From NCBI GenBank assembly GCA_016926505.1, contig JAFGOM010000075.1, positions 1 through 44,683 of the forward strand: a DNA stretch of 44,683 bases. Reading direction: 5' to 3'. The DNA is from Methanospirillaceae archaeon. Its GTDB lineage: Archaea > Halobacteriota > Methanomicrobia > Methanomicrobiales > Methanospirillaceae. Below the pieces are notes generated by a model. That model was not told the origin of the DNA, did not search any database, and worked only from the letters and a program-made list of their open reading frames with translations. Below are positions 1 to 44,683 of the stretch, piece after piece; positions within the stretch are counted from its first letter, which is position 1; the number at the start of each line of letters is the position of its first letter. Both the position numbers and the translations under genes were made by a program.

Positions 1-596
1 ACATTATAATAATAAAAATGAGATTTTCTCTGTGATTTATTAATATAAGAGCATTTTAATTTATATTTCCTTTATGCAACAGCCTCTTATGCATCACAGG
101 TATCAGGCTTTTTACTATCTGAACAGAAATTTCCCTTCCCTGTAAAGAGATCCCTTGTGACAGGGTACCAGAACAAAAAATCTGTTTTAACAGATGTTTT
201 TACATGGATCACAACACTGATGACACCCGTGTTCACCTGATACCTGTGTTCTGCCAGTCTTATCACCATAGTTATTTCCTCATACCAGAAAAAACCAAGA
301 ATGTATATTCCCTTGGGGGATATGCAGATCGTTACATCACAGGGGAGAGGACAACCAGTATCGACGCAAGAAAAGAAATCAAGGAAAAAATCGCATCTTT
401 CCTTTACGAATGGTTGTATCATGAGCGGGGAGTTAGCCCGCCAAACCCTTTATGAATCGGCGGCAATCCAGGAAAATGCCGGATTGCTGTTTTAATCCGA
501 TGAATTTTCCGATTGTGGGAGATTACCATTACTGCATTCCGTTATTCTTTTTTCGGGCAGAGAGATACATCCCGTTTTCAGGATAAAAAAAGAGGG
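1..596. other. Left-edge region without a supported gene
   Basis: I see no gene here that I can defend. Short open frames exist on both strands (about 87-422 on the minus strand and 204-455 on the plus strand), but they overlap each other, have no recognisable domain and no clear ribosome-binding site. The first 80 bases are AT-rich. The region could hold the decayed end of a gene lying to the left of the window. Confidence 0.4.
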
Positions 597-788
597 TTAT
601 TCTTCGATACCAAGAGCAGAAAGCAGGTCATTTAAAGGTATTCCATGTGCAGCTGCAGCCTGTTCAATTGTCTCTCCTCTTCCGATTGCACATCCGATAC
701 ACCCCATGCCAAATCTGCCCAATATGTCTGCAGCCATAGGATTGCCTTGTAATACTTCGAGAATCGTTGAATTCTTTGACAGAACCAT
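597..788 (-). CDS. DUF1858 domain protein (small disulfide-type protein)
   Basis: This 63-residue protein consists of a single DUF1858 domain, a small helical fold found alone or fused to hybrid-cluster and ScdA-type redox or repair proteins. The family hallmark is visible as a Cys-x2-Cys pair (residues about 30-33, GCIGC) after an alternating hydrophobic helix, followed by GETIEQAAAAHGI and a C-terminal LL. The length is normal for stand-alone members. The role is unknown; the Cys pair suggests a redox disulfide or metal contact, which is inference. The start codon sits inside an inverted repeat (781-787 and 800-806), and a palindrome-like element lies about 30 bases further upstream. It lies downstream of ahcY on the same strand, but with a gap of about 215 bases, so it probably has its own promoter. 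Confidence 0.85.
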   Translation of the reverse strand: MVLSKNSTILEVLQGNPMAADILGRFGMGCIGCAIGRGETIEQAAAAHGIPLNDLLSALGIEE

Positions 789-806
789 ACCATAATATTT
801 GGTTCT
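781..806. repeat. Inverted repeat overlapping the DUF1858 start codon
   Basis: AGAACCA (781-787) and TGGTTCT (800-806) are exact complements separated by 12 AT-rich bases. The ATG of the DUF1858 gene (786-788, minus strand) lies within one arm. In RNA this could form a hairpin at the start; in DNA it could be a protein site. A chance occurrence is possible. Confidence 0.45.
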
Positions 807-819
807 ATCGGGATAAAAG

Positions 820-832
820 CCTGTATATCAGG
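820..832. promoter_or_regulatory. Near-palindrome CCTGTATATCAGG upstream of DUF1858 gene
   Basis: The arms CCTG and CAGG flank an AT core. It resembles the exact palindrome at 2319-2330 and the imperfect one at 2244-2256 in the ahcY-hisF spacer. It lies 32 bases upstream of the DUF1858 start. A shared operator is an inference. Confidence 0.3.
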
Positions 833-1002
833 AGAGCAGAATGATGAAATGCTACCCCACAGGTTGTTTCTCTTCCTTCCTATAAAGGATTCAGAAATTT
901 TTTATGAAACCATATTCATCGATACCGGTCCTTCTCAGACTACAACAAACAAACCAGTCTCTCTTATGTATCCCTTTGCAAAAATGAGAAATATCAGAAC
1001 CG

Positions 1003-2229
1003 TTATGTTCCAATATCCCAGCTTGCCATGTAGGTCTTTTGTTCAGCACTCAGTTGATCGATAGAAAGACCCAGTGATTGTAGTTTAAGCATTGCAACCT
1101 CCTCATCTATCTCGTATGGTACTTCATGAACACCAGGGGATAATTCTCCGCCGTGATCAGCAATAAATAGGGTTCCAAGTGCCTGAAGGGCAAAGGAGAG
1201 GTCCATTACTTCAATCGGGTGACCCATCCCTTTTGGTGTTGCAAGATTAACAAGACGGCCTTCTGCAAGGAGATGCAGGTTCCTGTCACCAAAGACATAA
1301 CTATCAATCCCTTCTCTTCGAAGAATATAGTCTGCATTCTTCTCAAGCCATACGGTATCGATCTCAACGTTAAAATGTCCTGCGTTGGAGAGGATTGTCC
1401 CGTCTTTCATAAATGAAAAATGATCTTTACTGATGACATTGGCATTGCCGGTGGTTGTTATAAAAATATCACCGATAGCTGCCGCTTCTTTCATTGTCAT
1501 GACAAAAAACCCTTCCATGTGGGCTTCCAAAGCCCTGCGTGGATCAACCTCGGTAATTATCACTTTCGCACCAAGACCACTTGCCTTCCTTGCAAGACCT
1601 CTTCCACAATAGCCAAACCCGGCAATAACTATGTATTTTCCTGCTATCAGGCAGTTTGTGGTTGTCATAATTGCGGTCAGAACACTCTCACCGGTTCCAT
1701 GAACATTATCAAAGAAACGCTTCATCGGGGTGTCATTAACCGCGATGACCGGGAACAATAACTTCCCTTCTGCAGCCATCGAACGCAGACGGTGAATGCC
1801 GGTGGTTGTCTCTTCACATCCGCCGATGATATTTTGAATCTGGTCTTTTCGCGTTGTATGGAGGCGGTGGATGAGATCCATGCCGTCATCAATGGTAATA
1901 TCAGGATTTGCATCCAGAACAGCATCAATACTCTCATAATATTCTGAAACAGAACAACCACGTGATGCAAAACACCGGACATTCTCGATGTTATCAAGAG
2001 CAAGGGCTACATCGTCCTGGGTTGAGAGCGGATTGCATCCGGTAATGTAGACTTTGGCACCCCCGGCTGCAAGCGTCTTTACCAGGTTTGCCGTTTTTGC
2101 TTCCACATGCAGCGCCATCCCGATAATATGGCCCTCCAACGGTTTTTTTTCCTGGAATTTTTCATAAATCTTTCTGAGAACCGGCATATACTGCCAGGCC
2201 CATGCAATTTTTCGTTCTCCTGAATCCAT
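1003..2229 (-). CDS. ahcY: Adenosylhomocysteinase / S-inosylhomocysteine hydrolase
   Basis: This NAD-dependent hydrolase splits S-adenosylhomocysteine, or in methanogens more likely S-inosylhomocysteine, into homocysteine and the nucleoside, relieving product inhibition of SAM methyltransferases. At 408 residues it has the shorter archaeal length. Visible signatures are GGCEETTTG (about residue 137), the substrate-site region AVNDTPMKRFFDN (about 163-175) followed by GTGES, the NAD-binding glycine loop AGFGYCGRG (about 205), and SNAGHFNVEID near residue 285. It ends in YMASWDIGT and lacks the C-terminal KPxxYRY tail of bacterial and eukaryotic enzymes, as other archaeal members do. AGAGG lies just upstream of the ATG. 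A deaminase of the DadD type lies 1.6 kb away, which fits the archaeal route in which SAH is deaminated first. Inosyl specificity is family knowledge, not visible here. Confidence 0.93.
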   Translation of the reverse strand: MDSGERKIAWAWQYMPVLRKIYEKFQEKKPLEGHIIGMALHVEAKTANLVKTLAAGGAKVYITGCNPLSTQDDVALALDNIENVRCFASRGCSVSEYYESIDAVLDANPDITIDDGMDLIHRLHTTRKDQIQNIIGGCEETTTGIHRLRSMAAEGKLLFPVIAVNDTPMKRFFDNVHGTGESVLTAIMTTTNCLIAGKYIVIAGFGYCGRGLARKASGLGAKVIITEVDPRRALEAHMEGFFVMTMKEAAAIGDIFITTTGNANVISKDHFSFMKDGTILSNAGHFNVEIDTVWLEKNADYILRREGIDSYVFGDRNLHLLAEGRLVNLATPKGMGHPIEVMDLSFALQALGTLFIADHGGELSPGVHEVPYEIDEEVAMLKLQSLGLSIDQLSAEQKTYMASWDIGT

Positions 2230-2243
2230 ATAAACCTCTATCT

Positions 2244-2256
2244 CCCGATATCAGGG
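2244..2256. promoter_or_regulatory. Imperfect palindrome near the predicted ahcY transcription start
   Basis: CCCGATATCAGGG contains the core GATATC flanked by C and G runs. A TATA-like AAATTTAAT lies at about 2262-2270 on the minus strand, which would put the ahcY transcript start near this element. That position would suit a repressor site. It shares GATATCAGG with the 2319-2330 palindrome. This is inference from sequence alone. Confidence 0.35.
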
Positions 2257-2318
2257 ATTAAATTTTCTACTTATAGATATGCAGTCACGTGGTATCTATT
2301 GTTCTCTGGTAAGAGGTA

Positions 2319-2330
2319 CCTGATATCAGG
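2319..2330. promoter_or_regulatory. Exact 12-bp palindrome in the ahcY-hisF spacer
   Basis: CCTGATATCAGG is perfectly self-complementary and lies in the 224-bp spacer between the divergent ahcY and hisF genes. It is a good candidate operator for either gene. No transcription factor can be named. Confidence 0.4.
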
Positions 2331-2453
2331 ATAGCTATTGTTTAATCACAATCAACGGGATAATCTGATCTCGTTTAAGGGTAAAGAATAATTGTTCCAT
2401 TACCCGGGGACTTGTTACAAAAGAGTCAATACAAGAGACGATAACATGGATAT

Positions 2454-3263
2454 ATGGTTGTTACCTGCCGTATTATACCCTGCCTTGATATCAAGGACGG
2501 GCGTGTAGTAAAGGGGATAAATTTTTTGGGATTAAACGATGCCGGGGATCCGGTTGAACTGGCAGAGCGATACAATCAGCAGGGAGCTGACGAAGTTGTT
2601 TTTCTGGATATCACCGCTTCAAAAGAGAACAGGTCTATGCTTATTGACACCATCAGACGTGCTGCAGACCGGCTGTTCCTTCCCTTAACCGTTGGCGGAG
2701 GGATCCGGACAATTGACGATATTGTGATGACCCTTCGTGCCGGTGCTGACAAAATAAGCATCAATACCAGTGCGGTAGAGAATCCCCTGCTCATCAAAGA
2801 GGCTGCACAGGTATTTGGGACACAGTGTATTGTCGTGGCCATTGATGTACGAAGGCACACGAGCAGATATGATGACCATACGCCGGTGCAGCTCTCAGAC
2901 GGTCAGATGTGCTGGTATGAAGTAATGACACACGGAGGATCCCGATCGACCGGTATTGATGCGGTAAAATGGGCAAAACTCGCAGAATCATATGGTGCAG
3001 GTGAGATTCTTCTTACCTCGATGGAGACGGACGGAACGAAAAACGGGTTTGATATTCCGATAACGAGGACGATATCTGAAAGTATCAGAATTCCGGTGAT
3101 TGCTTCAGGTGGTGTCGGAACACTGGAACATTTTTATGACGGGTTTGTTTTTGGAAAGGCAGATGCCTGCCTTGCAGCCAGTGTTTTTCATTACGGAGAG
3201 ATGACAATCCGTGATGTAAAAGAGTATTTGGCAGGAAGAGAGATACCGGTCCGTCCGGTATGA
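2454..3263 (+). CDS. hisF: Imidazole glycerol phosphate synthase cyclase subunit
   Basis: HisF is the TIM-barrel synthase half of the HisF-HisH complex. It uses ammonia delivered by HisH to convert PRFAR into imidazole glycerol phosphate and AICAR, in histidine biosynthesis. At 269 residues it is slightly longer than usual. The hallmark N-terminal [16 protein letters not shown] contains the catalytic Asp (residue about 12). Other motifs are [17 protein letters not shown] (about 81), DKISINTSA (phosphate site), VVAIDVRR with the second catalytic Asp (about 132), [18 protein letters not shown], and [14 protein letters not shown] (about 219-232). The start is the ATG placing this motif near the N terminus; another ATG at 2445 is out of frame. 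No hisH or other his gene is in the window. The next gene starts only tens of bases downstream and may be co-transcribed. Confidence 0.95.
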
Positions 3264-3270
3264 TTCCATT

Positions 3271-3280
3271 TGGTTTAAAT
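3271..3280 (+). promoter_or_regulatory. Possible TATA box before the XRE regulator
   Basis: TGGTTTAAAT just after the hisF stop resembles an archaeal TATA element. If used, transcription would begin near 3300 and give a nearly leaderless mRNA starting at the ATG at 3307. Weak evidence. Confidence 0.3.
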
Positions 3281-3306
3281 GCATGTTCTCACAAAATATT
3301 TTCAGA

Positions 3307-3807
3307 ATGGGAATCACGAAGGCTCTTGAGACGGAACTTGAGAGACGAAATATGACCATTCGGGACCTGGCTGAAAAGGCCGGGATCTCTCTGGCAACAC
3401 TGTACAAGATAACATCCGGACAGCGGGATCCCCGTCTATCTACATTACAGGCTATTGTGTCTGTCTTTGAACCGAATACAGAGCAGCTTATCGCGGTTAT
3501 TGCTGCAAAATTTCTTATTGATGAGATAACTCACCAGACAACGACGATAGGCAATACCCGGTACACGATAAGGGGGTATACGGCCCATACCATTGATGAC
3601 TGTATCACTTCAGCAGTGCGGGCTGAAAAGGATGGTGCCGGCGGGATAATCTGCGCACCAATCCTTGCCAGTCTCATTGAACGGATTGTTGATATCCCGG
3701 TTGTTATCATAAAACCAGAAACCAAAGCATTCCTTGAGGCCATCGAGGTTTTAAGTGTTCAATTATCTGCCTGGCAGAGTTCCGGGAATGTATTGTATTC
3801 CCGGTAG
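3307..3807 (+). CDS. XRE-type HTH regulator with a PrpR-N-like sensory half
   Basis: This is a predicted DNA-binding regulator of 166 residues, or 174 if the upstream in-frame ATG at 3283 is used. Residues about 5-60 form an XRE/Cro helix-turn-helix (LERRNMTIRDLAEKAGIS, then LATLYKITSGQRDPRLSTL). The C-terminal half (about 85-155) contains TIDDCITSAVRAEKDGAGGI, then LIERIVDIPVVIIKPET, which resembles the PrpR N-terminal sensory domain (a Gly/Ala-rich helix followed by an IPVV strand). This assignment is my pattern recognition. I prefer 3307 because a TATA-like element (3271-3280) lies too close to 3283. The gene lies 20-43 bases downstream of hisF, so a link to histidine or SAM-related metabolism is possible but unproven. 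The ligand is unknown. Confidence 0.78.
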   Translation: MGITKALETELERRNMTIRDLAEKAGISLATLYKITSGQRDPRLSTLQAIVSVFEPNTEQLIAVIAAKFLIDEITHQTTTIGNTRYTIRGYTAHTIDDCITSAVRAEKDGAGGIICAPILASLIERIVDIPVVIIKPETKAFLEAIEVLSVQLSAWQSSGNVLYSR

Positions 3808-3864
3808 AGGATATTTGGTCCGAAGGAGGAAAGGAGATGATACTGTATTTTTTGTATCCCGATC

Positions 3865-5211
3865 TTATGATTTGATGCCGTTCTCTGCTGCCCGTGATAA
3901 CAGATCGGCAACACATTTCGTGGCCATTTCTAACACATTATCTTCTCCGGGAATAATCTTATCCTTCATCAGTATTCTGCCGTTACACAGAACGGTCTTT
4001 ACCATTCCCCCGTTTGCAGCATAGACAATATTTGAGAGTGGATTGTGCATCGGTATCATGGAGGGATGATTTAACGATAACAAAACGATATCTGCAGGTG
4101 CACCCGTCTCAATCTTTCCCGTTCCAAAACGAAGGGCTTTTGCTCCGGCAGCCGTGGCCATATGAAGTGCTTCATCAGCAGGAAGAAGGGTATCCTGATT
4201 CCAGTAAAATTTTTGCAACAGGGTCGCAGCCTTCATCTCTTCGAGCATGTCAAGTGAGTTGTTTGATGAACAACCATCAGTGGCCAGACCGACATTCACC
4301 CCTGCTTCCTGTAACCAGTGATAGGGCATGGCACGATTAGTTGCAAGTTTCATATTACTTACCGGGTTATGGGCAACATGGGATCCTCTCTCCCCGATAA
4401 GTCTGCATTCATCCTTATTAAGCCAGCAGCAATGAGCAAGAACGGTGTTTTCATGCAGGCATCCGGTCTCATCAAGAAGTTGTGTCGGGCTTTTCTGGTA
4501 TTTTTCCAAAACTTCCAAAACTTCATGTTCCGTCTCACTGAGATGAATATGCAACATGAGGTCATGTTCCCTGCTGTATTCAGCACACCATTCCAGGTGT
4601 TCCGGCGGTACCGTGTAAGGGGCATGAGGAGCAACAGAAGCCCTGATTCTTGGATTATTCTTTGATTGAACCACTGATACAAGAGACTCAGTTCCTTTGA
4701 TCTCTTTCTCCATCTTATCTTCATCACCAAAGGTAATTATTGCATGAGAAAGAACCGCCTTTAACCCTGCTTCATCAACCGCCTGAACCGCCATATCTGA
4801 ATAAAAATACATATCATTAAAAGCAATGGTTCCGGTTTGTATCATCTCCAGGCAAGCCAGTTTTGTCCCCCAGTAGATATCTTCCGGAAGGAGATGAGCC
4901 TCCATTGGCCAGATCTTTTCTGTCAGCCACTCCTGGAGATGCATATCATCAGCATATCCCCGAAGCAGTGTCATGGCTGCATGGGTATGCATATTAACAA
5001 GACCAGGGATTGCAAGCGTAGATGATCCATCTATGATATATTCCGCTTCATTTTTACGCTGCTTTGCATCTTCTCCGAGGGCAGCGATGCTACCGGTATC
5101 ATCGATAAGGATGGCAGAAGGTCTTCCGTCAAGGAAGGTGTCTTTGATATAGAGCGTGGTTTTCTCTTTAAGAACAGGAAATTCCTCCGAATCTGAATTA
5201 TTCTGTACCAT
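3865..5211 (-). CDS. dadD: Amidohydrolase: 5'-deoxyadenosine / MTA / SAH deaminase
   Basis: This is a zinc-dependent adenosine-type deaminase of the MtaD/SsnA amidohydrolase family, 448 residues, normal length. Metal-ligand motifs are visible: LVNMHTHAAM (about residue 75), the HIHLSETEHE block (about 223-232), VLAHCCWL (about 261) and ATDGCSSNNSLDML (about 317), whose Asp is the expected catalytic/metal residue. A C-terminal IETGAPADIVLL strand is typical. In Methanocaldococcus a homologue deaminates 5'-deoxyadenosine, SAH, methylthioadenosine and adenosine; the same role here is inferred. It clears radical-SAM and methyltransferase by-products and would feed AhcY (deaminated SAH) and MtnA (via methylthioinosine), both in this window. 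It converges with the XRE regulator and diverges from the helicase. The exact substrate cannot be read from sequence. Confidence 0.85.
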   Translation of the reverse strand: MVQNNSDSEEFPVLKEKTTLYIKDTFLDGRPSAILIDDTGSIAALGEDAKQRKNEAEYIIDGSSTLAIPGLVNMHTHAAMTLLRGYADDMHLQEWLTEKIWPMEAHLLPEDIYWGTKLACLEMIQTGTIAFNDMYFYSDMAVQAVDEAGLKAVLSHAIITFGDEDKMEKEIKGTESLVSVVQSKNNPRIRASVAPHAPYTVPPEHLEWCAEYSREHDLMLHIHLSETEHEVLEVLEKYQKSPTQLLDETGCLHENTVLAHCCWLNKDECRLIGERGSHVAHNPVSNMKLATNRAMPYHWLQEAGVNVGLATDGCSSNNSLDMLEEMKAATLLQKFYWNQDTLLPADEALHMATAAGAKALRFGTGKIETGAPADIVLLSLNHPSMIPMHNPLSNIVYAANGGMVKTVLCNGRILMKDKIIPGEDNVLEMATKCVADLLSRAAENGIKS

Positions 5212-5614
5212 ACATCGTACATCTGGTTTTTCTTCCTTGTAATGATTGGCTCATGACCGGTTGCCAGGGATGAATATAATAAGAACAGAGATGGGACGAT
5301 AGTATTATCTGCATCATTTCAATGTTACTGATTCCTTTTTTTAAAAAAAACACAATAAGTTCCGGATGGATGAAGCACCCCAGGACCAGAAAACCAAAAA
5401 ATGCAAGGATGTAAGGGAGCATTTATGCGCGGCTATCGTCCCGGTAGATCCTCTTACATAGATCCCAGAATACTCCCTGTGGCAATCCCGGCAGATAACC
5501 GAAAGGGATACCCTTAAATTATCTTTCCGTATCCGGATTATTCCCGGTTCATATACGCTGTTATCATAGTCTCTTCAGAGAAGACATAAAGATGTGAAAG
5601 GAGGCATATTATTA
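5212..5614. other. Divergent intergenic region between deaminase and helicase
   Basis: These roughly 400 bases should contain the promoters of both divergent genes. A TATA-like TTAAATTAT lies near 5514-5522 and CATATA near 5551, so the helicase probably has a leader of several tens of bases. An open frame on the minus strand (5198-5422) starts with a hydrophobic stretch but overlaps the deaminase start, and I do not accept it. Nothing else is recognisable. Confidence 0.4.
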
Positions 5615-7273
5615 ATGGAACATAGTTTGAGTTTCGAAAAGTTCAATATCTCACCAGAACTTTTACAGGCGATACATGATATGGGTTTTGAAGAACCAAC
5701 ACCCATACAGGAATTAACAATACCAAGAATACTCAGTGGTAATGATGTCACCGGTCAGGCACAGACCGGAACCGGTAAAACAGCTGCTTTTGCCATTCCT
5801 GCTTTTGAAAAACTGGATCTTTTAAGTAAGTACACACAGGTACTGGTCCTTTCACCAACCCGGGAACTGGCCATTCAGACGGCAGAAGAGTTTACCCGTC
5901 TCTCGAAATACCTGCACAATGTGGTTATCCTCCCCATATATGGGGGACAACCAATAGAGCGCCAATTGCGTGTTTTACAGAAACAGGTCCATGTTATTGT
6001 TGGTACTCCCGGACGTATTCTTGATCATATTCGTCGGGGATCCATTGATCTCTCCAGCATCTCAATGGTCATCCTTGATGAGGCAGACCAGATGCTGGAT
6101 ATGGGTTTTCGTGAAGATATCGAGACAATCCTGGCTGAAACACCAACGTCCCGGCAGACCATCATGTTCTCTGCGACAATTCCAAGACCAATCCAGGAGA
6201 TTTCTGCACGATTCCAGAATAATGCTGAATTTCTGAAGGTTATACATAAGGAGATGACGGTACCCCAGGTGGAACAACAGTACCTGGAGGTCCGGAACAG
6301 AGACAAGTTTGAGATTCTCTGCAGGTTCATTGACATGGATGATCCCGAACTTGCTATCATTTTTTGTAACACAAAGATGGAGGTTGATGAGCTTACCACT
6401 CATCTCCAGACCCGCGGTTATTTTGCAGAGGCCCTTCATGGGGATCTGAAGCAGATGCAACGGGACAGGGTTATGGCAAAGTTCCGTGCCGGAACAATCG
6501 ATCTGCTTGTTGCAACCGATGTAGCTGCCAGGGGTATCGATGTTGATGATGTCGATCTTGTCATTAATTATGATGTTCCGCAGGATGTTGAGTATTATGT
6601 ACACAGGATCGGAAGAACTGCCCGGGCAGGAAGAAACGGACGTGCAATCACCTTTGTCGGGCCGAAGGAGATCTATAAATTAAAATCTATCCAGAGATTT
6701 GCACGGATCCGGATAACACAGATTCCCTTACCAACTCCTGCTGATGTTGAAGAGATGAAGATCTCAAATCTCATCGGTTCTATTAAGACTGGTATTGATG
6801 AGGGCGATAATGATCGTTATATCGAGATTGTTGAACGGATTATGCTTGATAACTACTCTTCACTCGATATTGCAGCAGCCCTGCTCAAACGAGAGATTGG
6901 ATCAAAAAGGACCGATGACCAGGAGATACCCCAGGATTTTCATGAGATGAATAGTGAGTACCAGAAAAAGGGGTTTACGAGCCTCGAACCCGGCATGGAT
7001 ACTCTTCATCTTAATTTTGGAAAGGAACAAAAGATAAGACCAAAAGATATTGTCGGGGCAATATCAGGTGAGACCGGGATTCCGGGAAGACTGATTGGAG
7101 CAATCAAAATATTTCGCACGTATTCACTGGTTGACGTTCCCCGTGAGCATACGGATCAGATCATCCAGAAGATGCAGGGAAAGAGTATCGGAACGGTAAA
7201 ACTGGGAAAAGGCAAGATTATCAGATTATATACTCCCGAAGGTTCCGGAAGAAGGGGATATAACCGATATTAA
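5615..7273 (+). CDS. DEAD-box ATP-dependent RNA helicase with DbpA-like C-terminus
   Basis: This predicted cold-shock or ribosome-assembly type RNA helicase is 552 residues long. Motifs in order: Q motif (FEEPTPIQ), Walker A AQTGTGKT (about residue 45), SPTRELAIQ, TPGRILDHI, DEAD (about 150), SATIPRP, then the second RecA domain with IIFCNT, ATDVAARGID and YVHRIGRTARAG. The C-terminal 75 residues (from PKDIVGAISGETGIPGRLIG to the end) match the DbpA/CsdA RNA-binding domain, which targets rRNA in bacteria. I start the gene at 5615 because a strong Shine-Dalgarno, AAAGGAGG (5597-5604), precedes that ATG; a GTG at 5594 is in frame, but the ribosome site would then lie inside the coding region. 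Single gene with its own upstream region. Confidence 0.93.
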   Translation: MEHSLSFEKFNISPELLQAIHDMGFEEPTPIQELTIPRILSGNDVTGQAQTGTGKTAAFAIPAFEKLDLLSKYTQVLVLSPTRELAIQTAEEFTRLSKYLHNVVILPIYGGQPIERQLRVLQKQVHVIVGTPGRILDHIRRGSIDLSSISMVILDEADQMLDMGFREDIETILAETPTSRQTIMFSATIPRPIQEISARFQNNAEFLKVIHKEMTVPQVEQQYLEVRNRDKFEILCRFIDMDDPELAIIFCNTKMEVDELTTHLQTRGYFAEALHGDLKQMQRDRVMAKFRAGTIDLLVATDVAARGIDVDDVDLVINYDVPQDVEYYVHRIGRTARAGRNGRAITFVGPKEIYKLKSIQRFARIRITQIPLPTPADVEEMKISNLIGSIKTGIDEGDNDRYIEIVERIMLDNYSSLDIAAALLKREIGSKRTDDQEIPQDFHEMNSEYQKKGFTSLEPGMDTLHLNFGKEQKIRPKDIVGAISGETGIPGRLIGAIKIFRTYSLVDVPREHTDQIIQKMQGKSIGTVKLGKGKIIRLYTPEGSGRRGYNRY

Positions 7274-7411
7274 TCATCATCTTGAAAAAACCGGTCATTA
7301 TTTCTTTTCTTATATCCCGGTTTAGAGAAGCGGTTTTGAAGAAAATTCGGATTTTTCATCCGGAGTTTACCCATTTGTTCTCTTCTTTTTTCCCATCCCT
7401 ATTTCGATACC

Positions 7412-7419
7412 TATAATAT
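7412..7419 (+). promoter_or_regulatory. Possible TATA box for the OtsA-OtsB gene
   Basis: TATAATAT lies about 25 bases before the ATG at 7441, the spacing expected between an archaeal TATA element and a transcript start. It therefore suggests a leaderless mRNA beginning at 7441. No experimental support. Confidence 0.4.
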
Positions 7420-7440
7420 TGAGTATGCTGCATGCTCTCT

Positions 7441-9642
7441 ATGAACCGCCTGATTATCGTCTCTAACAGGCTCCCTATTACCATTAAAAAAGAGGAGAAC
7501 TCGATCATTGTTCAGGAGAGTATCGGTGGACTTGCCACCGGGCTTGGTTCAATATATCAGACATATACTTCTCTGTGGATTGGATGGCCGGGTCTTGTTA
7601 CCCGTGAGATTGAACAGGGGGATGAAAAAATCATCCGGGAGCAGTTACAGAAAGTTCATTGCAAACCGGTGTATCTTACCAAAGAGGAGTATGAAGGGTA
7701 TTACAATGGCTTTTGTAACCAGGCTGTCTGGCCCCTGTTTCATTATTTTTATCAGTATGCCAGTTATAACCCTGATCTATGGAACGTGTATGCAGATGTT
7801 AATTCGAATTTTTGTAACGTTGTCTGTGCCACGTACAAAACCGGTGATATCATCTGGATTCACGATTACCACCTGATGCTTCTCCCCCAGATGATCAGGA
7901 AGGAGATCCCTGATGCAACGATTGGTTTTTTTCTTCATATCCCCTTTCCTCCGTTTGAGTTGTTCAGGCTTATCCCATGGAGAAGGGAGATATTATCAGG
8001 CCTGGTGGGTGCAGACCTGATAGGATTTCATACCATTGACTATGTCCAGTATTTTCTTGCAACAACCAGAAAAATACTTGGATACGACTCTGAAAAATTA
8101 AAAATCCAATTACCGGACCGATTTTTACAGGTTGATACCTTTCCTATGGGTATTGATTACAACCGGTTTGCAACCCTCTCAGATACTCCTGCGGTTCATG
8201 ATGAAATACAGCAGATCAGGAACGATGTACATGATCGAAAGATCATCCTCTCGATAGATCGCCTTGATTATACCAAGGGCGTTTCCCTTCGGTTACATGC
8301 ATTTGAAGCGTTTCTGACTGCCCATCCAGAATTACATGAACAGGTCACATTTATCCTCGTTGCCGTTCCTTCACGCATCCATATTGATCATTATGCCGAG
8401 TTAAAACAGGAAGTAGATTATCTGGTTGGACGGATAAATGGGATATTCGGAACGTTGAGCTGGACCCCGGTCAGGTATATGTTTACTTACCTTCCTTTCG
8501 AACGGCTGCTGGCGATCTATAAAACTGCAGATATTGCCCTGATAACTCCCGTACGAGACGGGATGAACCTGATGGCAAAGGAGTATCTGGCAACAAAAAA
8601 GAATGAGGATGGATTTTTAGTCTTAAGTGAATTTGCCGGGGCTGCAAAAGAACTTGGAGAAGCGCTGTTAGTAAACCCAAATGATATTCAGGAATTTTCA
8701 ACAGCCATTTACGATGCCCTGATGATCCCAAAGGAAGAAAAAAAGGAACGAATCAGAATTATGCAGGATCGGCTCAAACGGTATGATCTTGCCAGATGGA
8801 CATCTGATTTTTTGCATGTTCTCTTCTGCGTAAAACAAGAACAGGAATTACTCTCGTCAACCAGGATAGATGCTTTTAAAATGCAGGAGATAGTTACCCG
8901 GTTCCACCATGCCTCGGCCCGGTTATTGTTCCTGGATTATGACGGAACCCTTGTTGCTCTGGCACAAACCCCCCAGGCAGCACAACCTGATAAGGAACTC
9001 TTCTCTCTCCTTGAGTTGCTTGTACAGGATCCTGCCAACCATATCGTGATTATCAGTGGACGTGATAAGGCGTTACTTACGTCCTGGTTTGGATCATATC
9101 GAATCGGATTGGTTGCAGAACATGGCGTCTGGTTAAAAAAACCCCGGAAAAACTGGGAACTGAATAAGAAGGCCAACGGAGATTGGAAAGAAGAGATAAG
9201 GCCAATTCTTGAGGTATATACCGACCGGACACCTGGTTCTTTTATTGAAGAGAAGGATTATTCCCTGGCATGGCATTATCGAAAAGCCGATACTGCACTT
9301 GCCGGGATACGGGTGATCGAACTGCGGGAGGATCTCTTAATGCGAACAACCAATCTCAATCTCACGATTCTGGAAGGACACAAAGTGCTTGAGATCAAAA
9401 ATGTAGATATCAACAAGGGAGTCGTGGTACGTCACTGGATGCAGGACCGGCCCTGCGAATTTGTTCTTGCCATTGGTGATGACCGGACTGATGAAGATGT
9501 ATTTACCGCACTCCCCCCTGAGGCAGTTACCATTAAAGTTGGATCACAACCCTCAGTTGCCACATACAGTGTGTTATCAACGGATGTCGTTCGAACCCTT
9601 CTTACAGCAATGGCGTCACACCAGTCATCGAAGGCTGATTAA
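7441..9642 (+). CDS. otsAB: Bifunctional trehalose-6-phosphate synthase / phosphatase
   Basis: This single polypeptide should carry out both steps of trehalose synthesis: the GT20 domain joins a nucleotide-activated glucose to glucose-6-phosphate, and the HAD domain removes the phosphate. The N-terminal half begins RLIIVSNRLPI and shows GGLATGLG, IWIHDYHLMLLP (about residue 140), FFLHIPFPP, GFHTIDYVQYF, IDRLDYTKG (about 277) and LITPVRDGMNLMAKEY. The phosphatase domain starts near residue 490 with LDYDGTLV (nucleophile Asp about 499), then ISGRD and GDDRTDEDVF near the C terminus. I chose the ATG at 7441 (733 residues) over 7432 because of TATA spacing and family alignment. Such fusions are known in several lineages. 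It is the first gene of a trehalose/glucan block with malQ and treS. A role in osmotic protection or storage is inferred. Confidence 0.93.
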   Translation: MNRLIIVSNRLPITIKKEENSIIVQESIGGLATGLGSIYQTYTSLWIGWPGLVTREIEQGDEKIIREQLQKVHCKPVYLTKEEYEGYYNGFCNQAVWPLFHYFYQYASYNPDLWNVYADVNSNFCNVVCATYKTGDIIWIHDYHLMLLPQMIRKEIPDATIGFFLHIPFPPFELFRLIPWRREILSGLVGADLIGFHTIDYVQYFLATTRKILGYDSEKLKIQLPDRFLQVDTFPMGIDYNRFATLSDTPAVHDEIQQIRNDVHDRKIILSIDRLDYTKGVSLRLHAFEAFLTAHPELHEQVTFILVAVPSRIHIDHYAELKQEVDYLVGRINGIFGTLSWTPVRYMFTYLPFERLLAIYKTADIALITPVRDGMNLMAKEYLATKKNEDGFLVLSEFAGAAKELGEALLVNPNDIQEFSTAIYDALMIPKEEKKERIRIMQDRLKRYDLARWTSDFLHVLFCVKQEQELLSSTRIDAFKMQEIVTRFHHASARLLFLDYDGTLVALAQTPQAAQPDKELFSLLELLVQDPANHIVIISGRDKALLTSWFGSYRIGLVAEHGVWLKKPRKNWELNKKANGDWKEEIRPILEVYTDRTPGSFIEEKDYSLAWHYRKADTALAGIRVIELREDLLMRTTNLNLTILEGHKVLEIKNVDINKGVVVRHWMQDRPCEFVLAIGDDRTDEDVFTALPPEAVTIKVGSQPSVATYSVLSTDVVRTLLTAMASHQSSKAD

Positions 9643-9736
9643 CATCTTCTCTTTTCATTATCAACATACATCCGGGTTTGTAAATACAACCGGGGGTGTG
9701 ATGGGAACGGTATCTCGTGCGAAACATTTAACTTGT

Positions 9737-9744
9737 TTTATATA
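9737..9744 (+). promoter_or_regulatory. Possible TATA box for malQ
   Basis: TTTATATA lies 30 bases before the malQ ATG and matches an archaeal TATA element well. It predicts a short leader of about 10 bases. Confidence 0.45.
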
Positions 9745-9773
9745 CCTGTCCTTTGTAGGACGGTGAATTAGCA

Positions 9774-11270
9774 ATGATTACACGAGGAAACGGACTTCTT
9801 CTTCATATTACCTCTCTTCCAACACGGTTCGGAATCGGTGATCTTGGGCCTGCATCAGATGCATTTATACAATTTCTTCTCGATGCGGGACAGAGATACT
9901 GGCAGATACTCCCGATTCACCCGACAGATCGCAGGTATGACAACTCACCCTATCATGCTCTTTCAGCCTTTGCCAATAATCCTCTTCTGATTAGTCCGGA
10001 ACAAATGGTTACCGATGGTTTTTTGGATGAACCGGATCTTTCTCCTGTTCCGGTTTTCCCTCAGTTTCAGGTTGATTTTGATGCTGTAATTTCATATAAG
10101 GAACGACTATTCAATCGTGCATATCATCGGTTCAGAGATCGGGGAAGTTCTCAGGAATTTATGAGGTTTTGTCAGAAGAATGCATGGTGGCTGGATCGGT
10201 ATGCCCTGTTTATGGTATTGAGAAAAAGGTATGCTCCTTCCTTGTGGGGTGACTGGCCCCCGGAATTACTCGATCCCGATGATATCATCCTTGAAAATAT
10301 CAGGAATAAAGAATCAGATGTATTTGAAAAGGAACGGTTTCTTCAGTATCTTTTTTCTATCCAGTGGAACCGGGTTCGGGATCGATGCAGAGATGCAGGA
10401 ATTTTTCTGATTGGAGATATCCCTATCTATATCGACTATGACAGTGCTGATGTCTGGTCACACCCCGGCTTTTTTCAGCTGGATAATCAGTACAAGCCGA
10501 CTGTCGTAGCAGGTGTCCCCCCTGATTATTTCAGTGCGACAGGACAGGTATGGAATAATCCTGTTTATAACTGGGATATGATACAAAAGGATCAATTTTC
10601 ATGGTGGGTAGCCAGAATAAAACACCTTCTTTTGCAGATTGATTATCTGCGGATCGATCATTTCAGGGGTCTTGTCGGGTACTGGGAGATTCCTGCCGGT
10701 TTTAAAACTGCCATACAGGGAACTTGGAAAGAGGCACCGGCAAGAGATTTTTTACGGACACTGGCCAGGAAAATCCCTTCTCTCCCCCTCATTGCCGAGG
10801 ATCTTGGCATTATTACTCCGGATGTCAGAGAGATCATGCAGGAATTTTCAATTCCCGGAATGGCTGTCCTTTTATTTGCGTTTGAAGAGGGCATGGCTGA
10901 CAACCCCTACATCCTGCATAATGTCTCCAAAAACCGGATTTTATACACCGGTACCCATGATAACAATCCGATACAGGCATGGTTCGCAACCGAGGCTTCA
11001 GAAACTGAGAAGAAGAACCTGTCTTTGTATTTTGGAAGAGATCTGTCTGCAGATACCATACATATGGACCTGATACGGCTTGCAATGATGAGTCGTGCTG
11101 ATACGGTAATCCTGCCGGTTCAGGATCTGCTGGGCCTTGGCGAAGAATCGAGAATGAACAGACCCGGGATAGATATCGGTAACTGGTGCTGGAGACTTGC
11201 ACCGGACGAGCTGCATTCCGGGATATCAGATATGCTGTTAAATCTTACTGCTATTTACGGACGAATATAA
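9774..11270 (+). CDS. malQ: 4-alpha-glucanotransferase (amylomaltase, GH77)
   Basis: This enzyme transfers maltodextrin segments between alpha-1,4-glucans and releases glucose. The 498 residues match the standard bacterial/archaeal GH77 length. Visible motifs are the N-terminal GNGLLLHITSLPTRFGIGDLG and YWQILPIHPT, the barrel strand LIGDIPIYIDYDSADVW (about residue 215), the nucleophile strand LRIDHFRGLVGYWEIP (Asp about 292), the acid/base strand PLIAEDLG (Glu about 340) and YTGTHDNNPIQAWF with the third catalytic Asp (about 391). It lies 131 bases after otsAB on the same strand with its own TATA-like element. Between OtsAB and a trehalose synthase it could connect maltose made from trehalose to longer glucans; that link is inference. 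No glycogen synthase or branching enzyme is in the window. Confidence 0.94.
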   Translation: MITRGNGLLLHITSLPTRFGIGDLGPASDAFIQFLLDAGQRYWQILPIHPTDRRYDNSPYHALSAFANNPLLISPEQMVTDGFLDEPDLSPVPVFPQFQVDFDAVISYKERLFNRAYHRFRDRGSSQEFMRFCQKNAWWLDRYALFMVLRKRYAPSLWGDWPPELLDPDDIILENIRNKESDVFEKERFLQYLFSIQWNRVRDRCRDAGIFLIGDIPIYIDYDSADVWSHPGFFQLDNQYKPTVVAGVPPDYFSATGQVWNNPVYNWDMIQKDQFSWWVARIKHLLLQIDYLRIDHFRGLVGYWEIPAGFKTAIQGTWKEAPARDFLRTLARKIPSLPLIAEDLGIITPDVREIMQEFSIPGMAVLLFAFEEGMADNPYILHNVSKNRILYTGTHDNNPIQAWFATEASETEKKNLSLYFGRDLSADTIHMDLIRLAMMSRADTVILPVQDLLGLGEESRMNRPGIDIGNWCWRLAPDELHSGISDMLLNLTAIYGRI

Positions 11271-11610
11271 GAGAGATTATCAAAAAGAGGGAATTTATCA
11301 AGAGACACCATGAAGGTGCCATCATGCAAAATTAATGAAACAGAAAAATATTTCATGAAAAGAGAACCTTTGATTCACAAATAAATGATATAATCCTCAA
11401 TAATTCGGATACATACGGTACCATCAGGATTGAAGGGAACACAAACCGGTAAGAATCAGTCCTGATATCCCCGCTACCCGGAAATATTACCTGGAACCTG
11501 CTGAATTTTTATTTAAAATAACAACCATAAGTTATGTATCGGAATCACTTTATGGTAAAGAAACATGAAGAATCATGCTTCCCTGTTCAGTATTGAGGAG
11601 AGACGAATCA
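11271..11610. other. Intergenic region upstream of trehalose synthase
   Basis: No gene is seen in these 340 bases. A TATA-like stretch, TTTTTATTTAAAATA (about 11506-11520), would fit a promoter with a leader of about 65 bases before the ATG at 11611. The long gap suggests that treS is transcribed separately from malQ. Confidence 0.4.
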
Positions 11611-14600
11611 ATGGGAAAAGGCAGGAAACGAGTAAAAACATCGGTTTTATGCGAAGATGATCCTGAATGGTACAAAGATGCCATAATTTATGAGGTACAT
11701 GTCAGGGCCTTTTATGACAGTGACGGTGATGGAATCGGCGATTTTGTCGGCCTGACTGAAAAACTGGATTATTTAAAGGATCTTGGCATTACCGCTCTAT
11801 GGTTGCTCCCGTTTTATCCTTCTCCACTGAAAGATGACGGATATGATATTTCTGATTATTATGGTGTCCATCCTGATTACGGCACACTGCAGGATTTTGA
11901 ATTGTTTTTGAAAGATGCACATAAAAGAGAGATCAGGGTTATCACAGAACTGTGTATGAATCATACCTCTGATACTCATCCATGGTTCCAGCGTGCACGA
12001 AGATCAAAAAAAGGAAGTAAATGGAGGAATTTTTACGTATGGAATGATACGGTTGAGAAATACAAAGATGCCCGTATCATTTTTAAGGACTTTGAATCCT
12101 CGAACTGGTCCTGGGATCCGGTTGCGGAATCATATTACTGGCACCGGTTCTACTCTCATCAGCCTGATCTGAATTATCAAAATCCGGCTGTTCGGAATGC
12201 CATTTTCGATGTAGTTGATTTCTGGTTTGGTCTTGGAGTAGACGGTCTCCGACTTGATGCGGTGCCGTACCTTTTCGAGGAAGAGGGAACAAATTGTGAA
12301 AATCTTCCTGGAACACACCAGTTTATCAGGGATTTACGGGCTCATGTGGATAGTACATTCAAAAATCGTATGCTGCTTGCTGAGGCTAACCAATGGCCGG
12401 AAGATGCAGCAGATTATTTCGGTGACGGCGATGAAGCCCATATGGCATATCATTTCCCTCTCATGCCCAGATTGTTTCTATCGATGAGGATGGAGGACAG
12501 TTACCCGATAACCGATATCATCGAACAGACACCTCCCATACCTGAATCCTGTCAATGGGGTCTTTTTTTGCGAAATCATGATGAACTTACCCTTGAGATG
12601 GTAACTGATCAAGAACGTGACTACATGTACCAGGTGTATGCAAAAGATCCCCATCAGCGGATCAATCTGGGTATCCGGAGAAGACTGGCTCCGCTCATGA
12701 GAAATGACCGGAGAGAGATGGAGCTCATGAATGTACTTCTCTTCTCCCTTCCGGGAACCGGCATCATCTATTATGGTGAAGAGATTGGGATGGGTGATAA
12801 TTATTATCTGGGAGACCGCAACGGGGTGAGAACTCCCATGCAGTGGAACTCAGATATCAATGCCGGGTTCTCACGCTCAAATCCACAACAACTCTACCTT
12901 CCGGTTATCATTGATCCTGAGTATCATTATCTCGCAGTAAATGTTTTGAATCAGCAACGAAATTCATCGTCATTTCTCTGGTGGATGAAGCATCTTATTA
13001 GTCTGACAAAAAGTTACAGGGCTTTTAGCAGGGGTACAATTAGTTTTCTTAATACAAAAAATCCAAAGGTTCTTGCATTTTTCAGGGGATATAAGGATGA
13101 TCGAATACTGATTATTGTCAATCTTGCAAAAACAACTCAGTACGTTCAGCTGGATCTCGCCGGTTTTGCTGGAATAATACCGATTGAGATATTCAGCAGC
13201 AATAAATTTCCGCAGATTGGAAAAGATCCCTACACCCTCACCCTTGGCCCCCACGATTATTACTGGCTCCTGTTTCAAGAACAAATAATTACCGATCGGA
13301 AGCATTTCATGAGATTAATACCTTCAATCACGTTGCGTGATAAAAGGGACGGATTTTTTGCACCGGGACAGGAGCGATTAATCGAGGCGACGATTCAGTC
13401 GTACATGAAGCGGTGGAATGAGATCCGATGGGAAAGACAGGGTCCTGGAAGATTGGAGATTATCGAGCAGATTCCATTGGGTGAGTCGCATCTGGATCCA
13501 TCAGATCTCATCATTCTTAAAGAGATTTTCGCAGATAGTACCTCGCGGCTTGTCTTTATACCGGTATTTTTTGTATCCGGAGAACCTGCAGAGATCATAA
13601 TCAGGGAAGTTCCAGAGTATATTATCACCCGCCTTACCAATGGTTGTCAGGAAGGCATTTTATGTGAGAGTTATTTTGATCAGACATTTCGGGAGTCTCT
13701 TCTTAATCTTCTCATCAGCAGAAAGATGATTCGGGGAAAGAATGGACTGATAAGAATTAACATCGAACGGAAATACCGGTATCTTCTCCGGGATCAGATG
13801 GAAAAGGCAGATCCGGTATTACATGCCGGAAAGGGAGTATGCGAGTTTGTTATCACCATGAATGGATTGTCATTAAAGTTGTACCGTTCACTGGAAGAAG
13901 GTATCAATCCGGCAATAGATATGCTGCGTTTTCTCAATGAAGAGACAGATTTCAGAAACTGTCCGACATACGCCGGTTCTATAGAGTATAAACAACCAAA
14001 AGCCGAACTCAGAGTTATTGGGATTGTACAGGAGATCGGTGAGACGAAAGGAAACGGCATTCTTTTTGCCGAGGATGCCGTCAGCAGTTATTTCAATGCA
14101 GTTCTTTCCAAGCGGGAAGATCTCAGCATTCGTTCCATTACTCCCTTTGATCTTCTGCCGGGCAGACCTGAAGGATTAGAGATGGTCGAGGAGATCATCG
14201 GGCCATTCTGTATCTACATGATGGATATACTGGGTACGCGGACCGGGGAATTGCATCTTGCACTTGCATCATCTCAAAAACCTGAATTTGCTCCTGAATC
14301 ATTTTCTCTCCTGTATCAGCGGTCACTGTACCAATCCTTCCAGAGTCAGATCCGCTTACTGTTACGGGATCTGCAGTCATCTTTACCGGATATTCCAGAC
14401 ATCCATCATGATAGTATTTTTGATCTCATCTCAACCGAGCCGGTTCTCAAAAAAGAGTTGCAGCCACTTATAAAAAAGAAGATCATTACCAAAAAGATCC
14501 GGATTCATGGCGATTATCATCTTGGAAATCTCCAGTTTACCGGAAAAGATTTTATTATCATAAACTTTGAGGGAGATTCAAACAAGACCATTTCTGAAAG

Positions 14601-15003
14601 AATGGGAAAATACAGTCCGTTGCGGGATGTTGCCGGTATGATATGGTCTCTTTATTATTCAACACATAGTATGTTTTCCCAGAAAACCCTGATACGACCG
14701 GAAGATATTGTGTATTTAAAACCCTGGGTTGATTACTGGTTATTCTGTGTGACCAGAAGTTTTCTCTCTTCATACCTCGCTGTTGTTGGTGATACAGGTA
14801 TTCTTCCCAAAGAAAGCGAAGATCGTGAACTTCTTCTTCGTATTTATACCATAGAACGTGCCGTGACAAAGATTGGATACATGAAAACCATCAGACCTGA
14901 CAGGATCCACATTGCGATACGAGTGCTTCATGCACTTCTCTCCCATACCATCTATACTGATGATCTTGTTGTCTGTATGGGTGATGGTGCAAGGATAAAA
15001 TAG
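11611..15003 (+). CDS. treS: Trehalose synthase fused to a maltokinase-like domain
   Basis: The N-terminal GH13 domain (about residues 10-560) should interconvert maltose and trehalose: EWYKDAIIYEVHVRAF at the start, DGLRLDAVPYL (nucleophile Asp about 216), LLAEANQWP (Glu about 258) and LRNHDELTLE (Asp about 321). The C-terminal half (about 580-1130) resembles maltokinase (Pep2/Mak), which makes maltose-1-phosphate. It keeps HGDYHLGN (about 964) and SERMGKYSPLRDVAGM, but the usual metal-binding IDFEGEP motif reads INFEGDS, with Asn replacing Asp (codon AAC at about 14566). Kinase activity is therefore uncertain. I start at 11611 because GAGGAG (11595-11600) precedes it; an upstream in-frame ATG at 11575 would add 12 residues. 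Fusion TreS-Mak proteins of about 1,100 residues are known in bacteria. No glgE, the usual user of maltose-1-phosphate, is nearby. Confidence 0.92.
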   Translation: MGKGRKRVKTSVLCEDDPEWYKDAIIYEVHVRAFYDSDGDGIGDFVGLTEKLDYLKDLGITALWLLPFYPSPLKDDGYDISDYYGVHPDYGTLQDFELFLKDAHKREIRVITELCMNHTSDTHPWFQRARRSKKGSKWRNFYVWNDTVEKYKDARIIFKDFESSNWSWDPVAESYYWHRFYSHQPDLNYQNPAVRNAIFDVVDFWFGLGVDGLRLDAVPYLFEEEGTNCENLPGTHQFIRDLRAHVDSTFKNRMLLAEANQWPEDAADYFGDGDEAHMAYHFPLMPRLFLSMRMEDSYPITDIIEQTPPIPESCQWGLFLRNHDELTLEMVTDQERDYMYQVYAKDPHQRINLGIRRRLAPLMRNDRREMELMNVLLFSLPGTGIIYYGEEIGMGDNYYLGDRNGVRTPMQWNSDINAGFSRSNPQQLYLPVIIDPEYHYLAVNVLNQQRNSSSFLWWMKHLISLTKSYRAFSRGTISFLNTKNPKVLAFFRGYKDDRILIIVNLAKTTQYVQLDLAGFAGIIPIEIFSSNKFPQIGKDPYTLTLGPHDYYWLLFQEQIITDRKHFMRLIPSITLRDKRDGFFAPGQERLIEATIQSYMKRWNEIRWERQGPGRLEIIEQIPLGESHLDPSDLIILKEIFADSTSRLVFIPVFFVSGEPAEIIIREVPEYIITRLTNGCQEGILCESYFDQTFRESLLNLLISRKMIRGKNGLIRINIERKYRYLLRDQMEKADPVLHAGKGVCEFVITMNGLSLKLYRSLEEGINPAIDMLRFLNEETDFRNCPTYAGSIEYKQPKAELRVIGIVQEIGETKGNGILFAEDAVSSYFNAVLSKREDLSIRSITPFDLLPGRPEGLEMVEEIIGPFCIYMMDILGTRTGELHLALASSQKPEFAPESFSLLYQRSLYQSFQSQIRLLLRDLQSSLPDIPDIHHDSIFDLISTEPVLKKELQPLIKKKIITKKIRIHGDYHLGNLQFTGKDFIIINFEGDSNKTISERMGKYSPLRDVAGMIWSLYYSTHSMFSQKTLIRPEDIVYLKPWVDYWLFCVTRSFLSSYLAVVGDTGILPKESEDRELLLRIYTIERAVTKIGYMKTIRPDRIHIAIRVLHALLSHTIYTDDLVVCMGDGARIK

Positions 15004-15388
15004 AGATACCTTTACCTGCGAATGGAAGTGACGGAGAGCACGAGAATATCGTATTATTTTTTGGGGGATATCGGGTTTGGCAGGTCACCAGATAATTGAG
15101 ATACCGTATAAGCCTTTAATCACACATTTTTCCAAATAAAAAAAGTCAGATGATGCCTGAATAATCAGGAAAAGGAAGCATTTTCCTCGTGCAATGGGGA
15201 CTTTAAGTGTATGAAAATTCCACGCTGAAATCATCTGAGGTTTCAAGATAAGGTTGATGTGATACTCTGAGTTATCCGCTCCTATAAACACTACATCCTA
15301 TTTTCGTTTTAAACAAAAAGTAGAACGGAGGATTATAGAGAACCTCTCTTATTTTATACCGTTTTTTTGTCTTCTGTACATGAGCACC
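15004..15388. other. Spacer between convergent treS and a pseudogene
   Basis: No gene is supported here. It holds the nested inverted repeats at 15146-15238 listed separately. The remainder is AT-rich sequence with no recognised motif. Confidence 0.4.
15146..15238. repeat. Nested inverted repeats (possible structured RNA)
   Basis: An outer pair, TCAGATGAT (15146-15154) and ATCATCTGA (15230-15238), encloses a small hairpin CCTGA-ATAA-TCAGG (15156-15169) and an overlapping one AGGAAAA/TTTTCCT (15167-15187). Together they could fold into one RNA element downstream of treS, possibly a transcript end or a small RNA. No family is recognised. Confidence 0.4.
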
Positions 15389-16531
15389 TTATGATTCCTT
15401 ATCTAACGTGAAGGTAAACGGTGGAGAGAGGATACGATCGTGTGTTTTATATTGTTGATCACGGATAGGGCCATCTCGCAAAAAAACCGAACCGTCATTG
15501 ATCTCTCAGTCAGATCAGGTACTACGGTTCAGAGCAGTCGAACCGTTCCCCCTGTCATGACACCTTCAGAACCTGCATTTTTTTATAGGAGGATCGACAT
15601 TTGTCTTTAAATAGGGTGGTCAAAATGCAATGAGCGTTTCTTTATATCCCCTGGTCAGGAAGCAATGGGCGTTTACAGCAGCTCCTGTATCATCGCAGAT
15701 AAGGAAATGCTGTCCCATAAACGGCATGGAAAAGTGGCTTATTTCGAACTGCCTCTTCGTTTCGTCAACATTGGCACAATGCTCAAGAAGTGACCGTAAA
15801 ACCTGCATGAATCTCAGTCCGGTGGTTGTGCCTCTGGCAAGGCTGCTTCAAGGATCATTGAATGTATCGCCATCCTGAAGAAAGGCGACATACCGTCCTT
15901 TCTCATTTATTCCGTCAACAACACCGTTGAGCAGGTCGGTTGTTCCAATAACAAGCGTTGCGTAGCCTTCCTCTGGATATATCCCGATAACAGGGTTAAG
16001 GGATACCATCTCATCGGTAATGAGCCCTTCTGTATTGCATTTTCAATATCGGTAAAAATGTCAAGATCAGGATTATATGACCACTCCATGTTTCTCCCGG
16101 CTATTGCATGCCCGTCCTGCGTGGATGCCGGAGGGAAATAGATTCCAGAACAGAAGGGGAAGCGTGTAATAGAGACCGGAAAGGAAGCATCATAAATAAT
16201 CATCTTCTGCGAGATTATAGGCCCTTTTAATACCTTTCATGCGATGATAAAGGACTGTGTCATACCGGCTGATGTATAATTCTTTTGCTTTTCCCTATAT
16301 TGGATCATCGAATAAAACAAGGATCGAATCGAATTGTTCACTGCCAATCTTACCGAGTTCATATCCAATCTCTTCATTGATTCCTCCCCTGATTACAACA
16401 GGGATAAATTCCACCTATGTTTTGTTGTCTGAATGCAAAAGAACTGAGCAGGTGGTGTTTGAACTGCAATAACATTGAAGGGAATGAGTACGAGAAGAAA
16501 TACAAACAGTATAAAAAATTCAGGGATCTCA
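15389..16531 (-). pseudogene. Decayed secreted C45-type (penicillin acyltransferase-like) amide hydrolase
   Basis: Stitching the minus-strand frames gives most of a linear-amide C-N hydrolase of the acyl-CoA:6-APA acyltransferase (peptidase C45) type. In order: a hydrophobic signal-like segment (FFILFVFLLVLIPFNVIAV, about 16460-16520), VVIRGGINEEIGYELGKIGS (about 16330-16400), a stop, KELYISRYDTVLYHR, a frameshift near 16200, FCSGIYFPP followed by HAIAGRNMEWSYNPD with the expected nucleophile Cys, a frameshift near 16025, DEMVSLNPVIGIYPEEGYA, NGVVDGINEKGRYVAFLQDG, a TGA near 15862, FMQVLRSLLEHCANVDE, HFLICDDTGAAV, further breaks, VPDLTERSMTVRFF, and a final RDGPIRDQQYKTHDRILS ending at a natural stop (15389-15391). 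At least five disruptions exclude simple sequencing error. The 5' limit is uncertain. The family call rests on the GRNMEW and DLTERSMTVRF patterns. Confidence 0.78.
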
Positions 16532-16625
16532 TGGAGGCTATATGGTTTTCTCCTGTAAAATCCCGTTCCGTTTCTATGAAAACCCTTCCGGTAAGACGGG
16601 TTGTGTCAGTTTATTAGTGAAAAAA

Positions 16626-19136
16626 TTACAGGTCGGCAACATAGCGATAGTACATCGTCTTGACCAGTTCAGAACAGACAAAGAAGGCACCGACGAGGCC
16701 CAGTATGATACCCAGATGCATCATCGTCGGCGGGCTAAAGTGAAAGATTACCTGGCCGAATATTGTATACGGAAGAAGAATGGTACATACGATTGCGATA
16801 CCGGTCAGTACCATCACGTATCCTGAAGGACGTTTTGCCCGGTATACCGGCAGTCTGCTCCGTATCGAGAAGAGGAAGACAAGTTCTGTAAGGATACTTC
16901 CGATAAACCAGTTTGTCTGAAGTACCGGTTCGCCCTGGTGGAAAAAAAATGCAAAGTACATGAGATCAAAGACCGTGATAACAACCCCGAGAAGGGTTGC
17001 AATGAGTACTATTCCTTTTATCTCGTATTTACCTGGTTTTTCTATCTCAGCCTCATCAACGGTATCGGTAGCGATGGTTATCATGGGAAAGTCTGACAAC
17101 AGATTAACGAGAAGGATCTGGAGCGGGAGCATGGGCAGGAAACTAATAAACATGGAACCGATTGCAATGGCATAGAAGTGACCGAAGTTAGAAGCCAGTG
17201 TTGCCTTTAAGTACTTGATACTGTTCGCAAAAACCGCCCTCCCACTCTGGATTCCGTCGATTATCACTTCAAGGTTTTTGGCCAGAAGAATAACATCGGC
17301 TGCTTCACGAGCGATATCTGAAGCGCTCTCAACAACCATTGATACTCCGGCGAGTTTGAGTGCTGGTGCATCATTGATGCCCTCCCCAAGAAAACCAACG
17401 GTATGAGTCTTTTGGAGGATCTCGATAATCTCATACTTCTGTTCAGGAGTAACACGGGCTATTACAGCATGATCGAGGATTGTACGGGCACGTGTATCAA
17501 CAGGGATCTCAAGAAGATCTGCACCAGAGAGAACATGACCGGGATCATCAATCAAACCTATCTCTTTTCCTACGGCACCGGCAACCAGAGGGCTGTCTCC
17601 GGTAATGATCTTAATCTGAACACCCAGTTGTTTTGCTTTCTGTATAGCATGAAATGTTGAGGGTTTAATGGGATCAGTAAATGCAATCATCCCGAGAAAC
17701 CGGAGATCCTTCTCATCATCAGGAGTAAGAGACTCTTTGACTGAAGGAAAATTCTTTTTTGCAAGTGCTATCGTTCGTTGTCCGGCTTGCCCCTTCTCAA
17801 AAATCCAGGTATTTAGTCTGTCTCTTACTTCATCGGTCAGTGAACAGGAGAGATGGATGAGTACTTCGGGAGCACCCCTGACTACCATAAAGGTTTCGGA
17901 TTCAGAATGAACAAGAACCGTGTTGCGTCTTCTTCCGGGATCAAACGGAATCTCAGCCAGGCGGGTGAGGGTAGAATTATCGCCACCAGGTATCTCTTTT
18001 ACTTTCTTATCAATGGCGATATCAAACGGTTCTGTCTTCTCTTTACGTTCTGAAACCGTCAGTGAAGCATAAAACATAAGATCCGGATCCGCTCCGGGAG
18101 AGAGATCGGTTACCTGAAGGGTGTTCTCTGTGAGTGTTCCGGTCTTATCAGAACAGAGTATTTCAATACCCCCTATGTCCTCAATTGCCGAGAGACGTTT
18201 GACGATAACGTTCTGTCTGGCCATCATTAAAGCTCCCCGGGAGAGTGAAACGGTTGTTACGACCGGAAGAGCTTCAGGGACCACGCTGACAACAAGGGCG
18301 ATACAGAAGACCAGTAATTGCAGGAGATCAGCCCCTTCACCTTTTATCAGGAGATTTACAACAAATACAAACACAAGGGTTACGAGGATTAACCTGAGAA
18401 TAAACGAACTGAATCGTCCGATGCCCCTGGAAAACTCACTCTCTTTCGTTGTCTCTACGGTTAAAGAAGCAATTTTACCCATTGCAGTCTCTGTACCGGT
18501 CTTTACAACGACAGCAACCGCACTCCCACCAACAACAGAGGTGCCGCTAAAACAGAGATTGTGGCTTTCATACAGGCTATTTGGTATCTCTTTCAAAGAA
18601 TCAGAAATTTTTTGAACAGGAATAGATTCACCGGTCAGTGTTGTCTCGTCAACGATACATTGATCTGCATCAAGAATCCGGACATCAGCAGGTACCAGAT
18701 CACCGGTCCTGATGCTGATGATATCACCCCTGACAAGATTACGGGAATCGATGATATGCCAGGAGGAATCCCGCAACACACTGGCTCTTGGTGAGATAAA
18801 TTGTTGTAACGCACGGAGTGACTGTTCCGATCGATATTCCTGATAAAATCCAAGAAGCGTATTGATGGCAACAAATCCAACGATCACACTGGCATCGATG
18901 TATTCACCGATGATAGAGACAATACCGGCCGCACAGAGCAAGAGGTAGATGAAAGGAGATTTAAACTGCCGAATCGCAATCTGCCACCTGGAAACCCTGT
19001 CGGCAGTTATCTCGTTTAAGCCATTATCCCGGAGACGCTTCTCTGCTGAAGAATCTGTTATTCCGTGAGAAAGAGTTGTGTCCAGATATTGTTCTATCTC
19101 TTCTTTTGTGCACGTAGCATATTGAAAAAATGTCAT
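16626..19136 (-). CDS. P-type cation ATPase (P3/MgtA-like)
   Basis: This ATP-driven cation pump of the membrane has 836 residues. Visible elements are the N-terminal cation-ATPase domain, TTLTGESIPV (about residue 168), a membrane helix with VPEALPVV (about 287), the phosphorylation site CSDKTGTLTEN (Asp about 330), RGAPE, TGDSP and GFLGEGINDAPALKLA (about 604). The hinge loop normally reads GDGxND; here the first Asp is Glu. The C-terminal stretch LASNFGHFYAIAIGSMF, then FLPMLPLQILLVNLLSDFP and TDTVDEAEIEKP, resembles magnesium-type P3B ATPases such as MgtA. A proton or Mg2+ role is therefore more likely than Ca2+, but the substrate is unproven. It is followed upstream on the same strand by a second, different P-type ATPase, with a 279-bp spacer containing TATA-like sequence near 19200-19217. 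Confidence 0.9.
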   Translation of the reverse strand: MTFFQYATCTKEEIEQYLDTTLSHGITDSSAEKRLRDNGLNEITADRVSRWQIAIRQFKSPFIYLLLCAAGIVSIIGEYIDASVIVGFVAINTLLGFYQEYRSEQSLRALQQFISPRASVLRDSSWHIIDSRNLVRGDIISIRTGDLVPADVRILDADQCIVDETTLTGESIPVQKISDSLKEIPNSLYESHNLCFSGTSVVGGSAVAVVVKTGTETAMGKIASLTVETTKESEFSRGIGRFSSFILRLILVTLVFVFVVNLLIKGEGADLLQLLVFCIALVVSVVPEALPVVTTVSLSRGALMMARQNVIVKRLSAIEDIGGIEILCSDKTGTLTENTLQVTDLSPGADPDLMFYASLTVSERKEKTEPFDIAIDKKVKEIPGGDNSTLTRLAEIPFDPGRRRNTVLVHSESETFMVVRGAPEVLIHLSCSLTDEVRDRLNTWIFEKGQAGQRTIALAKKNFPSVKESLTPDDEKDLRFLGMIAFTDPIKPSTFHAIQKAKQLGVQIKIITGDSPLVAGAVGKEIGLIDDPGHVLSGADLLEIPVDTRARTILDHAVIARVTPEQKYEIIEILQKTHTVGFLGEGINDAPALKLAGVSMVVESASDIAREAADVILLAKNLEVIIDGIQSGRAVFANSIKYLKATLASNFGHFYAIAIGSMFISFLPMLPLQILLVNLLSDFPMITIATDTVDEAEIEKPGKYEIKGIVLIATLLGVVITVFDLMYFAFFFHQGEPVLQTNWFIGSILTELVFLFSIRSRLPVYRAKRPSGYVMVLTGIAIVCTILLPYTIFGQVIFHFSPPTMMHLGIILGLVGAFFVCSELVKTMYYRYVADL

Positions 19137-19415
19137 CTCTTTCCTGCCCTGTTGATTGCTTCAGAGATAGCCGTTCCAGTCCTCTTACTAGGATAGAACC
19201 TCATATATCATAATACCCTCTAATCCCTTTGCATGAATAAAGAAATCCAGGATCTAGTTCATATCTTCCGGTTACATGCCATTATCTGTAAGGATACTAT
19301 GGTTTAGGAAAGTAATAAACCGGAAATTTTTAAGGATTTATCTGGGAAAAAATGAAGAAAAATATAATCCCTCTCAACCCGGGATCCAAATTCTTCATGG
19401 AATTTTTCTCGTTCA

Positions 19416-22139
19416 TTACAGACGGGATACCTGCTCTTTTTTTGCCCATACCCGTTTGAATATTTCCATTACAACAACCACGATACATGCCATGCCAAGG
19501 AGAACAATACATTCTTTGAGTCCGACCGGCTGCAATCCAAGAACCTCCTGAAGGATGGGGATATGCATCGCCAGCTGATGTATTGCCTGCGCTCCGATAA
19601 CAGAAACTACCAGGAAAAGATTCCGTCGAAACGGCATACGAAATACAGACAGATGTTCAGAACGGCAGTTAAAGACATGAACGTTCTCCAGGAGAACAAA
19701 GAGTAATAAACCCAGGTTTCTGGCGGTATCCTCATCATAACCAAGAGAGAGCAGCAGATACCAGGTAACAAACCCAATCATCCCCATCACAAGGGAAGAG
19801 ATGAGGATCTCACTCACCATGAGACGGTTAAAGATGCCCTGGGAGGGCGGCCGTGGTGGCCGGTTCATAGCATTCTCTTCGCCGGGTTCAAAAGCAAGTC
19901 CGATATGCTGGATGCCATTTGTGACGAGATTTAACCAGAGGATCTGGACTGCGAGGAGAGGAAGCGGGAGTGCTGCAAGAAGTGAGCAGGTAAACATGAT
20001 AACCTCTGCAGCTCCTGTTGATACCAGGAGGCAGGTCACTTTCCTGATATTATCATAGGCAAACCTGCCCTCTTCAATACCGGCAACAATGGATGAGAAA
20101 CGATCGTCAGTGATTATCATTGCTGCATTATCCTTGGCAATATCTGTACCGGATCCCATGGCTACACCGATATGGGCACGACGAAGAGCAGGTGCATCAT
20201 TCACCCCGTCACCGGTAACTGCCACGTAATGGCCCATCTTAATTAAAGCATCAACTATAGCCAGTTTTTGAATCGGAGTTACCCGGGCAAATACCCGTGC
20301 TTTTAAAACCAGATCAAAGAATTCAGGTATCGTAAACGAACCCAGTTCATCTATCTCTTTTCCGGTAAGAACCTGTGATTCTGCTTCTGCAATACCAAGG
20401 GTCTTTGAGATGGAAAGAGCTGTTGCAGGATGATCTCCGGTAACCATTACCACCGTCACCCCGGCTCGTTGACAGGCCCGTACCGCCTCTTGTGCATCTG
20501 TACGAACCGGATCAATAAATCCGACAAAACCTAAAAGAACGAGAGGGGGAAGTTCTGTTGCAAGGGGATCTTCAGGGATTCCCGGTGAAATTCCCTCTGC
20601 AACGGCAAGAACACGATATCCTTCAGCTGCCAGTTTTTCGGCTGTTAAGAGAAGTTCGGCATGATTGACAGGAACGGTATCATCAGAAGTCTGAACCGAT
20701 ACACAGAGAGGCAGAACTGATTCAGCTGCTCCTTTCATTCCAAACCGGGTACTGGTACCTTCAATAAATCCGACTGCTGAATATCTGCGTTCTGCTTCGA
20801 ATGGTATGAAAAGTGGCCGTTGAACCTTTCTTATCAGGTCATTGGTATCGATTCCGGCTTTATGCGCTAACGCCAGGAATGCAACATCAATGGGATCTCC
20901 TGTGTATATCCAGGTATCAGCAGAACGTTTCAGTTTTGCTTCACTGCAGAGTGTCGCGATATAACAGAGCCGGTGAATCCGGGTGAGATCAGGATCACCT
21001 GGATTCCTGCCATCAGGAGTAGTGATGATGCCGATCCCGTTGTAACCGGTTCCTGATACTTCATAGTGTTCTCTTCCAAAAAGATAAACAATATGTGCGG
21101 TCTGTTCATTAACGGTAAGAGTCCCGGTCTTATCACTCGCAATTAAGGTACAGGAACCAAGACTCTCAACCGCCGTCATCTTCCTGACAATAACATGGCG
21201 TTGAGACATCCGGTATGCCGCAATAGAGAGAACAACAGTGAGTGCCACGGGAAGCCCTTCCGGTATTGCCGATACGGCAAGAGCTACAGCGAAGAAGAAT
21301 ACATCGATGATGCCCATACCCTGATGTACAGCAATAATCCCGAGGATTGCCGATGCAATTAAAACGGCAATGGCAATATGCTGTGAAAACTTCTCCATCC
21401 TGATAACGAGTGGTGGTTTTGTCACTCCGGTCTCTGCGACTGCAGATGCAATCTTTCCGACCTCTGTTGCAGTCCCGGTACTGGTGACATATCCCGAGGT
21501 AAATCCACGAACCACCGTAGTACCGGCAAAAGCCATGTTAATCCGGTCACTCACCGGTGTATCTTTCGGGAGAGAATAGATCTTTTTCTGGACCGGAACA
21601 GACTCACCGGTAAGGATGGATTCATCAATGGAACAATCAATGGCATTATACAGCCTGATATCTGCAGGAACACGCGATCCCGACTCAAGGTACACGAGAT
21701 CTCCGGGCACCAGGTCTTCGGCAGGAATCTGTATCTCTTCCCCATCCCGGGTTACCGTTGCAGTTATGCGAAAGAGTTGCTGTAATGCTTTGGCACTCTG
21801 TTCTGCTTTCCATTCCTGTATCGTCCCGATTATTGCATTAACGAGAACAACAACACCGATGAATGCTGCATCGGTGAGATGATCCAGAAAATACGAAAGG
21901 AGAGCAGCAGATATCAGTACATAGATAAGCGGACTCCTGAACTGAACAAGAAATAGTGAGAAAACTGATATTTTTTTCCCTTCAGGAAGTTCGTTCTTTC
22001 CAAACTCACGTAACCGGGAGTCTGCCTCTACTCCTGACAGCCCATTATCTTCTGTAGCCAGTTTTTCAGTGACCTCCGGTAGTGAGAGATTATGCCAGAG
22101 GATACCTTTATCCGGTATTTTTATGGTATCCATACCCAT
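19416..22139 (-). CDS. P-type cation ATPase (P2/PacL-like, Ca2+ or Na+)
   Basis: This P2-type ATPase has 907 residues. It shows an N-terminal cation-ATPase domain, ESILTGESVPV (about residue 174), the ion-site helix AVSAIPEGLPVALTV (about 291), the phosphorylation motif ASDKTGTLTVNE (Asp about 336), MKGAAESVLPLC, TGDHPATA, and the canonical hinge VAVTGDGVNDAPALRRA. Membrane helix 6 reads WLNLVTNGIQHIGLAFEPGE; in many relatives the residues after NGIQ are DV, so His here replaces a commonly acidic position and could alter ion choice. The C-terminal cation-ATPase domain with several helices is complete. Ca2+ transport is the usual family assignment, though Na+ or K+ pumps occur. It is oriented toward the other P-type ATPase downstream. 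A possible TATA (TTTTAATTAAAAATT) lies about 15-30 bases upstream of the ATG. Confidence 0.9.
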   Translation of the reverse strand: MGMDTIKIPDKGILWHNLSLPEVTEKLATEDNGLSGVEADSRLREFGKNELPEGKKISVFSLFLVQFRSPLIYVLISAALLSYFLDHLTDAAFIGVVVLVNAIIGTIQEWKAEQSAKALQQLFRITATVTRDGEEIQIPAEDLVPGDLVYLESGSRVPADIRLYNAIDCSIDESILTGESVPVQKKIYSLPKDTPVSDRINMAFAGTTVVRGFTSGYVTSTGTATEVGKIASAVAETGVTKPPLVIRMEKFSQHIAIAVLIASAILGIIAVHQGMGIIDVFFFAVALAVSAIPEGLPVALTVVLSIAAYRMSQRHVIVRKMTAVESLGSCTLIASDKTGTLTVNEQTAHIVYLFGREHYEVSGTGYNGIGIITTPDGRNPGDPDLTRIHRLCYIATLCSEAKLKRSADTWIYTGDPIDVAFLALAHKAGIDTNDLIRKVQRPLFIPFEAERRYSAVGFIEGTSTRFGMKGAAESVLPLCVSVQTSDDTVPVNHAELLLTAEKLAAEGYRVLAVAEGISPGIPEDPLATELPPLVLLGFVGFIDPVRTDAQEAVRACQRAGVTVVMVTGDHPATALSISKTLGIAEAESQVLTGKEIDELGSFTIPEFFDLVLKARVFARVTPIQKLAIVDALIKMGHYVAVTGDGVNDAPALRRAHIGVAMGSGTDIAKDNAAMIITDDRFSSIVAGIEEGRFAYDNIRKVTCLLVSTGAAEVIMFTCSLLAALPLPLLAVQILWLNLVTNGIQHIGLAFEPGEENAMNRPPRPPSQGIFNRLMVSEILISSLVMGMIGFVTWYLLLSLGYDEDTARNLGLLLFVLLENVHVFNCRSEHLSVFRMPFRRNLFLVVSVIGAQAIHQLAMHIPILQEVLGLQPVGLKECIVLLGMACIVVVVMEIFKRVWAKKEQVSRL

Positions 22140-22419
22140 ACCATATCAGGAATTTTTAATTAAAAGAGAATATCTGAACCGGATCTCATCAGAATCCCGG
22201 CAATTTGAAAAGTATTATTGAAAAACTAAATTTCTTCAGGTAATAAACGAAAAAGGTACAATTGTCTGGTATTACCAGTTTTTTATCCCGAATCACACAT
22301 GGATTATGTAATTCATTATTCCAATGCAAATGCGTTAATATTTTTGAACTAACGGATTGAAATGAAACTGTTTGTTTATTAAAGGACGGGATCTCGGGTT
22401 TCTGTTGGTCTGACCCGGG

Positions 22420-22850
22420 TTATGATCGCATAAGCGCCAATAATGCCCTGATAATTGTCCGGGGTTCAGGGGGGTTGCCGGGTACCTCTCTATCAACCGG
22501 GATACAGTCCTTGACAGGACCGACTATCGCATATGAATATGCAACCCACCATAACAGGCATCATCGCCAACAGCCATGACTCGTTTGGGATTGGGAGTTG
22601 CATGACAGGTTTTTTTTGAGTGCAAATGCCATGTTTCGTCTCACTGCCCCGGTGACCATCAGAAGATCAGCGTGCCTTGGTGAAGCATCGAAAAAGATGC
22701 CATACTGTTCGATATCATAGTACGGCGAGGTCAATGCAGCAATCCCGACAAGTTCTGCATTATCACTCCCGCAATCAACAAGGCGGATTGCAAGCGTTTT
22801 TTCTGAATGGCTATGAAAAACGGAGATCCCTTTAATCTCTATCTACGCAA
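22420..22850 (-). pseudogene. Decayed group-4 [NiFe] hydrogenase small subunit (NuoB/EchC-like)
   Basis: Minus-strand frames joined across at least two frameshifts read TLAIRLVDCGSDNAELVGIA, then LTSPYYDIEQYGIFFDASPR, HADLLMVTGAVRRNMAFALK, [frameshift] ATPNPKRVMAVGDDACYGGL, [frameshift] SYAIVGPVKDCIPVDREVPG and NPPEPRTIIRALLALMRS, ending at a stop (22420-22422). This order matches membrane-bound hydrogenase/complex-I small subunits: CGSCNGCD, SPRHADLLLVTG, ATPxPKxVxAVGDCACxGG, GPVxxxIPVDxxxPGCPPxP. Several cluster ligands are replaced: CGSC by CGSD, GDC by GDD, PGC by PGN. The 5' end runs into the Thg1-like gene and is missing. No other hydrogenase subunit is adjacent, so this is an isolated relic. 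Confidence 0.8.
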
Positions 22851-23595
22851 GTAATGAGTTAATATAGACCTCTCCTTCTTCTGAAGAAAAGAGCGGAAGA
22901 TCTCTATTGGAATAGATAGTATTTCTGGTCGTTATTGTTTCTGTTTTAGTTTTTTTATTATATCCCTGTTTTTGAATAGATTTAGATGCTACCATGATTC
23001 CCCGGCGCTGCCAGGGAGGAGTCTTTGCGAGATTGATTCCCCGGGAAAACATCATATCATGGAGTTTATTGGCAGGAATGCCAAATAACATCTCTGCGGT
23101 TTGCGATGACGAATATCCCTCCAAAAGGAGGGCGTGTTGGCTATAGGAGTTGATGTGATTTCTCCATGCTTCATTCTGTCGCCATATCAGGTATGAACGG
23201 ACCTGATCCTCGTGCAGGGGAATAATCCGGGAATCAAAGGCAACGGGATGGTCAATCCTTGAGAGGATGGTAAATGCTGAAGCAGCATAGGAAGCAGAAA
23301 CAGCATCCAATTTTTCTATCCTGCCATTGAATGGGAGTATTTTTAAATATATATTGATCTCATCCGAGAAAGTATAGGCAAAAAGAGGGGAGAATCCACT
23401 CTCCCGCATAAAATGAGTACATACCCCTTCCATTATGGAAGAAAATTCTTCATCAAATGGTTTTTTTAGTTCCAGATCTTTTGCAAGCCGGTGAAAAGAC
23501 CGTCCATCAAGCCTGATAAAAACCGGCGCTATTGCCCGTAGGTCTCCATATATTTCTCTTTTTTTGATATCCTCACCGGGCAGACGCATCCTCAC
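22843..23595 (-). CDS. thg1: Thg1-like tRNA 3'-5' nucleotidyltransferase
   Basis: This protein has 250 residues and belongs to the tRNA-His guanylyltransferase / Thg1-like family, which adds nucleotides to the 5' end of tRNA in the reverse (3'-5') direction and repairs 5'-truncated tRNAs in archaea. Visible motifs are VFIRLDGRSFHRL (about residues 25-37) with the first metal-binding Asp and YTFSDEINIYL (about 74-84) with the second acidic pair. Further on are YAASAFTI, the QNEAWRNHINSYSQHAL helix and the late PPWQRRGIMV stretch. Length is normal. The start overlaps the stop of the PRC-barrel gene by four bases, indicating translational coupling. Whether it acts on tRNA-His or in general repair cannot be told from sequence. 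Confidence 0.88.
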   Translation of the reverse strand: MRMRLPGEDIKKREIYGDLRAIAPVFIRLDGRSFHRLAKDLELKKPFDEEFSSIMEGVCTHFMRESGFSPLFAYTFSDEINIYLKILPFNGRIEKLDAVSASYAASAFTILSRIDHPVAFDSRIIPLHEDQVRSYLIWRQNEAWRNHINSYSQHALLLEGYSSSQTAEMLFGIPANKLHDMMFSRGINLAKTPPWQRRGIMVASKSIQKQGYNKKTKTETITTRNTIYSNRDLPLFSSEEGEVYINSLLA

Positions 23596-23852
23596 TCCAT
23601 CTGGCTGCCCTTAAACATGGCAGGAATATTCCGAAGGACAACCACATCTGAAACACTCTTTACCAGCCGGTATGGAATCCTGATTCCTTTATGCTTCTTC
23701 ACATCAATGAGATCCTTGTTCAAGGATCCTATGGCAAGGCCATCTATGCGTTTTGCATCAATATCAAGCACGATGTCCTCCACTTCACCGACATATACCC
23801 CACTCTCGGTGTATACCCGCAGACCGATAAGATCTGTGATCTGTGTCCTCAT
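23592..23852 (-). CDS. PRC-barrel domain protein
   Basis: This 86-residue protein is a single PRC-barrel, the small beta-barrel first known from photosynthetic reaction centre subunit H and from RimM. The signature is DLIGLRVYTESGVYVGEVED followed by VLDIDAKRIDGLAI, then IRIPYRLVKSVSDVVVL. Stand-alone archaeal members are common, and their exact role is not established; links to RNA processing and cell division have been proposed for relatives. Its stop overlaps the start of the Thg1-like gene, so both are made from one message, which hints at RNA metabolism (inference). The ATG is 48 bases from the divergent site-2 protease start. Confidence 0.85.
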   Translation of the reverse strand: MRTQITDLIGLRVYTESGVYVGEVEDIVLDIDAKRIDGLAIGSLNKDLIDVKKHKGIRIPYRLVKSVSDVVVLRNIPAMFKGSQME

Positions 23853-23899
23853 GATACCATTTGAACATATATACCAGATAAGTAAAAAATGTACTCTTT

Positions 23900-25030
23900 A
23901 TGGAGGGCTCTTTTCGGATCGGGACACTCTTTGGAATACCGGTCCTGATTCATTTCACATTTTTACTGATAATTCCTCTCTTTGCCTGGTTGATCGGTAC
24001 AAATATCGAGTATAGTGTCTCGTTTGTCAGCGAAATAATCCATATCCCGATTGATACATCGCTCATGGTAATCCCTCCCCTGCCTTACATCCTCGGAGGG
24101 TTCGTTGCTGTCTCACTTTTCATCGGAGTGTACCTTCACGAACTTGCCCACTCTCTTATGGCAATAAGAGGAGGGATGAAGATTGAGAGCATTACCCTGC
24201 TGATGATAGGGGGTGTTGCTGCAATGACCGAAACAGAGATGCAACCCGAACTTGAGTGCAGGATGGCAGCAGCCGGCCCTTTTATGAGCCTTCTCATAGG
24301 GATTCTCTGTTTTATTATGGTATACATCGCAGATCTTCTCATCAGTAATACCGCTGTTGCAGGTGTTGTAATTTTTTGCATCGGCTATCTTGCGATAATG
24401 AACATCATTCTCTTCATCTTTAATCTCCTTCCGGCATTTCCCATGGACGGGGGCAGAATACTGCGGGCATACCTTGCAACCCGAATGCCCCTGCATAAGG
24501 CAACCTCGATTGCGTCTGCTGTCGGAAAAGGGTTTGCCATCCTGTTTGCTCTTATCGGCATTTTTTTCAGCCCTTTCCTTATTCTGATTGCATTTTTTAT
24601 CTACATCGGAGCAGGTCAGGAATCAGAGGCAACACGGTACCAGTTTCTGCTGCGGGACGTTACTACCGGAGATATCATGTCACACCCGGTAATGACCGTC
24701 GGACCTGCGGTATCGTTAACTGAGTTAAGAGATCTCATGTACCAGACAAAGCATCTGGGATTTCCGGTCATCTCCAATAATCATCTTGTGGGCATGATCA
24801 CACTTACCGATCTGAACCGTGCATCAGCAATTGACCGTGATGCCATGCAGGTTGTGGATGTGATGAGTACTTCCTGCATAACACTCCCTCCGCGTGCTCC
24901 GGTAATAGAAGCACTCAGACTCATGGGTCAGCATGCAATCGGTCGTATTCCCATCGTATCCGATGAGAAGGTTATCGGAATCATAACCCGGACCGATATC
25001 ATGAAGGTGATGGAGCTTCGGGAGACGTAA
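23900..25030 (+). CDS. Site-2 type intramembrane metalloprotease with two CBS domains
   Basis: This is an M50-family (S2P/SpoIVFB-like) protease that cuts membrane-bound substrates, 376 residues. A hydrophobic N-terminal hairpin is followed by the zinc motif LHELAH (about residues 78-83), a further membrane region, and the second metal motif NLLPAFPMDGGRILRAYLA (about 175-193). After the fourth or later helix come two CBS domains (about 258-312 and 318-376): DIMSHPVMTVGP, then GMITLTDLNRA, and VMSTSCITLPPRAPVIEA, then GIITRTDIMKVME. CBS pairs usually sense adenine nucleotides, suggesting energy control of proteolysis (inference). The substrate is unknown. Its 3' end overlaps the 3' end of the convergent radical SAM gene by 32 bases. 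Confidence 0.9.
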   Translation: MEGSFRIGTLFGIPVLIHFTFLLIIPLFAWLIGTNIEYSVSFVSEIIHIPIDTSLMVIPPLPYILGGFVAVSLFIGVYLHELAHSLMAIRGGMKIESITLLMIGGVAAMTETEMQPELECRMAAAGPFMSLLIGILCFIMVYIADLLISNTAVAGVVIFCIGYLAIMNIILFIFNLLPAFPMDGGRILRAYLATRMPLHKATSIASAVGKGFAILFALIGIFFSPFLILIAFFIYIGAGQESEATRYQFLLRDVTTGDIMSHPVMTVGPAVSLTELRDLMYQTKHLGFPVISNNHLVGMITLTDLNRASAIDRDAMQVVDVMSTSCITLPPRAPVIEALRLMGQHAIGRIPIVSDEKVIGIITRTDIMKVMELRET

Positions 25031-26687
25031 AGATATAATGAGGGTTTATCTCTGTTTTTCCGATAACATCCTCCAGATCAGCAAGAGAATGAAACGGTCT
25101 TTTGGAGAGAATGGTACTCAGTCGTTTTTTACCAATGGCAGGGAGGTGCAATAATGCCCTAGCAGGCAATCCGTTTATCGGTATCGGGATAAAGAATCCG
25201 GTTAGTGAACGCATACCGTAACCGGTGACAACGACATCCCCGGATATCGCGGGTGGAATAACAGCGGGTATCCCGATAAGGATTGGATAGGAACCCATCT
25301 GTCTGCCGAATGCTGGATCTGTTCGTGTTTCTTCTTTCTCAATCCATACGTCACAAAGCACGGTACCAAGAGGAAATACTTTCTGCAGCATCGGTCTGTC
25401 AAAATGGGTTCTGACCCATTCCTTAAAAGACCGGAAATTCCGGTCATACCGGGAGAGCGTATTGGTATTATATGCAGGAGTCCCAAAAAAAGGCATTACC
25501 TGCCTGATATTAACTCTTCGAACGAAAAGATCTGATGCTAAAAGACTCTCCAGGAACTCCCGGTTTATCCGGTAGGTATCTGCAGTCTCACCAGCCAGTC
25601 CGGCAATAAAATTTAAACCAGGCAGGAGTTCAGGTATACCGTCTCTCCGGTTTCCTCCAACCTCGTTGACGATTCGAATGGCATCCATCACCTGATTAGA
25701 GGTTGCTTTAAGATTATTTGCATGTATCACGACAGGATCGGCGCTTTCCATCCCAAAAGCGGCTACATCTCCTGCGGTATGCCCATGGATAATTGCTTCT
25801 AAGGCAGCCCTTGCAGCATCAGGATGCCGGGCAATGGTTCCCGGATTGATGTTATCGATGTGAAGGGTATGGAGGTTTGGGGCGGCATATCGTATCGCAG
25901 AGAAGAGTTCTTCTATCTTTTCAGGGATAGGTTCTGGGAATTCTTTACCTAAACTCTGGTATACAAGCAGATCAGGCTGGCGACCAAGCCGGAAATGCTG
26001 TGCTCCCTCACGATAGAGAGCAGACACCTCCTCTGCAATGGCTGAAATTGCCCGGTAAACGGGTTTTCCATAGAGGGGTTCTGTACAGAATGAACATCCT
26101 CCGGTAATAGCATGGGAACACCCCCGTGCGGTTTCGAGTTCACACATCACTCTCGGATACGAGGGATGTTTCCTGATAATACCTGCACCTGATACTGACC
26201 ATGGATCAAGAAGACGGTAATTGAGTTCTCCTGCCGGATCGTCACCTGCCAGCAGGTGATACAGAGCGGTAGCAGGATTGCCGGTCAGGATCGTACCAAA
26301 TCCGGATAATGCCATCTTTCGTGCAGGAGTACCGCCCCCGTGTGAATATCCGAATTGAACCGGGCCGCCGATACAGGTCACGGGTTCTGTCAGAAGAGAT
26401 CCTATCTGCTGAATTTCAGTGATAGTTGCCGGTGTTCCTCCCAGATAGGTGCCCGGAACAGTTACTCCTGCTATCATGACAACAAGATCAGATTCGGCAG
26501 GTTTACCTAAAAGTCCGGGATCTTTCCGAATCTGGTCTATCGTAAGGTATCCTGTTTCATACCCCTCAACAGCGAGAAGACCTGCTATCGTTCTGATATA
26601 GGGAGATATATAGGGGGGTACACCAAGACAGGCCGGCTCGTCGATATACCCGTCAATAATATATGCTGTTTTTTCCATCAGAACCAT
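24999..26687 (-). CDS. Radical SAM protein with unusual Cys spacing and C-terminal HhH
   Basis: This 562-residue archaeal radical SAM protein begins with a Rossmann-like region (YIIDGYIDEPACLGVPPYIS) resembling cobalamin-binding N-domains. The cluster motif near residue 195 is ETARGC, seven residues, then CSFC (C-x7-C-x2-C) instead of the usual C-x3-C-x2-C; this spacing occurs in a known archaeal subgroup. Later come LHIDNINPGTIARHP, GMESADPVVIHANNLK (about 316) and LPGLNFIAGLAGET, typical barrel strands. The last 50 residues (LPAIGKKRLSTILSKRPFHS, then LADLEDVIG) form a helix-hairpin-helix-like nucleic-acid-binding unit, suggesting an RNA or DNA substrate (inference). It starts one base into the mptE stop codon, so it is part of the DHH-mptE operon. 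The reaction is unknown. Confidence 0.85.
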   Translation of the reverse strand: MVLMEKTAYIIDGYIDEPACLGVPPYISPYIRTIAGLLAVEGYETGYLTIDQIRKDPGLLGKPAESDLVVMIAGVTVPGTYLGGTPATITEIQQIGSLLTEPVTCIGGPVQFGYSHGGGTPARKMALSGFGTILTGNPATALYHLLAGDDPAGELNYRLLDPWSVSGAGIIRKHPSYPRVMCELETARGCSHAITGGCSFCTEPLYGKPVYRAISAIAEEVSALYREGAQHFRLGRQPDLLVYQSLGKEFPEPIPEKIEELFSAIRYAAPNLHTLHIDNINPGTIARHPDAARAALEAIIHGHTAGDVAAFGMESADPVVIHANNLKATSNQVMDAIRIVNEVGGNRRDGIPELLPGLNFIAGLAGETADTYRINREFLESLLASDLFVRRVNIRQVMPFFGTPAYNTNTLSRYDRNFRSFKEWVRTHFDRPMLQKVFPLGTVLCDVWIEKEETRTDPAFGRQMGSYPILIGIPAVIPPAISGDVVVTGYGMRSLTGFFIPIPINGLPARALLHLPAIGKKRLSTILSKRPFHSLADLEDVIGKTEINPHYIFTSPEAPSPS

Positions 26688-27319
26688 CAGAGGGTATACC
26701 CGATATCTGCCAGAAGACGTCGTGCCCAGATGAGTTTTCCTCGTTTTATCGGATTAACATCGGGATCATCGAGTAAAAACCCTAAAAACACAAGGGATTT
26801 TGCACCATGAGCATGTGCCAGATAAGCTGCCCGGTCACCGTCGGTGAATCCTCCGTAATTGTGTAGATTGGCAAATGGTTCTGCCTGTGTTGTACAGACG
26901 AGCGGACCAGAGAAGAGAGGTACCCATCTCTTTACCAGTGCAATGTTGTCACCATGGGCATGCACCACAACGATGGTTCCGTCCTTGTTTAAATCAATGA
27001 TATATTCATCGGCTCCGTCGAGATCGGTAACGATAATATCAGGAATGATTCCATATGCAATAACCTGATCTGTTGCCGCATCTGCGGTAATGACCGGTCT
27101 CTTTCTATCTCCTGTTCTCCTGAGGTCAGCAGAGAGGTTTGGTCCGTTACCACAGATGGTAACAACCTGGTTTTTGATGAGATCGGTAAGTAGTTTCTCA
27201 TCATCCCGGGATGTAAGAGTAGAGAGAAGCACCGCGGCTTCTCTGTCCTTTTTTATGTCAAAGGAAAAATAATCGAGTATTTCATGGTATACGGGTTCCC
27301 ACTCCCTATAACTCACCAT
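26687..27319 (-). CDS. mptE: 6-hydroxymethyl-7,8-dihydropterin pyrophosphokinase (MptE)
   Basis: MptE (DUF115) transfers pyrophosphate from ATP to 6-hydroxymethyl-dihydropterin, an early step toward tetrahydromethanopterin, the C1 carrier of methanogens. The 210-residue protein matches the archaeal type. Visible are ICGNGPNLSADLRR (about residues 53-66), ITADAATDQVIAYGIIPDII (about 76), TDLDGADEYII with the acidic cluster expected to bind Mg-ATP, VVVHAHGDN (about 116), CTTQAEPFANLHNYGGFTDG (about 141) and LVFLGFLLDD. It overlaps the upstream DHH gene by 14 bases and the radical SAM start by one base, so all three are co-transcribed. The enzyme is unrelated to bacterial FolK. Confidence 0.9.
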   Translation of the reverse strand: MVSYREWEPVYHEILDYFSFDIKKDREAAVLLSTLTSRDDEKLLTDLIKNQVVTICGNGPNLSADLRRTGDRKRPVITADAATDQVIAYGIIPDIIVTDLDGADEYIIDLNKDGTIVVVHAHGDNIALVKRWVPLFSGPLVCTTQAEPFANLHNYGGFTDGDRAAYLAHAHGAKSLVFLGFLLDDPDVNPIKRGKLIWARRLLADIGYTL

Positions 27320-28811
27320 TTTTATCCTCTAAGAGCCCCACGAGCCGGTAAAACTTCAGAAGGAGAGGATCAATTATAAGATTGAGAAGGTCCTCCTTCT
27401 CCTTTACCTCTGAGAAGAACCGTAACGGAATTGATGCGGCAGCCATCGTAACGTGGCCTCCGGCATCACCTATCTTTCCGAACGATTCACTCATGACATT
27501 ACCGAGGTTTAATCGCATATCCCGGTTTCTCCCTGATATAATGATGGCATCATCGGTTATTCCGTATACCAGTGCGGTGCTGATACCCTCCAGGTTTATC
27601 AGGAGATCTGCGGCCTGGGGGAGAGCGTCCCGGTTCCTGACATACCCGATATTTGAGAAGAGATATCCGTTCTTTGCCCTTCTGTTTGTTATTGACTTAC
27701 CCAGTATGTCTAATGTTTCGTGTGAGAACTGGGGTGACATGATCTTCTCAAGTAGGTCACTGTCAATGTAATTGATAAGAAACGCCGATGCGTTTAGATC
27801 CTCAATGCAGACATTCCTTCGGAAATGTTTTGTGTCTGAACGAATTCCGTACATGAGTGCCGTAGCAACACGGACATCAGGTTGTATCTGAAGTTCCTGC
27901 AGGTACTGGGTCAGAATGGTTGCACAGGAACCAAATCCAATTCTTACATCGCGAAATCCACCCCATACTATCTCGGAGACCGGCTCCGGATGATGGTCAA
28001 TGATAACATCAGCGGTGATTCGCGAGTTCAGACCGTTATTGATACCCGGACCGGGACTGTCTACAATAGCAAAATGATCGCATGAAGCCATCAGGTCAGA
28101 ATCAAGACGATCCATCTTGATATTGAGCAGGTTGACAAGGGCCCGGTTCTCCTGGTGTCCGATATCGCCATCAAACAGGATTTTTGTCTTTAATCCCGGA
28201 TTAACATGAGACACGATCATCTCGAGCGCCATTGCACAGGAAATTGCATCAGGATCCGGATTCGTATGGGCAACAATACAGAATGTCCCTGAACACTGCA
28301 GAATGACTGCCTCAAGATCTTTCGATATCCGGTGGCGCTGATATCCTTTCAGGAACCTGACAGCAGTCTCAGAGACGACCTGCTGTGGATAGAGCACGAG
28401 ATCTGCTCCTGCATCACGCAGGATCCGTTCACTGATAGGATCGATAGCCCGGGCAACAAGAAATACATGAGGATTTTTTTTTCTGATGAGTTTGACAGCA
28501 TGGAAATTTGCTTCATGATTATCACTGACAAGGAATGCTGCCTCAAAGGGGGGGATCCCCTCAAGCATCTGCGGATCATTCATGTCCCGCTGTACTGCCT
28601 CTAAATTCTGTTCCCGTAATTCATGTACCCGTTCATCCTCTTTATCCATCAGAAAGAGATGAACCCCGTTATTTTTGAGCTGTTCAACGATGAGATACCC
28701 GACACTGCCACATCCGCATATCAGATACGTTCCGGAATCAGATCTCCCCCGTGTGCCATGCTCAGGCATACCAGTAGGTTTGTTTTCATGAGCTATTAAT
28801 AATAATGGCAA
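27306..28811 (-). CDS. TrkA-N / DHH-DHHA1 phosphoesterase
   Basis: This 501-residue protein joins an N-terminal Rossmann TrkA-N (RCK) domain (LICGCGSVGYLIVEQLKNNG, about residues 31-50) to a DHH-family phosphoesterase (about 170-500). The metal motifs are VAHTNPDPDAISCAM (about 191), IVDSPGPG, DVIIDHHPEP with the DHH triad (about 281), and the DHHA1 end DAIIISGRNRDM followed by IGDAGGHVTMAAAS. Archaeal relatives are annotated as RecJ-like or as nucleotide phosphodiesterases. Hydrolysis of a cyclic or short dinucleotide under control of an NAD- or nucleotide-binding domain is plausible but inferred. No membrane helices are visible, so it should be soluble. It leads an operon with mptE and the radical SAM gene. 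The start could be one of several Met codons near the N terminus. Confidence 0.88.
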   Translation of the reverse strand: MPLLLIAHENKPTGMPEHGTRGRSDSGTYLICGCGSVGYLIVEQLKNNGVHLFLMDKEDERVHELREQNLEAVQRDMNDPQMLEGIPPFEAAFLVSDNHEANFHAVKLIRKKNPHVFLVARAIDPISERILRDAGADLVLYPQQVVSETAVRFLKGYQRHRISKDLEAVILQCSGTFCIVAHTNPDPDAISCAMALEMIVSHVNPGLKTKILFDGDIGHQENRALVNLLNIKMDRLDSDLMASCDHFAIVDSPGPGINNGLNSRITADVIIDHHPEPVSEIVWGGFRDVRIGFGSCATILTQYLQELQIQPDVRVATALMYGIRSDTKHFRRNVCIEDLNASAFLINYIDSDLLEKIMSPQFSHETLDILGKSITNRRAKNGYLFSNIGYVRNRDALPQAADLLINLEGISTALVYGITDDAIIISGRNRDMRLNLGNVMSESFGKIGDAGGHVTMAAASIPLRFFSEVKEKEDLLNLIIDPLLLKFYRLVGLLEDKNGEL

Positions 28812-28914
28812 TAATTATCGACTCTTCGAATAAGAAAGCCGAAACAATTCATTCCAGTCATGAAAGAACCGTTCATTTTGGATCTGGTTTTCTCGAAAAC
28901 GACTTTCCGTTAGG

Positions 28915-28922
28915 TATAAATT
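28915..28922 (+). promoter_or_regulatory. TATA box of tRNA-Lys
   Basis: TATAAATT is centred about 32 bases before the mature tRNA 5' end, the expected place for an archaeal tRNA promoter. Confidence 0.55.
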
Positions 28923-28949
28923 GAAGAATGGTGATGTATGTAGGCACAA

Positions 28950-29022
28950 GGGCTTGTAGCTTAGCTGGCAGAGCGACGGACTCTTAATCCGTAGGTCAGG
29001 GGTTCGAATCCCTTCAGGCCCG
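28950..29022 (+). tRNA. tRNA-Lys (anticodon CTT)
   Basis: A full cloverleaf is visible. The acceptor GGGCTTG pairs with CAGGCCC (one G-U), the D arm contains AGCTGGCAGAGC, and the anticodon stem ACGGA/TCCGT holds the loop CTCTTAA with anticodon CTT. The T arm is CAGGGGTTCGAATCCCTT. The 3' CCA is not encoded. No intron is present. Confidence 0.96.
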
Positions 29023-29100
29023 TATTGTTTTTTTATTTTTCAGAATTTCTTATCTGAAGATATTAATGGTCTCATGATTAATAATTCCTGTTAGATAGGA

Positions 29101-29292
29101 ATGAATAATGAAGATCCGTCGTACGATGAAGTAATCTGTAATCACTGCGAAGGTGAGGGATGCTGTTTTTGTAATACAACCGGCCGTGTCCTTGTCAGGC
29201 ATCCCCCCCGGATGTGCCGGCATTGCAATGGAATCGGATGTATATATTGTGGATATACCGGGTGGTCCGGTTTGAAGGGAAAATACGATTAA
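29101..29292 (+). CDS. Mini zinc-finger protein (DnaJ-like CxxCxGxGCxxC repeats)
   Basis: This 63-residue protein contains two copies of a DnaJ-type zinc motif: CNHCEGEGCCFCNTTGR (about residues 13-29) and CRHCNGIGCIYCGYTGW (about 39-55). Each CxxCxGxGCxxC could bind one zinc or the two could pair. There is no J-domain or substrate-binding region, so it is not a DnaJ, only its finger. It begins at an ATG preceded by AGGAAT and follows tRNA-Lys by 78 bases. Its function is unknown; a small redox or protein-binding adaptor is possible. The regular motif spacing argues that it is a genuine gene. Confidence 0.82.
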   Translation: MNNEDPSYDEVICNHCEGEGCCFCNTTGRVLVRHPPRMCRHCNGIGCIYCGYTGWSGLKGKYD

Positions 29293-29400
29293 TTGTCAAT
29301 AAAAAAGTCGTTTGCTTGTATCCTGAAACATAATAAGCCGTCCTGAAATGTATTTTATCAAAAGAAATCCCGGTGATTTTGCAGGAGACCAATCATTACC

Positions 29401-32400
29401 ATGAAGATCTCATTTGGTCCGAACCCTGAAGCGATGAGACGGAAAGGAGATTATAACGGGCTGATTACACTTGCAGGATCCAAAAAAGGTAAAAATCTTC
29501 GAATAAAAGCCTTAAAAGAATTGGGAAGAATGAAAAACCCGGAAGCAGTCCCGGCTGTTATCCCGTTATTATCAAACCCGGATCCGGCAATCAAAAAAGC
29601 GGCTTCAGATTGTCTTGTGAGTATCGGATCTCCTGCATGTAAGCTGCTTATCTCTTTTTATGCCCGTGAATCGGATACAAAAACTGCCCTGATTCATGAG
29701 ACACTTCTCTGTATTGGTAAGGAAGCGGTAAATGACCTGATTGAATCCTTACAAACATTGCCGGTCAGTGGAAAGGAACAGGCAGTATATACCCTGGTTG
29801 AGATCGGAGAATCTGCCGTCCCGGATCTGATTGCTGCTCTTGCTGATTCAGATCCCATAGTACGGGATCTGGCAGAGGTCGCCCTTGACAAGATAGGCAT
29901 TCCTGCAGTTCCGTATCTTATTCGTGGTCTTACAGATAAAGAGGATGAGATCCAGGCACGTTGTGCTACAATCCTTATCTGTAAAGGATCCAAGGTAGTT
30001 CCTCATCTTATTGATGCAATGCGAGGAGGATCCCGGGATTTAAAAACCATGGTATTTTTTATTTTACAGCAGATTGGTGATACCGCCTTAAAACCACTCA
30101 TAATCTCCCTGAAATCTCCGGATCACCAGATCGTATCAGTCGCCAGGGAAGCCTGTATCGGATACGGACCCTCCTGTATTGATTCGCTTCTTTTGGAGCT
30201 GTTAACCGGAACCAATGCAAGCAGGCACGTTGCAGGAACGGTTCTTATCAGATTTGGATCTGATGCGGTTCAACCACTCGCGCAGGTCATTTCACAATCA
30301 GATGATGAATTGATACGGGAAATCTCAGGTATCTTCTCTGATATCGGTAAGGAATCAATATCTCTCCTTATCAGACTCCTGCATCATGAAGATAACAGGG
30401 TTGTTCAGACCGCATCAGACGCACTGGCAATGATAGGTTCATTAGCGGTAAGACCACTAATGGAGACCGGGGCCGGGAAAGAGGAACCGTTTCGTCTGCT
30501 CATCAGAGATATTATCAGAAATATGGGTGATGAAGCGGCTGCTCCTCTTTCCGAAGCAATTGAGGGGAATAATCCGGGATACGCAGCATTTGCCATTCAG
30601 ATGATAAAAGGGATACTATCCCCGGTATATCTGGATGTAATTACCAAAGGGCTGTATTCATCTTTTCAGGAAGTCAGGGAAGAGTCATTGTCAGCTCTCG
30701 ATAGTATGGGTTCTTCTGCGGTAGAAAGGCTTATCTCACTTCTTTCTGATTCTTCTGATGAGATACGGATGCATGTCCAGTCCCAGATCATCAGGATAGG
30801 GAAGGATGCGGTCCCTGCGTTACTAGCTGCCCGATCCGATCCTGACATCGCAGTTTCTGCAGATTTTGAATGGATAATCGGGGAGATAGGGAAGGATGCA
30901 GTCCCTGCTCTTGTCGAGGCTCTTATGGATGATGAAGCCACGGCAGATACGGCAAAACGTCTCCTTACTGCCATCGGAGTGGATGTTCTCTCCTCACTTC
31001 TTCCCATGATTGAGATGAGCAACCCTTTCCGGGATCGGGTCATATCACTCATCCAGACACTGTTCCGGAGGTATCCTGAAGAAAGCCTGCGCGAATTCGC
31101 ATATCACACTTCATTGAATTCCCATTCTCTCTTATGTGATATCATTCGTGAAGTAAGCGACGATGTAACCGCTGTTTTTATTCATGGCCTTCACTCTTCT
31201 GATGAAAAAGTATCAGAGTGGTGCTCAATAATCCTCGTTTTATTGAGTGATGAAGCGGTAATTCCTCTGATAGAATCGATACGGGATAAAGATGAGTCAT
31301 ATGGACTTACCGTTACCTCCATTCTTGTGCAGATAGGGAAACCCGGCATCGTCCCACTCGCTGCTTCAATTAAAGATCCAAAAATCAGGCTGTATGCAGT
31401 GGCTGCTCTTGGAATGATAGGAGAGGCGGCAATAGAATCATTAATACCCCTTTTATCTGATGAAGATGAAGAAGTCGTATCTTCTGCAGGGCTTGCCCTG
31501 GGAAAGATAGGATCACCTGCCCTGCCTTCTCTTATCCCCCTCTTTTTTACTGATACCAGATATGCAAAGATTGTCGGGAGAATATTACAGCAGATCGGCA
31601 CTCCTGCACTCCCGCCTCTGATCGAACACATGCAAAAGGAAGAAGATACCCGTTCCCGGCATTTTGCCATTCTCATCGCAACGGTAGTCTCCATAGGACT
31701 GGGGGAAATTGAATCGCTATGTACCTTGTTTCAAATAAGCGATACGAAAACTGGTTCTATTCTTGGAAATGCATTTGGTCTTTCCGGAGTTGTTGTTGTT
31801 CGTCCCCTTCTGAAGGGAGTTGCTGCCTATGATAAAGGGGTCCCGCAGATTGTATCCATTGCCATAAAAAATATTGGATCTCCTGCTGTTCCATATATTA
31901 TCGAGCAGATTCAAAATTACCACCTTTCTGATCGTCATGTCATCCCGTTTCTTTTCCTGCTCACCATTCCCCACGATCCGGGTGTGATTCCCCTCCTGCG
32001 GAGTTGGTATCGCAGTCCGGACAGTGAAATACGAACTGCAGTTGTTAAAAACCTGGAGCCGTTTGGATCTGCTGCAGCAGATATCTTTACCCGTGCAATG
32101 GATGATGATCCGCGTGTCAAACTGGTGGCAGTAGAGGCTATGGGAACAATCGGACTCCCTGTTCTTGACAGTCTTCTTATTGCTATGAAAGATTCCGATA
32201 ACTCAATACGAAGTGCTGCAGTTGTAGCAATCGCCAAAGTCGGAATGCCTGCCCAGTACATGCTTATCCAGATGCTTTCTGATTCAGATCGACAGGTCAG
32301 GCACGATGCTGCAGTACTCCTTTCCGGGATGAGGTGGGAACCGAAATATACAACTGACAGGCTTGCTTACCTGTATGCATCAGAAGACTGGGACAGCCTT

Positions 32401-32526
32401 GTCGCAATTGGTCCTCCGGCAATTGAGATCCTGCAACAGGGTATGAGTGATTCAGATCTGAAGATCAAGGCAAAGGCAAAGGAGTGTCTTTCATTGATTC
32501 AGAAGAACGCATTGCATGAGATCTGA
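29401..32526 (+). CDS. Large HEAT-repeat (PBS-lyase type) protein
   Basis: This 1041-residue protein is built almost entirely from HEAT-like repeats of roughly 30-37 residues, with the recurrent pattern IG..AVPxLIxxLxD.....R..A...L..IG. Clear copies are VEIGESAVPDLIAALADSDP (about residue 135), LDKIGIPAVPYLIRGLTD, MIGSLAVRPLMETG, IGKDAVPALVEALMDDEA and IGEAAIESLIPLLSDEDEEV. I estimate about 28 repeats. There is no signal peptide or membrane helix, so it is probably a cytoplasmic scaffold forming a long superhelix. CAGGAGAC upstream serves as a ribosome site. Its partner is unknown. It lies between a small zinc-finger gene and pyrB, but a 71-base gap with a hairpin argues against coupling to pyrB. 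Confidence 0.9.
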   Translation: MKISFGPNPEAMRRKGDYNGLITLAGSKKGKNLRIKALKELGRMKNPEAVPAVIPLLSNPDPAIKKAASDCLVSIGSPACKLLISFYARESDTKTALIHETLLCIGKEAVNDLIESLQTLPVSGKEQAVYTLVEIGESAVPDLIAALADSDPIVRDLAEVALDKIGIPAVPYLIRGLTDKEDEIQARCATILICKGSKVVPHLIDAMRGGSRDLKTMVFFILQQIGDTALKPLIISLKSPDHQIVSVAREACIGYGPSCIDSLLLELLTGTNASRHVAGTVLIRFGSDAVQPLAQVISQSDDELIREISGIFSDIGKESISLLIRLLHHEDNRVVQTASDALAMIGSLAVRPLMETGAGKEEPFRLLIRDIIRNMGDEAAAPLSEAIEGNNPGYAAFAIQMIKGILSPVYLDVITKGLYSSFQEVREESLSALDSMGSSAVERLISLLSDSSDEIRMHVQSQIIRIGKDAVPALLAARSDPDIAVSADFEWIIGEIGKDAVPALVEALMDDEATADTAKRLLTAIGVDVLSSLLPMIEMSNPFRDRVISLIQTLFRRYPEESLREFAYHTSLNSHSLLCDIIREVSDDVTAVFIHGLHSSDEKVSEWCSIILVLLSDEAVIPLIESIRDKDESYGLTVTSILVQIGKPGIVPLAASIKDPKIRLYAVAALGMIGEAAIESLIPLLSDEDEEVVSSAGLALGKIGSPALPSLIPLFFTDTRYAKIVGRILQQIGTPALPPLIEHMQKEEDTRSRHFAILIATVVSIGLGEIESLCTLFQISDTKTGSILGNAFGLSGVVVVRPLLKGVAAYDKGVPQIVSIAIKNIGSPAVPYIIEQIQNYHLSDRHVIPFLFLLTIPHDPGVIPLLRSWYRSPDSEIRTAVVKNLEPFGSAAADIFTRAMDDDPRVKLVAVEAMGTIGLPVLDSLLIAMKDSDNSIRSAAVVAIAKVGMPAQYMLIQMLSDSDRQVRHDAAVLLSGMRWEPKYTTDRLAYLYASEDWDSLVAIGPPAIEILQQGMSDSDLKIKAKAKECLSLIQKNALHEI

Positions 32527-32533
32527 TGAATCT

Positions 32534-32555
32534 GTCAGGAATAATTTCGCCTGAC
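32534..32555 (+). terminator. Small hairpin after the HEAT-repeat gene
   Basis: GTCAGG (32534-32539) and CCTGAC (32550-32555) pair around a 10-base AT-rich loop. It lies in the short spacer before pyrB. There is no T run, so it may instead be a chance or regulatory hairpin. Confidence 0.25.
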
Positions 32556-32597
32556 TGAACAAAAACCATCAGGATTTATGGATGATCGCAGGGGAGT

Positions 32598-33497
32598 ATG
32601 GTTAAACACATCATCTCGACACGTGACCTTGAACGGGACGCGATTGATACATTACTGGATAAAGCTATCACCATCTCTAAAAAATGGCCGGATAACAGAC
32701 CATTACAGGGAAAGATCCTCGGTCTGCTTTTTTTTGAACCGAGTACAAGAACCAGGATGTCATTTGAGTCTGCAATGCTCAGGCTCGGAGGTACCTGCTT
32801 AAACCTCGGCGGTCCGGAGGTCAGCTCAGTTTCTAAGGGAGAGACCCTTGCCGATACCATCAGAGTCGTGAATGGATATGTTGATGCTCTTGTACTGCGT
32901 CATCCCCGGATAGGGGCAGCCCAGATGGCCTGTGAATTCTCAAGGGTTCCGGTTATTAACGGTGGTGACGGGTCGGGTCAGCATCCATCCCAGACACTCA
33001 TCGATCTCTTTACCATCCGGGAATCGATGCCATTGGATGATATTCAGGTTGGCATGATAGGAGACCTCAATTATGGTCGTACTACCCATTCTCTTGCTTA
33101 TGCGCTTGCTAAATATGAAGCTACCATTCATACGGTAACCCCTGATGGCCTGGGATTTCCCCGATCGGTTATTGATAATCTTGCTGATATGAATCTGCAG
33201 ATAATCCAGCATCAGACCATCGAAGAGATCGTAGATGAACTGGACGTACTGTATGTCACCCGTATCCAGCGTGAACGATTTCCTGATGTTGCCTCATACC
33301 TGCATGTTGCTTCGGGTTATCGGATTTTCCCTGAACTTTTCGATAATGTCACGAAAAACCTTATTATTCTTCATCCGCTTCCACGATTAGATGAGATCGA
33401 TCCGGGAGTGGACAGCCTGCCTTATGCGAAATACTTCAGGCAGTCTGATAATGGAATTCCTGTACGGATGGCAATGCTTACGGATGTGCTTGGATGA
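32598..33497 (+). CDS. pyrB: Aspartate carbamoyltransferase catalytic subunit
   Basis: PyrB joins carbamoyl phosphate and aspartate to form carbamoyl aspartate, the committed step of pyrimidine synthesis. At 299 residues it has the usual length. The carbamoyl-phosphate site FFEPSTRTRMSF (about residues 49-60) and loop LGGPEVSSVSKGETLADTIR (about 73-92), with the catalytic Ser-x2-Lys, are intact. Also visible are VLRHPRIGAAQM, NGGDGSGQHPSQTLIDLFTI (about 121-140), MIGDLNYGRTTHSL, YVTRIQRERF and ILHPLPRLDEID (about 255). A purine-rich GGGGAG lies only one base before the ATG, too close for a normal ribosome site, so initiation may be leaderless or use another signal. It overlaps pyrI by four bases, forming the expected archaeal pyrBI pair. 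Confidence 0.96.
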   Translation: MVKHIISTRDLERDAIDTLLDKAITISKKWPDNRPLQGKILGLLFFEPSTRTRMSFESAMLRLGGTCLNLGGPEVSSVSKGETLADTIRVVNGYVDALVLRHPRIGAAQMACEFSRVPVINGGDGSGQHPSQTLIDLFTIRESMPLDDIQVGMIGDLNYGRTTHSLAYALAKYEATIHTVTPDGLGFPRSVIDNLADMNLQIIQHQTIEEIVDELDVLYVTRIQRERFPDVASYLHVASGYRIFPELFDNVTKNLIILHPLPRLDEIDPGVDSLPYAKYFRQSDNGIPVRMAMLTDVLG

Positions 33498-33961
33498 AAG
33501 GAGAGAAATATCGTCAGGGTCTTGTCATCAGTACCATTAAAGACGGAACGGTCATCGATCATATCACCGGTGGTGAAGCACTCAATGTACTGCGCATTAT
33601 CGGCATTACCGGCACTACCCAGGAGATGGTCAGTATCGCAACGAACGTTAAGAGTACGGTTATGGGGAAAAAAGACGTGGTTAAGATCGGGAACCGGGAA
33701 CTCTCACGGGAACAGGTTGACCGGATTGCATTGATTGCACCACGTGCCACCATAAACATTGTCAGGGATTACGATGTTGTAGAGAAGAAAGGAGTGAGTG
33801 TTCCAGATACCATCATCGGGATTGTACGGTGTCCAAACCCCTGCTGCATCACAAATGCAGGAGAACCGATACAGACACGGTTTGTCATGGAACCACGTGG
33901 TCTTGTCTGTTCGTATTGTGACTGGGTACTGTCCTGTGATATAACCAGTCATTTCTTATAA
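33494..33961 (+). CDS. pyrI: Aspartate carbamoyltransferase regulatory subunit
   Basis: PyrI binds effectors (CTP, ATP) and couples to PyrB trimers to give the allosteric holoenzyme. The 155-residue sequence shows the nucleotide-binding start VISTIKDGTVIDHITGGEAL, then GKKDVVKIGNRELSREQVDR (about residues 56-75). The C-terminal zinc domain carries four Cys, as CPNPCC (about 113) and CSYCDW (about 142), that hold it to the catalytic chain. The length is the same as the classical subunit. It starts four bases before the pyrB stop, so translation is coupled. All motifs are intact, suggesting a regulated enzyme. Confidence 0.95.
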   Translation: MKGEKYRQGLVISTIKDGTVIDHITGGEALNVLRIIGITGTTQEMVSIATNVKSTVMGKKDVVKIGNRELSREQVDRIALIAPRATINIVRDYDVVEKKGVSVPDTIIGIVRCPNPCCITNAGEPIQTRFVMEPRGLVCSYCDWVLSCDITSHFL

Positions 33962-34103
33962 ACCCGGTATAATTATCGGTAAACCGGTAAATGTGATAAA
34001 AAGAAAGGTCATTACAGATCGGTCATGGTATCAGAAGGTATGATTCGGATCGGTATGGTATTCGGATTTGAACGGGAAAAGTAAATGAAAAGGGTATCTT
34101 GGT

Positions 34104-34565
34104 TTATGAACTGATGAGTTTTCCATGCCGGTCAATCTCACCCCGATAAATCCGGGTACTTGATATCCATTTTCCGTCTTCTGCAAGCACGCAGCGTATC
34201 TGATGAATCTCGACACATGGTCTGCCCTGCTCATGGCGGATACAATTTATTTCATGTGCGGTCTTTATGGTCTCTTCACTGACAACAAGCACATCAAACG
34301 ATGATTCCAGCGTTGATCCAAAACGGTCGCTGAGTTCTTCGATCTCCCATGTTGCCTGTGGTGTGCATCTCTGTAAGAATGAAATAAGTTCCTGTAATCG
34401 TTTTTCATATGAGCGAACCGGATGATTCTTTCTTTTCGCAAATGCATCACTACACAGTCCGACGACAACATGCCCCTCTTGTCCTGCGATCTCAAACGCC
34501 CGTGAAAGAAGCATCTGGTGACCATCATGCAGAGGATCAAATGTCCCTCCGACCATAACCTTCAT
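34104..34565 (-). CDS. coaD: Archaeal phosphopantetheine adenylyltransferase
   Basis: This nucleotidyltransferase transfers AMP from ATP to 4'-phosphopantetheine, making dephospho-CoA, the penultimate step of coenzyme A synthesis. The 153-residue protein has the GGTFDPLHDGHQML motif (about residues 6-19) with the adenylyl-binding His-x2-His pattern, then VVGLCSDAFAKRK, a DVLVVSEETIKTAHEINCIR strand-helix (about 95) that corresponds to the archaeal EETxxxA(x)xIN signature, and a late ISSTRIYRGEID. The archaeal form is distant from bacterial CoaD. Its start codon is only 30 bases from that of the divergent gamma-carbonic-anhydrase-like gene, leaving little room for two separate promoters. Confidence 0.9.
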   Translation of the reverse strand: MKVMVGGTFDPLHDGHQMLLSRAFEIAGQEGHVVVGLCSDAFAKRKNHPVRSYEKRLQELISFLQRCTPQATWEIEELSDRFGSTLESSFDVLVVSEETIKTAHEINCIRHEQGRPCVEIHQIRCVLAEDGKWISSTRIYRGEIDRHGKLISS

Positions 34566-34595
34566 AGTTCTGAATAGTTAAGTTCCTATGTTATT

Positions 34596-35090
34596 ATGAA
34601 TTATCATCAATCTCCTGTCCCCGATAGTGTTTTTATTGCGCCGAATGCGACACTTACCGGTGATATTACCCTTGGTTCTTCGGCAAATATCTGGTTCGGA
34701 GCGGTTGTCCGGGCTGATAAGGCTGCAGTAACGATCGGTGACGGGAGCAATATCCAGGACACCTGTGTCGTCCATACATCCCGCTCCTTTCCGGTGATTA
34801 TCGGGCGCAATGTATCAGTCGGTCATGGCGCTATTCTGCACGGGTGTACGGTTGAAGATAATGTTCTCGTCGGTATGGGAGCCATTATATTAAACGGGGC
34901 CGTGATTCGGGAAGGATCTATAATCGGTGCCGGTGCACTGGTTTCTGAAGGAAAGAACATACCTTCCCGATCCCTTGTTCTCGGCCTACCCGGAAAAGTG
35001 GTGAGAGATGTGAGTGAGGATGAATACAGAGGTATCATTCACAATGCAGAAGAGTACGTAAAACTGGCAGGGAAGTACAGAAATGAATGA
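34596..35090 (+). CDS. Gamma-carbonic anhydrase-like left-handed beta-helix protein
   Basis: This 164-residue protein is a hexapeptide-repeat left-handed beta-helix of the gamma-carbonic anhydrase family. Repeats run from VFIAPNATLTGDITLGSSAN to about residue 135, and the family block WFGAVVRADKAAVTIGDGSN is followed by DTCVVHTS, VSVGHGAILHGCTV and GMGAIILNGAVI. The zinc-ligand His positions in VVHTS, VGHGA and LHGC are present. It could hydrate CO2 or be a structural relative; Cam-type acidic residues are hard to judge without alignment. It is the first gene of a tight operon, and its stop overlaps the HdrA-like start by eight bases. A role in supplying bicarbonate/CO2 to a redox reaction is inference. 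Confidence 0.88.
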   Translation: MNYHQSPVPDSVFIAPNATLTGDITLGSSANIWFGAVVRADKAAVTIGDGSNIQDTCVVHTSRSFPVIIGRNVSVGHGAILHGCTVEDNVLVGMGAIILNGAVIREGSIIGAGALVSEGKNIPSRSLVLGLPGKVVRDVSEDEYRGIIHNAEEYVKLAGKYRNE

Positions 35091-36369
35091 TGTTGTTGTT
35101 GTGGGAGCAGGAATTGCAGGGATAACCGCAGCCCTTGATATCGCGAATCATGGAATCTTTGTTCACCTTATCGAGCGTGAACCCTCAATCGGAGGACATA
35201 TGGCCATGCTTGATAAGACTTTTCCTACCAATGACTGTTCGATGTGTATCCTCTCTCCAAAGATGGTGGATGTTTCCCGGCATGAACGGATAACGGTTTA
35301 TACCACCACCGAAGTGACTTCGATCACGGGATCTGCGGGAAATTTTACCGTTATCGCACAGAGACATCCCCGGTATATTGATATGGAACGCTGTACCGGG
35401 TGTGGAGACTGTATTGATGTCTGCCCGGTCGAGGTCTATAATATGTTTGATGCGGGTCTCGGGGTACGAAAAGCAATCTACAAACCGCATAAACAGGTTG
35501 TGCCTGACTGTGTTGTCAGAGACATAAAACACTGTATCGACTGTGGTCTGTGTTATGATATCTGCGGAACCGGAGCAGTTCTTCATGATGACGAGGATCA
35601 GGTGGAGATACTGGAGATTCCTGCTACGGCTGTTGTTATCACAACCGGATATGATCTGTATGATGCCGGCGAAAAGAAACGGTACGGATATTTACGGATA
35701 CCGGACGTGATTACCAGTATCGAGTTTGAGCGGATGATCAATGCAAGCGGGCCGACGGGAGGAGAACTTCGGCGTCTGTCTGACGGAAATATTCCGGAAT
35801 CTATTGTTTTTATCCAGTGTGTTGGTTCCCGCGACATGACAGAATCGGGAAATGCATATTGTTCCTGTGTCTGTTGTATGTATGCAATAAAAAATGCGAT
35901 TCTTATCAAGGAGAAGTATCCCGATACCGAAGTTATTATCCTTTACATGGATATCCGGGCATATGGAAAAGGATACGAGGAGTACTACCAGCGTGCGGTT
36001 ACTATTGGAATACGGTTTATCCGGGCCCTTGCAGGTGATCTTTACGAGGTCGACCATTCCATCTGCATCAGGATAGAAGATACCGAGACAGGAGATATGG
36101 AGATTCTCAAACCACAACTTGTCATCCTCTCGGTTGCAATACAGCCGACATCTGATGCAGGAGAGATTGCAAAACGGTTTGGTATTGCATCTGATGATTA
36201 CGGATTTTTCCTCTCCCTTCATGAGAAGACCGGTATCGTGCAGACATCTGTTCCGGGGATCTTTATTGCCGGAACCTGTCGTGCCCCCAAAGACATCCCG
36301 GATACGGTGGCTGAAGGTGGAGCGGCTGCAATGCAGGCTGTGATTGAGACATTACAGGCAGGTCATTGA
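35083..36369 (+). CDS. Short HdrA-like FAD / iron-sulfur oxidoreductase
   Basis: The 428 residues match the middle of HdrA, the flavoprotein of heterodisulfide reductase that bifurcates electrons. Present are the FAD-binding VVVGAGIAGITAALDIANHG (residues 5-24), EREPSIGGHMAMLDKTFP, NDCSMCILSPKMVDV, one [4Fe-4S] ferredoxin motif CTGCGDCIDVCPVEV (about 104-118) and a second CIDCGLCYDIC (about 150-160), then EFERMINASGPTGGE, FIQCVGSRD, YCSCVCCMYAIKNAILIKEK and GTCRAPKDIPDTVAEGGAA. The usual N-terminal extension of about 130 residues and the C-terminal ferredoxin domain are missing, against roughly 650 residues for full HdrA. It overlaps its neighbours on both sides. It may work in a methanogenesis-independent redox step; its partners are unknown. 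Confidence 0.88.
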   Translation: MNDVVVVGAGIAGITAALDIANHGIFVHLIEREPSIGGHMAMLDKTFPTNDCSMCILSPKMVDVSRHERITVYTTTEVTSITGSAGNFTVIAQRHPRYIDMERCTGCGDCIDVCPVEVYNMFDAGLGVRKAIYKPHKQVVPDCVVRDIKHCIDCGLCYDICGTGAVLHDDEDQVEILEIPATAVVITTGYDLYDAGEKKRYGYLRIPDVITSIEFERMINASGPTGGELRRLSDGNIPESIVFIQCVGSRDMTESGNAYCSCVCCMYAIKNAILIKEKYPDTEVIILYMDIRAYGKGYEEYYQRAVTIGIRFIRALAGDLYEVDHSICIRIEDTETGDMEILKPQLVILSVAIQPTSDAGEIAKRFGIASDDYGFFLSLHEKTGIVQTSVPGIFIAGTCRAPKDIPDTVAEGGAAAMQAVIETLQAGH

Positions 36370-37439
36370 TGAAAGAGGATAGATCCGGGTATACTATCTG
36401 GTTTGATCGCGGGACACCGGGGATTGGATATATTGATCAGACCTGTATTCCCGGCACATACCGGGTAACCATGGCTTATACACCCCATGAACTGGCTGGA
36501 GCGATACAGGTACTGGCCATTCGGGGAGCACCAGCTCTTGGTGTAGCCGGTGCATACGGAGTGGCTCTGGCTGCATTATGTGCCGATGCTGAATCTATCG
36601 ATTCTTTTCTGGATACAATAAAAAAAGATGCTGATATGCTCAGAAGAACACGACCCACTGCAGTTAACCTCTCATATGGTATTGACAGGGTCTTTGGAAG
36701 GATAAGGCAGGAGAAGGACGTGCATCTTGCAAAAGAAGCAGCTCTTGCAGAAGCAGACGCTGTTGCCAGGGAGGATGAACAAATGTGCCGGGGTATCGGA
36801 GAGACTGGCAACGCCCTTATCCCTAACCGCTGTACTATCCTTACCCACTGTAATGCCGGTGCCCTTGCCTGTTCTACCTGGGGGACGGCTCTCGGGGTTA
36901 TCAGGTCAGCGGTGGCAGCAGGAAAAGAGGTATCTGTGTATGCATGCGAGACCCGGCCGCTTCTCCAGGGTGCCCGGCTGACAGCCTGGGAACTCAAAGA
37001 GGAAAAGATTCCCGTTACTGTTATTACAGATTCCATGGCAGCAATGCTGATGCGGAAAAGTATGATTGACCTTGTGATCGTGGGAGCAGATCGCATTACC
37101 CGGGATGTTGTTGTGAATAAAATAGGAACGTACATGCATGCGGTCTGTGCGAAGTATCATGGGATTCCGTTTTATGTCGCTGCCCCTCTCTCTACCTTTG
37201 ATCTCACTTCTTCTGAGATTGATATTACGATAGAAGAGCGTGATCGGGATGAGATCGCCCGATGGGGGGGTCATATAACGGTACCCCCTGATGTTTCGGT
37301 CTATAATCCTGCATTTGATCCGACACCGGTGCAGATGATCACTGGAATTATTACGGAATTTGGTCTCCTGCGGCTTCCTGATGACTGGGATCGGGTAACA
37401 GAGCAGGTTAGTATGGCAGATCGCATAATCCGGGATTAG
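36369..37439 (+). CDS. mtnA: S-methyl-5-thioribose-1-phosphate isomerase
   Basis: MtnA converts methylthioribose-1-phosphate to methylthioribulose-1-phosphate in recycling of the methylthioadenosine made from SAM. It belongs to the eIF2B-alpha-like family; regulatory aIF2B subunits are close relatives. The 356-residue sequence has AIRGAPALGVAGAYGVALAA (about 49-68), RPTAVNLSYGIDRV (about 96), TILTHCNAGALACSTWGTAL (about 155-174) with the catalytic Cys region, VYACETRPLLQGARLTAWEL, and IVGADRITRDVVVNKIGTYM (about 236) with the catalytic Asp. The ATG overlaps the stop of the HdrA-like gene. It follows a redox gene rather than other salvage genes, which is unusual. The DadD-like deaminase elsewhere in the window would produce its precursor chain. 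Confidence 0.93.
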   Translation: MKEDRSGYTIWFDRGTPGIGYIDQTCIPGTYRVTMAYTPHELAGAIQVLAIRGAPALGVAGAYGVALAALCADAESIDSFLDTIKKDADMLRRTRPTAVNLSYGIDRVFGRIRQEKDVHLAKEAALAEADAVAREDEQMCRGIGETGNALIPNRCTILTHCNAGALACSTWGTALGVIRSAVAAGKEVSVYACETRPLLQGARLTAWELKEEKIPVTVITDSMAAMLMRKSMIDLVIVGADRITRDVVVNKIGTYMHAVCAKYHGIPFYVAAPLSTFDLTSSEIDITIEERDRDEIARWGGHITVPPDVSVYNPAFDPTPVQMITGIITEFGLLRLPDDWDRVTEQVSMADRIIRD

Positions 37440-37442
37440 AAT

Positions 37443-38168
37443 ATGGTCTTTGAGTATTCAGTTACCTTTCAGTCAGTCCTTACACTCATTGGGTTAATTA
37501 CCGTCGTGTTTCTCCTTTTTTTCCTGATTATTAGTTCCATCCTTATTGTACTACTGGTGTATGCTTTAAAAACAGGTATCGTGCCATTTCCCAGGTTTTT
37601 AAAGGCAGGGATTTTATTTTTTGAGACATTTATGATCTGGTTTATCAGGGTAGCCGGGATCAATGATACTGATTTCTGGAGGTTCATGGCTGGACTTCAG
37701 AATAATCTGAATAAACAGGCTTTTTCTGAAGTCCCTATCGATAAACGTGCGGTTTTTCTTCCCCAATGTCTTCGGTCTGCCAAATGCCCGGCACACCTTG
37801 AACCTGAAGGGTTGAAATGTCGTTCATGCGGGTTATGTACCGTTGGTCAGGCACACAGAGTTCTGCAAGGACTTGGATACCGGGTTTTTATTGTACCCGG
37901 GTCCTCTTTTATCGGGCGGATGATTAAGAAGTACCGGATAAAGGGAGTAATCGGGGTAGGTTGTCTGATTGAGATTAAAGACGGTCTTGAGATGGCTGAT
38001 AAAGCAGGTTATGTCGCAATGGGGGTTGTGTCAGACAAGGATGGATGTGTTGAGACATCAGTGAACTGGGAATCAGTCTATGAGATAGCAATGCTTGGTC
38101 TTGATCCGGCATCATTTCCAGACTCTATATTGGAATTTCTTCCCGCTTCCGAGGAACCCCGAGCCTGA
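37443..38168 (+). CDS. DUF116 membrane protein with Cys motif
   Basis: This 241-residue DUF116 protein has a hydrophobic N terminus with about two membrane segments (residues 12-42 and 52-70), then a cytoplasmic domain. The domain contains CLRSAKCPAHLEPEGLKCRS, continuing CGLC (about residues 108-131), a five-Cys cluster that could bind iron-sulfur or zinc, followed by GYRVFIVPGSSFIGRMIKKY and GVIGVGCLIEIKDGLEMADK. Function is unknown; DUF116 proteins are common in methanogens and some bacteria. It starts three bases after the mtnA stop and completes a four-gene operon with the HdrA-like protein. It could anchor an iron-sulfur partner at the membrane, which is inference. Confidence 0.85.
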   Translation: MVFEYSVTFQSVLTLIGLITVVFLLFFLIISSILIVLLVYALKTGIVPFPRFLKAGILFFETFMIWFIRVAGINDTDFWRFMAGLQNNLNKQAFSEVPIDKRAVFLPQCLRSAKCPAHLEPEGLKCRSCGLCTVGQAHRVLQGLGYRVFIVPGSSFIGRMIKKYRIKGVIGVGCLIEIKDGLEMADKAGYVAMGVVSDKDGCVETSVNWESVYEIAMLGLDPASFPDSILEFLPASEEPRA

Positions 38169-38292
38169 ACCGGCAATGTTTTTTTAAAACGATTCTCTCA
38201 TCAAAAAGGGAGATTCCGGTATATCATTCCGAAAGATCTTCTGGCACCATAATGATTATCCGGAGTTTTTTAGTAACTGACTGAATTTATGC

Positions 38293-39135
38293 TTAAAAGA
38301 GATATGCTGACAGGGTAAAGATTACCAGTGATGCAAACATCCCGGCCTTAAGGATAGTCGTACTTTTTTTCTTTCTGATGCAGGAAGAATCACTACAGTT
38401 ACATGCCAGAACACTCCCGGTAATTAACAGGAGATCGACCGGGATTATCCCGAACAGGTACCAAACTCCCCAGCGGAAATAAAGGACCAGGCTTGTTGCA
38501 ACCCCGAGGAGGGAGAAGAGAAGAGCTATTCTGGAACACACCGGTATACCTGCCTTAATGGCCAGGGTAACCGCACCCCCGGCCGCATCACCGGCAACAT
38601 CTTCACAATCTTTGAGGATCTCTCTGGTCATCATGACAAAGAAGGTTGCTCCGCTGACGGCAATATTTGCCATAACGCCGGACAGCCCTGCAAAGGCTCC
38701 TCCAAAAAGGAAGATGCTTGCTGAAAGATATGAGACGGCAATATTTCCCAAGACCGGCATCGATTTTAACCGCCAGGCATAGAGGACAAGGAGGATCGAG
38801 TTTACGAGGCCGATACAGAAGGGGATGAAAAATCCTGTATAAAGACCGATTGCATTCCCCACGAAAAAGAGAAGTACTGCATACCATAGTGCTCCATTTT
38901 TAGAGATAAGACCGGCAGGAATCGGTCTTTGTGGCCGGTTGATAGCATCAATTGCCACATCAAAGTAATCATTGATGACGTTGCCGGCAGCAGTAATGCA
39001 TGCAATCATGAGAAAGCAGGCAAAGACAACAGGGGTAACCGTCCCGGTTGCAATAAAAAAAGCCAGTATCCCGGCAAGTCCTGCAACAACAGCATTTACC
39101 GGTCTTGTGATGACCAGGTACGGAGAGAGGATCAT
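38293..39135 (-). CDS. UbiA-family geranylgeranylglyceryl phosphate geranylgeranyltransferase
   Basis: This membrane prenyltransferase, 280 residues with about eight hydrophobic segments, should add the second geranylgeranyl chain to the archaeal lipid precursor (DGGGP synthase). The two Mg-diphosphate motifs are visible: NDYFDVAIDAINRPQRPIP (about residues 54-72) and KDCEDVAGDAAGG (about 175-187). The N-terminal VITRPVNAVVAGLAGILAFF is typical of archaeal members. Other UbiA substrates cannot be excluded, but the RPQRPIP stretch favours the lipid enzyme. The 5' end lies close to tRNA-Arg on the same strand, 17 bases from the tRNA 3' end, suggesting read-through from the tRNA promoter or a compact own promoter. 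Confidence 0.88.
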   Translation of the reverse strand: MILSPYLVITRPVNAVVAGLAGILAFFIATGTVTPVVFACFLMIACITAAGNVINDYFDVAIDAINRPQRPIPAGLISKNGALWYAVLLFFVGNAIGLYTGFFIPFCIGLVNSILLVLYAWRLKSMPVLGNIAVSYLSASIFLFGGAFAGLSGVMANIAVSGATFFVMMTREILKDCEDVAGDAAGGAVTLAIKAGIPVCSRIALLFSLLGVATSLVLYFRWGVWYLFGIIPVDLLLITGSVLACNCSDSSCIRKKKSTTILKAGMFASLVIFTLSAYLF

Positions 39136-39151
39136 CGTTTGTTCCTAAAAA

Positions 39152-39226
39152 CGGGCGTGGAGGGATTTGAACCCCCGACATTCAGCTTAGGAGGCTGACG
39201 CCCTATCCTGACTAGGCCACACGCCC
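39152..39226 (-). tRNA. tRNA-Arg (anticodon CCT)
   Basis: Minus-strand cloverleaf: acceptor GGGCGTG pairs with CACGCCC, the D arm contains CTAGTCAGGATAG, the stem TCAGC/GCTGA holds the loop CTCCTAA with anticodon CCT, and the T arm is GGGGGTTCAAATCCCTC. CCA is not encoded and there is no intron. It lies between the prenyltransferase and the divergent Trm1 gene. Confidence 0.95.
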
Positions 39227-39251
39227 TTCCCTATGGTATGGGCGAGGGATA

Positions 39252-39262
39252 GGTATAAGGGT
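39252..39262. promoter_or_regulatory. TATA-like element between tRNA-Arg and trm1
   Basis: GGTATAAGGGT is TATA-like on the plus strand, and its complement CTTATACC is TATA-like on the minus strand. It is about 30 bases from the tRNA-Arg 5' end and about 33 from an ATG at 39290 of trm1. One element may serve both directions. Confidence 0.35.
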
Positions 39263-39277
39263 ATCGAAACGCCACAT

Positions 39278-40402
39278 ATGAGCCGGATTATGGAGTTAAT
39301 ACCAGTCCGTGAGGGTGATGTGCAGTGTATGGTCTCAAAGACAGATGCTTCGCTTCATTTCCCCCCGGGAAGCGGACAGGTCTTTTATAATCCCCGTATG
39401 GTCTTTAACCGGGATATGACCATTCTGATGATGAAAGCCTTACAACCGGGATCTTATCTGGATGCCATGGGTGCATCAGGGATCAGGGGATTTCGCGTCG
39501 CAGCCGAGTGCGGGATACCGGTTACCATTAACGATCATAATCCGGTTGCCGTGGATCTTATAACAAAGAATAGCAGGTTAATCCCCGGCCGGATCGAGGT
39601 TACCTGCCGGGATGCAAACGCCCTCATGCATGAGAGACATTTTCATGCCGTGGATCTGGATCCTTTTGGATCCCCGGTTCCGTTTCTTGATGCCGGCCTG
39701 ACAAGTGCCCTGCAATACCTGTTTGTGACCGCTACCGATACCGCACCACTCTGCGGTGCCCATAAAAAAGCAGGAATTCGCCGGTATAATGCAATTCCAG
39801 GAAATACCGAGTACCATTCCGAGGTGGGATTGCGTATTCTTCTTGGCTGTGTCGCAAGAAAAGCCGCCCAGTACGACCTCGGTATCAATCCTTTATTCTG
39901 TTTTGCCCGCCAACATTATGTCAGGTTACATTGTAGTATCAGGAAAGGGGCGAAACGGGCTGATACTACTCTTTTTAATCTTGGATTTGTGTATCACTGT
40001 TATTCCTGCATGTATCGGATGGAGGAACAGGGTTTTTTTCCTTCGGTACCTGTATGTCCGTACTGTGGATCAAAACTCGAACCTATCGGACCTCTCTGGA
40101 TGGGACAAACGAACGATCCCCTGTCACTTGCAGCAGTGCGGGAACAGATTAAGCACTCGGCTCTCTCTTCTCCTCTTCAAACAGAACGTCTCATCGATCT
40201 TTTGTTACAGGAACTGCCGATGGCGAGCTTTTATGACTATCATCATCTCGCCCGGAAAATCAGGATCTCACCGGCTCCTGTCGATTCAATCCTTGATGCA
40301 TTGCAAAGACGGGGATACCTGGCAAGCAGGGTCCATTACACGGGAACCGGGTTGAAAACGAATGCCCCGATGCACGAGATACTGGAGTGTATTCGTGTAT
40401 AG
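39278..40402 (+). CDS. trm1: tRNA (guanine-26,N2-N2) dimethyltransferase
   Basis: Trm1 uses SAM to dimethylate G26 at the hinge of many tRNAs. From 39278 it has 374 residues, normal for archaea. Motifs: FPPGSGQVFYNPRMVFNRDM (about residues 26-45), the SAM-binding LDAMGASGIRGFRVAAECG (about 62), the catalytic-type VDLDPFGSPVPFLDAG (about 126-141), TDTAPLCGAH, and the C-terminal zinc motif YHCYSCMYRMEE, then CPYCGSKL (about 243-272). A longer frame begins at 39233, seven bases from tRNA-Arg, but would cover the tRNA promoter. ATG 39278 or 39290 is therefore more likely. It is divergent from tRNA-Arg and may share a promoter element with it. Confidence 0.93.
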   Translation: MSRIMELIPVREGDVQCMVSKTDASLHFPPGSGQVFYNPRMVFNRDMTILMMKALQPGSYLDAMGASGIRGFRVAAECGIPVTINDHNPVAVDLITKNSRLIPGRIEVTCRDANALMHERHFHAVDLDPFGSPVPFLDAGLTSALQYLFVTATDTAPLCGAHKKAGIRRYNAIPGNTEYHSEVGLRILLGCVARKAAQYDLGINPLFCFARQHYVRLHCSIRKGAKRADTTLFNLGFVYHCYSCMYRMEEQGFFPSVPVCPYCGSKLEPIGPLWMGQTNDPLSLAAVREQIKHSALSSPLQTERLIDLLLQELPMASFYDYHHLARKIRISPAPVDSILDALQRRGYLASRVHYTGTGLKTNAPMHEILECIRV

Positions 40403-40679
40403 AAAATCTCTTTTTATCAAGAGAACGGATTAAATCCCAGATGATATGCGGTCACGATGAGAAACACGCATGGGTATGTCCTGTTATCGTACCGGATCAG
40501 ACAGGAGCAGGATCGGCCGGGTATAATAAGAATGATAATTCCCAGAAACACGAATAACCTCTTAAAACAGACATACCTCGCATATTGCCTTGTTTGTTGA
40601 GGATATGTTATCCGGCGCCACCCTTTGATAAGGAAGGAGAATCCTCCTTTATGACATCCCAGCCGGCAATCCGGATTTA

Positions 40680-41792
40680 TCAACGGTCGATGATTATCTG
40701 GAGGAGATCCTCATCATGTAAGGTATGCAGGATTCCTACCCGCTGGGCTTCATGCTTAACCGAGGTTCCCCATATCCGGGCATACCTGAACCGGTCAACG
40801 AAATCACGGTGAAGCCTCCTGCAGACATCCTCAACGGTTGATCCTTCCCTGATGATGAGTGGCTCTTCCAGGTCCGCAAGTCCGCTCTGTGGTTTAAGAT
40901 ATATTCTGATAAACCGCAGCCGGTAAAAGATATCATCTTTTAACGCTTCCATGTGAAACCCGGTTGCTGCCGATATCATGATGGGATCCTGGTTAAATCG
41001 GTCTTTGAGATTATTCTCAATGGTTGTTTTTTCACCATCAGATATCAGGTCAATCTTGTTTACTGCGAGAACCGCGGGGATATAGACCCTGCTTCCCATG
41101 AGGCTGTCTATTAATTCGTCCTGAGTAGCATTCCCCCTGATAAGGATATCAGCACTTGCAATCCGGTGTTCGGTCAGGATAGATCTTACTTCATCGATAT
41201 CAAGGTCAAGTGTACCGACTGCGTTTAACCGGACACCACCGCGGGCTGTCTTTTTGACTGTGATATCAGGTTTTGGGGTATTTACCCGGATTCCGGCATC
41301 ATAGAGCTCTTTTAAGAGGATATCGACATGTTGCTGGTTAAACACATCAGAGAGCAGCACGATGATATCTGCAGTTCGTACAACCGCAATAACCTCTTTT
41401 CCCCGTCCCTTTCCGAGAGCTGCTCCTGCAATAAGACCAGGAATATCAAGAATCTGGATCTTGGCACCTTTATGTTCCATGGCTCCCGGAACTACGGTGA
41501 GGGTGGTAAAGGCATAATCAGCAGTCTCACTGGTGGTCCCGGTCAGGGTGTTCATGAGCGTTGATTTCCCGGTTGAAGGGAACCCGACCAAAACAACAGT
41601 GGCATCTCCTGATTTCTTGACCGAGTATCCTTCTCCGCCACCCCCTGCTTTGAGGGCACGATTAACGGCATCTTCTTTTAACCGCGCCAGTTTTGCCTTT
41701 ATTCTTCCTATATGCTTAGAGGTGGCTTTATTGTAGGGCGTCCGCTGGATCTCGTCTTCCAGTTCCTTTATCTGATCTTCGATTCCAGCCAT
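40680..41792 (-). CDS. DRG-type GTP-binding protein with TGS domain
   Basis: This 370-residue OBG/DRG-family GTPase is the archaeal relative of developmentally regulated GTP-binding protein, thought to act on ribosomes. An N-terminal helical region (IEDQIKELEDEIQRTPYNKA) is followed by the P-loop VGFPSTGKSTLMN (about residues 69-81), the switch segment YAFTTLTVVPG, DIPGLIAGAALGKGRGKEVI (G3, about 115), an inserted helical domain, VLAVNKIDLIS (G4 NKxD, about 240), and a C-terminal TGS domain with IREGSTVEDVCRRLHRDFVD (about 312-331). All GTPase motifs are intact and the length is standard. It is convergent with trm1 across a 277-bp spacer in which I see no gene. Confidence 0.93.
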   Translation of the reverse strand: MAGIEDQIKELEDEIQRTPYNKATSKHIGRIKAKLARLKEDAVNRALKAGGGGEGYSVKKSGDATVVLVGFPSTGKSTLMNTLTGTTSETADYAFTTLTVVPGAMEHKGAKIQILDIPGLIAGAALGKGRGKEVIAVVRTADIIVLLSDVFNQQHVDILLKELYDAGIRVNTPKPDITVKKTARGGVRLNAVGTLDLDIDEVRSILTEHRIASADILIRGNATQDELIDSLMGSRVYIPAVLAVNKIDLISDGEKTTIENNLKDRFNQDPIMISAATGFHMEALKDDIFYRLRFIRIYLKPQSGLADLEEPLIIREGSTVEDVCRRLHRDFVDRFRYARIWGTSVKHEAQRVGILHTLHDEDLLQIIIDR

Positions 41793-41940
41793 TCCTTATT
41801 ACTTTATCAGGGGATGCTCATATAGGTGTGGTGTGTAACCTGAGTTCGCAGTAATCTACTCTTTTTTATGTACCATGTATCTGAAATATTCAGATGAACG
41901 GTTGATTCTATCCTATCTCTGGCGCAGGTTAAATCGTCAG

Positions 41941-41950
41941 TTTTAATAAG
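41941..41950 (+). promoter_or_regulatory. TATA box of tRNA-Glu
   Basis: TTTTAATAAG is centred about 33 bases upstream of the tRNA-Glu 5' end, where an archaeal TATA element is expected. Confidence 0.45.
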
Positions 41951-41977
41951 TAGCGGTACGTACGGATATAGGCACTT

Positions 41978-42051
41978 GCTGATATAGTGTAGCCGGTCAA
42001 TCATGGAGGACTCTCACTCCTTCGACTGGGGTTCAAATCCCCATATCAGCA
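41978..42051 (+). tRNA. tRNA-Glu (anticodon CTC)
   Basis: Acceptor GCTGATA pairs with TATCAGC. The stem GAGGA/TCCTT (one G-U) holds the loop CTCTCAC with anticodon CTC, and the T arm is CTGGGGTTCAAATCCCCA. CCA is not encoded. Its 3' side is followed by sequence that looks accessory, so it could be an integration target. Confidence 0.94.
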
Positions 42052-42067
42052 TGAGTAACCAAAGTTC

Positions 42068-42110
42068 AAAGCCTTTTCAATTCTGTTGAAGGGCTTTAAA
42101 CTCATTTTTT
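42068..42110 (+). terminator. Hairpin and T run after tRNA-Glu
   Basis: AAAGCC (42068-42073) pairs with GGCTTT (42092-42097), and TCAA/TTGA pairs inside. A T run follows at 42105-42110. This resembles a terminator for the tRNA transcript. Confidence 0.45.
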
Positions 42111-42260
42111 ACTAAAAATAAGGCTAAAATGGATAGTTTTTTCCATCGCTGTGTAAAGTTTACTTTACATGAATGTCTGGATCGTATTAAAATAAATCAT
42201 AATTCTGCCAGGGTTCCATGCAGGGTAACTGCCTGACTACCCGGAATCTGGCAGGAGTCC

Positions 42261-42613
42261 CTATGATCTTTTCCGGTCCCCGGATCCAGACCAAAAAAAG
42301 ACTGCTTTGCCGTGTTCACGGTCTGCCAGTTGAAGAGATATCATCTGGTTAGCGCCGATATGGATAATGTAAGGGCATCTGAGTGGTCGTCAAACAAGAA
42401 CTCATATCCGGGTTGACCCTGGTAATCCCCCTTGATAATAACGATATCTTTTGCAGATAGCAGATTCGGGATCTAATTATACATAGAATCAGGAAGCTTG
42501 AGACGGATGAAACCGGCATTTATCGAACATGCCATAACACCTCTTTTGTTCAATTTCGAATCCCAGTAGTTAGTTGAGACGATATCAGGACCGTCGTTTT
42601 CAATCTGTATCAT
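42261..42613 (-). pseudogene. Disrupted gene of an unrecognised conserved-looking protein
   Basis: The minus-strand frame from ATG 42613 reads MIQIENDGPDIVSTNYWDSK, LNKRGVMACSINAGFIRLKL and PDSMYN, then a TAG. It resumes IPNLLSAKDIVIIKGDYQGQ and PGYEFLFDDHSDA, then shifts frame to PYIIHIGANQMISLQLADRE and HGKAVFFWSGSGDRKRS before a stop (42261-42263). The stitched length is about 115 residues. Its IENxGPxIVxTNYW opening and later IHIGANQ block resemble a small bacterial protein of unknown function that I recall but cannot name. One stop and one frameshift indicate a pseudogene. It lies next to tRNA-Glu in the accessory end of the window. Confidence 0.6.
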
Positions 42614-42879
42614 CCTATTATCAGAACCGTGATCTGGTACTTAGAACCGCTTCCTGCCTTTGATGTATGATGAATATTTTTCACTACACATTTACATCGA
42701 ACCCCATTAATAACTCATTCTAGTTTGAGAAGTTCAGGCAGTACTTTTTGGTGTTCCATAGAGATATTTTCATATTCGTCGTGCGATACAGATAGCGTGT
42801 AGAATTCTCCTACTGTTACCACATTGAGAACCTCCCTTTTGCCCCTATATAAATATAGTGGTTAATAATAAAGAGGCAG

Positions 42880-43902
42880 TTACTCAGTATTCTTCTCTCT
42901 GCAGCATCCCAGATTCTTCTGCAATCGTTCATTTTCGGGATCCATGGATAAACAGATCTCCAGATATTTTTCACTTGATTTATAGTCCTTTAAGTAAAAA
43001 TAGACCGTTCCCAAGATATCACAAGCATACTGATAATCTTGCATCGTTGAATCAAAGACGTACTCTATCTTCTTTACTCGGAGAGCATGTTCCAGCCAGT
43101 TGATACACTCAATATATTCCTGCCTGGAGTAGGCAATCTGTCCGAGAAAGATATATGCAGGCTGGCAGTCCTGATTGACTTCTAAGGCCATCAGAGCATA
43201 CCGACGAGCTTTGGTAATGTTTTCCAACTGGAAATATGACCTGGCAATGTTCATGACTGCATCCATTTTGTAGGTCTCTGATGGGTTGAGCTGCAGGTAC
43301 AGCAGCATACTGGAGATACCCTTCTCAAATTCACCGGCTGTGATACACTCCCTGCCATAATTGAAGAGATACCGAGGATAATCATCCATGATACCGGTCA
43401 ATATCCTGAGATTTCTGCCTGGTTCTATGATTTCTCCCTTCTCATGAACAATTACCACCGGAAGGGTTGTTGTTTTTGGGTTGTCAAACACGGGATACTC
43501 ATGGACCCGGTACCGGTATTGAGCTGCCCCCCGCTGGTATATCCTGCATGAAGGCAACTCACGGCCATGACCGGTCCTTACAATCACAGTCCCGCCATTA
43601 TACCCGTCAGGAGGAATCAGATGCTCACCACCCGATACCAGGCAGTCGTCAGCATCCACAACCAGAATCCATTCAGATGTCACCCGTTCCGCTACAAGGT
43701 TCCGGGCATATGCAAAGTCATCTCTCCAGGTAAAGGGAAACGTGAAAGCGTTATAGCGCTTTGCTATAGTATCAGTATCATCAGTGGTCCTATCATCAAT
43801 ACCAATCACAATCTCGTCAACATAATCACAGATAGACGCCAGACAACTTTCCAGGGTATCTCCCCCATTCCTGACTATCATTGCAGCTGCGATTGTGCTC
43901 AT
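42880..43902 (-). CDS. Family 2 glycosyltransferase with C-terminal TPR repeats
   Basis: The N-terminal domain (about residues 1-190) is a GT-A glycosyltransferase: AAAMIVRNGGDTLESCLASI, DEIVIGIDDRTTDDT (about 31-45), WRDDFAYARNLV and the metal motif ILVVDADDCL (about 82-87). The C-terminal half (about 195-340) is a TPR array: NYGRECITAGEFEKGISSML, MNIARSYFQLENITKARRYA, FLGQIAYSRQEYIECINWLE and YFYLKDYKSSEKYLEICLSM. The combination resembles protein O-GlcNAc or SunS-type glycosyltransferases, so a protein or surface polymer acceptor is plausible. I start at 43902 because that ATG overlaps the stop of the upstream gene (ATGA); a GTG at 43914 is in frame. The partner gene is a small unrecognised protein. 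No signal peptide. The location beside tRNA-Glu suggests acquired DNA. Confidence 0.85.
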   Translation of the reverse strand: MSTIAAAMIVRNGGDTLESCLASICDYVDEIVIGIDDRTTDDTDTIAKRYNAFTFPFTWRDDFAYARNLVAERVTSEWILVVDADDCLVSGGEHLIPPDGYNGGTVIVRTGHGRELPSCRIYQRGAAQYRYRVHEYPVFDNPKTTTLPVVIVHEKGEIIEPGRNLRILTGIMDDYPRYLFNYGRECITAGEFEKGISSMLLYLQLNPSETYKMDAVMNIARSYFQLENITKARRYALMALEVNQDCQPAYIFLGQIAYSRQEYIECINWLEHALRVKKIEYVFDSTMQDYQYACDILGTVYFYLKDYKSSEKYLEICLSMDPENERLQKNLGCCREKNTE

Positions 43903-44285
43903 GCCTTGATCCACTTGACCAGATCACCGGATACATCAGCCACTGTCAGGTAACAGGTTCCTCCGGTCGCAGAGAACTGGAGCGAGATGATATCATCGAC
44001 TGTCCCGGTGATCACGTCAGAGAACTTTGTCCCGGCTGCAATCTCTGACCCGTTATTCAGTTTCTCTGTGGTTGATACCTCATTAGGAGTGGTCCGGGAT
44101 ACTGAGAGGATTCCTCCGACTGATGGCACAAAATAGATCTCAAATGCTCCGATTCTCCCATCCCCTCCGACTAGGGTGACCGGGGAGAAGAGATCGCTTC
44201 CTCCTGCAGGTAGAGTGGTATTCTGCAGTGGTGTCCCGGGTAACGAATTTGGGGATAACTCATCTCTAAAGCTAAAAGCTGCCAT
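43899..44285 (-). CDS. Unrecognised small protein coupled to the glycosyltransferase
   Basis: I do not recognise this 128-residue protein. It is rich in Gly, Ser, Thr and Val with few charged residues, has no signal peptide or membrane helix, and contains alternating beta-prone stretches (GAFEIYFVPSVGGILSVSRT, SLQFSATGGTCYLTVADVSG). This composition suits a beta-sandwich structural protein such as a small virion or tail component; that is inference only. Its TGA overlaps the glycosyltransferase start, so the two are co-expressed, and it could be the glycosylated partner. It is preceded by a short spacer and an ORF cut by the window edge. Confidence 0.65.
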   Translation of the reverse strand: MAAFSFRDELSPNSLPGTPLQNTTLPAGGSDLFSPVTLVGGDGRIGAFEIYFVPSVGGILSVSRTTPNEVSTTEKLNNGSEIAAGTKFSDVITGTVDDIISLQFSATGGTCYLTVADVSGDLVKWIKA

Positions 44286-44310
44286 ACCTACCGGTCAGAT
44301 GAGCCTGATA

Positions 44311-44683
44311 TTAAACAGGAATCAGATTCGGGAAGAAATCACAGAGGGTTGTGCAGGAACAACTCTTGTATAGGGTATGGGAATGATGAGTCACCTGGAC
44401 TGCATGGATATCCAGACGCATAATAGACGAGTAATACCATGCTTTTCCACGGTCACTACCTTTCTGGTACCCCGCTAATTTAAGTGTGCGAGAAACACAG
44501 TGCTTAAACCGTGCCAGTTTCACTTTCTCCGGGATCTTACGGATCAACGTGTCGCAGATCTGATTAAAAGAGATAATTCCCGGAAATCTCCGATTCTTAA
44601 TATAGGTCAGCACTAACGATTCGAGATAACCATAATCCCAGGACCAGAACGCCTTGAACCCGGAATCGTAAAACCAGACATTA
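44311..44683 (-). CDS. Partial ORF cut by the window end (winged-helix-like)
   Basis: The frame is open to the window edge, so the 5' part is missing. Visible residues include WFYDSGFKAFWSWDYGYLES, LVLTYIKNRRFPGIISFNQI, a helical stretch PEKVKLARFKHCVSRTLKLA and GYQKGSDRGKAWYYSSI. The helix-turn-helix-wing look of the middle part resembles C-terminal DNA-binding domains of archaeal element proteins, but I cannot name a family. The last 30 residues look less protein-like, and a frameshift near the end is possible. It supports an accessory or mobile origin of the right end. Confidence 0.45.
   Translation of the reverse strand, partial: NVWFYDSGFKAFWSWDYGYLESLVLTYIKNRRFPGIISFNQICDTLIRKIPEKVKLARFKHCVSRTLKLAGYQKGSDRGKAWYYSSIMRLDIHAVQVTHHSHTLYKSCSCTTLCDFFPNLIPV

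Follow-up and report, generated by a model that had tools for sequence, protein, structure and literature searches.

Among the closest described systems, HdrA of the HdrABC complex (5odc, 8rvu, 7bkb) shares with the protein described here, a short HdrA of the Methanomicrobiales, the FAD domain, the inserted two-cluster ferredoxin domain, the cluster of the thioredoxin-reductase domain, Cys197 and the Lys of the CCMYAxK motif. The inserted ferredoxin domain of HdrA has been described as the electron exit to polyferredoxin (PMC12350162). The short HdrA differs in lacking the N-terminal Fe-S domain, the C-terminal ferredoxin domain and an adjoining hdrB or hdrC, and it stays below all NCBIfam HdrA cut-offs (532.9 vs 1100, 406.2 vs 1400 and 405.6 vs 1300).

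An HdrA homolog truncated at both ends was reported in 2009 as a signature of the Methanomicrobiales (PMC2686161), and very probably belongs to the same protein family as the short HdrA; the section concerned says nothing about an operon, a partner, a cofactor or a function. The sHdrA protein of the sulfur-oxidising sHdr complex (6tjr) is also an HdrA-like flavoprotein from which both terminal domains are missing, and the model of the short HdrA aligns with it over 337 residues (Z 39.3, rmsd 2.0). However, the chain of sHdrA has only 340–349 residues compared with 428 aa, and its sequence match is limited to query residues 179–420, so that the inserted ferredoxin domain is unmatched. The truncated architecture and Cys197 are common to the short HdrA and the Cys197-type halves of tandem HdrA pairs, such as HdrA 6 and 13 of ANME archaea (PMC9012536), which are also found in Borr-, Sif-, Jord-, Frey-, Thor- and Bathyarchaeota and Methanoperedens loci. 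The pattern that has been proposed for HdrA heterodimers is a retained Cys197 in a protein that has lost the N-terminal domain (PMC9012536).

A study of 2015 predicted that DUF116 (arCOG02078/COG1852) transfers electrons, on account of membrane helices, a Cys-rich domain, a suggested flavodoxin-like fold and redox neighbourhoods (PMC5898192); the helices, the Cys-rich domain and the redox neighbourhood are shared by the DUF116 protein of this locus. The same work gives sulfite/nitrite reductase-like neighbours in most Methanomicrobia and, in the section concerned, no operon with HdrA-like, MtnA and gamma-carbonic anhydrase genes. The original prediction of an undescribed system has therefore to be narrowed: the truncated HdrA and the redox prediction for DUF116 are already in print (PMC2686161, PMC5898192), and it is the combination of four genes that our literature search did not find in print. 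A paper pairing 'methylthioribose' with 'HdrA' proved irrelevant, as hdrA stands there for dihydrofolate reductase.

The window, i.e. the whole stretch of DNA analysed, comprises 44,683 nt of contig JAFGOM010000075.1 from a Methanospirillaceae archaeon (GCA_016926505.1). According to its list of open reading frames the gene order is gamma-carbonic-anhydrase-like, short HdrA, MtnA and DUF116, all on the plus strand, and the features are as follows.

34104..34565, minus strand: coaD-type phosphopantetheine adenylyltransferase, flank outside the unit
34566..34595, no strand: 30-nt gap between the divergent starts of coaD (minus strand) and the operon
34596..35090, plus strand: gamma-carbonic-anhydrase-like hexapeptide protein, 164 aa, by domain matches; zinc-site-type His60, His77 and His82 invariant
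35083..36369, plus strand: short HdrA (putative orphan half), 428 aa; FAD/thioredoxin-reductase domain with inserted two-cluster ferredoxin domain
36369..37439, plus strand: MtnA, S-methyl-5-thioribose-1-phosphate (or 5-deoxyribose-1-phosphate) isomerase, 356 aa; Cys161 and Asp241 invariant
37443..38168, plus strand: DUF116 protein (COG1852/arCOG02078), 241 aa; predicted N-terminal membrane helix and Rossmann-like domain, seven conserved Cys
38293..39135, minus strand: UbiA-family prenyltransferase, convergent flank outside the unit

The genes of the gamma-carbonic-anhydrase-like protein and the short HdrA overlap by 8 nt, those of the short HdrA and MtnA by 1 nt (TGATG; an alternative TTG start of MtnA lies at 36366), and a spacer of 3 nt separates MtnA from DUF116. 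The tight packing that had been predicted is thus confirmed, although not the order in which the genes had been named, since the carbonic-anhydrase-like gene comes first. The putative promoter of the operon must be confined to the 30-nt gap or to the interior of coaD.

These four genes form a real, ancient and order-wide unit. Conservation of the gene order across the Methanomicrobiales had been suggested as a check, and the arrangement is by no means restricted to this one genome: of 120 genomes, a sample taken evenly out of a larger group, 104 have the four genes in collinear order (103 on a single contig, and G044 spread over two contigs). Twelve further genomes contain a partial chain compatible with contig breaks, and four lack the chain. 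For this count HdrA hits with 451.3 bits or less, which comprised full-length HdrAs as well as a second short HdrA, were set aside, with the exception of a fragment of G091 (449.3 bits). MtnA hits were counted only from 145 bits upwards, which excludes those of the R15P-isomerase type, and carbonic anhydrase hits only from 55 bits upwards, which excludes one fragment and hexapeptide proteins of other kinds. In the named Methanomicrobiales loci the three internal junctions are kept in 51/51, 49/49 and 44/44 cases, mostly as an overlap or a distance of a few nt (41–50 loci). Outside the Methanomicrobiales the four-gene set was seen neither around DUF116 (40 loci) nor around MtnA (20 loci).

The flanking genes are strongly conserved too, except in the Methanocorpusculaceae: coaD adjoins the unit in 39 of the 48 loci tested and is missing beside it in 9/9 Methanocorpusculaceae loci tested, while the UbiA-family gene is adjacent in 26/36 loci and in 0/10 of the Methanocorpusculaceae.

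The reading that we prefer, albeit tentatively, is that of a predicted translationally coupled operon, ancient and present throughout the Methanomicrobiales, the core of which would be a putative electron-transfer pair of short HdrA and DUF116. There is, however, a quite conceivable alternative, namely a housekeeping operon in which a single promoter serves four constitutive proteins that are unrelated, and whose packing became fixed in the common ancestor of the order without any shared pathway; partners encoded elsewhere may then serve the short HdrA and DUF116 individually. Gamma-carbonic anhydrase and MtnA have no obvious tie to a flavin/Fe-S pair, almost all methanogenic relatives have MtnA in other gene contexts, DUF116 is likewise widespread in other contexts, and outside the Methanocorpusculaceae the conservation extends to both flanks, so that gene order seems to be sticky here in any case. 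Against this stands the Methanocorpusculaceae themselves, in which both flanks are lost and the unit is nevertheless intact (12/12 for each internal junction), as well as the overlapping junctions in most loci and the lack of any clear case of a rearranged unit among the 120 genomes.

The domain match of the short HdrA covers only HdrA residues of about 140–560, and the match to 5odc_A spans chain residues 147–564 of 654, beginning 4 residues after the start of the protein and leaving 6 query residues at its end; the N-terminal Fe-S domain and the C-terminal ferredoxin domain are thus missing, in line with the lack of both HdrA ends noted originally. The two ferredoxin motifs and the CCMYA region noted at that time were also recovered, the former as eight Cys of the inserted ferredoxin domain (C104, 107, 110, 114, 151, 154, 157 and 161) and the latter as C246/C260/C264/C265, all of which are invariant in 52 sequences. 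The same is true for G8, G10 and G13 of the FAD-binding GxGxxG motif and for Cys55, which aligns with HdrA Cys197; in the sequence alignment Lys270 corresponds to HdrA Lys409 at the CCMYAxK position, a residue associated with flavin-based electron bifurcation. The model matches HdrA, with its thioredoxin-reductase fold, over 399–401 residues with Z of about 41 and rmsd 2.6–2.7 (5odc_A: Z 40.9, rmsd 2.7, 401 aligned). Confidence is low in the inserted ferredoxin region of the model, which counts against an electron-transfer reading.

In the tree, the short HdrAs of the operon form a clade with a support of 100 that is separate from the Methanomicrobiales' own HdrA and has the Cys197-type halves of tandem pairs as its nearest relatives (quick method; the deep branches reach only 84–93). 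For this reason, and with the same reserve as to method and deep support, we rejected the idea that the short HdrA arose by decay of the HdrA that the order otherwise has.

Outside the Methanomicrobiales, 17 of 18 short HdrAs with Cys197 have an adjacent complementary HdrA, which possesses the N-terminal domain and lacks Cys197. In contrast, no such Cys197-less gene lies next to the short HdrA in any of 51 operon loci (0/51). A cognate partner was also looked for elsewhere and not found: the only two HdrAs of the own genome are the short one and a full-length one, and a Methanomicrobiales-wide search gave no such partner among the matches listed. Because its relatives adjoin such a partner and none was found here, we regard the short HdrA of the operon as an orphan half.

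An orphan half could be built into the main HdrABC complex, where it would pair with the full-length HdrA and provide Cys197 to its N-terminal cluster, giving an asymmetric Hdr complex tied to the CO2-fixing Fmd/Fwd with gamma-carbonic anhydrase as a local source of CO2. An invariant Cys197 combined with the lost N-terminal domain fits the proposed heterodimer pattern (PMC9012536), the sole other HdrA of this genome is full-length, and a supercomplex of Hdr, formate dehydrogenase and Fmd is known from Methanospirillum hungatei (7bkb; PMC12350162). Yet Cys197 is kept in 20/20 full-length HdrAs of the order, so that the usual symmetric dimer is possible and a short half is not needed; short and full-length HdrA share only 46–49% identity, and among the matches listed no such subunit appears by chain name in the M. 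hungatei complex. We regard this arrangement as improbable.

The second member of the preferred electron-transfer pair, DUF116, scores 158.4 bits compared with a Pfam gathering threshold of 25 (PF01976). The five-Cys cluster originally noted is present and is accompanied by two further conserved Cys, giving Cys109, 115, 126, 129, 132, 174 and 202; within the Methanomicrobiales (n=42) C174 is found in 98% and the other six in 100% of the sequences, and all seven occur in 57/57 sequences from outside the order. The membrane segments that had been proposed correspond to one strong hydrophobic helix and a second, weaker one. A Rossmann-like domain occupies residues 98–226 of the model, for which a fold search gave weak matches (a designed Rossmann protein at Z 8.6, natural ones at no more than 7.5) and no clear relative. 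DUF116 adjoins HdrE/HdrD-like genes in 7/7 loci of another family, f8, and its neighbours outside the Methanomicrobiales include tiaS, cca and NfnAB-like genes. In 40 loci from outside the order no HdrA-like gene neighbours DUF116, which counts against the electron-pair reading.

His60, His77 and His82 of the gamma-carbonic-anhydrase-like protein, which we take to be the three zinc-site His of gamma-carbonic anhydrase, are invariant in 51 sequences, although the protein stays under the cut-off of NF050158 (177.6 vs 250 bits). MtnA exceeds the equivalog cut-off of TIGR00512 (367.6 vs 279 bits), and its C161 and D241, presumably the catalytic Cys and Asp, are invariant in 45 sequences; in other contexts ACT-DUF5612 or RpiA genes are among its neighbours. 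No role for either protein is apparent in the electron path proposed, which counts against an electron-transfer module.

In Methanocaldococcus, the salvage of 5'-deoxyadenosine has been proposed to involve MtnA-type isomerases (PMC6079011, PMC6302742), and a connection of this route with the synthesis of amino acids has been reported (PMC10986504). The short HdrA and DUF116 might accordingly deliver low-potential electrons to radical-SAM enzymes, with MtnA clearing the by-product 5'-deoxyadenosine as 5-deoxyribulose-1-phosphate. The remaining steps of the MtnA route could be supplied by the single PNP-family gene and the single class II aldolase of this genome. Both are, however, unlinked to the operon, which itself contains no radical-SAM gene, and we know of no HdrA-type protein that acts as a donor to radical-SAM enzymes, making this the least credible of the explanations considered. 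Of the membrane-linked redox reaction using a C1 or sulfur by-product that was originally envisaged, the redox role is plausible; nothing was found that points to a C1 or sulfur substrate, and the other two enzymes of the known MtnA route are encoded elsewhere in the genome.

A membrane-linked redox role is plausible for the short HdrA and DUF116 because the FAD and Fe-S positions of the former are intact and the latter combines seven Cys with a predicted membrane helix. According to the mechanism that we propose, the short HdrA would homodimerise or give its Cys197 to an ordinary full-length HdrA, and its inserted ferredoxin domain would exchange electrons with ferredoxin or polyferredoxin. 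Against the gift of Cys197 it counts that the full-length HdrAs of the order already have this residue. From its FAD and CCMYA cluster the electrons would pass to a metal or Fe-S site of DUF116 at the membrane, DUF116 thereby taking the place of HdrB/HdrC of HdrABC. Gamma-carbonic anhydrase, for CO2/bicarbonate, and MtnA, for salvaging 5'-deoxy- or methylthio-ribose-1-phosphate, would be enzymes that are made together with this pair. It seems unlikely that the unit goes further and constitutes a membrane-linked Hdr variant not described before, in which the orphan short HdrA, as a homodimer without N-terminal clusters or as Cys197 donor to the full-length HdrA, passes electrons via DUF116 at the membrane to some acceptor, and gamma-carbonic anhydrase and possibly MtnA are physical or functional subunits.

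Methanomicrobiales are without cytochromes and methanophenazine, and heterodisulfide and CO2 reduction have still been proposed to be linked to membrane ion gradients in them (PMC2686161). The four genes seem to encode a membrane-linked module for electron transfer, made together with two housekeeping enzymes. A near-universal Cys-rich DUF116 protein, predicted to be membrane-anchored and co-made with an orphan HdrA half, would be a concrete candidate for an electron-transfer link in this order. In addition, an Hdr-type gene is found here beside DUF116 for a second time, independently of the HdrE/HdrD-like genes of family f8, which offers a handle on the function of this widespread family.

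Four genes lie on the plus strand between window positions 34596 and 38168, overlapping or almost abutting:

34596-35090, plus strand, gamma-carbonic-anhydrase-like protein (gamma-CA)
35083-36369, plus strand, short HdrA
36369-37439, plus strand, MtnA
37443-38168, plus strand, DUF116 protein

The original prediction had put the HdrA-like gene at the head of this operon; the first two genes are swapped there, and the gamma-CA-like gene comes first. Upstream lie pyrB, pyrI and a divergent coaD (phosphopantetheine adenylyltransferase type), and downstream a convergent gene of the UbiA prenyltransferase type. Just 30 nt separate the divergent start codons of coaD and the gamma-CA-like gene (window 34566-34595), so the promoters of coaD and the operon must overlap or sit within the genes. 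A 1041-aa protein consisting mostly of HEAT repeats is encoded upstream of pyrB (window 29401-32526), and the window also carries three tRNA genes:

28950-29022, tRNA Lys(CTT)
39152-39226, minus strand, tRNA Arg(CCT)
41977-42052, tRNA Glu(CTC)

Conservation of the gene order across Methanomicrobiales had been named as the check on the original prediction, and the order is indeed kept. Four protein searches were run against one set of 120 genomes from the order, which is taken as Methanomicrobiales because the named loci belong there, and the hits were merged by coordinates. The four-gene set is collinear in 104/120 genomes, in 103 on a single contig and in one (G044) split across two. Another 12 genomes show a partial chain with the absent members on other contigs or not found, which would fit contig breaks. 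No collinear pair was found in four genomes (G038, G061, G103 and G114; completeness 71, 56, 89 and 79%, respectively). The operon-terminal DUF116 gene is duplicated in tandem in G024, G048, G070 and G074 (family f6, genus g23).

Junctions were scored in 51 named Methanomicrobiales loci, a set which may leave out the window's own record or close ones, and only where the contig has room. All inner junctions were kept: CA-HdrA in 51/51, HdrA-MtnA in 49/49 and MtnA-DUF116 in 44/44, with median lengths of -8, -4 and about +8 nt. The flanking junctions were kept in 39/48 (coaD-CA) and 26/36 loci (DUF116-UbiA), every loss falling in the Methanocorpusculaceae (0/9 and 0/10 kept), where each inner junction is retained in 12/12. 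The unit therefore has sharp borders at precisely these four genes. Outside this family the coaD and UbiA flanks are likewise sticky, so that a kept order by itself is no proof of joint function, and a plain housekeeping operon retains an appreciable probability, though one well short of even.

In the phylum sample DUF116 was found in 186/294 genomes and MtnA in nearly all. None of 40 DUF116 loci fetched outside the order has the other three genes adjoining (in L077 and L101 an MtnA-like gene lies farther away, at roughly 5-8 kb), and 20 MtnA loci showed no adjoining CA, HdrA-like or DUF116 gene. The four-gene set is therefore, as far as sampled, an invention of Methanomicrobiales. In family f7, outside the order, pyrBI are followed about 1 kb further downstream by MtnA (L235 3011-6499); pyrBI are close to the operon in the window as well. 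An ACT-DUF5612 protein, possibly a regulator of the salvage route, adjoins MtnA in L222, L223, L224, L233 and L235 (families f14, f19 and f7).

MtnA itself scores above the equivalog cut-off and retains Cys161 and Asp241. A 5'-deoxynucleoside route using an MtnA-type isomerase has been described (PMC6079011, PMC6302742). The window's own genome encodes a PNP-family protein and also has a class II aldolase, on contigs other than the operon's, so this route could be complete there, though its genes are unlinked and share no operon. The gamma-CA conserves three His and scores under the NCBIfam cut-off.

The short HdrA aligns with residues 147 to 564 of HdrA (5odc_A); its model (average pLDDT 75.8, with low values over residues 106-145) superposes over 401 residues (Z 40.9, rmsd 2.7). 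Across 52 short HdrA sequences no substitution occurs at Lys270 or at any of the 14 mapped Cys. Cys55 is the counterpart of HdrA Cys197, which in HdrA dimers serves as a ligand to the partner copy's N-terminal cluster; tandem ANME HdrAs divide these traits, one having the N-terminal domain without Cys197 and the other the reverse (Chadwick and colleagues, PMC9012536). We typed HdrA frames in loci outside the order by N-terminal domain and Cys197. In 17/18 short Cys197-type HdrAs the next gene is an N-domain, Cys197-less HdrA, and the 18th sits at a locus end. An adjacent complementary HdrA was found in 0/51 operon loci, the window's own genome holds only one further HdrA, of full length, and the matches listed for a partner-type query against the 120 genomes were only HdrAs interrupted where the ferredoxin insert sits. 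Cys197 is kept in 20/20 full-length HdrAs checked. In a 99-row tree made by a quick method, the operon HdrAs form a single clade (support 100) among the partnered halves and apart from the order's own HdrA, with deeper branches at 84-93. Having Cys197 without an N-domain, no partner found and this place in the tree, the short HdrA is best called an orphan half. An HdrA that lacks both termini was published in 2009 as characteristic of the order (PMC2686161); reading it as one half that goes with a partner is, to the extent of the searches made, new. In the open-licence literature we found no account joining an HdrA-like protein, carbonic anhydrase and Methanomicrobiales, nothing relevant tying methylthioribose to HdrA, and no use of "truncated HdrA".

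Four genomes of the order encode a second short HdrA of 434-459 aa (L182 8709-10031, L183 9221-10525, L184 7765-9069, L185 4198-5577), nested within the operon clade, with Ser or Trp for the Cys at position 52 and Cys197 retained. No partner HdrA was found at these loci; a beta-eliminating-lyase-family gene is divergent from it in L183, L184 and L185. On Asgard and Bathyarchaeota contigs, short HdrA genes and their complementary counterparts stand in tandem arrays, with up to five HdrA frames within 15 kb (L154-L156, L158, L163, L167, L171-L173 and L175).

The DUF116 model (mean pLDDT 87.6) shows two to three N-terminal helices, residues 7-44 being strongly hydrophobic, and a Rossmann-like domain; a fold search with it gave weak structural neighbours. 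Seven Cys are all present in 57/57 sequences outside the order, and within it (n=42) six are at 100% and C174 at 98%; the obvious reading would be that DUF116 binds a metal or Fe-S cluster. In family f8, probably Methanosarcinaceae, seven loci (L062-L068) have a conserved gene pair followed by a pair of DUF116 genes. The former, typed in L062, encodes a membrane protein of the Nitrate_red_gam type together with a TfrB/HdrD-like CCG/4Fe-4S protein, and the cluster is a putative further Hdr-type module, HdrDE-like. The link of DUF116 with Hdr-type genes has two lineages as its basis. Neighbours resembling sulfite/nitrite reductase were noted by Makarova and colleagues (PMC5898192), and NfnAB-like, tiaS or cca genes lie near DUF116 in other families.

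Short HdrA and DUF116 are a tentative candidate, at somewhat less than an even chance, for an electron-transfer pair at the membrane. A ferredoxin or polyferredoxin would exchange electrons with the inserted ferredoxin domain of the short HdrA, a domain which is the electron exit in HdrA complexes (PMC12350162); within the short HdrA electrons would pass via FAD and then the CCMYA cluster, from which they may reach DUF116.
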